From Rhodopseudomonas palustris (GTDB lineage: Bacteria > Pseudomonadota > Alphaproteobacteria > Rhizobiales > Xanthobacteraceae), in assembly GCF_013415845.1 (NCBI RefSeq), contig NZ_CP058907.1, forward strand, positions 3,534,001 through 3,598,000: DNA of 64,000 nucleotides, read 5' to 3'. Positions 1 to 64,000 of the stretch are shown here, piece after piece (positions within the stretch are counted from its first letter, which is position 1; every line of letters starts with the position of its first letter). Below the pieces are notes generated by a model that was not told the origin of the DNA, did not search any database, and was given only the letters and a program-made list of their open reading frames with translations. The position numbers and the translations under genes are program-made.

Positions 1-642
1 CACCTGATCGGCATCCAGCCGGCCATTCGCCAGCGCCAGCGCCAGCAGCGCCGAGCCGGTGACGGTGGTGACGACATGCAGTGCGCCGAGCAGCCAAGGA
101 TCCCCCGGCAGCGCCGCGCGCGTCGCGGCGAGCGCGGTCTCCGGCTGGCCGACATGGACGATTCCCTGCGACAGGATGAAATGCGCACCGAGCGCGTCCT
201 TGGCCCAGAACAGCACCGGGTCCCAATGCGCGGCTTCACGCGCGATCAGTTCCTCGGGGTGCTCGGCGCGATAGAACAGCAGATCCGAGCCGAAGTACTT
301 GGCGATGTCGTCGGTCACAGCTTCCGTTCGGCCGGCAACGCCGTCGATCACGCTGTTGGCGAGCCGCGTCAACGGCATCGTCGACGGATCGATGGTTTCG
401 CCCTGTGCCTGCCATTCGGCGGCAATCGTTTCGGCGAGCGTCCGATCCGGCGCCGCCAGCGCGTGGCGCGACGGCGTCTTGACCGAGCGGCCGTCGAGCC
501 GCACCACGAAGCCGCCGCCCTCCTCGGCAACGCTGGCCTCGGTGTAGAACCGCTTCGGCAGTTGCGCGCGGCTGGTGCGCCGCACCGCTTCGTTGGGATC
601 GAGCGGCGACTTGCCCGCCACCTCGTCGAACAGATCACGCAT
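1..642 (-). CDS. ATP12-family F1-ATPase assembly chaperone (3' end beyond window)
   Basis: The frame opens at an ATG and stays open to the window edge, so the C-terminus is missing (214 codons present). The protein starts MRDLFDEVAG and continues through a region with PKRFYTEASV, a V-x-LDGRSVKTP motif and an AxEWxAQGExIDPxxMPLTRLANS segment. That combination is the signature of the ATP12 family (COG5387), whose mitochondrial members bind the F1 alpha subunit during ATP synthase assembly. The family assignment is firm from these motifs. The chaperone role in bacteria is inferred from the eukaryotic homologue. The next gene upstream on the same strand is a small secreted protein about 15 bp away. 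Confidence 0.88.
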   Translation of the reverse strand, partial: MRDLFDEVAGKSPLDPNEAVRRTSRAQLPKRFYTEASVAEEGGGFVVRLDGRSVKTPSRHALAAPDRTLAETIAAEWQAQGETIDPSTMPLTRLANSVIDGVAGRTEAVTDDIAKYFGSDLLFYRAEHPEELIAREAAHWDPVLFWAKDALGAHFILSQGIVHVGQPETALAATRAALPGDPWLLGALHVVTTVTGSALLALALANGRLDADQV

Positions 643-656
643 GCTGGTTTCTCGAC

Positions 657-1004
657 CTACTGATTGGCACAGGCGCGCGAATACGCGGCGCGCTCGCTGG
701 CGTTGAGCCCCATCGCTGCGCCTTCGTCGAGGCAGCGCGAGATGCGGTCGCCGAAATGACCGCGCTGCTGCAGCTGCGCCTTCGGCAGATCCGGCGCCGG
801 CTGGATCCGCTCGTGGGTGAGCGGCGGCGGAGCAGCAAGTTGCGGCACCTTCGGCACGGTGATCACCGGCGGCGGCGCCGACGGCGGCGGGGCCATCGGC
901 GGAATCGCCGAGGGCATCGCGCCCGGCAGCACCACCTGTGCGGCGGCGGGGCCGGCGAGCGCTGATATCAGCAGCGCGGCCAGCATGGAGCGAAGACCTG
1001 TCAT
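657..1004 (-). CDS. small secreted protein of unknown function
   Basis: The ATG at 1004 gives a protein of about 115 residues that starts MTGLRSMLAALLISALAGPAAAQ, a typical Sec signal peptide with an A-x-A cleavage site. A longer frame begins upstream at 1070 but would overlap the pseudouridine synthase and lose the signal peptide at the N-terminus, so 1004 is preferred. The mature part is Pro/Ala-rich (low complexity) and ends in a conserved-looking block, CLDEGAAMGLNASERAAYSRAC, with two Cys that could pair. I do not recognise a characterised family. It lies between the ATP12 chaperone and the RluA-type synthase on the same strand and may be cotranscribed with them. Confidence 0.6.
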   Translation of the reverse strand: MTGLRSMLAALLISALAGPAAAQVVLPGAMPSAIPPMAPPPSAPPPVITVPKVPQLAAPPPLTHERIQPAPDLPKAQLQQRGHFGDRISRCLDEGAAMGLNASERAAYSRACANQ

Positions 1005-1053
1005 CGTTCTGATGTCGGCATCGCCGCGCGCCGCCGCAAGCGGGGCGGCCGCG

Positions 1054-2406
1054 TCATTCTTCCGGCGCATGTTCGATCGGATCGAACCGGTCGTGCTCGA
1101 GGCCGAGCAGGTTCCAGCTCTGCAGCATGTGCGGCGGCAGCGGCGCCGAGACGTCGATCACGCCGCCGCGCGGATGCGGGATCACGATGCGGCGCGCGAG
1201 CAGATGCAGCCGGTTCTGCAAGCCCCCGGGCAACTGCCAGTTCTCGATGTTGAAGTACTTCGGATCGCCGACGATGGCGTGGCCAATATGCGCCATGTGG
1301 GCGCGGAGCTGATGGGTGCGCCCGGTCACCGGCTTCAGCGACACCCAGGCCAGCTTCTGCCCCGAGGTTTCGACCACCGCGTAGTAGGTCACCGCATGGC
1401 TGGCGCCGTCGTCGCCATGCTTGGCGACGCGCATGATGCTGTCGTCCTCGCTCTCTTCCTTGGCGAGATAGGTCGAGATCCGCCCCTGCTTCGGCTTCGG
1501 CACACCGGCGACCAACGCCCAGTAGATCTTGCGCGCCGAGCGGTGGCGGAACGAGCCGGTCAGCGCGGTGGCAGCGAACCGGGTCTTGGCGACCAACAGA
1601 CAGCCGGCGGTCTCCTTGTCGATGCGGTGCACCAGGCGCGGCTTCTGGCCCTTGGCGTCGCGCAGCACTTCGAGCATCTGGTCGATGTGCCGCGTGGTGC
1701 CGGAGCCGCCCTGCACCGCGAGCCCGGCCGGCTTGTTCAGCACCAAGACGTCGGCGTCTTCGAACAGCGTCATCGCCTTTAGCGTCTGAAGCGTCTTCTG
1801 CTCGGCCTCGGACAGATGCCCGGGCAGCTTCGGCGTATCCAGCTTGAGCGGCGGAATCCGCACGCTCTGGCCTTCCTCCAGCCGGTCCTTCGAATCGGCG
1901 CGCTTGCCGTTCACCCGCAGCTCGCCTTTGCGGACGATGCGCTGGATGTGGGAGAACGACAGGCCGGGAAACCGCGCTTCGAGGAAGCGATCGACCCGCA
2001 TGCCGTTCTCATCTGCGGTGACGGTGACGGTCTCGACCTTGGTCGGCAGCGGCGCGTCGGGCTTGGCCTCGGGCCGCTCGCGGGTCTCGACCGGCGCCGG
2101 CTGCGCCGCGCGCGGCCTGCCCTCGCCCGGCGGACGCGATGGCCGCGCCGGACCGGCACCGAACCGCATTGGCTTGTCACCGGACCGCGGCGGCCGCGCC
2201 GCGCCCTCGCCGCGCGAGGTTTTCGCAGGCGCGCCGGCGCGCAGCGGCTTGGCATCGCGCGACAGCTTGGCACCACCGGGCTTGCCCGCGACAGCTTTGC
2301 CGGCGGCCGATTTTGCGGTCTTGGCGCCCAGCCCGGCGCGCGCCGGCTTGCCGCGCGTGCCGTCGGGGCCACGCTTGGCGAGAGGTTTCTTGACGCGGCG
2401 GCTCAT
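1054..2406 (-). CDS. RluA-family 23S rRNA pseudouridine synthase with long basic N-terminal extension
   Basis: Isomerises specific uridines to pseudouridine in rRNA. Residues 136-185 form an S4 RNA-binding domain (MRVDRFLEARFPGLSFSH, GELRVNG). The catalytic block follows, with HRIDKETAG at 260-268 whose Asp263 is the expected nucleophile, and RTHQLRAHM further on, as in RluC/RluD. Residues 1-125 are a Lys/Arg/Pro/Ala/Gly-rich low-complexity tail not found in typical members of about 320 residues, so the 450-residue total is long. The tail may add nonspecific RNA affinity, which is inference. The exact target uridines cannot be told from sequence. The start ATG at 2406 leads straight into the basic tail; the ATGs at residues 80 and 136 are alternatives. 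Confidence 0.9.
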   Translation of the reverse strand: MSRRVKKPLAKRGPDGTRGKPARAGLGAKTAKSAAGKAVAGKPGGAKLSRDAKPLRAGAPAKTSRGEGAARPPRSGDKPMRFGAGPARPSRPPGEGRPRAAQPAPVETRERPEAKPDAPLPTKVETVTVTADENGMRVDRFLEARFPGLSFSHIQRIVRKGELRVNGKRADSKDRLEEGQSVRIPPLKLDTPKLPGHLSEAEQKTLQTLKAMTLFEDADVLVLNKPAGLAVQGGSGTTRHIDQMLEVLRDAKGQKPRLVHRIDKETAGCLLVAKTRFAATALTGSFRHRSARKIYWALVAGVPKPKQGRISTYLAKEESEDDSIMRVAKHGDDGASHAVTYYAVVETSGQKLAWVSLKPVTGRTHQLRAHMAHIGHAIVGDPKYFNIENWQLPGGLQNRLHLLARRIVIPHPRGGVIDVSAPLPPHMLQSWNLLGLEHDRFDPIEHAPEE

Positions 2407-2544
2407 GGGATGCTCCGGGGGAAATTCGTGCCGTGCCTAGCGCAAAAGCGGCGGCCGGTCACGGACGGAATGCGGATGGGGCGGTCTCGGGCCGAGACGC
2501 AACGAGGCCATAGTCCCGGATCGAGGCACAGCGCCCGCCGACCC

Positions 2545-2696
2545 GTAGCCCGGATGAACGGCAGCGATATCCGGGAGCCACCGGAAGAGATCCGCGCGTC
2601 TTCACTCGTTTAAGCAGCGAAGCCCGGGTGAGCGGAGCGACACCCGGGGAGCGGCACGGCGAGACGCTGCCCCACATATCGCTGCGCTCATGCGGC
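2545..2696. repeat. dispersed palindromic repeat, right end cut by the IS481 element
   Basis: Contains the arms gtagcccggatg and atatcgctgcgctcatgcgg, which recur at 9690-9775 with the full ending catgcg-agctac and at 4196-4226 as a half unit. Here the final gctac is absent, because the IS481 left terminal repeat begins at 2697. The unit is imperfectly palindromic (cccggatg...cccgggtg...). The remainder of 2407-2544 shows no gene. Confidence 0.7.
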
Positions 2697-2724
2697 TGTC
2701 CTGAGATCGTAATCACCTGACAGT
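2697..2724 (+). repeat. IS481 left terminal inverted repeat
   Basis: Begins TGTCCTGAGATC and ends CCTGACAGT. It pairs with 3938-3965 read on the other strand at 22 of 28 positions. Confidence 0.8.
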
Positions 2725-2849
2725 TTGGCCCCGAAAGAACCGGGCGCGGACCGCAAGAGTCCGAGCGCCCGGTTCCGGTGGTCACGCCGCGTCCGAGCGG
2801 GTTTGATGGTGTCGCCAAACGACCAATCGAACCTCAAGGACAAACGATC

Positions 2850-3917
2850 ATGACCTCCAAGGACAAGATAGCACGGCGCAAACTCTCGTTGCTGGAGCTG
2901 GCCACGGATCTTCAGAACGTCAGCCGCGCCTGCAAGGTGATGGGTTATTCCCGGCAGCAGTTCTACGAGATCCGCCGCAACTTCCAGACCTTCGGTGCCG
3001 AAGGCCTGATCGACCGGCTGCCCGGCGCCAGGGGGCCGCATTCCAACCGCGTCTCGGCCGAGATCGAGGCCGCCGTGCTCGACCACGCCCTGGTGCACCC
3101 GTGCCACGGCGCGGTGCGTGTCGAGCAGGAGCTGCGGCTGAAAGGCCTGCAGGTCTCCGCCGGCGGCATCCGCGGGGTATGGCAGCGCCATGGCCTGCTG
3201 ACCAAGCACGAGCGGCTGCTGCGGCTGGAGAAGACCACCGCCGAGCGCACCATCGAGCTCTCGGACGAACAGGCAAGGCTGCTCGAACGGTTCTCGCCCG
3301 AGTTCCGGGAGCGCCACATCGAGGCCCCGCACACCGGCAGCCTCGTCGCCGTCGACACTTTCTTCGTCGGCACGCTCAAGGGTGTCGGCAAGGTCTATCT
3401 GCAGACCGCGATCGACTGCCATAGCCGCTACGCCTTCGCCCGGCTCTACTCCAGCAAGCTGCCGGTCACCGCCGTGCATTTGATGAACAACGACGTGCTG
3501 CCGACCTTCGAGGCGAACGACGCCAAAATCGAGACCGTGCTGTCCGACAACGGCCGGGAGTTCTGCGGCCGGCCCGACCAGCATCCCTACGAGCTGTTCC
3601 TGCAGCTCGAGGACATCGACCACCGCACCACACGGGTGAAGCGGCCGCAGTCCAACGGCATCGTCGAGCGGCTGCACCGCACCCTGCTCGACGAGCACTT
3701 CCGGGTCGAGGGTCGCCGCACCTGGTTCGAAACCATCGACGAGATACAGACCGTTCTCGACGACTACCTGGTCGGCTACAATCAGCGCCGGCCGCGCCAG
3801 GGCCGCGGCATGAACGGCCGCACACCGGCCACCGCCTTCGTCGAAGGGCTGCCCACGTCACAGCAAAGGAAGGAGGGAAAGAAAGCCGGAAAACAAGCCA
3901 CCAAAGTAGCCGCCTGA
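2850..3917 (+). CDS. IS481-family DDE transposase
   Basis: A 355-residue transposase. The ATG at 2850 is preceded by CTCAAGGACAAACGATC, giving an AAGGA ribosome-binding site at good spacing, so it is chosen over an in-frame GTG at 2778. The N-terminal 120 residues hold helix-turn-helix segments (LATDLQNVSRACKVMGYSRQQFYEIRR). The rve integrase core shows D169 in VAVDTFF, D233 in LSDNGREF and E273 in SNGIVERLHRT, the DDE triad. The C-terminus has the family motif YNQRRPRQGRGMNGRTP, followed by a Lys-rich tail. The gene looks intact and may be active. Confidence 0.93.
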   Translation: MTSKDKIARRKLSLLELATDLQNVSRACKVMGYSRQQFYEIRRNFQTFGAEGLIDRLPGARGPHSNRVSAEIEAAVLDHALVHPCHGAVRVEQELRLKGLQVSAGGIRGVWQRHGLLTKHERLLRLEKTTAERTIELSDEQARLLERFSPEFRERHIEAPHTGSLVAVDTFFVGTLKGVGKVYLQTAIDCHSRYAFARLYSSKLPVTAVHLMNNDVLPTFEANDAKIETVLSDNGREFCGRPDQHPYELFLQLEDIDHRTTRVKRPQSNGIVERLHRTLLDEHFRVEGRRTWFETIDEIQTVLDDYLVGYNQRRPRQGRGMNGRTPATAFVEGLPTSQQRKEGKKAGKQATKVAA

Positions 3918-3937
3918 CGCCGCCCGCTCACCGCGGC

Positions 3938-3965
3938 ACTGTCAGCCGATTACCCTCTCTGTACA
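3938..3965 (-). repeat. IS481 right terminal inverted repeat
   Basis: Read on the minus strand it begins TGTACAGAGAGGG and ends CTGACAGT, matching the left repeat. The IS3 remnant starts at the very next base. Confidence 0.8.
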
Positions 3966-4165
3966 TCTGGGACAATGCCGCAATGGAGAGCTTCTTCTCC
4001 TCGCTCAAGACCGAGCGCGTCGCTCGCAAGACCTACCGCACCCGCGACGAGGCCCGAGCCGACGTGTTCGATTACATCGAGAGGTTCTACAACGCGACCC
4101 GACGTCATTCGACGATCGGATATCTCAGCCCCGTTGAGTTCGAACGCAGGCTGGGATTAGCTTAA
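3966..4165 (+). pseudogene. IS3-family transposase OrfB, C-terminal remnant
   Basis: Only the last 65 or so residues survive: WDNAAMESFFSSLKTE, then RDEARADVFDYIERFYNATRRHSTIGYLSPVEFERR, which is the C-terminal end of the rve domain of IS3-group OrfB including its final catalytic Glu (ESFFSSLKTE). The remnant begins exactly where the IS481 right end stops, and no upstream part of OrfB or OrfA exists left of the IS481. After the stop, GTCCACTGAACCGG at 4172-4185 looks like the outer end of the original IS3 inverted repeat. It cannot encode a functional transposase. Confidence 0.85.
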
Positions 4166-4195
4166 CTGGCCGTCCACTGAACCGGCAGCAGCTCA

Positions 4196-4226
4196 CCCCG
4201 CATCTCGCTGCGCTCATGCGGGCTAC
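4196..4226. repeat. half unit of the dispersed palindromic repeat
   Basis: Reads ccccgcatctcgctgcg then ctcatgcgggctac, the right half of the family seen at 2545-2696 and 9690-9775. Read on the minus strand its first bases supply the TAG stop codon of the TOPRIM-like gene. Confidence 0.7.
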
Positions 4227-4870
4227 GGTCCTGCAAACACTTCAGCCAGGTCATCTCTGAAAGCTTCGAACGATAGGGAGCGAGCCTTAATTTGCGAGAC
4301 CCATTGAGGATTTTCACGGATCTTGCGCGCAATGGTTAGACTATCCATCTCCTGGTAATCGGGGCAACGCGCCCGTCTAGCCTTATCCCGCGGACGTAAA
4401 TCGCGGGTGAGCCTCTCCTTCGCGTGCTCAATCATTCCCACGTTAGATTTTGAGTAGTCGACAAGCTCCCAACACGGACGCGTGGACGCCAATGCTAGAG
4501 GAAAGAGCATCCACCACGCTTCGATTTCCCAAGACGGATTCGCAACAACGAACTCCGAAACTCCCGCACCTTCAAGATCAGCGTGTAGTTCAGCACGTTC
4601 TTTTCGATGGGAAGGCTCGATCGCATCACAATCCCGATGAACTACCGCTATTACCCTTCGATCGCTTCTTTGAAGAACTTCGGTGAAGGCGGCAATATCC
4701 GAGGCCATACCACGCCTCTTTCTTGCACCTGCATTGCGACTCAAAATCAAAGGCTTTCTGCGCGTTTCCGTCCTTATTTCCGCGCCGTCTGGAGCCAAGG
4801 CCCCAATCAACATACAAATAGCTTGCTGATCATTATGATCCTCACCGAAGACCACAAAATGGTAGATCAA
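4223..4870 (-). CDS. TOPRIM-like protein (DUF4276/RloB-like), partner of the AAA ATPase
   Basis: About 215 residues. Translation probably starts at TTG 4870: GGTGGAGGACTTCC gives a GGAGG site six bases upstream, and TTG overlaps the ATPase stop as TTGA. An in-frame ATG at 4903 would only add eleven residues inside the ATPase gene. Near the N-terminus VVFGEDHNDQQAICML (Glu10, Asp14) matches the first TOPRIM motif, VVHRDCDA (Asp80, Asp82) matches the DxD motif, and NPSWEIEAWW at 111-120 resembles the conserved EIEAW block of DUF4276 and RloB proteins. These families accompany OLD/AAA ATPases in anti-phage systems such as PARIS and AbiL-type pairs. Nuclease or toxin action is inferred. The A/T content is higher than in neighbouring genes, and the stop codon lies in a repeat. 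Confidence 0.7.
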   Translation of the reverse strand: MIYHFVVFGEDHNDQQAICMLIGALAPDGAEIRTETRRKPLILSRNAGARKRRGMASDIAAFTEVLQRSDRRVIAVVHRDCDAIEPSHRKERAELHADLEGAGVSEFVVANPSWEIEAWWMLFPLALASTRPCWELVDYSKSNVGMIEHAKERLTRDLRPRDKARRARCPDYQEMDSLTIARKIRENPQWVSQIKARSLSFEAFRDDLAEVFAGP

Positions 4871-6069
4871 GGAAGTCCTCCACCTAGTGAACCAGAAAAC
4901 CAAAGCTCACCGAGTTCATAACCCGTACTGGAAGACAGCCGACGAACCATCTTTATATCTGGCCTGAAAGCAACGGTGGCTGAAGATGACACATCACGCT
5001 CAACTACTATAAGCTCGCTAGGGTCTAGCCGATTTACAAGAGCTGGGGAGTGTGTAGCTAGGATGATTTGCGTCCGATTAGACGCCTCTCGCACCCGCTC
5101 TATCAAACGATCAAGAGCGTGGGGATGCAATCCATGATCAATTTCCTCGAGACAAGTCAATTTGGGAGGAGCAGGATCATTCAACATTGCAAAAAGTGCA
5201 ATGGCCCGAATTGTACCAAAGGACGCACGAGCAAGCGGCGTAGTCCCACTCAAACCACTCTCGACTAGATCGATACGAATAGCGTCATCCGCGCCACCAA
5301 GCTGAACAAAGCGGAATCCACGAAATGCAGGCAGCACAAATCTAACATCTTCGCAGATGAGATCGAAGATGTTTGGATGCTCCTCTCGCAAGAAAGATAG
5401 ATAGGGAGCTAGATTTCGCGCATCCTGTCGCAATTGATTGGATGAAGGTGCCCGTGATGGGCGGCGCACTTTCTCAACATCAATTTCAAACAACCGAAGC
5501 TGCTCGAAAACCTGAGCAAGAGCCTCAACCCCAGACGCCTCGTATTCCTCGCCCAGACGACGGAGTGTAGCCAGACCGGTCGATGTCCCCTGAACAGAGA
5601 GGCGAGGATTACCCCTACGGCCACCTTCGCCGATCGCAACGAAGTTGATATTTTGGCCGCTGAGAGTGATGCGCCGGCCTCTTCCAGCAGTCCTCTTTAG
5701 AACAATTTCCTCGTTGCGGCGGATGAAGCCAACCCGATTCTTGCCTGCCCTCCAGCTCCAAAAGCTCAACGTGTATTCATCTGGAGCACGATTACTTGAA
5801 TGCTCTGTCATCATACCGGTGAACTTCAGCTTTATTGTCTTTCCTTTTCTCTCCTCGCCCCTGAACAAAATCTCATCAAATCCGCCCATCTGCTCGATTG
5901 CAGGGAGAAGGTCGTGCCTGGCAACACTACCGAGGAAATGAAAGACGTTCAGAATGTTGCTTTTTCCCGATCCATTTGGACCAACGAGCACGTTGAGTGC
6001 CTCGAGTTTGAGATCCAACTTGCCGAGACTTAGGAAGTTTTCGACGGATATGCTCTTGAGGGTTTGCAT
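4867..6069 (-). CDS. AAA family ATPase (OLD/SMC-like AAA_21), first gene of a putative defence pair
   Basis: 400 residues. The N-terminus LKSISVENFLSLGKLDLKLEALNVLVGPNGSGKSN carries the RecF/SMC-type opening and Walker A at 30-38. A signature-like segment is ASFGTIRAI near 282-290, Walker B is LTCLEEIDHGLHPH near 304-317, and the switch histidine is in ILATHSPALV near 336-345. The middle region is short and lacks a long coiled coil, unlike true SMC or RecN. Ends of this kind (LDPSELIVVERD) are typical of AAA_21 ATPases paired with a small TOPRIM or HEPN effector. The downstream gene overlaps by four bases, so the two are translationally coupled. Codon use is AT-richer than in flanking genes, which suggests transfer. 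Confidence 0.85.
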   Translation of the reverse strand: MQTLKSISVENFLSLGKLDLKLEALNVLVGPNGSGKSNILNVFHFLGSVARHDLLPAIEQMGGFDEILFRGEERKGKTIKLKFTGMMTEHSSNRAPDEYTLSFWSWRAGKNRVGFIRRNEEIVLKRTAGRGRRITLSGQNINFVAIGEGGRRGNPRLSVQGTSTGLATLRRLGEEYEASGVEALAQVFEQLRLFEIDVEKVRRPSRAPSSNQLRQDARNLAPYLSFLREEHPNIFDLICEDVRFVLPAFRGFRFVQLGGADDAIRIDLVESGLSGTTPLARASFGTIRAIALFAMLNDPAPPKLTCLEEIDHGLHPHALDRLIERVREASNRTQIILATHSPALVNRLDPSELIVVERDVSSSATVAFRPDIKMVRRLSSSTGYELGELWFSGSLGGGLP

Positions 6070-6231
6070 ATGAAGTCCGATTGATCGCCCATCCGCCTGA
6101 TTTTATTACGAAATCTATCTCTAAACTGTAAGCGTTAACATCTTATTTGTGATCCAGCAATGATCGGCCCAACTCGCGTCATCTGTCGGAGGCGGATTAG
6201 GCGCCGATATGCCGTGCCGCCCACCGGCCGC

Positions 6232-6560
6232 ATGGCGGTGTACGGCATCCAGCTCGATTTCGAGCAGGCGACGACCCGACTCGCAGCCGGCGCTGAACGA
6301 GAGCGCCAAGTATCCCGGCGCCAATCCCTCCGTGAAGATGATCGTCGCCAAGTATACCGATTGGAAGGGCGGCTTCGACTACAACATCGACCTGTCGAAG
6401 CGGCGCACCGCGGTAGCCGTGAAGAGCTGACCAGCATGGGCGTTGCGACTGCGCGGCTATGCTCGTTCGGCGCCGGGCCGGCAACGCCAGCGCGCAGCCA
6501 ATGCCAAGCGATTCCGACCGCGCGAAGAATCGCCGTTTCAAATTGATGAAGGCTGAATAG
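6232..6560 (+). pseudogene. OmpA-family C-terminal domain, multiply frameshifted
   Basis: Four pieces in changing frames together rebuild one OmpA/MotB-like peptidoglycan-binding domain. From 6232: MAVYGIQLDFEQATTR. From about 6293: LNESAKYPGANPSVKMIVA, then YTDWKGGFDYNIDLSKRR, which corresponds to the GHTD...YN..LS.RRA core. From 6421: EELTSMGVATARLCSFGAG. From 6501: a piece ending DRAKNRRFKLMKAE and a stop at 6560, the usual AKNRRVEL end. At least three frame changes are needed, and the His of GHTD is replaced, so it is decayed. Any N-terminal part (signal peptide, first domain) is missing. Confidence 0.72.
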
Positions 6561-6600
6561 TTATGCAAGACATTTTAGGCCGTTAAACCGCTGCTCATCT

Positions 6601-6643
6601 CCAGATCCCGGCTTCGCGCGCGGTGCGCGCGCCCCGGAATGAC
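6601..6643. repeat. dispersed palindromic repeat, short unit
   Basis: GC-rich palindromic stretch (gcgcgcggtgcgcgcgc) ending gccccggaatgac. The same 13-base end occurs at 18618-18630, and its complement at 18513-18525. Confidence 0.5.
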
Positions 6644-6724
6644 CGCCCGCGTCGCCATCTTGCACTCGGCATCCGAAACCGCGACACTCCGCGGCAATCA
6701 CAAGCTTTGGGGGAAACCAGACGC

Positions 6725-7402
6725 ATGCAATACGACGACGTGGTCCGCGGCCGCCGCTCAATCCGCGGCTACAAGCCTGATCCCGTGCCGCGGGAATTGA
6801 TCGAGGAGATCCTCGAACTGGCGATGCGGGCGCCCTCCTCGATGAACAGCCAACCGTGGAATTTCACTGTGCTCACAGGCGAGCCGCTCGACCGCATTCG
6901 TGCCGGCAACACCGAGCGCAACCTCGCCGGCGTGCCGCACAGCCGCGAATTCCGGACCGGGCAGCCATTCGCCGGCCCCCATCGCGAGCGGCAGATCACG
7001 GTCGCCAAGCAGCTGTTCTCGGCGATGGGGATCGCGCGCGACGATCAGGCCAAGCGGCAGGACTGGGTGCTGCGCGGCTTCCGCCAGTTCGATGCGCCGG
7101 TGTGCATCATCATCACCTACGACCGCGCGCTGAGCGACAGCGACGACACCCCGTTCGATTGCGGCGCGGTGACCAACGCACTGGTGAACGCCGCGTGGTC
7201 GCGGGGCTTAGGGGCCGTGATCAACAGTCAGGGCATCATGCAATCACCGGTGGTACGCGAACATGCCGGCATCGCCGACGATCAGGTGATCATGAAGGCG
7301 ATCGCGCTCGGCTGGCCAGACGACGAGTTCCCGGCCAACGCCGTGGTGTCGGAACGCAAGCCGGTGCACGAAGCCGCGCGCTTCGTCGGCTTCGACGGCT
7401 GA
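6725..7402 (+). CDS. nitroreductase family FMN-dependent oxidoreductase
   Basis: 225 residues. The start ATG at 6725 is preceded by TTGGGGGAAACC. The N-terminal VRGRRSIRGYKPDPVPRELIEEIL and the block ELAMRAPSSMNSQPWNF are the FMN-phosphate binding and substrate regions of the nitroreductase fold. The C-terminal KAIALGWPDDEFPANAV is the usual glycine-containing FMN-binding strand. Members reduce nitroaromatics, quinones or flavins with NAD(P)H; the natural substrate cannot be told here. It stands alone, with about 160 bp of decayed sequence upstream and about 200 bp before the next gene. Confidence 0.9.
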   Translation: MQYDDVVRGRRSIRGYKPDPVPRELIEEILELAMRAPSSMNSQPWNFTVLTGEPLDRIRAGNTERNLAGVPHSREFRTGQPFAGPHRERQITVAKQLFSAMGIARDDQAKRQDWVLRGFRQFDAPVCIIITYDRALSDSDDTPFDCGAVTNALVNAAWSRGLGAVINSQGIMQSPVVREHAGIADDQVIMKAIALGWPDDEFPANAVVSERKPVHEAARFVGFDG

Positions 7403-7606
7403 CACGACCTGATGCGACATCGCTCCGCGGCCCTGCGCCGCGGGGCGCCTCGCGTGTCAAGCTGCTTTGACAAACGCGCGCAATTCGGAGAGTAATGCGA
7501 GCAGCCGCGCCCGAGCGGCCAACGTCCGGGCCGGCCGCAAGCGGCGTGCCGCCCTTCCCGTCTGTCCTAGTACAGTTCGCGTCACGCTCGCCGGTTGTCG
7601 ATCCCG

Positions 7607-9667
7607 ATGCAGCCTCCTTCCAGTCCTGCCGTGAGTCAGAGCGAGGCACGCTATCGTGCGCTGTTCGAGGCGATCGACGACGGCTTCTGCATCATCGAAT
7701 TCTTCGACGGCCCGCACGGCCCGCTCAGCGACTATCGCCATATCGAAGCCAACGCCGGCTACGAGAAGCAGACCGGGATTCCCAACATCATCGGCAGGAC
7801 CTTGCGCGATCTCGTGCCCGACGAAGCCGATGGCTGGGCGGAACTGTATCGCAGCGTGCTACTGACCGGCCGGCCGCTTCATTTCGAGCGCGAATTCCTC
7901 GCGGTGAATCGCATTATCGAAGTGTCGGCGACGCGGATCGAGCCGCCGGAGCTACGCCAGGTGTCGGTGCTGTTCCGCGACATCACCGCGCGCAAGCGTG
8001 CCGAAGCGGCGCTGCGCGATAGCGAGCAGCTGGCACGCGAGAACGTGCAGCGGGTGCAGCTCGCGCTCGCCGCCGGTGCGATCATCGGCACCTGGCTGTG
8101 GGATCTGCCGAGCGACCGCTTCACCGTCGACGAAGCATTCGCGCGCGCCTTCGGTCTCGATCCGGCGCTCGGCCGCGATGGCCTCAGCCTGGCGCAAATC
8201 GTCGCCACCGTGCATCCCGATGATCGGGCCGGACTCGCGGCCGCGATCGAGGAAGCGATCAAGCGCGGCGGACCTTACGCGCATCAGTACCGGGTGCGCC
8301 GCGCCGACGGCAAGTACTACTGGCTCGAAGCCAACGGCCGCGTCGAGCATGGCCCCGACGGCACGCCGCTCAGCTTCCCCGGCGTGCTGATCGATGTCGA
8401 CGACCGCCGCGCGCTGGTGGCCGAACGCGACCGCGCCATCGCCGAGCTGCGCGCGCTGAACGAGACGCTGGAGCAGCGCGTCGCCGAAGCCCGTGCCGAG
8501 CTGTTGCGCTCCGCCGAGCAGCTGCGCCAGTCGCAGAAGATGGAAGCGGTCGGCCAGCTCACCGGCGGGCTGGCGCACGACTTCAACAATCTGCTCGCCG
8601 GCATCTCCGGCAGCCTCGAACTGATGAGTTCGCGGATCCGCCAGGGCCGGGTCGGCGAGATCGAAAAATACGTGGTGGCGGCGCAAGGCGCGGTGAAGCG
8701 TGCGGCATCGCTGACCCACCGCCTGCTCGCCTTCGCGCGGCGCCAGACGCTGACGCCGACCGCCGCCAACGTCAACCGGCTGGTCAGCGGCATGATCGAC
8801 CTGATCCAGCGCAGCGTCGGCCCAGGCATCGACGTGCAGCATGTCGGCGCCGCCGGGCTGTGGAGCGTGCTGGTCGACGTGCCGCAGCTGGAAAGCGCGC
8901 TGCTCAATCTGTGTATCAACGCCCGCGATGCGATGCCGAACGGCGGCAAGATCACGATCGAAACCGGCAATCGCTGGATCGACCGGTCGCAGTCGCGGCT
9001 GTACGACATCCCGACCGGGCAGTACGTGTCGCTGTGCGTCTCCGACACCGGCACCGGCATGACGCCCGACGTGATCGCCAAGGCGTTCGATCCATTCTTC
9101 ACCACCAAGCCGATCGGCCAGGGCACCGGGCTCGGGCTGTCGATGATCTACGGCTTCGCGCAGCAGTCCGGCGGCCAGGTGCGGATCTATTCCGAGGTCG
9201 GCCAGGGCACGATGGTGTGTATCTATCTGCCGCGGCACCGCGGCGAGGCTGCCGAGGACGAGCGCTTCCCCGACTCCACCGAGATTCCGTTCGCCCACAC
9301 CGGCGAGACCGTGATGGTGGTCGACGACGAGCCCACGGTGCGGATGCTGGTCGCCGACGTGCTCGAAGACCTCGGTTACACCGCGCTGGAGGCCTCCGAC
9401 AGCGTCGGCGGCCTGAAGCTGCTGCAATCCGACGCACGGATCGACCTGCTGGTCACCGACGTCGGCCTGCCCGGCGGCATGAATGGCCGCCAGCTCGCCG
9501 ATGCGGCCCGCCAGATCCGCCCCGGCCTCAACGTGCTGTTCATCACCGGCTTCGCCGAAAACGCACTGCTCAACAACGGCCAGCTCGAACCCGGCATGGC
9601 GGTGCTGACCAAGCCGTTCGCGGTGGACACCCTCGCGGCGCGAATCCGCGAGCTGATCGGGAAGTAG
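7607..9667 (+). CDS. PAS-domain hybrid histidine kinase with C-terminal receiver
   Basis: 686 residues without membrane segments, so a cytoplasmic sensor. Domain order: PAS (about 10-130, EARYRALFEAIDDGFCIIEFFDG), PAS/PAC (about 145-270, HPDDRAGL, YRVRRADGKYYWLEANGR), coiled coil (275-310), HisKA with phosphoacceptor His324 in GGLAHDFNN, and HATPase_c with N box NLCINARDAMPNGG (434-447), G1 DTGTGM (480-485) and G2 GTGLGL (506-511). The receiver starts at VMVVDDEP (569-576), with acceptor Asp618 in LLVTDVG and Lys669. All catalytic residues are present. The ATG at 7607 is preferred to a TTG 12 bases upstream. No response regulator is adjacent, so the downstream partner is unknown. Confidence 0.92.
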   Translation: MQPPSSPAVSQSEARYRALFEAIDDGFCIIEFFDGPHGPLSDYRHIEANAGYEKQTGIPNIIGRTLRDLVPDEADGWAELYRSVLLTGRPLHFEREFLAVNRIIEVSATRIEPPELRQVSVLFRDITARKRAEAALRDSEQLARENVQRVQLALAAGAIIGTWLWDLPSDRFTVDEAFARAFGLDPALGRDGLSLAQIVATVHPDDRAGLAAAIEEAIKRGGPYAHQYRVRRADGKYYWLEANGRVEHGPDGTPLSFPGVLIDVDDRRALVAERDRAIAELRALNETLEQRVAEARAELLRSAEQLRQSQKMEAVGQLTGGLAHDFNNLLAGISGSLELMSSRIRQGRVGEIEKYVVAAQGAVKRAASLTHRLLAFARRQTLTPTAANVNRLVSGMIDLIQRSVGPGIDVQHVGAAGLWSVLVDVPQLESALLNLCINARDAMPNGGKITIETGNRWIDRSQSRLYDIPTGQYVSLCVSDTGTGMTPDVIAKAFDPFFTTKPIGQGTGLGLSMIYGFAQQSGGQVRIYSEVGQGTMVCIYLPRHRGEAAEDERFPDSTEIPFAHTGETVMVVDDEPTVRMLVADVLEDLGYTALEASDSVGGLKLLQSDARIDLLVTDVGLPGGMNGRQLADAARQIRPGLNVLFITGFAENALLNNGQLEPGMAVLTKPFAVDTLAARIRELIGK

Positions 9668-9689
9668 CAAGGTCGTTCAAACGCATCAT

Positions 9690-9775
9690 GTAGCCCGGAT
9701 GGAGCGAAGCGAAATCCGAGGACCGAACTGGTGGGAAGTCCGATCCCCGCATATCGCTGCGCTCATGCGAGCTAC
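9690..9775. repeat. dispersed palindromic repeat, complete unit
   Basis: Starts gtagcccggatggagcg and ends cgctcatgcgagctac, with the outer arms complementary (gtagc/gctac). It is the best preserved copy of the family also found at 2545-2696 and 4196-4226, and lies between two convergent genes. Confidence 0.75.
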
Positions 9776-9794
9776 CGCCGGCTAAGGCGCGGCA

Positions 9795-11003
9795 TCAAGT
9801 GCCGCGCAGCATTTCGCTGACCACCACCCAATCGTTGCCGTTGAACTCCAAGAGATAGCCGTCCTTGATCGGGCGGAAGTCGGTCGGCGAGGTGTTCAGC
9901 GTGATGCCGGGCAGCAACAGCGACAGCGGCACGTTCTTCATACTTGCCGCCTGCCGCATGATGTTGTCGCGGGAAAGATCGTTGCCGCACTGCTTCAGCA
10001 GCGCCACCAGCGCTTCGCCCACCGTGTAGCCGTACACGGTGCCGATGTTGTTCGGGTCGAGGCCCGGCAGCCGCGCCTTCATGAAGGCGATGTAGGCGCT
10101 CATTGCCTTGTCGTCCTTCGGCTCGGCCACATAGGGCTTGAGTGAGCCGAGCGACAGCACGCCCTTGCCAGCGTCGACGCCGGCCGGGTCCATCACGGTG
10201 GCCTTGTTGGCGCAGCCGCTGGCGAGGAAACGGATCGGCCGCCAGCCGATCTCGTGCGCCTTGCGCAGCGCCTGGGCGCAGGCGCGCGGCGTCACGCTGT
10301 AGATCATGAACACGTCGGCCTTGGTGTTGGCGAGCGTCAGCACCTGGGAGTCGACGGTGGGATCGGACACCTCGAAGCTCGATGCCAGCGCGATCGCCTT
10401 GTCGGCGTCGGGGCCGAGGGCATCCTTGACGCCGCGCATGAAGTCCTTGCCGGCATCGTCGTTCTGATACAGCACCGCGAACCGCGCGTTCGGGTTCTTG
10501 GCGCGCGCATAGGCGACCTCGATCTTGGCCTCGCTCATGTAGTTCGGCGCCCAAGGCAGCGCCATCGACCACGGCATGTTGGCGGGATCGTTCCACTTCG
10601 ACGCCGAGCTGATCAGGAAGATCTGCGGCACCTTGTTGGTGTTGAGATATTTGGCGATCGCCGAACTCGGCGCGGTGCCCATGGTGGCGGCGATGAACGC
10701 GACGCCGTCGCCTTCGACCAGCCGGCGCGTCGCTTCCATGGTTTTCGGCGGCGAGAAGCCGTCGTCGAGCGAGATCATCGTGATCTTGCGGCCATTCACG
10801 CCGCCCTGCTCGTTGACCTGATCGAGATAGGCGGCAATCGCCTTGCCGGTCGAGCTGAGGGCCGACGCCGGCCCGCTATACGGCATGGTGTTGCCGATCT
10901 TGATCTCGGTGGCGGTGACGCCGGGCGTATTCTGCTGCGCCTGCGCCGCTGTGGCGAGCGCAGCCGCAAAAGCGGCACCGAGCCAGAGCCGAAGACTCCT
11001 CAT
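9795..11003 (-). CDS. branched-chain-amino-acid-type ABC transporter substrate-binding protein
   Basis: 402 residues. MRSLRLWLGAAFAAALATAAQAQ is a signal peptide, so the protein is periplasmic. The mature part opens with VTATEIKIGNTMPYSGPAS and continues with AYLDQVNEQGGVNGRKI, the hallmark of the type I periplasmic-binding fold (Peripla_BP_6, LivK/AmiC family). The start is supported by CAGGGAGAGAACAG upstream. No permease or ATPase genes are next to it, so it is an orphan that either serves a distant transporter or senses ligand. In this bacterial group LivK relatives often bind aromatic acids rather than amino acids, so the ligand is open. Confidence 0.92.
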   Translation of the reverse strand: MRSLRLWLGAAFAAALATAAQAQQNTPGVTATEIKIGNTMPYSGPASALSSTGKAIAAYLDQVNEQGGVNGRKITMISLDDGFSPPKTMEATRRLVEGDGVAFIAATMGTAPSSAIAKYLNTNKVPQIFLISSASKWNDPANMPWSMALPWAPNYMSEAKIEVAYARAKNPNARFAVLYQNDDAGKDFMRGVKDALGPDADKAIALASSFEVSDPTVDSQVLTLANTKADVFMIYSVTPRACAQALRKAHEIGWRPIRFLASGCANKATVMDPAGVDAGKGVLSLGSLKPYVAEPKDDKAMSAYIAFMKARLPGLDPNNIGTVYGYTVGEALVALLKQCGNDLSRDNIMRQAASMKNVPLSLLLPGITLNTSPTDFRPIKDGYLLEFNGNDWVVVSEMLRGT

Positions 11004-11108
11004 CTGTTCTCTCCCTGTTGTTTTGTTGCGATGCGGTGATCGCTTTTGTTTTTCAAGGAGGATGGAAACCGGAACTAACCGGGTCTTGCGCGCAGCCGCT
11101 GTATCATC

Positions 11109-11528
11109 TTACTCGCCGATGATCTTGATCAGCACGCGCTTGCGGCGGCCGCCGTCGAACTCGCCGTAGAAGATCTGCTCCCAGGGGCCGAAATCGAGCC
11201 GGCCTTCGGTGATCGCCACCACCACTTCGCGGCCCATCACCTGGCGTTTCATATGCGCGTCGGCGTTGTCTTCGCCAGTGCGGTTGTGGCGATAGGACGA
11301 CACCGGCTCGTGCGGCGCGAGCTGCTCGAGCCATTTCTCGTAATCGGCGTGCAGCCCGCTTTCGTCGTCGTTGATGAACACCGACGCGGTGATGTGCATG
11401 GCATTGACCAGCACCAGGCCCTCGCGCACGCCGCTGTCGCGCAGCGCCTGCTCAACCTCGCCGGTGATGTTGATGAACGCCCGGCGCCCCGGGGTCTGAA
11501 ACCACAGCTCCTTGCGATACGACTTCAT
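11109..11528 (-). CDS. YjbQ/UPF0047 family protein
   Basis: 139 residues, the usual length of the family. It shows the conserved blocks [34 protein letters not shown], the His/Asp-rich [15 protein letters not shown] and the C-terminal [23 protein letters not shown]. Conserved histidines suggest a metal or phosphate site. E. coli YjbQ has weak thiamine phosphate synthase activity, but the cellular role is unsettled. The ATG is preceded by AAAAGGAGAGCCGCG, a good ribosome-binding site. It lies about 105 bp downstream-side of the LivK-like gene start, on the same strand. Confidence 0.93.
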
Positions 11529-11597
11529 CGCGCGGCTCTCCTTTTGCGTGGAATTGGTTGCGGCCGACCATGCGGCGGCCGCGGCGCGGCGTAAAGC

Positions 11598-13568
11598 CTA
11601 GGCCAGCTGCCGCTCGCTGCGCCGCTCCTCATCGAGCCCGGCGAGCCACGCCACCGCGTCGGCGGCGCGCATCGGGCGGCCGTACAACCAGCCCTGGCCG
11701 TAAGAGCAGCCGAGCATCCGCAGCGTCTCGGCCTCGCCCTGGCTCTCAACGCCCTCGGCGATGATGCGGTGGCCGAGCGGCCGCGCCACCGCGGTGATCG
11801 CGGCGATCAGCTGCTGGTTCTGCCGGTTGGCGCTGACGCCGTGCACGAACGAGCGGTCGATCTTGATGGTGTCGAGGGCGATGCTCATCAAATTCGAGAT
11901 CGACGAATGGCCGACGCCGAAATCGTCGATCGCCAGCCCAAAGCCGTAATGCTCGATGCGCTGCAATTCGCGGGCGCACTGCTTGGGATCGAACAGGGCT
12001 TCTTCGGTGATCTCGATCTCGACCCGCCGCGGATCAATGCCGTGACGCTGCGTCAGGTCCATCAGGATCTTGGCCGGCGAATGCAGCGTCAGTTCGCGTG
12101 GCGAGACGTTGACCGCGACATTGACCGGCGGCGCGCCGCTGGCGTCGAGCGCCCGCAGGAAGTTGCATGCCGCGTCGCCGATGAACGAAAGCAGCCGCGC
12201 CGACAACTGCAGCCGGATCGCGGCGTGAATGATGTCCGGCGGCGGGATCAGCCCGGCGGTCGGATGGCGCCAGCGCAGCAGCGCCTCGAAGCCGACCACC
12301 TGCCCGGTGGCGAGCACCACCTGCGGCTGGAACTCGAGATGCAGTTCGCCGCGCGCCAGCGCGCCCGGCAGGTCGCCGTCGATGCAGCGCTGCAGCAGAA
12401 ACTCCTCCTGCATCCGCGCGTCGAACAGCCGGATGCAGGCGCGGCCGTCATCCTTGGCGCGATACAGCGCGGCGTCGGCGCGCGAGAACACGTCCTCGAC
12501 ATCGATCGGGCCACCCGGATGCGCAGCAATGCCGATCGAGCAAGTGATCGCCAACGGCTGGCCCGAGACCTGCAGCGGACGCGTCAGCGCGCCGCTCAGC
12601 CGCCGCGCCAGAGACAGCGCGCGCGCCGCGACGTCATCGCCCTTCAACACCACGATGAACTCGTCGCCGCCGAGCCGCACCGGCAGATCGTGCGGCCCGC
12701 ACGACGAGCGCAGCAGATCGGCGACCGCCGCGATCACGCGGTCGCCGGCGTCGTGGCCTCGGGTGTCGTTGATGATCTTGAAGTTGTCGACGTCGAACAG
12801 CACGAAGGCGACGCCCTGCCCGGAGCGGCACGCGTCCGCCGCAGCGTCGCGGAAGTGACTGCGGTTGGCGAGCCCGGTGAGCGGATCGGCCCGCGCGATC
12901 TGCTCCAGCGCGCGATTGGAATTCAGCACTTCGTTGTTGGCGCTCGCCAGCGAATTGGCGAGATCGGTCGCCTCCAGCGCGGTCATCTGGCTGGCGGTGA
13001 ACTCACGCTCGCCGCCGATCGCGGCGCGAAACAGCATGAAGGTGAGGAACACACCGTCGAGCGCGATGATGTAGTCGGAGCTGTCGCCGGACATCATGAT
13101 CCGGAACAGCGTCGCAGCCATCACCGGCGTCGCAAAGGCGAGCGAGACGGGGGAATAGGCGGCGCCCTGAATGATCGCGCCGGTGGTGGCACCGATCATG
13201 ATGAAGGTGATGTAGTCGAGGCCGTGCTGGGTGGAGAATACGCCGACCGCGGCCGGCACAAAGCCCCACAACAGACCGCTGGCGAGCGCCAGCAGCGTCA
13301 GGTGGCGCAGCACCTGATACGGCGCGGTGTCGACTGCCCCGCTCGCTGCCAATCGCGATACCCACCACGCCCGGAACAGTGCCAGCGGGATTGCGACGCC
13401 GAGCCACCACAGGATCGGCGTCTCGCCATTCTCGCGATACAGCAGCGCCGCCAGCGACAGCGCAATCGCGATGTTGGAGATCAAGGTGAGCCGGACATTG
13501 CGCAGCGCCGTGCGGGCCTGGGCCTTGGCGAGGGCGATCGCCTTGAAGCTGCTGTCGGCGCGGGTCAT
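11598..13568 (-). CDS. membrane-anchored GGDEF-EAL protein (c-di-GMP turnover)
   Basis: 656 residues. Five to six hydrophobic segments fill residues 28-185, with no recognised extracellular sensor domain. The GGDEF domain has the intact RLGGDEF at 298-304, so diguanylate cyclase activity is possible. The residues just before it (GPHDLPVR) lack the RxxD inhibitory site, so product feedback at that site is not expected. The EAL domain has EALLRW at 428-433, and further metal-binding residues are seen in VEIEITEEAL and DDFGVGHS (548-555), so phosphodiesterase activity is also possible. The balance of the two activities cannot be predicted. It is the last gene before the RarA gene on the same strand, but separated by about 300 bp. 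Confidence 0.93.
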   Translation of the reverse strand: MTRADSSFKAIALAKAQARTALRNVRLTLISNIAIALSLAALLYRENGETPILWWLGVAIPLALFRAWWVSRLAASGAVDTAPYQVLRHLTLLALASGLLWGFVPAAVGVFSTQHGLDYITFIMIGATTGAIIQGAAYSPVSLAFATPVMAATLFRIMMSGDSSDYIIALDGVFLTFMLFRAAIGGEREFTASQMTALEATDLANSLASANNEVLNSNRALEQIARADPLTGLANRSHFRDAAADACRSGQGVAFVLFDVDNFKIINDTRGHDAGDRVIAAVADLLRSSCGPHDLPVRLGGDEFIVVLKGDDVAARALSLARRLSGALTRPLQVSGQPLAITCSIGIAAHPGGPIDVEDVFSRADAALYRAKDDGRACIRLFDARMQEEFLLQRCIDGDLPGALARGELHLEFQPQVVLATGQVVGFEALLRWRHPTAGLIPPPDIIHAAIRLQLSARLLSFIGDAACNFLRALDASGAPPVNVAVNVSPRELTLHSPAKILMDLTQRHGIDPRRVEIEITEEALFDPKQCARELQRIEHYGFGLAIDDFGVGHSSISNLMSIALDTIKIDRSFVHGVSANRQNQQLIAAITAVARPLGHRIIAEGVESQGEAETLRMLGCSYGQGWLYGRPMRAADAVAWLAGLDEERRSERQLA

Positions 13569-13867
13569 GACGGCAAACTATCGGTGATGAGAAATGCTGC
13601 TGATCTTCACGCCTGCTAATCAACCAGCGGCTTTTTAAGATTAGCTTTGCACGCAGCGGTAAAATGACCGCGCCGTGACAATCCGAACCGATTGGTTTCC
13701 GGTTTGGAAAGATCAGTCACCAAAGCGAGCGCTGAAGACGGCATTCGGCCTTCGCGGGCGCTCCAGGGCCAACATCTCGCTCGGCAACAATCCACTGCAA
13801 CTCATGCGCAGATTGCAAAGGTGATTTGAGCAAAGGGAACTCGCCGCGACTGCGAAGAAGTTGCGAA
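13569..13867. other. intergenic region without recognisable gene
   Basis: About 300 bp between rarA and the GGDEF-EAL gene. Short open frames here have no recognisable protein content. It is somewhat AT-richer near 13620-13720, as expected for the GGDEF-EAL promoter, but I could not identify a convincing -35/-10 pair. Confidence 0.5.
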
Positions 13868-15199
13868 CTAACTGCCCTTTGCGGCCCGCAGCTTGGCCCA
13901 ATAGTCCAACCGTTTGCGGATATCGCGCTCGAAGCCGCGGTCGGGGGGATCGTAGAACGTCTGGCGGCCGAGCGTTTCCGGGAAGTAATCCTGGCCGGAG
14001 AAACCTTCCGGGGTGTCGTGGTCGTACTGATAGCCGGAACCGTACCCCTCGTTCTTCATCAGTCCGGTCGGCGCATTGAGAATGTGCTTGGGCGGCAACA
14101 GCGAGCCAGCCTGCTTAGCGAGCCGCATCGCCGACTTGTAGGCACTGTAGGCGGCGTTGGATTTCGGCGCGGTGGCGACGTAGATAACCGCCTGCGCGAT
14201 CGCCAGTTCGCCCTCCGGGCTGCCGAGGAAATCGTAAGCATCCTTGGCGGCGTTGGCGATCACCAGCGCCTGCGGATCGGCCATGCCGACGTCTTCGACC
14301 GCCATCCGCACCACCCGACGCGCCAGGAACAGCGGGTCCTCGCCGGCATCGAGCATCCGGCACAGATAGTACAGCGCCGCATCCGGATCGGAGCCGCGCA
14401 CCGACTTGTGCAGCGCCGAGATCAGATTGTAGTGGCCGTCGGCGCTCTTGTCGTAGATCGGCGCGCGGCGCTGCAGGATCTCCTGAAGCTGCGCGGCATT
14501 GAACACCTCGCCCTCCCGCGCCGAGCGCCAGACTTCTTCGGCGAGCGTCAGCGAGGCGCGGCCGTCGCCGTCGGCCATTCGCGCCAGCACCGCACGCGCT
14601 TCATCGTCGAGCGGCAGCTTGCGGCCCTCGGCGGCCTCGGCCTTGGAGAACAGCTGTTCGATCGCGGCGGCATCGAGCGGTTTGAAGATCAGCACACGCG
14701 CGCGCGACAACAGCGCCGCGTTGAGTTCGAACGACGGGTTCTCGGTGGTGGCGCCGACCATCACCACGGTGCCGTCTTCCATCACCGGCAGAAACGAGTC
14801 CTGCTGCGCCTTGTTGAAGCGGTGCACCTCGTCGACGAACAGCAGCGTGCCTTTGCCCATCTCGCGGCGGGCGCGCGCAGCGTCGAACACCTTCTTCAGA
14901 TCGGCGACACCGGAGAACACCGCCGAGATCTGCTCGAACTGCAGCTCGGTCGCGTCGGCGAGCAGCCGCGCCACGGTGGTCTTGCCGGTGCCGGGCGGGC
15001 CCCAGAACACCAGCGAGCCGAGCGTGCGGGTCTGCAGCATCCGGGTCAGCGCACCGTCCGGGCCGAGGATGTGATCCTGGCCGACGACGTCGGCGAGCGA
15101 GCGCGGCCGCAACCGATCCGGCAGCGGACGCGGCGCATCGCGCTCGAGGCCGGCGGCGGCAAACAGATTGTCGGAGGCTTGCGGGCGCTTGGGGCTCAT
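13868..15199 (-). CDS. rarA: replication-associated recombination protein A (AAA+ ATPase)
   Basis: 443 residues from the ATG at 15199, chosen over a GTG 30 bases upstream whose GGAGGAG lies directly against the start codon. RarA/MgsA (WRNIP1 in eukaryotes) acts at stalled replication forks. Seen here: the entry DRLRPRSLADVVGQDHILG, Walker A GPPGTGKTT at 67-75, Walker B LLFVDEVHRFNKAQQD near 119-134, sensor 1 GATTENPSFE, and the C-terminal MgsA tetramerisation region (HYNLISALHKSVRGSDPDAALYYL). All motifs of an active enzyme are present. Spacing to its neighbours suggests a separate transcription unit. Confidence 0.95.
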   Translation of the reverse strand: MSPKRPQASDNLFAAAGLERDAPRPLPDRLRPRSLADVVGQDHILGPDGALTRMLQTRTLGSLVFWGPPGTGKTTVARLLADATELQFEQISAVFSGVADLKKVFDAARARREMGKGTLLFVDEVHRFNKAQQDSFLPVMEDGTVVMVGATTENPSFELNAALLSRARVLIFKPLDAAAIEQLFSKAEAAEGRKLPLDDEARAVLARMADGDGRASLTLAEEVWRSAREGEVFNAAQLQEILQRRAPIYDKSADGHYNLISALHKSVRGSDPDAALYYLCRMLDAGEDPLFLARRVVRMAVEDVGMADPQALVIANAAKDAYDFLGSPEGELAIAQAVIYVATAPKSNAAYSAYKSAMRLAKQAGSLLPPKHILNAPTGLMKNEGYGSGYQYDHDTPEGFSGQDYFPETLGRQTFYDPPDRGFERDIRKRLDYWAKLRAAKGS

Positions 15200-15251
15200 G
15201 CCGCCGCCCTCTGTTTGAAGGAAGGACACCTCCTCCGAGCCGCAGCAAGCT

Positions 15252-15417
15252 CCTTCTCCCCGCGCGCGGGGAGAAGGGTGGGATGAGGGGGCGTTTCCGC
15301 GTGGCCGAGCCGCGCGGCTGTTACCAATCGCTGAAGCTCGGCCACGTGGAGGCGCCCCCTCACCCGCTCATCGAACTGCGTTCGATGAGCGACCTCTCCC
15401 CGCACGCGGGGAGAGGT
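15252..15417. repeat. composite nested palindromic repeat
   Basis: Two hairpins, ccttctcccc-6-ggggagaagg (15252-15277) and acctctcccc-6-ggggagaggt (15392-15417), flank a further inverted pair (gagggggcgtttccgcg near 15286 against its near-complement ending cgccccctc near 15362) and a small hairpin (gctcatcgaa...ttcgatgagc at 15366-15390). The whole lies in the gap between rarA and the protease gene. It looks like a non-autonomous palindromic element. Confidence 0.65.
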
Positions 15418-15461
15418 GAAGGCGCGCGCGGTGCCACGAGACATCAGCGGATCGCTGCGGC

Positions 15462-16853
15462 TCATCCGCCGAGCGTGACTTGGATTTGCTGGCCGCCGCG
15501 GACCAGCATGATGCGCCACAGCCGCGCCGTCTGGCCGGCGACGCGTTCGAGGTCGCTGGTCTTGCCGATCCGGGTGTTGTTGACCGCGACGATGATGTCG
15601 CCCTTCTGGAATCCGACATTCGCGGCGGTGCTGTCGTCGGGAAGATCGGTGACCACGACGCCTTCGACGCTCGGATCGAGCCGCATTTCGTCGGCGATCG
15701 CCGGCGAGATGTTGGCGATCTTGGCGCCCTGGAACGGCGAGCGCGAGGTGATCACCAGCTCGTCGCGGCCGGAGTCCGGCGCGGTTTCGAGCGGGATCGA
15801 CAGCTTCACCGCCTTGCCGCTGCGCTGCACTTCGAGCTGCGCGGCACCGCCGAGCGGACGGGTCGCAAACCGATAATCGAACGCGTTGGGATCATCGATC
15901 GCAAAGCCGTCGATCGACACGATCAGGTCGGACAGCTTCAGCCCTGCCCGCTCCGCCGGGCTGCCCTTGGTGACGCTGGCGACCAGCGCACCGCCCGGCC
16001 GCTTCAGCCCGAGGGTCTCGGCGATCTCCGGGCTCACCGCCTGCAGCCGCGCGCCGAGCCACGGCCGCTTCACGGCCTTGCCGCCGCTCTTGGCCGAGGC
16101 GACCACGACGCGCACCATGTTGGCGGGGATTGCGAAGCCGATCCCCTGCGAGCCGCCCGAGCGCGAGAAGATCGCGGTGTTGATACCAACCAGCTTGCCC
16201 GAGACGTCGACCAGCGCGCCGCCGGAATTGCCCGGGTTGATCGCCGCGTCGGTCTGAATGAAGAACTGATAGTCGGTGATGCCGACCTGGGTGCGCGCCA
16301 GCGCCGAGACGATGCCGTGAGTGACGGTCTGGCCGACGCCGAACGGATTGCCGATCGCCAGCACCACGTCACCGACCAGCAGGTCGTCGGAGTTGGCGAA
16401 GTCGAGGGTGGGGAATTTCTCGCTGGTGTCCTTGAGCCGTAGCACCGCAAGATCGGTGCGGCTGTCCTTCAGCACGATCTCGGCTTCGAACTCGCGCTTG
16501 TCGGCAAGCGCGACCTTGACCTGATCAGCTCCCTCGATGACGTGATTGTTGGTGACGACGAGGCCCGAGGCATCGACCATCACACCCGAGCCGAGCGAGC
16601 GCTGGATCTGCTCCGGCTGGCCGGGCACGCCGAAGAACCGGCGGAAGATCGGATCTTCCAGCAGCGGATTGCGGTTCTGCACCACCTTGGCGGCATAGAC
16701 GTTCACGACCGCCGGCTGCACATGCTGCACGATCGGCGCGTAGGACAGCTTCAGCTCCGCCGGCGACGACGGCACCCGCCGGTCCTGCGCCGCGAGCGGC
16801 GTGGTGAGAGCGAGTGACACACAGAGGACGGCGAACGTGCGGATCGGGTTCAT
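15462..16853 (-). CDS. periplasmic Do/HtrA-family serine protease
   Basis: 463 residues. The N-terminus MNPIRTFAVLCVSLALTTPLAAQ is a signal peptide with cleavage after AAQ or nearby. The trypsin-like domain carries the triad His104 (VVTNNHVIEG), Asp134 (SRTDLAVL) and Ser210 (INPGNSGGAL). Two PDZ regions follow, the first around RPWLGARLQAVSPEIAETLGL and the second around SPAIADEMRLDPSVEGVVVTDL. HtrA/DegP proteases degrade or refold damaged envelope proteins. The protein is slightly shorter than E. coli DegP and closer in arrangement to DegQ/DegS-like alphaproteobacterial members. No sigma-E site was identified upstream. Confidence 0.93.
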   Translation of the reverse strand: MNPIRTFAVLCVSLALTTPLAAQDRRVPSSPAELKLSYAPIVQHVQPAVVNVYAAKVVQNRNPLLEDPIFRRFFGVPGQPEQIQRSLGSGVMVDASGLVVTNNHVIEGADQVKVALADKREFEAEIVLKDSRTDLAVLRLKDTSEKFPTLDFANSDDLLVGDVVLAIGNPFGVGQTVTHGIVSALARTQVGITDYQFFIQTDAAINPGNSGGALVDVSGKLVGINTAIFSRSGGSQGIGFAIPANMVRVVVASAKSGGKAVKRPWLGARLQAVSPEIAETLGLKRPGGALVASVTKGSPAERAGLKLSDLIVSIDGFAIDDPNAFDYRFATRPLGGAAQLEVQRSGKAVKLSIPLETAPDSGRDELVITSRSPFQGAKIANISPAIADEMRLDPSVEGVVVTDLPDDSTAANVGFQKGDIIVAVNNTRIGKTSDLERVAGQTARLWRIMLVRGGQQIQVTLGG

Positions 16854-16935
16854 GCGGGAATCCGTTACAGGGGCATCTAGGGCGCAGCAGATATAGTCCG
16901 CCGGCCCAGCCAGGAGAAGGAAAAGCGGCCGGCGC

Positions 16936-17325
16936 TCACGCCGGCTGAGCCTCGGCGGCGTCGGATGGCGGCTCGGCGGCGCGCGGCGCGAGCTGCTGCT
17001 GGCGGGCGCGATGTTCCTCGCCCCAGCGCTTGAGGGCGTCGATCACCGGGCGCAGCCGCTCGCCGGTCTCCGACAGCGCGTATTCCACCCGCGGCGGCAC
17101 CTCGGCGAATACCTCGCGGGTAATCAGGTCGTCGTCTTCCAGAGCGCGCAACTGCTTGGTCAGCATCCGCTGGGTGATGCCCGGCATCCGCCGGCGCAGC
17201 TCGCCGAACCGCAGCCGGCCATCCTGCAGATGGTAGAGGATGACGCCCTTCCACTTGCCGTCGATCAGATCGAGCGTCACCTCGACCGAGCAGCCCGGCG
17301 CGCAGGCAAAATTGCGGCGTTTCAT
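16936..17325 (-). CDS. HxlR-family winged-helix transcriptional regulator
   Basis: 129 residues from the ATG at 17325; longer frames upstream would run into the divergent gene's leader. The start MKRRNFACAPGCSVEVTLDLIDGKWKGVILYHL, then RLRFGELRRRMPGITQRMLTKQLRALEDDDLI and VEYALSETGERLRPVIDALKRWGEEH, cover the complete HxlR wHTH fold. The two Cys (CAPGC, positions 8 and 12) are in the N-terminal segment where HxlR-type regulators such as YodB and HypR sense thiol-reactive compounds. Together with a divergent quinone-oxidoreductase-like gene, this suggests control by quinones or electrophiles. That is inference from context. Confidence 0.92.
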   Translation of the reverse strand: MKRRNFACAPGCSVEVTLDLIDGKWKGVILYHLQDGRLRFGELRRRMPGITQRMLTKQLRALEDDDLITREVFAEVPPRVEYALSETGERLRPVIDALKRWGEEHRARQQQLAPRAAEPPSDAAEAQPA

Positions 17326-17338
17326 GTGGGGTGGCCCA

Positions 17339-17360
17339 ATAGTATCCGATTGGTGACTAT
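17339..17360. promoter_or_regulatory. putative HxlR operator between divergent genes
   Basis: Inverted repeat ATAGT-12 bases-ACTAT centred in the 117-bp divergent gap, 14 bases from the regulator start. A dyad with this spacing fits a dimeric wHTH regulator. It is a sequence-based inference only. Confidence 0.45.
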
Positions 17361-17442
17361 ATCCCCGAAACGACAGTACTTGCAATAAAGGCCGGTGAAG
17401 GCGACCTTGCACGGCGACAATCGTCCCTGCACGGAGCCCCCC

Positions 17443-18459
17443 ATGAAAGCTGTCGGCTACTCCAAGAGCCTCCCGATCGACGATCCGGAGGCGCTGCTCG
17501 ATCTTGAACTGCCCACGCCCGAACCGGGTCCACGCGACCTGCGGGTTTCGGTGAAGGCGATCTCGGTCAATCCGGTCGACTTCAAGGTGCGCAAGCGCGC
17601 CGCGCCGCCCGCCGGCGAACCCAAGATCCTCGGTTACGACGCGGCCGGCGTGGTCGAGGCGGTCGGCGCCGAGGTGACGCTGTTCAAACCGGGCGACGAG
17701 GTGTTTTACGCCGGCTCGATCCAGCGGCCGGGCACCAACGCCGAACAGCATCTGGTCGACGAGCGCATCGTCGGCCGCAAACCAAAGACGCTGTCGTTCG
17801 CGCAGGCCGCGGCGCTGCCGCTGACCTCGATAACCGCCTGGGAATTGCTGTTCGACCGGCTCGGCGTCGTGCCGAGCAAGGCGTTCGATCCGCGCACGCT
17901 GCTAATCGTCGGCGGGGCCGGCGGCGTCGGCTCGATCCTGATCCAGCTCGCGCGCCGCCTCACCGGGCTGACCATCATCGCCACGGCGTCGCGGCCGGAA
18001 ACGCAGGCATGGTGCCTCGACCTCGGCGCCCATGCGGTGATCGATCACAGCCAGCCGATGAAGCCGCAGGTCGAGGCGCTGAAACTTCCGCCGGTCGCGC
18101 TGATCGCCAGCCTCACCGGCACCGAGGGGCACTTCGCCGGCCTGGTCGACATCCTGGCGCCGCAGGGCAAGATCGGCCTGATCGACGATCCGGCGACGCT
18201 GAACCCGATGCTGCTGAAGCCGAAGTCAGCGTCCCTGCACTGGGAGGCGATGTTCGCCCGCTCGTCGTATCAGACCGCCGACATGATCGCGCAGCACGAC
18301 CTGCTCGACGAGATCGCCGGCCTGATCGACACCGGCGTGCTCCGCACCACGCTGGACAAGACCTTCGGAACGATCACCGCCGCCAACCTGAAACGCGCCC
18401 ACGCCCTGCTGGAGAGCGGCACATCGATCGGGAAGATCGTGCTGGAGGGGTGGGAGTAG
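17443..18459 (+). CDS. zinc-type alcohol dehydrogenase-like / quinone oxidoreductase (MDR superfamily)
   Basis: 338 residues from the ATG at 17443 (MKAVGYSKSLPIDDPEALLDLELP). The GroES-like N-terminal domain contains VSVNPVDFKVR-type sequence and ILGYDAAGVVEAVGAEVTLFKPGDEV. The Rossmann domain has LLIVGGAGGVGSILIQLA. The ligands of the catalytic zinc of true alcohol dehydrogenases are not evident, so this is a zinc-free MDR of the kind annotated as TIGR02817, probably an NAD(P)H-dependent quinone or enone reductase. It is transcribed away from the HxlR regulator, which probably controls it. Confidence 0.9.
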   Translation: MKAVGYSKSLPIDDPEALLDLELPTPEPGPRDLRVSVKAISVNPVDFKVRKRAAPPAGEPKILGYDAAGVVEAVGAEVTLFKPGDEVFYAGSIQRPGTNAEQHLVDERIVGRKPKTLSFAQAAALPLTSITAWELLFDRLGVVPSKAFDPRTLLIVGGAGGVGSILIQLARRLTGLTIIATASRPETQAWCLDLGAHAVIDHSQPMKPQVEALKLPPVALIASLTGTEGHFAGLVDILAPQGKIGLIDDPATLNPMLLKPKSASLHWEAMFARSSYQTADMIAQHDLLDEIAGLIDTGVLRTTLDKTFGTITAANLKRAHALLESGTSIGKIVLEGWE

Positions 18460-18512
18460 TTCTGGCTGTTTAGTTCTAGCAGGACGGATTGATCACCGCC
18501 CTCTCTCCCCGA

Positions 18513-18630
18513 GTCATTCCGGGGCGCGAACGAAGTTCGCGAACCCGGAATCTCCTGCGTGTCGCGCCGCCGTCTCGCAGAACATGTCGCGATTCCGTGT
18601 TCACGCGCTGCACGCATGCCCCGGAATGAC
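18513..18630. repeat. dispersed inverted-repeat element
   Basis: Outer arms gtcattccggggc (18513-18525) and gccccggaatgac (18618-18630) are perfectly complementary over 13 bases. The inner region contains gcgaacgaagttcgcgaacccggaat. A short relative with the same end lies at 6601-6643. It sits between convergent genes. Confidence 0.7.
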
Positions 18631-18682
18631 GGGGATGGGTCGAGGGCGACGCGGGCAGCGACTTCAGAACCTCGCCGTCTGA

Positions 18683-19477
18683 CTACGCGATCGTCTGCAG
18701 CAGGCCGCCTTCGGCGCGTAGCGCGGCGCCGTTAGTGGCGGCGGCTTCCTTGGAGCTGACATAGACCACCATGTTGGCGATCTCTTCGACGGTGGCGAAG
18801 CGCTGGATCAGCGAACCGGGGCGATGCTGCCTGATGAAGTTGGCGGCGGCTTCGCTCTCCGATTGGCCGTTCTGCTTGGCAAGATCGGCCACGAAGGTCT
18901 GCACGCCTTCGCTCATGGTCGGCCCCGGCATCACCGCGTTCACCGTCACCGCCGTGCCGCGGGTGAGTTCGGCGAGGCCGCGCGAGACCGAGAGCTGCGC
19001 GGTCTTGGTCATGCCGTAGTGGATCATCTCCTTCGGAATCATCAGCGCGGATTCCGACGCGATGAAGACGATGCGGCCCCAGTTGCGCTCCAGCATCGCC
19101 GGCATGTAGGCGCGCGACAGCCGCACGCCGCTCATCACGTTGACGTCGAAGAAGCGCTGCCAGTCTTCATCCGGAATCTCGAAGAACGGCTTCGGCTCGA
19201 AGATACCGGTGTTGTTGATCAGGATGTCGACGTCCGGCTGAGCGGCAACCAGTTTTGCGCAGCCGTCCGCGGTCGAGACGTCGGCCGCAACGCCAGTCAC
19301 TTTGCCGCCCTTCGCGACCTTGGAAACTACGGCGACTGCCGCGTCGACCTTGGCCTGACCGCGGCCGTTGATCACCACATTGGCGCCGGTCGCGGCGAGC
19401 CCCTTGGCGATGGCATGGCCGATGCCGGCGGTCGAGCCGGTGACGAGCGCGGTCTTGCCGGACAGATCGATATTCAT
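18683..19477 (-). CDS. short-chain dehydrogenase/reductase (SDR)
   Basis: 264 residues from the ATG at 19477, preceded by CAGGAGATCTCGG. The cofactor site TGSTAGIG is at 13-20, NNTG (88-91) marks the central strand, the catalytic Ser lies in FIASESA near 141-143, and Y154-x3-K158 is in IHYGMTK. This is a classical SDR of about 250 residues. A residue such as Arg in NGRG (37-40) after the second strand favours NADP(H). The substrate is unknown. It lies just downstream of the rplQ terminator on the same strand but is clearly a separate unit. Confidence 0.92.
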   Translation of the reverse strand: MNIDLSGKTALVTGSTAGIGHAIAKGLAATGANVVINGRGQAKVDAAVAVVSKVAKGGKVTGVAADVSTADGCAKLVAAQPDVDILINNTGIFEPKPFFEIPDEDWQRFFDVNVMSGVRLSRAYMPAMLERNWGRIVFIASESALMIPKEMIHYGMTKTAQLSVSRGLAELTRGTAVTVNAVMPGPTMSEGVQTFVADLAKQNGQSESEAAANFIRQHRPGSLIQRFATVEEIANMVVYVSSKEAAATNGAALRAEGGLLQTIA

Positions 19478-19593
19478 CCGAGATCTCCTGTTACTGCTGA
19501 CGGAGATATCGGGAGCAAGCGACGCGTTCACAACATCGCCGGCGGCGGCGACGTTCACATCGTGATGAACGCACCGAACATGCGCGCAGAACG

Positions 19594-19623
19594 AAAAAGG
19601 CGGCGCCTTACGGCACCGCCTTT
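19594..19623 (-). terminator. intrinsic terminator of the alpha operon (after rplQ)
   Basis: Read on the minus strand: AAAGGCGGTGCC, loop GTAA, GGCGCCGCC, then TTTTTC. A strong GC stem followed by a T run, 27 bases downstream of the rplQ stop. Confidence 0.88.
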
Positions 19624-19650
19624 CGAAACTTCAGACTGGACGGAAGCCGC

Positions 19651-20070
19651 TTACGCCGCTTCGGCTTCGCTGTTGTCCTGGGTCGGACCCGAGTCGCGGC
19701 CCTTGGCGTCTTCGTCGCGGTCGACGAACTCGATCACCGCCATCGCGGCGTTGTCGCCGTAGCGGAAGCCGGCCTTGATGATGCGGGTGTAGCCGCCGTT
19801 GCGGTCCTTGTAGCGGGGCGCCAGCACGTCGAACAGCTTCTTGACCTGCTCGATGTCGCGCATTTCGGCGATCGCCTGGCGGCGCTTGTCGAGACCGCCC
19901 TTCTTGCCGAGGGTGACCAGCTTCTCGACGATCGGCCGCAGCTCCTTGGCCTTCGGCAGCGTGGTGACGATCTGCTCGTGCTTGATCAGAGCGGCGCACA
20001 TGTTGGCGAACATCGCCTTACGGTGTTCGGCGGTGCGGTTGAGCTTCCGATGAACCTTGCCGTGCTTCAT
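19651..20070 (-). CDS. rplQ: 50S ribosomal protein L17
   Basis: 139 residues beginning [24 protein letters not shown], the universal L17 start, with [23 protein letters not shown] middle sequence and [15 protein letters not shown] near the end of the core. The C-terminal 20 residues ([21 protein letters not shown]) are an acidic tail common in alphaproteobacteria. Last gene of the alpha operon, followed by a terminator and separated from rpoA by 156 bp that contain a strong hairpin. Confidence 0.98.
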
Positions 20071-20194
20071 GTTGTCAGTCCTTCACTCGATGATACCCGA
20101 CGGTTCGTCGGAGTTGCAGGCGGGCTACCTGCGTTCGCCCTGGTGGAGCCTCATCCTGGGAAACGGCTGGGCCGCTCCGCGCGATGAGGAAAGC

Positions 20195-20218
20195 GGCCTC
20201 ATGGCGAACCATGAGGCC
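20195..20218 (-). terminator. strong UUCG-type hairpin between rpoA and rplQ
   Basis: On the minus strand GGCCTCATGG-TTCG-CCATGAGGCC, a perfect 10-bp stem with a UUCG loop, followed by GCTTTCCTC. It has the shape of a terminator with only a weak T tract, so partial termination or mRNA stabilisation before rplQ are both possible. Confidence 0.65.
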
Positions 20219-20226
20219 GGATCGGC

Positions 20227-21246
20227 TTAGTAGTGATCTTCGAAGCGCTTGGCGAGCTCGTCGATGTTCTCCGGCGGCCAGCCCGGCACTTCCATGCCGA
20301 GATGCAGGCCCATCTGCGCCAGCACTTCCTTGATCTCGTTCAGCGACTTGCGGCCGAAGTTCGGGGTGCGGAGCATTTCCGCTTCCGACTTCTGCACCAG
20401 GTCGCCGATGTAGACGATGTTGTCGTTCTTCAGGCAGTTCGCCGAACGCACCGACAGCTCGAGCTCGTCCACCTTCTTGAGGAAGGCCGGGTTGAAGGCC
20501 AGATCCGGGATGATCTCCTGGGTGACTTCCTTGCGCGGCTCTTCGAAGTTGACGAAGACGTTGAGCTGATCCTGGAGGATGCGGGCGGCGAACGCCACCG
20601 CGTCTTCCGGCGAGATCGCGCCGTTGGTCTCGACCGTCATGGTGAGCTTGTCGTAGTCGAGGATCTGGCCCTCGCGGGTGTTCTCGACCTTGTACGACAC
20701 CTTGCGGACCGGCGAGTACAGGCTGTCGACCGGGATCAGGCCGATCGGCGCGTCCTCGGGACGGTTGCGTTCGGCGGCGACGTAGCCCTTGCCGGTGTTG
20801 ACGGTGAACTCCATGCGGATCTCGGCGCCGTCGTCCAGCGTGCAGAGCTGCAGATCCGGGTTCAGCACGACGATGTCGCCGACGGTCTGGATGTCACCAG
20901 CGGTGACGGCACCCGGACCCTGCTTCTTCACGACCATCCGCTTCGGGCCTTCGCCCTGCATCTTCAGCGAGATGTCCTTGATGTTCAGCACGATGTCGGT
21001 GACGTCCTCGCGCACGCCGGCGATCGAGGAGAACTCGTGCAGCACGCCGTCGATGTGGACCGACTGCACCGCCGCGCCCTGCAGCGACGACAATAGCACG
21101 CGACGCAGCGCGTTACCGAGCGTCTGACCGAAGCCGCGCTCGAGCGGCTCGGCGACCAGCGTCGCGAACCGGGTAGCATCGCTCCCGGGGGTGACCTGGA
21201 GCTTGTTCGGCCGAATCAATTCCTGCCAATTTTTCTGGATCGTCAC
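20227..21246 (-). CDS. rpoA: DNA-directed RNA polymerase alpha subunit
   Basis: 339 residues. The N-terminal assembly domain includes [22 protein letters not shown], the conserved alpha-NTD dimerisation helix. After a linker near 235-250 the C-terminal domain follows ([51 protein letters not shown]), which contacts UP elements and activators. Length and domains are normal. It follows rpsK by 133 bp in the alpha operon, the usual order. Confidence 0.99.
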
Positions 21247-21379
21247 TGTGTCACCTTCCTGGCCAGGCGATCGACACCGGGGCCCCGGCGCATCGCTGCT
21301 AGCATTGGAAACTGCGGATCAATCCGCGGGAAACAACGAATAGAATCACCGGCGGCCTCGGACCGCCGGTGAACAAAAC

Positions 21380-21769
21380 TCAGACGCGACGACGCTTACG
21401 CGGACGGCAACCGTTGTGCGGGATGGTGGTGACGTCGCGGATCGAGGTCACCGTGAAACCCGCCGCCTGCAGCGCGCGCAGCGCCGACTCACGGCCCGAA
21501 CCGGGGCCAGCCACCTCGACTTCGAGGGTGCGCATGCCGTGCTCCTGCGCCTTCTTGGCGACGTCCTCGGCCGCGACCTGCGCGGCGTACGGGGTCGACT
21601 TGCGCGAGCCCTTGAAACCCATCGTGCCGGCCGACGACCAGGCAATCGCATTGCCCTGCGCGTCGGTGATGGTGATGGTGGTGTTGTTGAACGACGAATT
21701 CACATGCGCGATGCCGGAAGCGATGTTCTTGCGCTCGCGACGGCGAATGCGGGTGGCGTCCTTGGCCAT
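21380..21769 (-). CDS. rpsK: 30S ribosomal protein S11
   Basis: 129 residues beginning [19 protein letters not shown]. Contains [21 protein letters not shown] and the C-terminal [18 protein letters not shown], both diagnostic for S11. It forms the platform of the small subunit with S6/S18. It is preceded by a 130-bp gap that contains a dispersed palindromic repeat. Confidence 0.98.
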
Positions 21770-21828
21770 AGTCTACCTTTCTGAGTGATCTCAACGCCGC
21801 CGTAACACCAGCGGCTCCACCGAAACGA

Positions 21829-21887
21829 CGAATGGCGAACAACAAGTGGCGAATAGGGGAAGTCCCCTACTCGCCATTCGCCATTCG
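21829..21887. repeat. nested palindromic repeat inside the alpha operon
   Basis: Inner stem ggcgaatagggga / tcccctactcgcc (21848-21860 with 21863-21875, one mismatch) and outer arms cgaatggcgaa / ttcgccattcg (21829-21839 with 21877-21887). It occupies most of the rpsM-rpsK gap. The motif gaatggcga is repeated several times within it. Confidence 0.72.
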
Positions 21888-21899
21888 CAACTCGCAAAC

Positions 21900-22268
21900 T
21901 TACTTCTTCTTGCCGGCGATCGCCTTCGCCGGACCCTTGCGGGTGCGGGCGTTGGTGTGGGTGCGCTGACCACGCACCGGCAGGCCGCGACGATGACGCA
22001 GGCCACGATAGCAGCCGAGGTCCATCAGACGCTTGATGTTCATGCCGGTCTCACGGCGAAGGTCGCCCTCGACCAGATAGTCGCGGTCGATCACTTCGCG
22101 GATCTGCAGCACCTCGGCGTCGCTCAGCTGATTGACGCGACGATCGAGCGGGATCTTCACCTTCTCCAGGATGTCGGCCGCGTTCTTCTGGCCGATGCCA
22201 TGGATGTACTGAAGCGCGATCAGGACGCGCTTGTTGGTCGGGATATTCACGCCGGCTATACGGGCCAC
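21900..22268 (-). CDS. rpsM: 30S ribosomal protein S13
   Basis: 122 residues, the normal length, from GTG at 22268 ([20 protein letters not shown]). CAGGAGAGAAGTCT directly upstream of GTG is the ribosome-binding site, so an in-frame start 18 bases earlier is rejected. Contains [13 protein letters not shown] and the basic tail [24 protein letters not shown] that reaches towards the P-site tRNA. First gene of the alpha operon, 184 bp after adk. Confidence 0.97.
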
Positions 22269-22452
22269 AGACTTCTCTCCTGTCACCGGCCAAAGCCGGT
22301 CAATTCCTTGCTCTCTCGGGCGGCGTTCACAAACGCGAACACGACGCCGACCCCTCTCTCAGTTTCGGGGCCCGGCATCGTCTGAAACCTATCCGACGGG
22401 ATATCGGGCCTTATTAAAGGATTCAGTTTCGCTTCGTCAACAGAATCCCAAT

Positions 22453-23568
22453 TCAAGCTCGCTTCTTCGTGGCCTTTTTGGCCTTCTTGTTGCCGCGCGC
22501 CGGAGCCTTGGCAACCGCCTTGGCCTTCGAGGTCGCGGCGGCCTTTTTGGTCGCCTTCTTGCCAGCCGCCTTCTTACCGGCGGTCGGCTTGGCCGCGCCC
22601 TTGGCGACCTTCACGGCTGCCTTGGCGGCCTTTTTGCCAGCCTTTGCAACGGCTTTCGCCGCCTTCTTCAGGCCCGCCTTCGCGGTCTTGCCGACCGCAG
22701 CCTTGCCTGCCTTGGAAGCGGCCGGCTTGCCGGCAGCCTTCTTGGAGACAGCCGTCTTGCCTGAGGACTTCTTGCCAACCGTCTGTTTGGCCGAAGACTT
22801 CTTGGCCGAACCGGACTTCGCGCCCGACTTAGCCGCTGGCTTCGCCGCAGCCTTCTTGGGGGCCTTGGCCGGGGACTTGGCGGCCTTGCCCTTGGTCGCA
22901 GCCTTCTTGGCGGTCTTTACGGCGCGCTTGGCGCGGGAGGCCTTGGTCCCCTTCGCCTTGGCACCCTTCTTGGCGTCGGCGGCGCGAACCGCATCGAGCA
23001 CCCGGCCGATCTCGCGGGTCACCTCGTCGATCGTCATCATGCCGTCGACGGTCAGCAGCTTGCGCTTCTCGGAGTAGTAGTCGACCAGCGGCTCGGTCTG
23101 CGCCCGGTAGGCGGACAGACGCTTGGCCAGCGCTTCGGCGTTGTCGTCGGCGCGCGGCTCCTCACCGCGGGCGCGCATCTCGGCGACGCGGGTCTCGACC
23201 CGGTCGAGCAGCGCGCCTTCATTGACCTTGAGCTCGACCACGGCATCGAGATCGAAGCCCTTGTCCTTGAGCAGACGATCCAGCGCTTCGGCCTGCGGCA
23301 CGGTGCGCGGGAAGCCGTCGAGGATGAAGCCCTGGGCGGCATCATCCTGGTCGATTCGGTCGGAGATGATCCCGATCACCACCTCGTCCGGCACCAGACC
23401 GCCGGCCGCCATGATATCCTTGGCCTTGAGGCCGATCGGCGTGCCGGCCGCGACAGCGGCGCGCAGCATATCGCCGGTGGAGAGCTGCACGATGCCGTGC
23501 TGCTCGACCAGACGGCCCGCCTGCGTGCCCTTGCCCGCGCCAGGCGGTCCGAGGAGGATCAGTCTCAT
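22453..23568 (-). CDS. adk: adenylate kinase with a histone-H1-like Lys/Ala tail
   Basis: Catalyses ATP + AMP = 2 ADP. Residues 1 to about 195 are a complete short-lid adenylate kinase: P-loop GPPGAGKGT at 7-15, [30 protein letters not shown], and a lid around [11 protein letters not shown] without zinc cysteines. The usual alphaproteobacterial enzyme is 190-220 residues; here the frame continues without a stop to 371. The extra 170 or so residues are almost only Lys, Ala, Gly, Ser, Thr and Pro ([20 protein letters not shown] type repeats), like bacterial H1-like proteins. The gene overlaps secY by four bases. Sequencing of the repetitive tail could hide errors, but a consistent reading frame over 500 bases argues for a real fusion. 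Confidence 0.92.
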
Positions 23569-24896
23569 TTCTTGCGCCCCCGCAACTTCGACTTCTTGAT
23601 CAGGCCTTCATACTGGTGAGCCAGCAGATAGCCCTGCACCTGCGCCACCGTATCCATCGTAACGCTGACGACGATCAGAAGCGAAGTTCCGCCGAAATAG
23701 AACGGGACCGAGGCGTAGGAAATCATGATCTCCGGGATCAAGCAGACGATCGCCAGGTAGATCGCACCGACCACGGTGATGCGCGACAGCACGTAATCAA
23801 TGTACTCGGCGGTGCGCTCGCCCGGCCGGATGCCCGGAATGAAGCCGCCGTGCTTCTTCAGATTGTCCGCGGTCTCGGTCGGGTTGAACACGATCGCGGT
23901 GTAGAAGAACGCGAAGAACACGATCATGCCGATGTAGAACAGCAGGAACAGCGGCCGGCCGTGACCGAACTGGGTCACGATCCACTGGAACCACTCCGGC
24001 CCGCTGCCGGCGTTGAAGTTCGCGATCGTGGTCGGCAGCAGCAACAGCGACGACGCGAAGATCGGCGGGATCACGCCGGCAGTGTTCAGCTTCAGCGGCA
24101 GATGCGAGGACTGGCCCTCGAACATCTTATTGCCGACCTGGCGCTTCGGATACTGGATCAGGAGACGGCGCTGGGCGCGCTCCATGAACACGATGAAGGC
24201 GATCACGACGACGGCCATCACCAGCACGACCAGGATCAGGCCGGTCGACAGGGCGCCCTGACGGCCGAGCTCAAGCATATTCGCCAGAGCAGACGGCAGC
24301 TCGGCGACGATGCCGGCGAGGATGATCAGCGAAATGCCGTTGCCGATGCCGCGCGAGGTGATCTGCTCACCCAGCCACATCAGGAACATGGTGCCGCCGG
24401 TCAGCGTGATCGTGGTCGACAGCCGGAAGAACATGCCCGGGTCGGACACCACATTGCCCGCGCCTTCGAGGCCGACGGCGATGCCGTAGGACTGGAACAG
24501 CGCCAGGATCACGGTGAGGTAGCGGGTGTATTGATTGAGCGTCTTGCGGCCGCTCTCGCCTTCCTTCTTCAGCGCTTCGAGCTGCGGCGACACGGTGGTC
24601 AGCAGCTGCACGATGATCGATGCCGAGATGTACGGCATGATGTTGAGCGCGAAGATCGCCATGCGGTGGATACCGCCACCGGCGAACATATTGAACATGC
24701 CGAGGATGCCGCCGGCCTGCTGGCGGAACACCTGCTCCCACACGTTCGGGTCGATGCCCGGCAGCGGGATGTAGGTGCCGAAGCGGTACACCAGCAGCGC
24801 GCCGAGCGTGAACCAGATCCGCTTCTTCAGCTCTTCGGCTTTACCAAGCGCAGAAAAGTTGAGGTTTGCCGCTAGTTGTTCAGCTGCTGAGACCAT
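23565..24896 (-). CDS. secY: protein translocase subunit SecY
   Basis: 443 residues forming the ten-helix channel of the Sec translocon in the inner membrane. The plug and TM regions are recognisable: [45 protein letters not shown], and the cytoplasmic loops with [37 protein letters not shown] and [22 protein letters not shown]. The C-terminus ends [20 protein letters not shown]. The last four bases overlap the adk start, so the two are translationally coupled. Confidence 0.98.
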
Positions 24897-25048
24897 ATCC
24901 GGCTTTCTCCCGCGCTGCTCGTCCCGATCCGCCGCCAGATGCGGCGGTCGGGCCGGCGCCGGGCCTCAATTTGGTGCGAGCGCGTCGAAAAATCCACCGT
25001 ACCGGCGAAGCCGGGCGCCCGCTATAACAGCGGGCGCTGACGGGGATA

Positions 25049-25534
25049 TTACGCCGCCTCGCCTTCTTCCGCCTTCGGGGCGAGGATCTTCACCGAACCG
25101 CCGGCCTTTTCGACCGCGGCGATCGCCGACTTGGTCGCACCGTGCACTTCGATGTTCAGCTTCGCGGTGAGCTCACCGCGGCCGAGCAGACGGACGCCGT
25201 CCTTGGCGCGGCGCAGAACGCCCGCATCGACCAGCGCCGCGGCGTCGACCACCTTGCCGGCGTCGATCGCCTTGGAGTCGACGGCCTCCTGGAGGCGGTC
25301 GAGATTCACTTCGGCGAATTCGAGCGCGAAGATGTTGTTGAAGCCACGCTTCGGCAGGCGACGATGCAGCGGCATCTGACCGCCCTCGAAGCCCTTGATG
25401 CGCACGCCCGAACGCGCGGTCTGGCCCTTGCCGCCACGGCCGCCGGTCTTGCCCTTGCCCGAACCGATGCCGCGGCCGATCCGCATGCGCTTCTTGCGCG
25501 AACCGACGTTGTCGGCGATCTCGCTGAGCTTCAT
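25049..25534 (-). CDS. rplO: 50S ribosomal protein L15
   Basis: 161 residues starting [43 protein letters not shown], the Gly/Lys-rich N-terminal extension that threads through 23S r[21 protein letters not shown] is diagnostic. Separated from secY by 152 bp without a gene and from rpmD by 12 bp. Confidence 0.98.
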
Positions 25535-25546
25535 CGCCCTGTCTCC

Positions 25547-25741
25547 TTACTTCTCGTCGACGACGCGGACGAGGTGTTGCACCTTGCCGATCATGCCGCG
25601 AACTTCAGGCGTATCCTGCAGTTCGGCGACGCGGCCGATCTTGTTCAGCTTCAGGCCGATCAGCGTCTCGCGCTGCGAGTGATGGCGCCGAATCGGGCTG
25701 CCGATCTGCTCGACCTTGATCATGTTTGCGGCCTTGGCCAT
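25547..25741 (-). CDS. rpmD: 50S ribosomal protein L30
   Basis: 64 residues from the ATG at 25741 ([19 protein letters not shown]), which matches the family start; a start nine bases upstream is not needed. [41 protein letters not shown] covers the full fold. Placed between rpsE and rplO as in all proteobacterial spc operons. Confidence 0.96.
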
Positions 25742-25799
25742 CTCGTTCACTCCGATCGCGTCTTGTCAGAAGACCGCGTGATCGCCCTCGATCACGCTG

Positions 25800-26375
25800 T
25801 TATTCGGCCACCACTTCAGCATCGCCGCCGACGCGGCGGGCCTGCAGAGTGGAAACCTTGATGTTACGGCGCGCGGCGACCGAACGCGGCGAGTCGAGAT
25901 GCTTCAGCGCGTCGAACGTGGCGCGAACCATGTTGTACGGGTTCGACGAACCGACCGACTTAGCGACCACGTCGGCGATGCCGAGGGTCTCGAACACCGC
26001 ACGCATCGGACCGCCGGCGATGATGCCGGTACCGGCCGGGGCGGCGCGGAGATAGACGCGGCCAGCGCCGTGACGGCCGGCGATGTCGTGATGCAGGGTG
26101 CGGCCCTCGCGCAACGCGACGCGGGTCAAGTTGCGCTTCGCCGACTCGGTGGCCTTGCGGATCGCTTCCGGAACTTCGCGCGCCTTGCCGTGGCCGAAGC
26201 CGACCCGGCCCTTCTGATCGCCGACCACGACCAGCGCAGCGAAGCCGAAGCGCTTGCCGCCCTTCACCACCTTCGCCACACGGTTGATGTGGACGAGCTT
26301 GTCGACGAACTCGCTGTCGCGCTCCTCGCGCTCCCTGCTCCGTTCGCGTCCGCCGCGTTCGCGTTCAGCTGCCAT
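25800..26375 (-). CDS. rpsE: 30S ribosomal protein S5
   Basis: 191 residues from the ATG at 26375 ([20 protein letters not shown]), preferred over a TTG 12 bases earlier. The Arg/Glu-rich N-terminal 25 residues are typical for alphaproteobacteria. The core has [41 protein letters not shown], with the residues where ram or spectinomycin mutations fall in other bacteria, all wild-type in appearance. The C-terminal tail ends with [13 protein letters not shown]. Confidence 0.97.
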
Positions 26376-26435
26376 GGTGTGTTCCAATCCTTGCGAGGCT
26401 CGCGCCCCGATCCTGGTATCCGTTCAAACCGAAAT

Positions 26436-26798
26436 TTAGAAGCTCAGGCCGCTCTCGCGGGCCGCATCTGCCAGCGCCTTGACGCGCCCGTGATACAGAT
26501 AGCCGCCGCGGTCGAACACGACTTCCTTGACGCCCTTCTCCACCGCACGCTCGGCAACCAGCTTGCCGACGGCCTTGGCGGCGTCGATGTTCGCGCCGGT
26601 GTTGCCGGCGTCGCGCATCGTCTTCTCCAGCGACGAGGCCGAAGCGAGCGTCTCGCCCTTGGCGTCGTCGATCACCTGGGCATAGATGTGCTTGGACGAG
26701 CGAAACACCGACAGCCGCGGGCGGCCGTTGGCGGTGCGCCGCAGCGCAGTCCGGACCCGGTTGGTGCGCCGGGCATTCGTAACCTTCATCTTCGACAT
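26436..26798 (-). CDS. rplR: 50S ribosomal protein L18
   Basis: 120 residues. The basic N-terminus [21 protein letters not shown] is followed by [20 protein letters not shown] and the end [25 protein letters not shown], all conserved for L18, which with L5 and L25 holds 5S rRNA. It sits 11 bp after rplF and 60 bp before rpsE. Confidence 0.98.
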
Positions 26799-26809
26799 GA
26801 CCGGCTCCG

Positions 26810-27343
26810 TTACTTCTTCTTGCCTTCCTTGCGGAAGATGAATTCGTCGGCGTAACGCACGCCCTTACCCTTATACGGCTCCGGCGGACGGTAGTCGCGG
26901 ATCTCAGCGGCGACCTGGCCGACCTTCTGAGGGTCGATGCCGACGACATTGATCTCGGTCGGCTTCGGCACCGTGATGGTGATGCCTTCCGGGATGTCGT
27001 ACAGCACGTCGTGGCTGTAGCCGAGCGCGAGCTGCAGCTTCTTGCCCTGCATCGCCGCGCGATAGCCGACGCCGGTGATCTCGAGCTTTTTCTCAAAGCC
27101 CTTGGTGACGCCTTCCACCAGATTCGCGATCTGAGCGCGAGCCGTCCCGTACAGCGCACGGGCACGATTGGTCTCGTGCCGCGGCGCCACCTTGACCGCA
27201 CCGTCCTCGAACTTCACGTCGACGTCGTCGTGCACGACGAACTGAAGCTGGCCCTTCGGCCCCTTCATCTTGACGGTCTGTCCCTCGACGGTCGCCGTCA
27301 CCCCAGACGGGACCGTGACGGGCTTCTTGCCAACGCGTGACAT
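26810..27343 (-). CDS. rplF: 50S ribosomal protein L6
   Basis: 177 residues, normal length. [33 protein letters not shown] opens the first of the two tandem L6 domains. [21 protein letters not shown] and the C-terminal signature [25 protein letters not shown] are diagnostic. It follows rpsH after 112 bp, a rather large gap within the spc operon that shows no gene. Confidence 0.98.
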
Positions 27344-27455
27344 GGTCGATCCTTCTTAACCCTGCATCCTCCGGCGAATTCACGCCCGGGACGATGCGAC
27401 AATTTCCGCTCTTTCGCGCGCCCGGGCCGGACTGTCCGGCCGTTCGCGCTTTCGA

Positions 27456-27854
27456 TTAGAACACCGTGAACAGAACCTCGCCGCCGACATTGGCGTCGCG
27501 GGCGTCGTGATCGGCCATGATCCCCTTCGGGGTCGACAGCACCGAAATGCCGAGGCCGTTGTTGACGCGCGGCAAGTTCTTCACCGAGGCATAGACCCGG
27601 CGGCCCGGGCGCGACACGCGCTCGATCTCGCGGATCACCGGTTCGCCGTCGAAATACTTCAGCTCGATCTCGAGCTCGCTGCGGCCCGACGGATGCTCGA
27701 CGGTGGCGTAGCCGCGGATGTAGCCCTCGGCCTTCAGCACGTCGAGAACGTTGGCGCGCATCTTGGAGCCCGGGGTCGAAACCTTGGACTTGGAGCGCAT
27801 CTGCGCGTTGCGGATGCGGGTGATGAGATCGCTGATCGGATCGTGCGTAGACAT
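27456..27854 (-). CDS. rpsH: 30S ribosomal protein S8
   Basis: 132 residues beginning [44 protein letters not shown]. The C-terminal block [51 protein letters not shown] is the S8 signature that contacts helix 21 of 16S rRNA. In E. coli S8 also represses the spc operon at rplE; whether the site is kept here was not tested. Confidence 0.98.
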
Positions 27855-27869
27855 CTGACGACCCTCCCC

Positions 27870-28175
27870 TTACCAGCTCGACTTCACGAGGCCCGGAACC
27901 AGGCCGCGCGAACCGAGATCGCGGATCGCGATACGGCTCAGCTTGTTGAGACGATAGACCGAACGCGGACGGCCGGTGAGGTCGCAGCGGTTGCGGATCC
28001 GAGTCGCCGACGAATTACGCGGCATCTCGGCGAGCTTCAGCGTCGCCGCGAAGCGCTCTTCCATCGGCTTTGACTTGTCGGCGATGATGGCCTTCAGACG
28101 CGCGCGCTTCGGCGCAGCGTTCTTGGTCATCTTCTTCCGGCGGTTGTTCTTCTCGATCGCACTCTTCTTTGCCAT
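27870..28175 (-). CDS. rpsN: 30S ribosomal protein S14
   Basis: 101 residues from the ATG at 28175 ([19 protein letters not shown]). This is the long zinc-free form: the CxxC pairs of the short S14 are absent, and only one Cys occurs in [42 protein letters not shown]. The sequence is typical of alphaproteobacteria. It lies 43 bp after rplE and 15 bp before rpsH. Confidence 0.98.
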
Positions 28176-28218
28176 ATCAGGCTCCTGGGTTTCCGCGTTT
28201 GAGAGGCTTTTCAGCGTC

Positions 28219-28768
<550 letters not shown>

Positions 28769-28776
<8 letters not shown>

Positions 28777-29083
28777 CGATCTCTGCTCCCGAACGCTTGG
28801 CAACGCGGACCTTCTTGCCGTCCGCGAGAATCTTGAATCCGACGCGGGTCGGCTTGCCGTCCTTGCCGACGATCGCGATGTTCGACAGGTCGATCGGCGC
28901 CTCTTTCGAGATGATGCCGCCTTCCTGGGTCTGCGTCTGCTTCTGGTGACGCTTGACCACGTTGATGCCGCGAACCAGCGCCTTGCCGGCGTCCGGACGG
29001 ACCTCGAACACCTCGCCGGTGCGGCCCTTGTCGCGACCGCTCAGCACGATCACCTTGTCACCCTTACGGATCTTGGCGGCCAT
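28769..29083 (-). CDS. rplX: 50S ribosomal protein L24
   Basis: 104 residues from the ATG at 29083, which overlaps the rplN stop as TGATG. The KOW motif is seen in [25 protein letters not shown], followed by [34 protein letters not shown]24 initiates assembly at the 5' end of 23S rRNA. Confidence 0.97.
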
Positions 29084-29451
29084 CACAGCACCTCCGGCGC
29101 CAGCGAAATGATCTTCATGTGGTTCTTCGCACGCAGCTCGCGCGGCACCGGCCCAAAGATACGGGTGCCAATCGGCTCGGACTGATTGTTGATCAGAACG
29201 GCGGCGTTGCGGTCGAAGCGAATGACGGAGCCGTCAGCGCGGCGGATGTCCTTGCGGACACGGACCACCACGGCCTTCATCACGTCACCCTTCTTCACCT
29301 TGCCCCGCGGAATCGCTTCCTTGATCGAGACCACAATGACGTCACCCACGGTCGCATACCGGCGCTTGGATCCCCCAATCACCTTGATGCACATCACACG
29401 GCGTGCGCCTGAATTGTCGGCCACGTCGAGGTTGGTCTGCATCTGAATCAT
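29083..29451 (-). CDS. rplN: 50S ribosomal protein L14
   Basis: 122 residues beginning [57 protein letters not shown], the textbook L14 sequence. It contributes to intersubunit bridge B8. First gene of the spc part, 63 bp after rpsQ, with one shared base with rplX. Confidence 0.99.
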
Positions 29452-29514
29452 TGATGCACCTCGTCCTCTCTCTGCTGCGCTATTCGCGCGCTAAACTGAT
29501 GCGCAAATGCGCGC

Positions 29515-29763
29515 TTAGGCGGTCTTCTTCGGTTCGCCCCGGACGACGGTCCAGCGCTTCAACTTGGAGATCGGCTTGCTCTCTTCAATCCACACCATGT
29601 CGCCCGGCTTGAACTGGTTGTTCTCGTCGTGCGCGTGGTAGTTCTTCGAGCGCCGGATGGTCTTCTTGTAGATCGGGTGAGTGAAGCGGCGGTCGACGCG
29701 CACCACGATCGTCTTTGCTTGCTTGTCGCTGACGACCACGCCCTGCAGGGTCCTCTTCGGCAT
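29515..29763 (-). CDS. rpsQ: 30S ribosomal protein S17
   Basis: 82 residues: [71 protein letters not shown], the OB-fold S17. Last gene of the S10 part of the block, 12 bp after rpmC. Confidence 0.98.
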
Positions 29764-29775
29764 GTCTAAAGGTCC

Positions 29776-29985
29776 TTACTTCGTCTTGCCGGCGCGCTTC
29801 TGCGCGGCGATGGTCTTGATGCGAGCGATGTCGCGGCGAGCCTCGCGCAGCCGAGAGGTGTTCTCGAGCTGACCAGTGGCGCGCTGGAAGCGCAGGTTAA
29901 AGCGTTCCTTCTTGAGCGACAGAATCGCGTCGTCCATCTGGTCTTCGCTCATCGCACGGATGTCGGCGGTCTTCATCTCAGCCAT
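29776..29985 (-). CDS. rpmC: 50S ribosomal protein L29
   Basis: 69 residues, two-helix hairpin: [59 protein letters not shown]. Lies at the polypeptide exit near L23. Five bases after the rplP stop. Confidence 0.98.
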
Positions 29986-29990
29986 GAGGA

Positions 29991-30404
29991 TTACTCCGCG
30001 ATACGCGCGACGAAGCGCGTCTTGATCGGCAGCTTGGCGGCGGCCAGGGTCAGCGCCTCACGAGCGATCTGCTGGTTGACGCCGTCGATCTCGAACATCA
30101 CCCGGCCCGGCTTGACGCGCGCCACCCACAATTCCGGCGAACCCTTGCCGGAGCCCATGCGGACTTCGGCCGGCTTCTTCGACACCGGAAGATCGGGGAA
30201 CACGCGGATCCAGACACGGCCGGCGCGCTTCATGTGACGGGTCAGCGCACGACGGGCGGCTTCGATCTGACGCGCGGTGATCCGCTCCGGCTCCATCGCC
30301 TTCAGGCCGAACTGGCCGAAAGCCAGGGTCGCGCCCGAGGACGCAACGCCGTGAATGCGGCCCTTGTGCGCCTTACGGAACTTGGTTCTCTTTGGTTGCA
30401 TCAT
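29991..30404 (-). CDS. rplP: 50S ribosomal protein L16
   Basis: 137 residues beginning [67 protein letters not shown]. The [24 protein letters not shown] block near the active site includes the Arg that is beta-hydroxylated in E. coli. Thirty-two bases after rpsC. Confidence 0.98.
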
Positions 30405-30436
30405 GGCTTTACGCCCTCAATTCGAAATCTGCGCGA

Positions 30437-31144
30437 TCAGGCGGCGTCGCGGCGCGGACGGGACGAACCGCCACCATCGCCTTCGGCCATGCGCTTGTCC
30501 TGGGCCATCGGATCGTGCTCGAGGATCTCGCCCTTGAAGATCCAAACCTTGACGCCGCAGGTGCCGAAGGTCGTGAACGCGGTCGCGACGCCGTAGTCGA
30601 TGTCGGCGCGCAGGGTGTGCAGCGGCACGCGGCCTTCGCGGTACCACTCCATGCGGGCGATTTCGGCGCCACCGAGGCGGCCCGAGCAGTTGATGCGGAT
30701 GCCTTCGGCGCCGAGACGCATCGCCGACTGCACCGCCCGCTTCATCGCGCGGCGGAACGCAACGCGGCGCTCCAGCTGCTGCGCGATCGACTCGGCGACC
30801 AGGGTCGCGTCGAGCTCGGGCTTGCGGATTTCGACGATGTTGATCACCACGTCCGACGACGTGATGTCGGCGACCTTCTTACGCAGCTTGTCGATGTCGG
30901 CGCCCTTCTTGCCGATCACGACACCGGGACGCGCCGAGTGGATCGTCACGCGGCACTTCTTGTGCGGGCGCTCGATCACGATACGCGCGACCGCCGCCTG
31001 CTTCAGTTCCTTGTGCAGGATCTCGCGGATCTTGACGTCCTCGTGCAGCAGCTTGCCGTACTCGTTCTTGCCGGCGAACCAACGGGAATCCCACGTCCGG
31101 TTGATACCCAGCCGCAGCCCGATCGGATTGATCTTTTGACCCAT
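30437..31144 (-). CDS. rpsC: 30S ribosomal protein S3
   Basis: 235 residues. [33 protein letters not shown] is the conserved start; the KH domain includes [23 protein letters not shown], and [18 protein letters not shown] sequence follows in the second domain. The C-terminus [16 protein letters not shown] is a short basic tail. S3 lines the mRNA entry channel. Confidence 0.99.
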
Positions 31145-31166
31145 CGAAAGTCTCCCGCGCCTTCGC

Positions 31167-31550
31167 TTAAGCGCTTGCTTCTTCGACCTGACGAACGACG
31201 ATCGTCAGCTGCGCGAAGGGTTTGAAAATACGGCCCGAGCGACCACGGCCGCGAGGGGTGAAACGCTTCATCACGATGCCCTTGCCGACATGGGCCTCGG
31301 AGACGACCAGCGCATCGACGTCGAGGTCGTGATTGTTCTCGGCGTTGGCGATCGCCGATTCCAGGCACTTCTTGACGTCGACCGCGATCCGCTTGCGCGA
31401 GAACGCGAGGTCGGCGAGAGCCGCCGAGGCCTTGCGGCCACGGATCAGTTGGGCGACCAGGTTGAGCTTCTGCGGAGAGACGCGAAGCATCCTGGCGACA
31501 GCCTTCGCCTCGTTATCAGGCAGGCTACGTTCGCGCTTGGGTTTGCTCAT
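31167..31550 (-). CDS. rplV: 50S ribosomal protein L22
   Basis: 127 residues. [59 protein letters not shown] and the extended loop [26 protein letters not shown], which lines the exit tunnel, are intact without the deletions known from macrolide-resistant mutants. Confidence 0.98.
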
Positions 31551-31560
31551 CGTCTCGTCC

Positions 31561-31839
31561 TCAACCCTTCTTCGACTTCTTGTCGCCGGCGTGGCCGTGG
31601 AAAGTGCGGGTCGGCGAGAACTCGCCGAACTTGTGACCCACCATTTCCTCGTTCACCGACACCGGGACGTGCTTCTGGCCGTTGTAGACGCCGAAGGTCA
31701 GGCCGACAAACTGCGGCAGGATGGTCGAGCGACGGCTCCAGATCTTGATCACGTCGTGACGGCCCGACGCGCGCGCGGCATCGGCCTTCTTCAGCAGCGA
31801 GGCCTCGACGAACGGGCCCTTCCAGACTGAGCGAACCAT
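31561..31839 (-). CDS. rpsS: 30S ribosomal protein S19
   Basis: 92 residues: [92 protein letters not shown], the complete S19. Located in the head of the small subunit. Gaps of 11 and 10 bases to rplB and rplV. Confidence 0.99.
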
Positions 31840-31850
31840 GTCCGGCTTCC

Positions 31851-32687
<837 letters not shown>

Positions 32688-32700
32688 GGTCGGTCCCGCC

Positions 32701-33000
32701 TCACAGTCCGGTGGTGACGTCGATGCGGTGGCCTTCTTCCAAGGTCACGACCGCACGCTTGACGTCCGACTGCGTGCCGAAGGTGCCGCGGAAGGCCTTG
32801 GTCTTGCCCTTGCGCACCAGCGTGTTCACGCTCTTCACCTTGACGTCGAACAGCTTTTCGACGGCTTCTTTGATTTGCGGCTTGGTCGCGCCGCCCTGCA
32901 CCTTGAACACGACCTTGTTGTGTTCGGACGCCATCGTGGACTTTTCAGTCACGACCGGCGCAACGATCACGTCGTAATGGCGCGGATCGATGGATTTCAT
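32701..33000 (-). CDS. rplW: 50S ribosomal protein L23
   Basis: 99 residues. [63 protein letters not shown] is the L23 fold at the tunnel exit, docking site for trigger factor and SRP. Its start overlaps the rplD stop by four bases, so coupling with L4 is expected. Confidence 0.98.
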
Positions 33001-33617
33001 TTGAAGCGCGCCTCCAACGCATCGACCGCCGCCTTGGTCAGCACCAGCTTCTTGCGGCGCAGAATGTCATAGACGTTGATGCCCTGAACCGGCAGCACGT
33101 CGATGTTCGGGATGTTGCGGGCCGCCGCGGCGAAACCGTTGTTCACCTCGGCACCGTCGATGATCAGCGCGCTCTCGAGGCCGAGGCCCGAGAAGTGACC
33201 GACCAGCGTCTTGGTCTTGGCGGCTTCGAGCTCGGCCTTGTCGAGCACGATCAGACCGCCGCCCTTGGCCTTGGCCGAGAGCGCATGACGCAGCGCCAGG
33301 ACACGCACCTTCTTCGGGAGGTCGATGGCGTGCGAACGCACCACCGGGCCGAAGGCGCGACCGCCGCCACGGAACTGCGGAACCCGCTGAGAACCGTGAC
33401 GAGCACCACCGGTGCCCTTCTGCTTGTACATCTTCTTGCCGGTGCGCCAAACTTCAGCGCGGCCCTTGGCCTTGTGGGTGCCGGCCTGCCGCTTGGCGAG
33501 CTGCCAGATCACACAACGCTGAATGATGTCAGAGCGCGGCTCCAGACCGAAGATCTCGTCGGAGAGCTGGACCGAACCGGCTTCCTTACCCTCGAGGGTG
33601 GTGACTTTCAGTTCCAT
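32997..33617 (-). CDS. rplD: 50S ribosomal protein L4
   Basis: 206 residues from the ATG at 33617 ([32 protein letters not shown]), one base after the rplC stop. The extended loop [35 protein letters not shown] reaches the exit tunnel and has the wild-type Lys/Arg residues. In E. coli L4 represses the S10 operon. No equivalent leader was examined here. Confidence 0.98.
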
Positions 33618-33618
33618 C

Positions 33619-34344
33619 TCACGCACCTTCCTGCTCGGCAGCCGGCGCTTCCGCAGCCGCATCGCCATTGGCGAGCCGGAACTTGCCCGGCTTCGGCGCA
33701 TCCGCCGGCAGCGCCTTCTTCACCGCGTCACGCACGCGGATCCAGCCCCCCTTGGTGCCGGGCACCGCGCCCTCGACCAGGATCAGCCCGCGCTCGACGT
33801 CGGTCTGCACCACCCGCAGGTTCAGCGTGGTGACGCGATCGACGCCCATGTGGCCCGGCATCTTCTTGTTCTTGAAGGTCTTGCCGGGGTCCTGACGACC
33901 ACCGGTCGAACCGATCGAGCGGTGCGACACCGACACGCCGTGCGTGGCGCGCAGACCGCCGAAGTTCCAGCGCTTCATACCGCCGGCGAAGCCCTTACCG
34001 GTCGAAGTGCCGGTGACGTCGACGAACTGGCCGACGACGAAGTGATCGGCCTGGATCTCGGCGCCGACCGGGAGCAGCGCATCCTCAGAAACGCGGAACT
34101 CCTCGACCTTACGCTTCGGCTCGACCTTGGCGGCGGCAAACTGACCGCGCTCGGCCTTCGGCATATAAACCGTCTTGCGCGAGCCGGAGCCGACCTGCAG
34201 CGCCACGTAGCCGTTCTTCTCTTTGGTGCGGTGGCCCAACACCTGGCAATTGCCAAGCTTCAGCACGGTCACAGGGATATGCTCGCCGGCCTCTGTAAAG
34301 ACCCGCGTCATCCCGACCTTCTGTGCGATCACTCCGGAGCGCAT
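33619..34344 (-). CDS. rplC: 50S ribosomal protein L3
   Basis: 241 residues. [30 protein letters not shown] is the family start. [52 protein letters not shown] includes the loop near the peptidyl transferase centre with the Gln that is methylated by PrmB in E. coli. A C-terminal Ala/Glu tail ([14 protein letters not shown]) extends the protein beyond the usual 210 or so residues, as in other Rhizobiales. Confidence 0.98.
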
Positions 34345-34394
34345 CGGCGTGCTTCCTGTTCTTTCTGTCCGTTCGATAACCGGACGTTACAATC

Positions 34395-34703
34395 TCAGAG
34401 CTTGATTTCGACGTCGACGCCGGCGGCCAGGTCGAGCTTCATCAGAGCATCGACGGTCTGCGGGGTCGGGTCGACGATGTCGAGCAGGCGCTTGTGAGTG
34501 CGCATCTCGAACTGCTCGCGGCTCTTCTTGTCGACGTGCGGCGAACGGTTGACGGTGAACTTCTCGATCCGGGTCGGCAGCGGGATCGGCCCACGCACCT
34601 GCGCACCGGTTCGCTTCGCGGTGTTGACGATCTCACGGGTCGACGTATCGAGAATCCGATGGTCGAACGCCTTGAGGCGAATGCGAATATTCTGGCCGTT
34701 CAT
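34395..34703 (-). CDS. rpsJ: 30S ribosomal protein S10 / NusE
   Basis: 102 residues: [102 protein letters not shown]. The full S10/NusE sequence, which also takes part in NusB-NusG antitermination. First gene of the S10 part, 87 bp after tuf. Confidence 0.99.
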
Positions 34704-34726
34704 TGCCGTATTCTTTCTTTCGTGTC

Positions 34727-34780
34727 GCGAATGGTGAGTAGTGAGCAGCGGACGGACACCGTCCGCCGCCCTCTATTCGC
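34727..34780. repeat. nested hairpin between tuf and rpsJ
   Basis: Inner stem gcggacgg-aca-ccgtccgc (34748-34766) and outer arms gcgaat / attcgc (34727-34732, 34775-34780). No T tract follows on the minus strand, so it is not a good terminator. The outer gaat/attcgc sequence resembles the repeat in the rpsM-rpsK gap. Confidence 0.55.
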
Positions 34781-34790
34781 TATTCCCCGC

Positions 34791-35981
<1,191 letters not shown>

Positions 35982-36019
35982 TGCTCTCTCCGTTCAGTCG
36001 CGGCTTACACCTGCGACAA

Positions 36020-38092
<2,073 letters not shown>

Positions 38093-38122
38093 AGCGTCTT
38101 CCTTGATTCCGTTGCTTTGCCG

Positions 38123-38608
<486 letters not shown>

Positions 38609-38980
38609 TTACTTCGGACGCTTCGCGCCGTACTTCGAACGGCGCTGCTTACGGTTCTTGACGCCCTGGGTATCGAGGACGCCGCGGAGGATGTGGTAGC
38701 GCACGCCCGGCAAGTCCTTGACGCGGCCGCCGCGGATCATGACCACCGAGTGCTCCTGCAGGTTGTGACCCTCACCCGGAATGTAACCGATGACCTCGAA
38801 GCCATTGGTCAGGCGCACCTTGGCGACCTTACGCAGCGCCGAGTTCGGCTTCTTCGGCGTCGTGGTGTAGACGCGAGTGCACACGCCGCGCTTCTGCGGC
38901 GATTGCTGCAGCGCCGGAACCTTCTTGCGCGACTTCTGCACCACGCGCGGATTTGCGATCAGCTGGTTGATCGTCGGCAT
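38609..38980 (-). CDS. rpsL: 30S ribosomal protein S12
   Basis: 123 residues from the ATG at 38980 ([12 protein letters not shown]); a longer frame would begin 51 bases earlier without family support. [20 protein letters not shown] has the wild-type Lys (E. coli K42) and [17 protein letters not shown] the wild-type second Lys (E. coli K87), so no streptomycin-resistance substitution is seen. First gene of the str operon. Confidence 0.98.
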
Positions 38981-39391
38981 CTTCGCCTTCACCCTCAAGC
39001 TTCGCGCGAAACCGGTCAGTCGGTTTCGCAAATTCGTTCGGAGCTACCCGCCCCAGCGGCCGCCCTACCCGACCAGACCACTCGTCCGATCACGCAAAGC
39101 GAAATCGCGCCAGCCGCCCATCGCTGAGCGGAAAGCGCTTCCACGCAACAGAGGACCGCAGCAAAGACCGGGCAGCTTCCGCTGACCGGTTCCTACCGAG
39201 GTCATGCTTCCAAAACCGTCCTTACCGAGAAAGAGCTCGAAAGAACGCTAAATGTCCTGGCATTGCCTGGCTTATGTCGACAGCGTTTGAGCGACTTACA
39301 TCGAGGGTGGTGCCCGTAAGTCCTTGAAAGGACGGCCCGGGTAGTCCGTTCCGACGTTGGCGACGCTCACCGCCTGTCTTGAAGTGGGCGG
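38981..39391 (-). promoter_or_regulatory. long 5' leader of the str operon
   Basis: About 400 nt between the candidate promoter and rpsL without a convincing gene. On the minus strand several GC-rich inverted stretches occur (for example ggacggcccggg...ccgttcc region near 39330-39350). It could hold a regulatory structure, but none was identified. Confidence 0.4.
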
Positions 39392-39420
39392 GTTGTATCG
39401 GCGGACCTATCCTAAGTCAA
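39392..39420 (-). promoter_or_regulatory. candidate sigma-70-type promoter of the str operon
   Basis: On the minus strand TTGACT (39415-39420), 17 bases, TACAAC (39392-39397). Both hexamers are close to the housekeeping consensus used in alphaproteobacteria and the spacing is ideal. It lies upstream of rpsL with no gene between. Confidence 0.55.
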
Positions 39421-39843
39421 GGCAAAACCGCTGCCAGATGACGGTTCGGCGACGACTTTCGACTCCCTCCCCGACCGACGTGTAATGCCGATGAAATGGG
39501 GCGTTGTTGCGTCTCGCCCGGACCACGCCAGAGATCCGATTTCGCCCTCGGATGGTGGTTCAGGCCGGGCGAATTCCGCCCTCGCGGGACGCGATTCATA
39601 GAATCGTGAGGTGTCCCCGGAGCGAATCCGGAGCGACTCGGCGGTAGATTCTCACGCGGCGGCGTCTCGATTCGGCACAGCGGTCTGCCGGTCAGCTCCG
39701 ATTGCGCTGAGCTGGTATTTTGGTAGCGCCCCGAGCCCTACCGGATCTGCCCGGTGGTCGAGGCCGCATTTTACCGCACACGACTGGCGACCGGGCGATC
39801 CACAGACCGGCCGACGATCGCGATTGCCCTCGGAGGCGGCACT
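39421..39843. other. intergenic region between the divergent str operon and exported-protein gene
   Basis: Roughly 420 bp. Short open frames on both strands have no recognisable content. It should contain the promoter of the plus-strand gene at 39844; I could not single it out. Confidence 0.5.
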
Positions 39844-40830
39844 ATGGCTAACTGGCTCGACACGGTGCCACGTACGGCCGGCCGCAAGGTGCGTTGGAAT
39901 CAGATGGCGGGTTCGGGACGAGATCGGTCTATCCCGCAGCCGCGGTACCGAACGGCGACGGTCGCCGTGGCCGCCGTCTCGCTTCAGCTTCTCGCCGTCC
40001 CGGCCTTTTCGGCCGATAAGGATGACGACGACGAGGCGCCGGCCCAGACCTACCCGAACATCTACCTCGACTTCCGCACCAGCTACGGCCGCACCCCGGC
40101 CGGGTCGCTGTCGATCGGCTTTGCGAGCCCGACCGTCGCGGTGCTGTCCCGGCTCCGGGAACTGGCGGCATTGCCGCCGCTGCAGGCGCCGACGCTGCCG
40201 GCCAGCCAAACTGTCGAACTCGACGTCCCACTGACCATCGACGTCAACGATCGCGTCTCGCTGTATGGCGGCTTCAGCACCACCACCAGCAACAGCGGCC
40301 CGGGCTGGAGCTCGGTCGACATCACCAGCTGGAACGTCGGCGTCCAGGCCGACATCTATCGCCAGGATGGCGGATCGCTGCCGACGCTGACACTGCAGAC
40401 CACCCTCACCCGCTCGGTGCCGAGCGGACCGCTCGCCACCACTTCGTTCAACACCATCCTGGAGGCGTCCTACGCATTCGACGCCGACGAGACCCGCGGC
40501 GTCCTCGCCGGCGTGCAGTACACCACCACGGCGATCGACGCCGACCGCGCCGCGATCCATCCGAACACGGTCGGCTGGCTCGGCGGCTATTACCAGTGGG
40601 ACAACAACTGGAAGCTGACCGGCCGCGCTGGCCTGCAGTCGTTCGGCGGCGCCGAGCTGCTACGCTTCACGCCGATCGACGCCTTCACCCAGCCGATCCT
40701 GCGGATCGACCTCGACAAGCTCGACGATAACGACAACCGCCTGTTCGGTATCACCGCGCAGGTGGCGTGGACGCCGAAGCCGGCCTATCAGCTCACCGTG
40801 CGGACGCCGCTGTATCTGACGAAGAACTGA
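39844..40830 (+). CDS. exported protein of unknown function, outer-membrane-like
   Basis: 328 residues from the ATG at 39844, chosen because CTCGGAGGCGGCACT places GGAGG seven bases upstream. After a 35-40 residue basic stretch, TATVAVAAVSLQLLAVPAFSA forms a signal segment, unusually far from the start; an ATG at 39904 would give a shorter lead. The mature protein opens with an acidic DKDDDDEAP and then alternates polar and hydrophobic residues with frequent Tyr/Trp/Thr-rich strands (VSLYGGFSTTTSNSG, SWNVGVQADIY, GWLGGYYQWDNNWKLTGRAG, QLTVRTPLYLTKN), which suggests a small beta-barrel. I do not recognise the family. Confidence 0.75.
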   Translation: MANWLDTVPRTAGRKVRWNQMAGSGRDRSIPQPRYRTATVAVAAVSLQLLAVPAFSADKDDDDEAPAQTYPNIYLDFRTSYGRTPAGSLSIGFASPTVAVLSRLRELAALPPLQAPTLPASQTVELDVPLTIDVNDRVSLYGGFSTTTSNSGPGWSSVDITSWNVGVQADIYRQDGGSLPTLTLQTTLTRSVPSGPLATTSFNTILEASYAFDADETRGVLAGVQYTTTAIDADRAAIHPNTVGWLGGYYQWDNNWKLTGRAGLQSFGGAELLRFTPIDAFTQPILRIDLDKLDDNDNRLFGITAQVAWTPKPAYQLTVRTPLYLTKN

Positions 40831-40907
40831 GGCGACCCGCGTCGTCGAGCAGGCGCTCGCAGACAGGACGCGGCAGAGACTCCGCGTCTCGAAGCCCGCA
40901 TCCCGCC

Positions 40908-43037
40908 TCATGACTCTGACGCGCGCCACCGCAGCAATCTGAGGGCGTTCGCTGTGACCAGGACGGTGGCGCCGGTGTCGGCGAGGATCGCCATCCACAA
41001 CGTCGTCACGCCTAAGAGGCTGGTGGCGAGGAACACCGCTTTCAGCCCGAGCGCGATCGAGATGTTCTGCCAGATGTTGCCGAGCGTGGCCTGCGACAGC
41101 GCAATCAATTCCACGACGCCACGGGTGCGGTCGTTCAGCAGCGCAGCATCGGCGGTCTCCAGCGCCACGTCCGTTCCTCCCCCCATGGCGATGCCGACGG
41201 ACGCAGCTGCGAGCGCCGGCGCATCATTGATGCCGTCGCCGACCATCGCCACCGGGGATACTTCCTTCAGGCGGCTGATCTCGGCGAGCTTGGCGTCGGG
41301 CAGAAGCTCCGCGCGGACCTCCATGCCAAGTCGGCCGGCGATGGCCTGAGCGGTTCGCGCGTTGTCGCCCGTCAGCATAACCACCGCGATACCTTTGGAC
41401 GTCAGTTGCCGCAAAGCTCCCGCCGCATCCGGGCGCGGCTCGTCGCGCAGCGCAATCACTCCCTCGCACGTCTTGCCAGAGATGAGCACCACGACCGTCT
41501 TACCTTCGTGCTCGAGACCGGAGATCGTCGCCGCAAGCTCCGGCGGGATCGTGGTCCGCTCGGCGGCAAAGCGCGGAGACCCGACGAAGGCAAAGCCGTC
41601 TTTCAGCCGCGCGGAGATCGCCTTGCCTGGCACCGCCTGACTCCCGCCAAACACGATGGGGGTCTGCAGTGCGCGCGCCTTCGCGGCGCGGACAATCGCC
41701 TGTCCGATCGGATGACTGGTGTTGCCTTCGACAGCCGCGGCGCGCGCGAGCACAGCGTCTTCCTGGCCGATGACGGAAACCACGTCGGTCACTTGAGGCT
41801 GCCCCAGCGTCAGCGTACCGGTCTTGTCGAAGGCTACGGTCTTGACCTTACCGAGCGTTTCCAGCACCGCACCACCCTTGATGAGCAGCCCTTTGCGGGC
41901 GCCCGCCGCAAGGCCGGAAGCGATGGCCGCCGGTGTCGAAATGACAAGTGCACATGGGCAGGCGATCAGCAACGTGGCGAGTCCGCGGTAGATCCAGGTC
42001 GCCCAATCCTCGCCGAAGCCGAGCGGCGGCACGATGATGACAAGGAGCGCCACCAGCATGGCGGCAGGCGTGTACCACCGGCTGAGACGATCGATCATCC
42101 GCTCCGTCGGCGCTTTGGTCTCCTGCGCTTCTTCGACGAGGTGGATGATGCGCGCGATCGTGTTGTCGGCCGCCGCATTCGTCGTCTCGATGCGCAGCTC
42201 CCCGTTCGCGTTGATGCTGCCGGCATAGACGTGATCGCCGACCGCCTTGGCGACCGGCACGGACTCACCGGTGATCGGTGCTTCGTTCACGTCAGAGTCG
42301 CCGTCGATGACCTTGCCGTCCGACGGGATGCGGTCGCCGGGACGCACCACCACCACATCGCCGATCATCAGGTCGGCAGCCGGGATCTCCTCGACTTCAT
42401 CTGAACCATCGCGCAGTCGCCTCGCTGTGCGTGGCACCACGTCGATCAGGGCTTCAATCCCGGATCGCGCGCGCCCCGCCGCGAAAGTCTCCAGCCATTC
42501 GCCGACGCTGAACAGAACGATGACCACGGCCGCTTCCGCGGCCTCACCGATCATGACAGCTCCGATCGCCGCAACGCTCATCAGCGTTTCGATGCTGAAG
42601 GGAGATCCTGAACGCGTGCCGATCAAGGCCCGGCGGGCGATCGGGATCATGCAGATCGCGGCCGCCGCGGAATAGAGCCATCGCTCGAAGGCCGGAAAGA
42701 GCTGCGATAAGGCGAACGCCAGAGCAAAAACCGCCGCTGCGATTATGACCGATCGCAGCTTCGCGTCCTGCCACCATGGCAGTCGTTTTCGTTCGGTCGC
42801 GATGCTGCTTGGCGACGAAGCAATTGCCTGTGGTCGAAAACCGAGCGAGCGAAGCTCATCGTCGATTGTGCTCGGCGAGATTCTGTCCTGATCGAACCGA
42901 AGCGCCAAGGTGCCGGCCGAGTAGCTGACGCGAACATCCGCGACACCCGAGAGCCGCTGCATCGCGGTCTCGATCTTGAGCGCGCAGGAGGCGCAGTCCA
43001 TGCCTTCTACGCGAATTCTGTAGGCGTCGGTCGCCAT
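40908..43037 (-). CDS. heavy-metal P1B-type ATPase, Zn/Cd/Pb class
   Basis: 709 residues, inner-membrane exporter. An N-terminal HMA domain has GMDCASC at 12-18. The translocation helix has IACPCALVISTPAA (CPC), followed by DKTGTLTLGQ (phosphorylated Asp), the SHPIGQAIV motif and MVGDGINDAPALA. The last membrane region MAILADTGATVLVTANALRLLRW has the Asp of the DxG motif that marks the P1B-2 subgroup, so Zn, Cd and Pb are more likely than Cu. The gene is divergent from a MerR regulator with a classical operator between them, which supports metal-induced expression. Confidence 0.94.
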   Translation of the reverse strand: MATDAYRIRVEGMDCASCALKIETAMQRLSGVADVRVSYSAGTLALRFDQDRISPSTIDDELRSLGFRPQAIASSPSSIATERKRLPWWQDAKLRSVIIAAAVFALAFALSQLFPAFERWLYSAAAAICMIPIARRALIGTRSGSPFSIETLMSVAAIGAVMIGEAAEAAVVIVLFSVGEWLETFAAGRARSGIEALIDVVPRTARRLRDGSDEVEEIPAADLMIGDVVVVRPGDRIPSDGKVIDGDSDVNEAPITGESVPVAKAVGDHVYAGSINANGELRIETTNAAADNTIARIIHLVEEAQETKAPTERMIDRLSRWYTPAAMLVALLVIIVPPLGFGEDWATWIYRGLATLLIACPCALVISTPAAIASGLAAGARKGLLIKGGAVLETLGKVKTVAFDKTGTLTLGQPQVTDVVSVIGQEDAVLARAAAVEGNTSHPIGQAIVRAAKARALQTPIVFGGSQAVPGKAISARLKDGFAFVGSPRFAAERTTIPPELAATISGLEHEGKTVVVLISGKTCEGVIALRDEPRPDAAGALRQLTSKGIAVVMLTGDNARTAQAIAGRLGMEVRAELLPDAKLAEISRLKEVSPVAMVGDGINDAPALAAASVGIAMGGGTDVALETADAALLNDRTRGVVELIALSQATLGNIWQNISIALGLKAVFLATSLLGVTTLWMAILADTGATVLVTANALRLLRWRASES

Positions 43038-43067
43038 GGCATCACCTCGACAAAGCGTTGTGACACC

Positions 43068-43099
43068 CCATATGCACCCTGTAGCAGCTACAGGGTCAA
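43068..43099 (-). promoter_or_regulatory. MerR-type promoter of the P1B ATPase with embedded operator
   Basis: On the minus strand TTGACC (43094-43099) and ATATGG (43068-43073) are separated by 20 bases, the overlong spacing typical of MerR-family promoters (zntA, copA). The spacer holds the dyad ACCCTGTAG, three bases, CTACAGGGT (43076-43096), perfectly symmetric apart from its centre. Confidence 0.82.
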
Positions 43100-43102
43100 G
43101 AT

Positions 43103-43504
43103 ATGCAGGCGGACCATCTCGCGATTGGGGATCTCGGGCGTCAGACGGACACCAAGGTGGAAACCATCCGCTATTACGAGCGGATCGGACTGCTGTCGGC
43201 CCCAGCGCGCACGCCGGGCAACTACCGCGCCTACACGACGGACCATCTCAACCGTCTGAGCTTCATTCGTCGCGCGCGCGATCTCGGCTTTTCACTCGAT
43301 CAGATCCGCGCGCTGCTCGATCTGTCTGACGACCGCACCCGATCCTGCGATGCCATCGACGCCATCGCCAAGCAGCATCTGGCCGAAGTCGACCGCAAGA
43401 TCGCCGACCTCAAGGCCCTGCGCCACGAGTTGAACCACATGATCACCCAATGCAGCTGCGGAACGGTCGCCGACTGCCGCATCATCGAGGCGCTGTCGCC
43501 GTAG
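43103..43504 (+). CDS. MerR-family metal-responsive regulator (ZntR/CadR/PbrR-like)
   Basis: 133 residues. The wHTH region is AIGDLGRQTDTKVETIRYYERIGLLSAPARTPGNYRAY; then RLSFIRRARDLGFSLDQIRALLDLSDD leads into the dimer helix. The metal-site cysteines are Cys in RSCDAIDAIAKQHL and the C-terminal CSCGTVADCR, the pattern of Zn/Cd/Pb sensors rather than of CueR (which has CxxxxxxxC only). It is transcribed away from the P1B ATPase and probably activates it. The ATG lies almost at the operator, so its own transcript has a very short leader or starts elsewhere. Confidence 0.93.
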   Translation: MQADHLAIGDLGRQTDTKVETIRYYERIGLLSAPARTPGNYRAYTTDHLNRLSFIRRARDLGFSLDQIRALLDLSDDRTRSCDAIDAIAKQHLAEVDRKIADLKALRHELNHMITQCSCGTVADCRIIEALSP

Positions 43505-43546
43505 TGCCGGCCGCTGTGCCGCCGGTGCAGCAGACGCCGCCCGCTC

Positions 43547-44755
43547 CTACGCCACCGCCAACTCGCCCCGCCGCAGCGGGAACGGCCTGAAGGTCGCCAG
43601 GATCAGCATCGCAGCGATACCCATGCCGCAGGAGGCGACGTACAACGGCGCGTAGCTGTCGTAGGCATCGTAGATCAGCCCGCCAAGCACCGGGCCGGTC
43701 GACATGCCGAGGCTGCCGGCCATCGCGGTGCCGCCGACGATCGTGCCCATCATCCGCAGCGGAAAGTTCTCGCGGATGATCACGGCGTAGAGCGGCATGG
43801 TGCCGGCGTAGATGAATCCGACCGCGACCGCGACGGCATAGAAACCGCCGAGCCCGCCGACGAAGGCGTAAGCAAGCACCCCGAACGCCTGCGCCAACAG
43901 GCCGATGACCAGCACGCGCTGCGCGCCGAAGCGGTCGCCTGCGAGGCCGAAGCCGAGCCGGCCGAACATGCCGGACAGTCCCTCGACGCTGTAGATCGAG
44001 GTCGCGGCGATCATCGGAATGCCGCAGGTCACCGCGTAGCTGACGGTGTGGAAGATCGGGCCGGAATGGGTCGCGCAGCAGAAGAAGTTGGCCAGCATCA
44101 GCGTGACGAATTGCGGCGACCGCACCGCCTGCCTGAGCGTCATGTCGTCCTGCGCATCGGCCCAGGCGCCCTCCGCGCCACCGGGTTCGAGCGCCGGCGG
44201 CCGCCGCACCAGCAGCGCCGCAGGAATCATCAGCGCAGCCGTGATCGCCGCGATGATCAGCATCGCGCCACGCCAGTCGTGGATCGTCACCAACCATGCC
44301 GCCAGCGGCGCCATCGTCAGCGGCGCCATGCCCATCCCGGCGGAGACCAGCGACACCGCTAGGCCTCGACCGGTGTCGAACCAGCCGGTGACGCAGGCCA
44401 TCATCGGGGCGAATACCGCGGCCGTTGCAGCCCCGACGAGCGCGCCGAACAGCAGCTGGAATTCGATCAGCGAGGTGGCCCGGCTGCCGAGCGCGAGGCT
44501 GGCCGCCAGCACCACCGATCCAGTCAGTACCACGGGGCGCGGGCCGAACCTGTCCGACAGATTGCCCCACACCATGCTGGCGGCGGCCATCGCCAGGAAG
44601 CCGATCGTCATCGCAGTCGAGATCCCGGTGACCGACCAGCCGGTGTCCTGCGACATCGGCCTTATCAACACCGGCAGCGAGAACATCGCCCCGGCCGCGA
44701 CGCAGCCGAGCACGCCACCAGCAGCAACGATCACCCAACGGTAGGGATGGTTCAT
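43547..44755 (-). CDS. major facilitator superfamily transporter
   Basis: 402 residues with twelve predicted membrane helices. The loop 2-3 motif GNLSDRFGPRPVVL (MFS motif A) is clear, and a second similar one, FGLAGDRFGAQRVLVIG, begins the second half. A cytoplasmic loop with acidic residues (PALEPGGAEGAWADAQDDMTL) separates the two halves. The arrangement resembles OxlT/monocarboxylate-type MFS proteins, but the substrate is unknown. It is convergent with the MerR regulator and not obviously linked to metal resistance. Confidence 0.9.
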   Translation of the reverse strand: MNHPYRWVIVAAGGVLGCVAAGAMFSLPVLIRPMSQDTGWSVTGISTAMTIGFLAMAAASMVWGNLSDRFGPRPVVLTGSVVLAASLALGSRATSLIEFQLLFGALVGAATAAVFAPMMACVTGWFDTGRGLAVSLVSAGMGMAPLTMAPLAAWLVTIHDWRGAMLIIAAITAALMIPAALLVRRPPALEPGGAEGAWADAQDDMTLRQAVRSPQFVTLMLANFFCCATHSGPIFHTVSYAVTCGIPMIAATSIYSVEGLSGMFGRLGFGLAGDRFGAQRVLVIGLLAQAFGVLAYAFVGGLGGFYAVAVAVGFIYAGTMPLYAVIIRENFPLRMMGTIVGGTAMAGSLGMSTGPVLGGLIYDAYDSYAPLYVASCGMGIAAMLILATFRPFPLRRGELAVA

Positions 44756-44789
44756 GGTTGTTTCCGTGTTGTGCAGAGTCTTGCCGCGT

Positions 44790-44866
44790 CATTGCGAGGA
44801 GCGAAGCTACGAAGCAATCCAGCTCAGTGCGCGAAGCTGGATTGCTTCGCTGCGCTCGCAATGGCG
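44790..44866. repeat. dispersed repeat hairpin (cattgcgaggagcgaag family)
   Basis: Arms cattgcgaggagcgaag...gaagcaatccagc and gctggattgcttcgctgcg, ctcgcaatgg, which pair over most of 30 bases. The sequence is a well-known kind of intergenic palindrome in Bradyrhizobiaceae genomes (recognition from general knowledge, not from a search). Confidence 0.75.
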
Positions 44867-44969
44867 TTGAGACCCCTGCTCTCAGCGACTAGGTCGCCCG
44901 TGCTCCGAGGACGAAGCGTCCCCGCCGTAGCCGACATCGGACCGGCATTTCGGCGGCCCCGCGGAGGCA

Positions 44970-45398
44970 TCAGGCCTGCGCGGGCTGAGTGTTGATCATC
45001 CACGGGATGCCGAACCGGTCGATCAGCGAGCCGAATCCCGGCGACCAGAACGTCTCGCCGAACGGCATCATCGGCTTTCCGCCTTCGGACAATTGCTCGT
45101 ACCAGCGCTGCGCCTGGGCCTTGTCGTGGGTGTGCAGCGCGACGTCGAATCCATTCTTCGGCTTGTCGATGTTGGATGCCCAGCCGGTGTCCATGTCGGC
45201 GCCCATCAGCGCCTGGTCGCCGACTTCGAGCCAGCAGTGCATCAGCCAGGTCTTGTACTTCGGATCGGTGATCGGCATCTCCGGCGGCGCGTCGCTATAG
45301 GGAAATGCCGCGATGATCTTGCCGCCCAGCACCTTGGCGTAGAACTCGAACGCCTCACGGCACTGGCCTTGAAAGCTCAGGCTGGTCACGATCTTCAT
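44970..45398 (-). CDS. VOC-family protein (PhnB/glyoxalase-like)
   Basis: 142 residues from the ATG at 45398 (MKIVTSLSFQGQCREAFEFYAKVLGGKIIAAFPYSD); a longer frame upstream would run through the MarR operator. Contains LMHCWLEVGDQALMGADM, DVALHTHDKAQAQRWYEQLSEGG and TFWSPGFGSLIDRFGIPWMINTQPAQA, the repeated beta-alpha-beta-beta-beta modules of the VOC superfamily as in PhnB/YjdN proteins. Metal ligands and substrate are uncertain. Divergent from a MarR regulator. Confidence 0.9.
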   Translation of the reverse strand: MKIVTSLSFQGQCREAFEFYAKVLGGKIIAAFPYSDAPPEMPITDPKYKTWLMHCWLEVGDQALMGADMDTGWASNIDKPKNGFDVALHTHDKAQAQRWYEQLSEGGKPMMPFGETFWSPGFGSLIDRFGIPWMINTQPAQA

Positions 45399-45494
45399 CC
45401 GATGGTCCTCCCTGATCGACGTGGCGCGATGAATGCCGCGCGGGCTCGAGCCCGCGAAGCCCGCCGATGGCGGCGCTTGATCCCGCCGATTTAG

Positions 45495-45506
45495 GTTGAT
45501 ATCAAC
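45495..45506. promoter_or_regulatory. putative MarR operator
   Basis: Perfect palindrome GTTGATATCAAC in the 143-bp gap between the divergent VOC and MarR genes, 36 bases before the MarR start. Fits a dimeric winged-helix regulator controlling both genes. Confidence 0.5.
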
Positions 45507-45541
45507 GTATATCGTCCCTCGCTTGTCAAGAACCGTTCTCA

Positions 45542-46003
45542 ATGCGCGCATCGGTCGAACCGAGTTTCGAAACCACCCTGCTGGTGCGCGACACCTGCGT
45601 GTGCCTGCACGCCCAGCGCGCCGCGCGGGCGCTGGCGCGGCGGTTCGACCTCGCGCTGAAGCCGGCCGGCCTCACCAACGGTCAGTTCTCGCTGCTGATG
45701 TCGCTCAACCGGCCGCAGCCCGCCCCGCTCGGCAGCGTCGCCACGCTGCTCGCGATGGACCGCACCACGCTCACGGCGAACCTGAAGCCGCTGGAGCGGC
45801 GCAATCTGCTGGAGGTGCTGATCGATCCGGCGGACCGGCGCGCCCGGCTGCTGCGGCTGACGCCGGCGGGACGGAAGACGCTGGCCGCGGCGGTGCCGAT
45901 CTGGCGCAAGCTGCATGCGGAGATCGAAGCCGATCTCGCCGATCCAAACGCCGTTCGCGCCGAGCTGACCGTGCTAGGCCGCTTCGACGGGGCCGTCACC
46001 TGA
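45542..46003 (+). CDS. MarR-family transcriptional regulator
   Basis: 153 residues. The wHTH core is LKPAGLTNGQFSLLMSLNRPQPAPLGSVATLLAMDRTTLTANLKPLERRNLLEVLIDPADRRARLLRLTPAGRKTL, with the DRRARLLRLT wing loop typical of MarR. Two Cys close together near the N-terminus (DTCVCLHAQR) could sense oxidants. Its divergent neighbour, the VOC protein, is the likely target. Confidence 0.93.
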   Translation: MRASVEPSFETTLLVRDTCVCLHAQRAARALARRFDLALKPAGLTNGQFSLLMSLNRPQPAPLGSVATLLAMDRTTLTANLKPLERRNLLEVLIDPADRRARLLRLTPAGRKTLAAAVPIWRKLHAEIEADLADPNAVRAELTVLGRFDGAVT

Positions 46004-46078
46004 GGGGCTGCTGCCTCGTTTCACCACGACAGCCTCGGACGCAGTCGCTATCGCGCAGCGGCCGCGCGCACGCGCCGC

Positions 46079-48214
46079 TCACTCGTCGTCATCGTCATCG
46101 TCGTCGTCATCATCGTCGCCGGCGCCATGGCGCTTCTGGTCGTCCCACAGCTTGCGATACGCGCCGTTCTTGGCGAGCAGCTCCTTGTGCGAGCCGCGCT
46201 CGATCGCCTGTCCGCCGGAGACGACGACGATCTCGTCCATGTCGACCACCGAAGTCAGGCGGTGGGTCGAGAAGATCATGGTGCGGCCGCGCGCCAGCTT
46301 CATCAGCGTCTTGTTGATCGCCGCCTCGGTGGTCTGATCGAGCGCCGAGGTCGCCTCGTCGAGCAGCAGCACCGACGGATCGCGGACGATGGCGCGGGCG
46401 ATCGCAATGCGCTGACGCTGACCGCCGGACAGCGTGTCGCCGCGCTCGCCGACCACGGTGTCGTACTTCTGCGGCAGGCTCATGATGTAGCGGTGGATCT
46501 CCGCCTTCTTGGCTGCCTGCTCGACCTCGGCGTCGGTCGCACCTTCCTTGCCGAGCCGGATGTTGTCGCGGATCGACATGTTGAACAGCATGTTCTCCTG
46601 GAACACCACGGCCATGCTCCGGCGCAGCGAATCCAGCGTGACGTTGCGGATGTCGACGCCGTCGATCGAGATCCGGCCTTCGGTCGGATCGTACAGCCGA
46701 AGCACCATGTTGAGCAGCGTGCTCTTGCCCGAGCCGCTCGGGCCGACGATCGCGATGGTCTTGCCGGCCTTCAGCTTGAGGCTGAGATTGTCGATCACCG
46801 GCTGCTCGGCGCCCTCGTAGGCGAACGACACCCGCTCGAACGCGATGTTGTCGACGATGCGCGGCATCTCGGCGGCGCCCGGCTTATCGGAGATCGGGGT
46901 CTTCTCGTCGAGCAGCTCCTGCATGTGGCGCACGGCGGCGGCCGCCTGGATCGACACCGGGATGAACTGCATCAGATGGGCGATGTTGTACGACACCTCC
47001 CAGAACGCGCTCTCGAAGGTGACGAAGGTGCCAACCGTGATCTGGCCGGTGGTCGCCAGATAGGCGCCGAGCGCCAGCACCAGCAAATGCAGCATCAGCA
47101 CCGAGACGGTGACGCTGCGTTCGACCATCGAGGTCAGGAAGGTGGCCTGCCCCATTTTCTGCCGCGTCGCCTGATTGCGCAGCGAGAAGAAGCCGAACAT
47201 CTTGCGCTGCAGGCTGAACGCCTTGACCACCGCCTGGGCGCCGACGTTTTCCTGCAGCAGGCCGAGCAGCCCGGCTTCCTGCACCTTCTGCTCGTAGTTC
47301 GCCTGCACCGCCTTGGGCGTCAGAATGCGCGGCCCGATCAGCGTGATCGGGAAGATCAACAGCGCCACCACAGCGAGCTGCCAGTTCAGGAACAGCATCA
47401 GGATGATGCCGGCGATCAGCTCGAGGAACGGCAACAGCGCGGTGTTGGCGAGAATCTCGACCACCCGCGAGAACGCCGCCATGTCGATCGAGAACCGCGA
47501 CAGGATCTCGCCGCGCTTGGTGCGGGCGAAGTAGCCGGCCGGCAGGCGCTGGGTGTGTTCGAACAGCCGGGTGCGGACATCGGAGATCACCGCCGCGGAG
47601 AGTCGGGCGTCCCAGCGCTCGTACCACACCGCGATGATCGAGGTGATGACGCCGGCGACGCCGAGGATCGACAGGATCTTGTAGAGTTCGTGGAAGTCCT
47701 CCTCGCCGAGCGCGTCGTCGATCAGGAACTTCAGGCTGAGCGGCATGATGACGTTGAACAGTGTTTCGACGACCACGCCGAACACCACGAACGCCAGCAT
47801 CTTCTTGTAGTTGGCGACGACCGGCCGGATGAAGCCGGCGATCGTGGCGAGTGCGCCGGCGGCCTCGCGCGCGGTGAAGACGACGAGTTCCTCGTCCTCA
47901 TCGTCGTCGTCATCTTCCTCGTCGTCGTCATCCTCATCGCCGTCGTCCGCGGCGGCGGCCTTGGCACCGGGCACCGGAGCGACCGGGACCTTGTCGGCGA
48001 TCAGTTGCTTCACCGGAGGCTTGGTGGTCGGCACCACCGGCGCCGCGGCGCCGACCGGAAGCGCGAACTTCTCGTCGAGCGGCGAAGCCGGGGGGGCAGC
48101 GCCTTCTCTGCCGGGCGCTGAACTGCCGGCGGCAGCATCGGCCGGCGGCGTGGCGGCGGACTTGTCGTCCGGCCGGGAGTCCGGGGTGACGGGAGGATTG
48201 GGCTTGCGCGCCAT
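46079..48214 (-). CDS. ABC exporter (fused permease-ATPase) with acidic runs at both ends
   Basis: 711 residues. Residues 1-130 are Pro/Ala-rich with a run of about 20 Asp/Glu (DDGDEDDDDEEDDDDD) before the membrane domain (about 130-430, six helices, FIRPVVANYKKMLAFVVFGVV to VRHMQELLDEKTPI). The nucleotide-binding domain follows: GPSGSGKST (Walker A), LSGGQRQRIAIARAIV, VLLLDEATSALD (Walker B) and FSTHRL (switch His). The C-terminus is a run of eleven Asp and a Glu. It belongs to the MsbA/NdvA-like class of half exporters acting as homodimers; the cargo is unknown. It lies 119 bp downstream of the flavoprotein-methyltransferase gene. Confidence 0.9.
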   Translation of the reverse strand: MARKPNPPVTPDSRPDDKSAATPPADAAAGSSAPGREGAAPPASPLDEKFALPVGAAAPVVPTTKPPVKQLIADKVPVAPVPGAKAAAADDGDEDDDDEEDDDDDEDEELVVFTAREAAGALATIAGFIRPVVANYKKMLAFVVFGVVVETLFNVIMPLSLKFLIDDALGEEDFHELYKILSILGVAGVITSIIAVWYERWDARLSAAVISDVRTRLFEHTQRLPAGYFARTKRGEILSRFSIDMAAFSRVVEILANTALLPFLELIAGIILMLFLNWQLAVVALLIFPITLIGPRILTPKAVQANYEQKVQEAGLLGLLQENVGAQAVVKAFSLQRKMFGFFSLRNQATRQKMGQATFLTSMVERSVTVSVLMLHLLVLALGAYLATTGQITVGTFVTFESAFWEVSYNIAHLMQFIPVSIQAAAAVRHMQELLDEKTPISDKPGAAEMPRIVDNIAFERVSFAYEGAEQPVIDNLSLKLKAGKTIAIVGPSGSGKSTLLNMVLRLYDPTEGRISIDGVDIRNVTLDSLRRSMAVVFQENMLFNMSIRDNIRLGKEGATDAEVEQAAKKAEIHRYIMSLPQKYDTVVGERGDTLSGGQRQRIAIARAIVRDPSVLLLDEATSALDQTTEAAINKTLMKLARGRTMIFSTHRLTSVVDMDEIVVVSGGQAIERGSHKELLAKNGAYRKLWDDQKRHGAGDDDDDDDDDDDE

Positions 48215-48333
48215 GAATTGAAAACCGCTAGGTGGCCGGACCGCAGGACTACAATAAGCGACGCCGTGACTCGTTCAAAGCCACGGCGCCGGATCTGCTG
48301 AAGCGAACGCGAGCCGTCCGCGACGACCTTGGC

Positions 48334-50397
48334 TTAGTCGCCGTCCTCTTCGTCGTCGACCTTGTCGAAGAACGAATAGCGCAGGCTGTCGGCGTCGCTG
48401 TACCACTGGCCCGGGCCCCTGCCCGCCTTCACCGCCAGCTCCCACAGGGCGTCGCCGCAATCGTTGCGATGCACCGACAGATCGAAGCCGTTGTTGAAGA
48501 ACAGCTCCGACCACTCCCACCAGGTGCCGAGCTTCTTGACGCCGCGCAGCAGGTCGTAGCGGTCGATCACGCCCGGATCCATGTCGCTGGTCACCGAGCC
48601 GAATATCACGCCGGTGCGCGCGACACGGTGCAGGTCGCGGATCGCCTTGACGACGCGGTTCTCCGCGAGGTGGCAAAGGCTGGTCTCAAACACGAAGTCG
48701 AACTCTTCGTCTGCAAACGGCAGTTCGACGACCGAGCCGAGCTTGTTGTAGGGCTTCAGCGCCTCCGGGGTCTTGCCGTGGATATAGCGGTTGTTCTCGA
48801 CGCCGTAGGCATCGATGCCGCGCTCACGCAGCGCGCCGACCAGCTCGCCGCTGGCGGACCCGGCGACCAGCAGCTTGTAGCCGCCCGGCTTGTCCCACAC
48901 CGTCTTGATGGTCTGGATCAGATAGTCCGGATCGGTGAACCGGCTCCAGACTTCGCGATACGGGCCCTGGTTGCGATAGTTCTCGAAATAGTCGCGGTCG
49001 ATCTTATCGGAGACCGGCTTGCCGTCCTGGGCGCGGGCGCGGCGCAGCTTCATCGTCTCGGTGACGATGATGTCGGTGGCGGCGTCCGAGGAGTCGAGCA
49101 GGCCGTTCAGCGTCGAATCGAACAGATAGTCGCCGACGATCACGAAGCCCGGATGGTTCTTCGGCTCGGGGCGATGGTTGGTCATCACGTCGCGCACCGG
49201 CAAGCCGCCGGGGATGCAGTTCACCGACGACAGCCAGCGATGGGTCTTGCCCTCGAGGAAATGCCCGCGGACGTCGCCGAGTTCGGCCGGCAACGACTTC
49301 AGCGCCAGCTCGATCAGCTCGTTGTCGGTCAGGTTGGAGAACGCCAGCGCGTCCGAGCCCGCGATCAGGAAGTTGAGCACGCCGTATTTGCCAACGTCGT
49401 GGCGCGAGCCTTCGTTGTAAACGCAGCAGCCGCCGAACGCTTCCGACATGAACCAGGAGCCCGGGATCTTGTCTCCCCAGAACGGGGAATCGAACAGCAT
49501 CGAGATCCGCAGGTAGTGCGCCGGGCGATCGAAATAGGAGACGTGCTTGACCATCGCCTTGCGCAGCTGCTCGTTGCCCCAGCTCAGCGTGGCGAGCCAA
49601 TTGTGAGGCAGGCACATCAGCACGAGGTCGAAGTCGCGCGTTTCCGGCCCCTTGCCGTTCATCATGTTCAGCTCATAGCGGCCGCTCTCGGTCTTGCCGA
49701 CCTTGAGGACGCGGTGATTGAACTGGATGTCGGCGTCGATCTCCGAGCGCAGGCACTCGATCAGCTGCTCGTTGCCGTTCTGGATCGAATACAGGCCGAT
49801 ATAGCCGTCGATATCCATCACGAAGTTCTTGAGCGCGTTGAGGCCGTTGGTGTTGTGGCTCTCGGTGGCGATGTCGGACTTCGCCATCACCTTGAAGAAG
49901 CGCTTGGCGGTGGAGTCCTCGATTTCCTTGTCGAGCAGTTGCTCGCAATTGGTCCAGGCCCAGGGGTGTTCGTTGTCGTGCGCGCCGACGCCCTCGTAAT
50001 ACTGGGTCGGCGTCATCTGCTCGGTGCACTTCTTGCGGAACGCGACGATCGCCTCGGCGGTCTTGTCGCCGTACTTCTTGCGCATGCCGGGGACGTCGTT
50101 GAGCAGCTCGCCGTCGAGCTGCACCTGCTCGGCATCCATCGGAATGGTCTGCAGGCCGAAGTGCTGCACCAGTTCCCGCAGCGGATCCGGACCGGTCATC
50201 GAGTAGTCGTACAACTCGGCGACGCCGGCCTCGTACATCGCCGGCGCGGTTTCGAATTTCTGGGTGACGATCTTGCCGCCGAGCCGATCGGAGGCTTCGA
50301 AGATGGTGACCTTGCACAGGCCCCCGAGCTTTCGTTTGAGATACCAGGCGCTCATCAAACCGCCCGGGCCGCCACCTACGATTGCAAGGTCAAACAT
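48334..50397 (-). CDS. amine-oxidase-like flavoprotein fused to a methyltransferase-like domain
   Basis: 687 residues. The N-terminal half (1-455) starts FDLAIVGGGPGGLMSAWYLKRKL, with FEASDRLGGKI for the FAD ribose and NHPGFVIVGDYLFDSTLNGLLDSSDAA closing the FAD site, as in NAD(P)-binding flavin amine oxidases and phytoene-desaturase relatives. The C-terminal part (about 500-650) resembles a class I methyltransferase: YKLLVAGSASGELVGALRERGIDAYGVENN, then LPFADEEFDFVFETSLCHL. The canonical DxGxGxG is replaced by AGSASGE, so binding of S-adenosylmethionine is not certain. The C-terminus VDDEEDGD is acidic, as in the neighbouring exporter. The two genes may form a small biosynthesis-export unit. 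Confidence 0.85.
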   Translation of the reverse strand: MFDLAIVGGGPGGLMSAWYLKRKLGGLCKVTIFEASDRLGGKIVTQKFETAPAMYEAGVAELYDYSMTGPDPLRELVQHFGLQTIPMDAEQVQLDGELLNDVPGMRKKYGDKTAEAIVAFRKKCTEQMTPTQYYEGVGAHDNEHPWAWTNCEQLLDKEIEDSTAKRFFKVMAKSDIATESHNTNGLNALKNFVMDIDGYIGLYSIQNGNEQLIECLRSEIDADIQFNHRVLKVGKTESGRYELNMMNGKGPETRDFDLVLMCLPHNWLATLSWGNEQLRKAMVKHVSYFDRPAHYLRISMLFDSPFWGDKIPGSWFMSEAFGGCCVYNEGSRHDVGKYGVLNFLIAGSDALAFSNLTDNELIELALKSLPAELGDVRGHFLEGKTHRWLSSVNCIPGGLPVRDVMTNHRPEPKNHPGFVIVGDYLFDSTLNGLLDSSDAATDIIVTETMKLRRARAQDGKPVSDKIDRDYFENYRNQGPYREVWSRFTDPDYLIQTIKTVWDKPGGYKLLVAGSASGELVGALRERGIDAYGVENNRYIHGKTPEALKPYNKLGSVVELPFADEEFDFVFETSLCHLAENRVVKAIRDLHRVARTGVIFGSVTSDMDPGVIDRYDLLRGVKKLGTWWEWSELFFNNGFDLSVHRNDCGDALWELAVKAGRGPGQWYSDADSLRYSFFDKVDDEEDGD

Positions 50398-50699
50398 GGT
50401 GCTCTTTCAACATCCCGCGGCATCGATCGCCACGCAGCGTGTCTCTGCTCCGCGCCGTCGGTCGAGGCGTGATTCTCCGAGAAAATCAGCGTGACTTCAG
50501 CGACTTGGGGCTGGTTTTGACGGCGAAACGGCGCCCCTGTGCCGGATTCCCGTCGTTCGGCATACAGCAAGGCGCCTTTCACCTGAAGGGAAGATGAACA
50601 ACCCGTAAGGTGGCCGCAAAAGGCACGGAATGCGGCCCAGATATGAGAAAGGCCGGCACAAGGCCGGCCCTTCCCAGGATTGAATAGCAGAAGCGAACG
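50398..50699. other. intergenic region between rpoC and the flavoprotein gene
   Basis: About 300 bp. It contains the rpoBC terminator at its rpoC side and otherwise no gene. A promoter for the flavoprotein gene should lie near 50400-50500 on the minus strand. Confidence 0.5.
50643..50669 (-). terminator. intrinsic terminator of rpoBC
   Basis: On the minus strand GGCCGGC-CTTGT-GCCGGCC followed by TTTCTC. Thirty bases after the rpoC stop. Confidence 0.85.
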
Positions 50700-54902
<4,203 letters not shown>

Positions 54903-55044
54903 CGCCATCTCCTCGCGTGCCGGTCGTCACCAGCCGCAAAATCGGAATTCCAGAGGCCCTCCCCGTCGCGCGCGTGACGCTAGCGCGGCGGAGACACCCG
55001 GCGGCCGGCGCAAAAGCGCACGCCGCCGGGCTTGACGCGTTGAG

Positions 55045-59169
<4,125 letters not shown>

Positions 59170-59634
59170 CGTGGCCTCTCGTTTCGTCGCCCGGTGGGGC
59201 GAACCTTCCGGAGCACGAGCCGCCTCGCCCCCGGGTTGAATACCGAACATCCGAAATTCAGGAGCCAGAGTTCAGGAACCAAATCCTAAGTCGGCTCAGC
59301 ACTAATTCCGAACGCAAAATAACGCGCGGGGCGCTGCCGCACCCGCCCGTCGAAAACCTCATCGTCACAGACAGAAAAAGCCCGAAATTGCCGATTCTCC
59401 CAGAGGCTGCGCGGACACATTACCACGTCCTCGCGCCTGCGCTTTCGTGCTGCCGGACCAATATGGGACGGCAATGTGGAGATTCGAGGGGTTGTCCCCG
59501 TACCTTTCCACACATTCCTGTGACGGCTCGTCCGGGCACACCGCAGCCCGCCTTGCCGTTGCCGCCCGGACCCGAGGGCCCGAACCGCGATCGTGCCGGA
59601 CCCGGGAGACCCGGGCCCGGCGAAACCGATCGGC
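59170..59634. other. rplL-rpoB intergenic region
   Basis: About 465 bp. On the minus strand a GC-rich hairpin (cccggg pairs at 59601-59615) lies within 34 bases of the rplL stop, without a T run. This is the position of the partial terminator in E. coli, so attenuation before rpoB is possible. No gene was recognised. Confidence 0.5.
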
Positions 59635-60012
<378 letters not shown>

Positions 60013-60067
60013 TGAATCAGTTCCTTACGGGTATCAGTTCGAACCAGGGTTGATTGGGAGTGAAGCG

Positions 60068-60586
60068 TCAGGCCGCTTCGCTTTTGGAGGCATAGGCCTG
60101 AACCACGCGGGCCAGCTTCGCAGCTGGAGCGGTGGTGACCTGCGCGATCTTGGTCGCCGGGGCCTGGACGAGGCCGACCAGCTTGGCGCGCAGTTCATCG
60201 AGCGACGGCAGCGAGGCGAGAGCCTTGACGCCATCGACGTTCAGGACGGTTGTGCCCATCGAACCGCCGAGAATGACGAACTTCTCGTTCGCCTTGGCGA
60301 ATTCGACGGCAACTTTCGGCGCCGCCACCGGATCGCTAGATGTAGCGATCACAGTCGGCCCCTTCAGCAGGGGGCCGATGGCTGCGACGTCGGTGCCTTC
60401 AAGAGCAATTTTGGCGAGACGGTTCTTCGAAACCTTCACCGAGGCGCCCGCCTGCTTCATCTGCTGACGCAGCTTCTGCATCTGGGCAACGGTGAGGCCG
60501 GAATAGTGAGCGACGATCGCGACGCTGGTGGTCTGGAACAGACCATTCAGCGATTCGACCGCCTCTTTTTTTGCCGCTCTTTCCAC
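60068..60586 (-). CDS. rplJ: 50S ribosomal protein L10
   Basis: 172 residues from GTG at 60586 ([43 protein letters not shown]), with GGAGAGAGCTTGCT just upstream; the in-frame sequence further upstream is unlike the family. [16 protein letters not shown] and [18 protein letters not shown] are conserved. The C-terminal helix that binds L7/L12 dimers ends YASKSEAA. Confidence 0.97.
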
Positions 60587-61487
60587 AGCAAGCTCTCTCC
60601 GGTTGGCGGTCCCTGCGAGCAGGACCACCGGGTTGCACCCACCGTCCCGCTCCAACCCGACCCCGAGGCACAAGCCTCCAAGGACACGTAGGGCGAGACG
60701 ATCGTGAATTGCCTGCCCTCCCGAACCGACTCCGGCTGATCGCCTTCGCCCGAACGGGGTGTCGAGGTTCGAACCCTATCCGCATCCCGCCGCCCGCAGC
60801 GTCGGGATACAAAATCCGGTCTTCACCCGTCTATGCAGGCCGTATGATTAAGCCTCTGAGGAAACGATTGCTTCCGCTTCGGCGCCTGCAGTCTCGGACA
60901 GGACCGAGATCGTTCTGGCAAACAGTCCGGCGAGCCGGCCTATCGACCTTTCCGATCCCTGCTCGCATTCCGATCGAGCGACAATGTCCTGCATCCTTCA
61001 GCGATCCGGGTGGATGAGTTGAAGGAACAGTCTCCTATCGATCAGGTCATTGGAATGCGCGCACGGGCGCGCCAGCCACAGCCGGCACGCCCGGAGCGGG
61101 GTGTTTAGCGAGTCTTAATGCGCTTGCCAAGAGCAAACTTCGCCAATCGGCACGATTTTGGCATAGGGGGCCCTCCCTAGGGGGCCTCGGTCGCAGCGGC
61201 TGAGTGAATCCTGCCGGATCGAGCCGGGCCGCGCAAGCCTCCCGGTCAACAGACCCCCCCTTCCGAACAAGGGGCGCCGGCCTCGGCGCAGGATCCAATC
61301 GGCTCGTCGAGCAGTTTCTGACCAAAGCAGGCGCGTCTCCCTCACCCGGAAGACGAGGCTAAGCTCGCCAGCTCATCTTCAGCGGTATGATGAGCTAAGA
61401 CCACCATGTCCTTGTCGCGGCTGCGGGTTCAGCCCCTGACCTGGAAGCAAATCCGGGCCAGTTGGCGCTGGCGTTGGGTCGGAGCTG
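60587..61487 (-). promoter_or_regulatory. leader and promoter region of rplJL, no gene
   Basis: About 900 bp separating the 2-hydroxyacid dehydrogenase gene from rplJ. No coding frame has recognisable content. It would hold the L10-binding leader that autoregulates rplJL in many bacteria, but I did not identify the structure. Confidence 0.45.
61102..61130 (-). promoter_or_regulatory. candidate promoter of rplJL-rpoBC
   Basis: On the minus strand TTGGCA (61125-61130), 17 bases, TAAACA (61102-61107). It gives a leader of about 510 nt to rplJ. Confidence 0.4.
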
Positions 61488-62438
61488 TTACCCCTGCACC
61501 GGATACGGCAGCGGCTTCCCCGCGAAGAACGCCGCAAGATTGGCGATGACGCAGTCCTGCATCGCGCGGTGGGCTTCCTGGGTGTGACCGCCGATATGCG
61601 GCGTCAACACCACGTTCGGAAACTCGGCCAGCGCATCCGGCGCGTAGGGCTCCAAGGCGAAGACGTCGAGACCTGCCCCGGCGATCGTGCCGTCGGCCAG
61701 CGCGGCGATCAGCGCGGCCTGATCGATCACCGAACCGCGGGAGATGTTGACCACCACGCCGTTCGGCCCGAGCCGCTTCAGCATGCCGGCATCGATGATC
61801 TTTTCGGTATCCGGGCCGGCGCGGACCGCGACCAGCAGCACGTCGCACCAGTCGACCAATTCGCCGAGATCGCCGACATAGCGATACGGCACGTCGTGAC
61901 GGCTGCGGCTGTGATAGGCGACTTCGGTCTCGAAGCCGGAGACGCGGGCAGCGATCTTGCGGCCGATCTCGCCGATGCCATAGACGCCGACCTTGGCACC
62001 GGTCAGTCCGCGCGGCGGCTTCAGCATCGGCGACGGCTTTGCTCCGGACCACCCCCCGGCCCGCACGTAAGCGTCGGCCGGCAGCACGCGGCGCATCAAA
62101 GCGAGCAACAGCGCCAGCGCCAGATCGGCTACTGCCGAGGCATTCGCCGCCGGGCTGTTGCCGACCACGATGCCGCGCTCGGCAGCGGCTTTGAGATCGA
62201 CCCCGTCGTAGCCGGTGCCGTAGCAGACCACCGCGCCGAGCGCCGGCAGCATGTCGAAGGTCTCGCGGCCGAGCGGCTGGCCGCCCATCGTCAGCAGCGC
62301 GCGGACGTCGGCGAGCTCAGTGGCACTGAAAACCTGATCAGCGGGCTTGCCGGCGGTCTCCAGCAGCTCGAACTGCTCGGCGAATCTCCCCAGCATCGAC
62401 CGGCCAAACCGCGACGCGACCAGAACCTTGTCGGCCAT
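61488..62438 (-). CDS. D-isomer-specific 2-hydroxyacid dehydrogenase
   Basis: 316 residues from the ATG at 62438 (MADKVLVASRFGRSM), with GAGG seven bases upstream; an ATG at 62450 has no ribosome-binding site. The NAD site is KVGVYGIGEIGRKIA (GxGxxG). Catalytic residues follow family positions: Arg in LLVAVRAGPDTEKII, Glu in the region after GTIAGAGLDVFALEPY, and His in TPHIGGHTQEAH. The substrate range (glyoxylate/hydroxypyruvate-like) is unknown. It sits between rplA and rplJ, splitting the usual rplKAJL order. Confidence 0.93.
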   Translation of the reverse strand: MADKVLVASRFGRSMLGRFAEQFELLETAGKPADQVFSATELADVRALLTMGGQPLGRETFDMLPALGAVVCYGTGYDGVDLKAAAERGIVVGNSPAANASAVADLALALLLALMRRVLPADAYVRAGGWSGAKPSPMLKPPRGLTGAKVGVYGIGEIGRKIAARVSGFETEVAYHSRSRHDVPYRYVGDLGELVDWCDVLLVAVRAGPDTEKIIDAGMLKRLGPNGVVVNISRGSVIDQAALIAALADGTIAGAGLDVFALEPYAPDALAEFPNVVLTPHIGGHTQEAHRAMQDCVIANLAAFFAGKPLPYPVQG

Positions 62439-62537
62439 TCCTGCCCTCATGTTTGTTATTGTTTTACGAGCAAACAAAAAGGGCGAACGGGTTGCCCCGT
62501 CCGCCCTCTTCAAATCGTCATCGTCCGGGCAACGGAC

Positions 62538-63227
62538 TTAGTGGACGGTGCCCGGCTCGACCTTCACGCCGGGGCCCATGGTCGAGGACACCGCGACGCG
62601 CTGAATGTAAGTGCCCTTGGCGCCGCTCGGCTTGGCCTTGTTGACCGCGTCCGCGAGCGCCTTGATGTTCTCCACCAGCTTGTCGGCATCGAACGAGGCC
62701 TTGCCGACGCCAGCCTGGATGATACCGGCCTTCTCGACGCGGAACTCGACCGAACCGCCCTTGGCGCCCTTGACCGCGCCGGCGACGTCCATGGTCACCG
62801 TGCCGATCTTCGGGTTCGGCATCATGCCGCGCGGGCCGAGCACCTTACCGAGGCGGCCGACCAGGGGCATCATGTCCGGGGTCGCGATGCAGCGGTCGAA
62901 GTTGATGTTGCCGGCCTGAACCTGCTCCACCAGATCCTCCGCGCCGACGACGTCGGCGCCCGCGGCCTTGGCTTCGTCCGCCTTGGCGCCGCGCGCGAAC
63001 ACGCCGACGCGCACGGTGCGGCCGGTGCCGTTCGGCAGCATGACCACGCCGCGGACCATCTGGTCAGCGTGGCGCGGATCGACGCCGAGGTTGATCGCGA
63101 CCTCGATGGTCTCGTCGAACTTCGAGATGGCGCGCTCCTTGACCAGCTTCACCGCCTCGTCGAGCGGATACAGCTTGGTGCGGTCGATGCCTTCCCGGAT
63201 CTTCTTCAGACGCTTACCGATTGCCAT
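62538..63227 (-). CDS. rplA: 50S ribosomal protein L1
   Basis: 229 residues: [60 protein letters not shown], then [21 protein letters not shown] and the final [19 protein letters not shown] end, all conserved. L1 forms the mobile stalk at the E site. Seven bases after the rplK stop. Confidence 0.99.
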
Positions 63228-63234
63228 GTTCGCC

Positions 63235-63663
63235 TTACCCCTCGACCCGCAGGCCCATCGAACGGGCAGAGCCCTCGACCATGCGCATGGCCGACTCGAC
63301 GGTGTCGCAATTGAGATCCTTCATCTTCTTCTCAGCAATCTCACGCACCTGGGCGGAGGTCACCTTGCCGGCGAAGTCACGGCCCGGCAGCTTGGAGCCG
63401 GACTGGATCTTGGCCGCCTGCTTGAGGAAGTAGGACATCGGCGGGGTCTTCATCTCGAAGGTGAACGACCGATCGGCGTAGATCGTGATCACCACCGGAA
63501 TCGGCGTGTTCTTCTCTTCCTTCTGGGTCTGCGCGTTGAACGCCTTGCAGAACTCCATGATGTTGAGGCCGCGCTGACCAAGCGCGGGACCGATCGGAGG
63601 CGACGGGTTCGCCGCTCCGGCCGGCACCTGCAACTTCAGGTATCCGGTCACTTTCTTTGCCAT
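63235..63663 (-). CDS. rplK: 50S ribosomal protein L11
   Basis: 142 residues: [46 protein letters not shown] with the Pro-rich segment contacted by thiostrepton, and the rRNA-binding C-terminal domain ending [11 protein letters not shown]. Follows nusG after 221 bp containing a palindromic repeat. Confidence 0.99.
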
Positions 63664-63788
63664 ACCAACTCTCCTGTTGCCGGCGAACCGGCGGTTTCAG
63701 GTTCGTGGTGGGGCGCCTTCCGATGACTGGCGATCACCGGCACGCCTCCCACGCCTCTCAGAGCAGAGCCTCCGCCCCACCCTCTTCC

Positions 63789-63877
63789 GTCATGCCCTGA
63801 CTTGATCCGGGCATCCATCCATTTCGCAAGAGTGTTGCGAAGAAGGTGGATTGCCGGGTCAAGCCCGGCAATGACAG
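63789..63877. repeat. dispersed inverted repeat between nusG and rplK
   Basis: Arms gtcatgccctgacttgatcc, gggcatccatcc and ggtggattgccg, ggtcaagcccggcaatgac are complementary over most of 30 bases, with a short AT-richer loop (atttcgcaagagtgttgcgaagaa) that itself forms a small hairpin. Confidence 0.75.
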
Positions 63878-63884
63878 TGCCCGA

Positions 63885-64000
63885 TCAGACCTTTTCGACC
63901 TGACCGAATTCCAGTTCGACCGGGGTCGCACGGCCGAAGATCGACACCGCGACCTTCACGCGCGAACGCGCCTCGTCGATTTCCTCGACCACGCCGGAGA
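63885..64000 (-). CDS. nusG: transcription termination/antitermination protein NusG, C-terminal end only
   Basis: Only the last 38 codons lie in the window ([37 protein letters not shown] and a stop). This is the end of the KOW domain that binds Rho or S10/NusE. The position before rplK-rplA agrees with the usual secE-nusG-rplKA order. Confidence 0.93.

Follow-up and report, generated by a model that had tools for sequence, protein, structure and literature searches.

Two adjacent genes on the minus strand of the window, the 64,000-nucleotide stretch of Rhodopseudomonas palustris DNA analysed here, raise the question of whether they form an anti-phage system and whether that system is a new one. 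The original prediction read them as a RecF/OLD-like ATPase and a small TOPRIM-like effector of the DUF4276/RloB kind, lying beside IS debris, and proposed that the pair may be an undescribed variant. Gene A (4867-6069, minus strand) has an ATG start and an intact frame of 400 aa and encodes the AAA_21/RecF-OLD-like ATPase. Gene B (4223-4870, minus strand), a DUF4276-like gene for a putative TOPRIM-like effector of 215 aa, runs from a TTG at 4870 to a stop at 4223, and this start agrees with those of relatives, one of which (P0004) begins at the same alignment column. The predicted four-base overlap between the two is exact (4867-4870), and so is the predicted numbering of Lys36 in the GPNGSGKS of A and of Asp80 and Asp82 in B. 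The genes were also described as AT-richer than their neighbours, and both measures of composition agree: GC content is 50.6% in A and 51.5% in B against 64.4% in the whole window, and GC3 is 0.474 and 0.495, respectively, against 0.858-0.896 in the seven other genes that we measured. Both genes are foreign in composition. Upstream of A, no promoter-like site was detected on its own strand, and the opposite strand held one, compared with 1.2 expected by chance.

Judged by its conserved motif residues, A is an intact ABC/RecF-type ATPase, as its original RecF/OLD-like label had it. It matches AAA_21 in Pfam at 1.2e-33 and carries a P-loop (GPNGSGKS, with K36), a Walker-B-like CLEEIDHGLHP, H340 and a C-terminal tail, GELWFSGSLGG. 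Across the 35 A sequences that we aligned (A2), K36, E308, E309, D311 and H312 do not vary, and H340 is kept in at least 90%. A GELWFSG...GG motif lies inside the last 40 residues of 117 of the 120 A homologues inspected, these being the best 120 of 1298. When compared with the profiles of PADLOC-DB 2.0.0, A matches HEC-01A (PDLC04183) at 7.6e-127 over residues 4-399 of 400, far better than it matches AriA (2e-30), mad3 (1.1e-25) or AbiLi (2.9e-24).

For the small protein, a match to HEC-01B, a weak relation to DUF4276 and the failure of RloB together make "DUF4276-related HEC-01B protein" the most fitting name for B. Its PADLOC match to HEC-01B (PDLC04207) has a value of 4.7e-24 and covers residues 6-210 of 215, and HEC-01B models are matched by all 23 members, window included, of our first and narrower B alignment (A1). 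The predicted GE...D, DxD and EIEAW motifs are present as FGEDxxD (FGEDHND), HRDCD and EIEAWW, and in a wider alignment (A3; window B and 56 relatives at 27-56% identity) E10, D14, H78, D80, D82 and E117 are invariant across all 57 sequences, so these motifs are not due to chance. Against Pfam and NCBIfam, window B has no family of its own, with 0 Pfam families even at an E value of 10. DUF4276 (PF14103) is matched at E<=1 by 15 of the 57 A3 members, at best with 8.8e-4, and window B is not among them. Profile comparison with hhalign gave A3 a score of 36.8 (probability 53%) and A1 a score of 31.2 (26%) against a DUF4276 profile of three sequences; 20 column shuffles of A3 scored at most 22.9 against the same family. 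The A3 alignment spans 90-213, which is the C-terminal half, and leaves the N-terminal motif outside.

Of the predicted DUF4276/RloB kind of effector, it is the DUF4276 part that stands, weakly. We rejected an RloB-type effector because B has no Pfam or PADLOC match to RloB or AbiLii and because hhalign against a three-sequence RloB profile stayed at shuffle level (0.4% for A3 and 0.1% for A1). A comparison with the TOPRIM of 22 OLD proteins was likewise no better than shuffles (0.1%), a search of solved structures with B returned nothing significant (best E 0.67), and Toprim_3 was matched by one of the 23 A1 members, at 0.59. The invariant E10, D14, D80, D82 and E117 fit the TOPRIM pattern of a glutamate and DxD metal ligands, and this pattern together with the DUF4276 link makes a TOPRIM fold of B likely; under that reading, E10 and D80/D82 would serve as its metal ligands.

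These profile matches bear directly on novelty. Both halves are present in PADLOC-DB 2.0.0 as HEC-01A and HEC-01B, so we rejected the proposal of an undescribed system: by its profile matches, the pair is HEC-01, an already catalogued candidate defence pair, and the window holds a further copy on a divergent branch. What is kept of the original module is its reading as a mobile two-gene unit of an ATPase and a nuclease-like protein with a weak DUF4276 relationship. The adjacency that characterizes HEC-01 is seen here as well, with A and B on the same strand and overlapping by 4 bases. HEC-01 is catalogued as an Hma-embedded candidate, whereas the window pair lies outside any Hma system, with neighbours judged by eye. 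Another genome of the family (L038) carries both halves of HEC-01 in the gene order and adjacency of the window pair, with an ATPase that matches HEC-01A at 2e-159 and a PF14103 protein that matches HEC-01B at 1.1e-79. Its B protein reaches 265 bits with the best HEC-01B model, compared with 83 bits for window B, as would fit a divergent branch.

Genes for DUF4276 proteins were found at 1e-6 in three of 150 genomes of relatives (L038, L039 and L040), all of them directly behind an ATPase that matches the A profile (1.7e-43, 1.1e-30 and 1.5e-27), with that of L039 split into two overlapping frames. In L040, from the same genus (G008), the ATPase matches HEC-01A at 3.1e-41 and the small DUF4276 protein has no PADLOC match; this pair is possibly another partner branch. 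HEC-01 is listed among the systems of Desulfovibrio piger in the available part of one report (PMC12724379), and a literature search of partial coverage returned mentions of HEC-01 but no study of its mechanism.

Do A and B stay together? A lies directly upstream of B, on the same strand, in all seven loci with profile support (L002, L003, L004, L032, L036, L037 and L067); beyond the window genome, searches for B had yielded nine loci, of which two (L005 and L006) were dropped because they gave no B signal by profile. By eye, L003 and L032 apparently represent one chromosomal context, so the pairing is seen in about seven independent contexts, window included. The original prediction had proposed comparing gene neighbourhoods in other genomes; by eye, the neighbours of the pair differ between loci, and its own two genes do not part. 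Across the class, a search of 385 genomes found that the same two, our own included, carry B and a close A (at E<=1e-60). An indirect comparison, between 70 entered from the 123 listed B homologues and the 120 listed A homologues, showed a longest-contig size common to both for 19 of the 70, against a mean of 1.2 and a maximum of 6 in 2000 jittered sets. Identity to the window pair, in six pairs, was 32-55% for B versus 45-61% for A and lower for B in each; by this measure, B diverges faster than A.

The window copy lies outside a defence island, with neighbours that by eye are core genes. Its surroundings are bounded on the left by a conserved pseudouridine synthase (S4 + PseudoU_synth_2; 1054-2406, minus strand) and on the right by a conserved nitroreductase (6725-7402, plus strand). 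Between the first of these and the pair are an insertion sequence (2740-3960, plus strand) that encodes a 379-aa DDE-type transposase (2778-3917), a 60-aa integrase-core (rve_2) fragment from a different IS (3983-4165, plus strand) and, at the left border, a piece of a dispersed genomic repeat (4196-4232). On the other side is the truncated remnant of an OmpA-domain (C-terminal) gene part (6221-6562, plus strand). The IS debris of the original prediction is thus a true description of the fragment at 3983-4165, but the element at 2740-3960 looks intact, given its 379-aa transposase, and occurs four times in the genome; the other three copies are 99% identical, which points to recent activity.

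The spot occupied by the pair varies within the genus. Of the 15 other genomes of the genus, 12 match the nitroreductase flank strongly, and all seven of these in which the wider region was compared (L025-L031) lack the DNA that makes up the pair. Five of the seven (L025, L027, L028, L029 and L031) show the left flank upstream, with L026 beginning too late and L030 being without it. The sequence preceding the nitroreductase differs among these relatives, with parts common to L025 and L031 and to L026 and L029. In two of these pair-less relatives (L026 and L028), the repeat piece 4196-4232 adjoins the nitroreductase flank. A whole OmpA-family gene occupies the same spot in G003 (L025:7688-8662), of which the window keeps the 3' part only, from 6221; what is missing of that gene was apparently replaced by the left-hand DNA, the IS and the pair.

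Short pieces of dispersed repeats (2617-2695, 4196-4232, 9690-9784 and 6596-6643) occur at the same borders in related genomes too, and short hits to 6596-6643 account for most of the 25-57 matches counted in each genome of the genus. Another genome of the genus has, at the same variable spot, a gene for a 1134-aa TPR-CHAT protein without a PADLOC match (L027:4806-8210). We considered the spot as a defence hotspot and rejected the idea because none of nine tested proteins from the corresponding region in relatives, hand-picked from its ORFs and including one from L030, where the left flank is not conserved, matched PADLOC at 1e-4.

The pair is rare, patchy and accessory. With the window genome counted, carriers of B number 1 among 61 relatives, 1 among 286 genomes of the family, 2 among 385 of the class and 1 among 398 in the sample of the phylum; these are lower bounds because the larger searches limited scoring to a few top candidates in each genome. 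Plasmid records gave no B match at 1e-5 and no A match at 1e-40, phage records gave no B match at 1e-2, and a first scan of viral contigs with window B alone gave nothing. The pair does occur on three predicted viral contigs. In L036, an integrase gene is followed by the pair and then by a C-terminal integrase piece (L036:3365-3682; PHROG 7.2e-5; Pfam 0.0097, below its cut-off) and an AlpA gene. In L037, an S24/CI-like repressor gene immediately precedes the pair and a CII-like gene is close by, and in L067 two unknown ORFs separate the pair from genes for an Rz-like spanin and an endolysin. Such cargo places are known seats of exclusion and defence genes. The presence of the pair on these predicted viral contigs ties this HEC-01 branch to phage genomes and suggests a part in phage-versus-phage exclusion; elsewhere, the cI gene of Vibrionales is named as a candidate hotspot in the accessible part of PMC9122126. 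Two details of these contigs deserve separate mention. The integrase piece behind the pair in L036, despite a full integrase ahead, suggests that the prophage end has received insertions more than once. The large phage protein encoded close to the pair in L067 (L067:6275-8974) resembles DarB-like antirestriction proteins over residues 3-225 and, by eye, is seemingly interrupted by an intein-like stretch.

Our answer to the first part of the question is that A and B probably form a mobile two-gene anti-phage module and that B is likely to act as a nuclease. In this model, A would oligomerize and hold B via the conserved GELWFSG tail, would sense a phage product or a state of the phage DNA and, on binding or hydrolysing ATP, would release or activate B. 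B, as a metal-dependent TOPRIM-like nuclease, would then cut nucleic acid, DNA or tRNA, so that phage growth stops, probably together with the cell (abortive infection). The leash through the tail of A, suggested by conservation, is a tentative element of this scheme that we would put at somewhat below even chances. More doubtful is the fuller picture of a separate HEC-01 branch that serves as prophage cargo at integrase, repressor and lysis spots, with a distinct HxDxD TOPRIM-like nuclease leashed by the GELWFSG tail and with a trigger and target unlike those of PARIS or AbiL. The window copy offers residues with which these readings can be tested: K36 and the GELWFSG tail in A, and E10, D80 and D82 in B.

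The division of labour in which A holds and senses and B cuts is modelled on PARIS and on TOPRIM_OLD toxins neutralized by AAA ATPases. AriB of PARIS cleaves tRNA. Both PARIS genes are needed, as are the ATPase and TOPRIM residues, and abortive infection is triggered by a phage protein, according to the accessible part of PMC9122126. In the part of PMC10440598 that is available, AAA ATPases are antitoxins of TOPRIM_OLD toxins in assays, AbiL relatives included, and a role in phage defence is described for AbiL and for AAA:TOPRIM_OLD toxin pairs.

That neutralization in assays (PMC10440598, in part) also lends itself to a different reading, in which the pair would be a toxin-antitoxin or addiction module, with B a toxic nuclease and A its neutralizer, selected for maintenance of an element rather than for immunity. 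Carriage on predicted viral contigs would suit such a module. We nonetheless consider it improbable: deleting either PARIS gene is non-toxic and both are needed for defence (PMC9122126, in part), and around the window copy no mobile element of its own was recognized, IS pieces aside; toxin-antitoxin and defence roles, moreover, overlap. A housekeeping role as a helper in DNA repair or recombination, with a RecF/OLD-like ATPase and a nuclease, seems to us quite unlikely in view of the patchiness, the foreign composition, the viral contigs and the neighbours that by eye are unlike between loci, even though A is a RecF/SMC-like ATPase, some pairs (window and L002) lie by eye among core genes and the OLD-family class Cran1 serves cell-cycle progression, not defence (PMC12796447, in part). 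That the pair has decayed into a non-functional remnant next to IS elements, as the IS insertion and the truncated OmpA-type gene at its borders might suggest, is very improbable, because neither frame is shortened and the invariant residues are retained in both.

The anti-phage reading also places the pair among other known combinations of an ATPase with an effector, of which PARIS and AbiL had been named originally as analogues with other effector families, a comparison that our results support. PARIS (AriA/AriB) likewise joins an ABC-type ATPase gene to a separate gene for a TOPRIM-like effector, and A matches AriA; however, AriB is a DUF4435 protein (PMC9122126, in part), and window B has neither a DUF4435 match in Pfam nor an AriB match in PADLOC. 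AbiL (AbiLi/AbiLii) and the AAA + RloB pairs share the two-gene layout, and A matches AbiLi, but AbiLii and RloB are unmatched by window B; the ATPases beside three RloB genes of relatives (L041-L043) bear only a remote resemblance to A (1.1e-7 to 2.8e-5). For MAD3/MAD4 of MADS, A matches mad3 and four of the 23 A1 members match mad4 weakly (best 2.7e-4), whereas window B has no mad4 match and no other MADS genes were recognized around it by eye; a partial search of the MADS literature gave no dedicated paper or single mentions only. HEC-04/IbfA also combines an ATPase with a TOPRIM and is antiphage (PMC12111858, in part), but it is one fused protein and a separate PADLOC system. In OLD classes 1-3, too, the TOPRIM is fused to the ATPase, whereas window A is an ATPase only (400 aa) and B is a separate gene. 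Membership in PARIS, AbiL, OLD or MADS was thus rejected on effector or layout. ATPase-plus-TOPRIM pairs are a recurrent bacterial answer to phages, and, among the systems compared, HEC-01 is the one whose A and B models both window proteins match.
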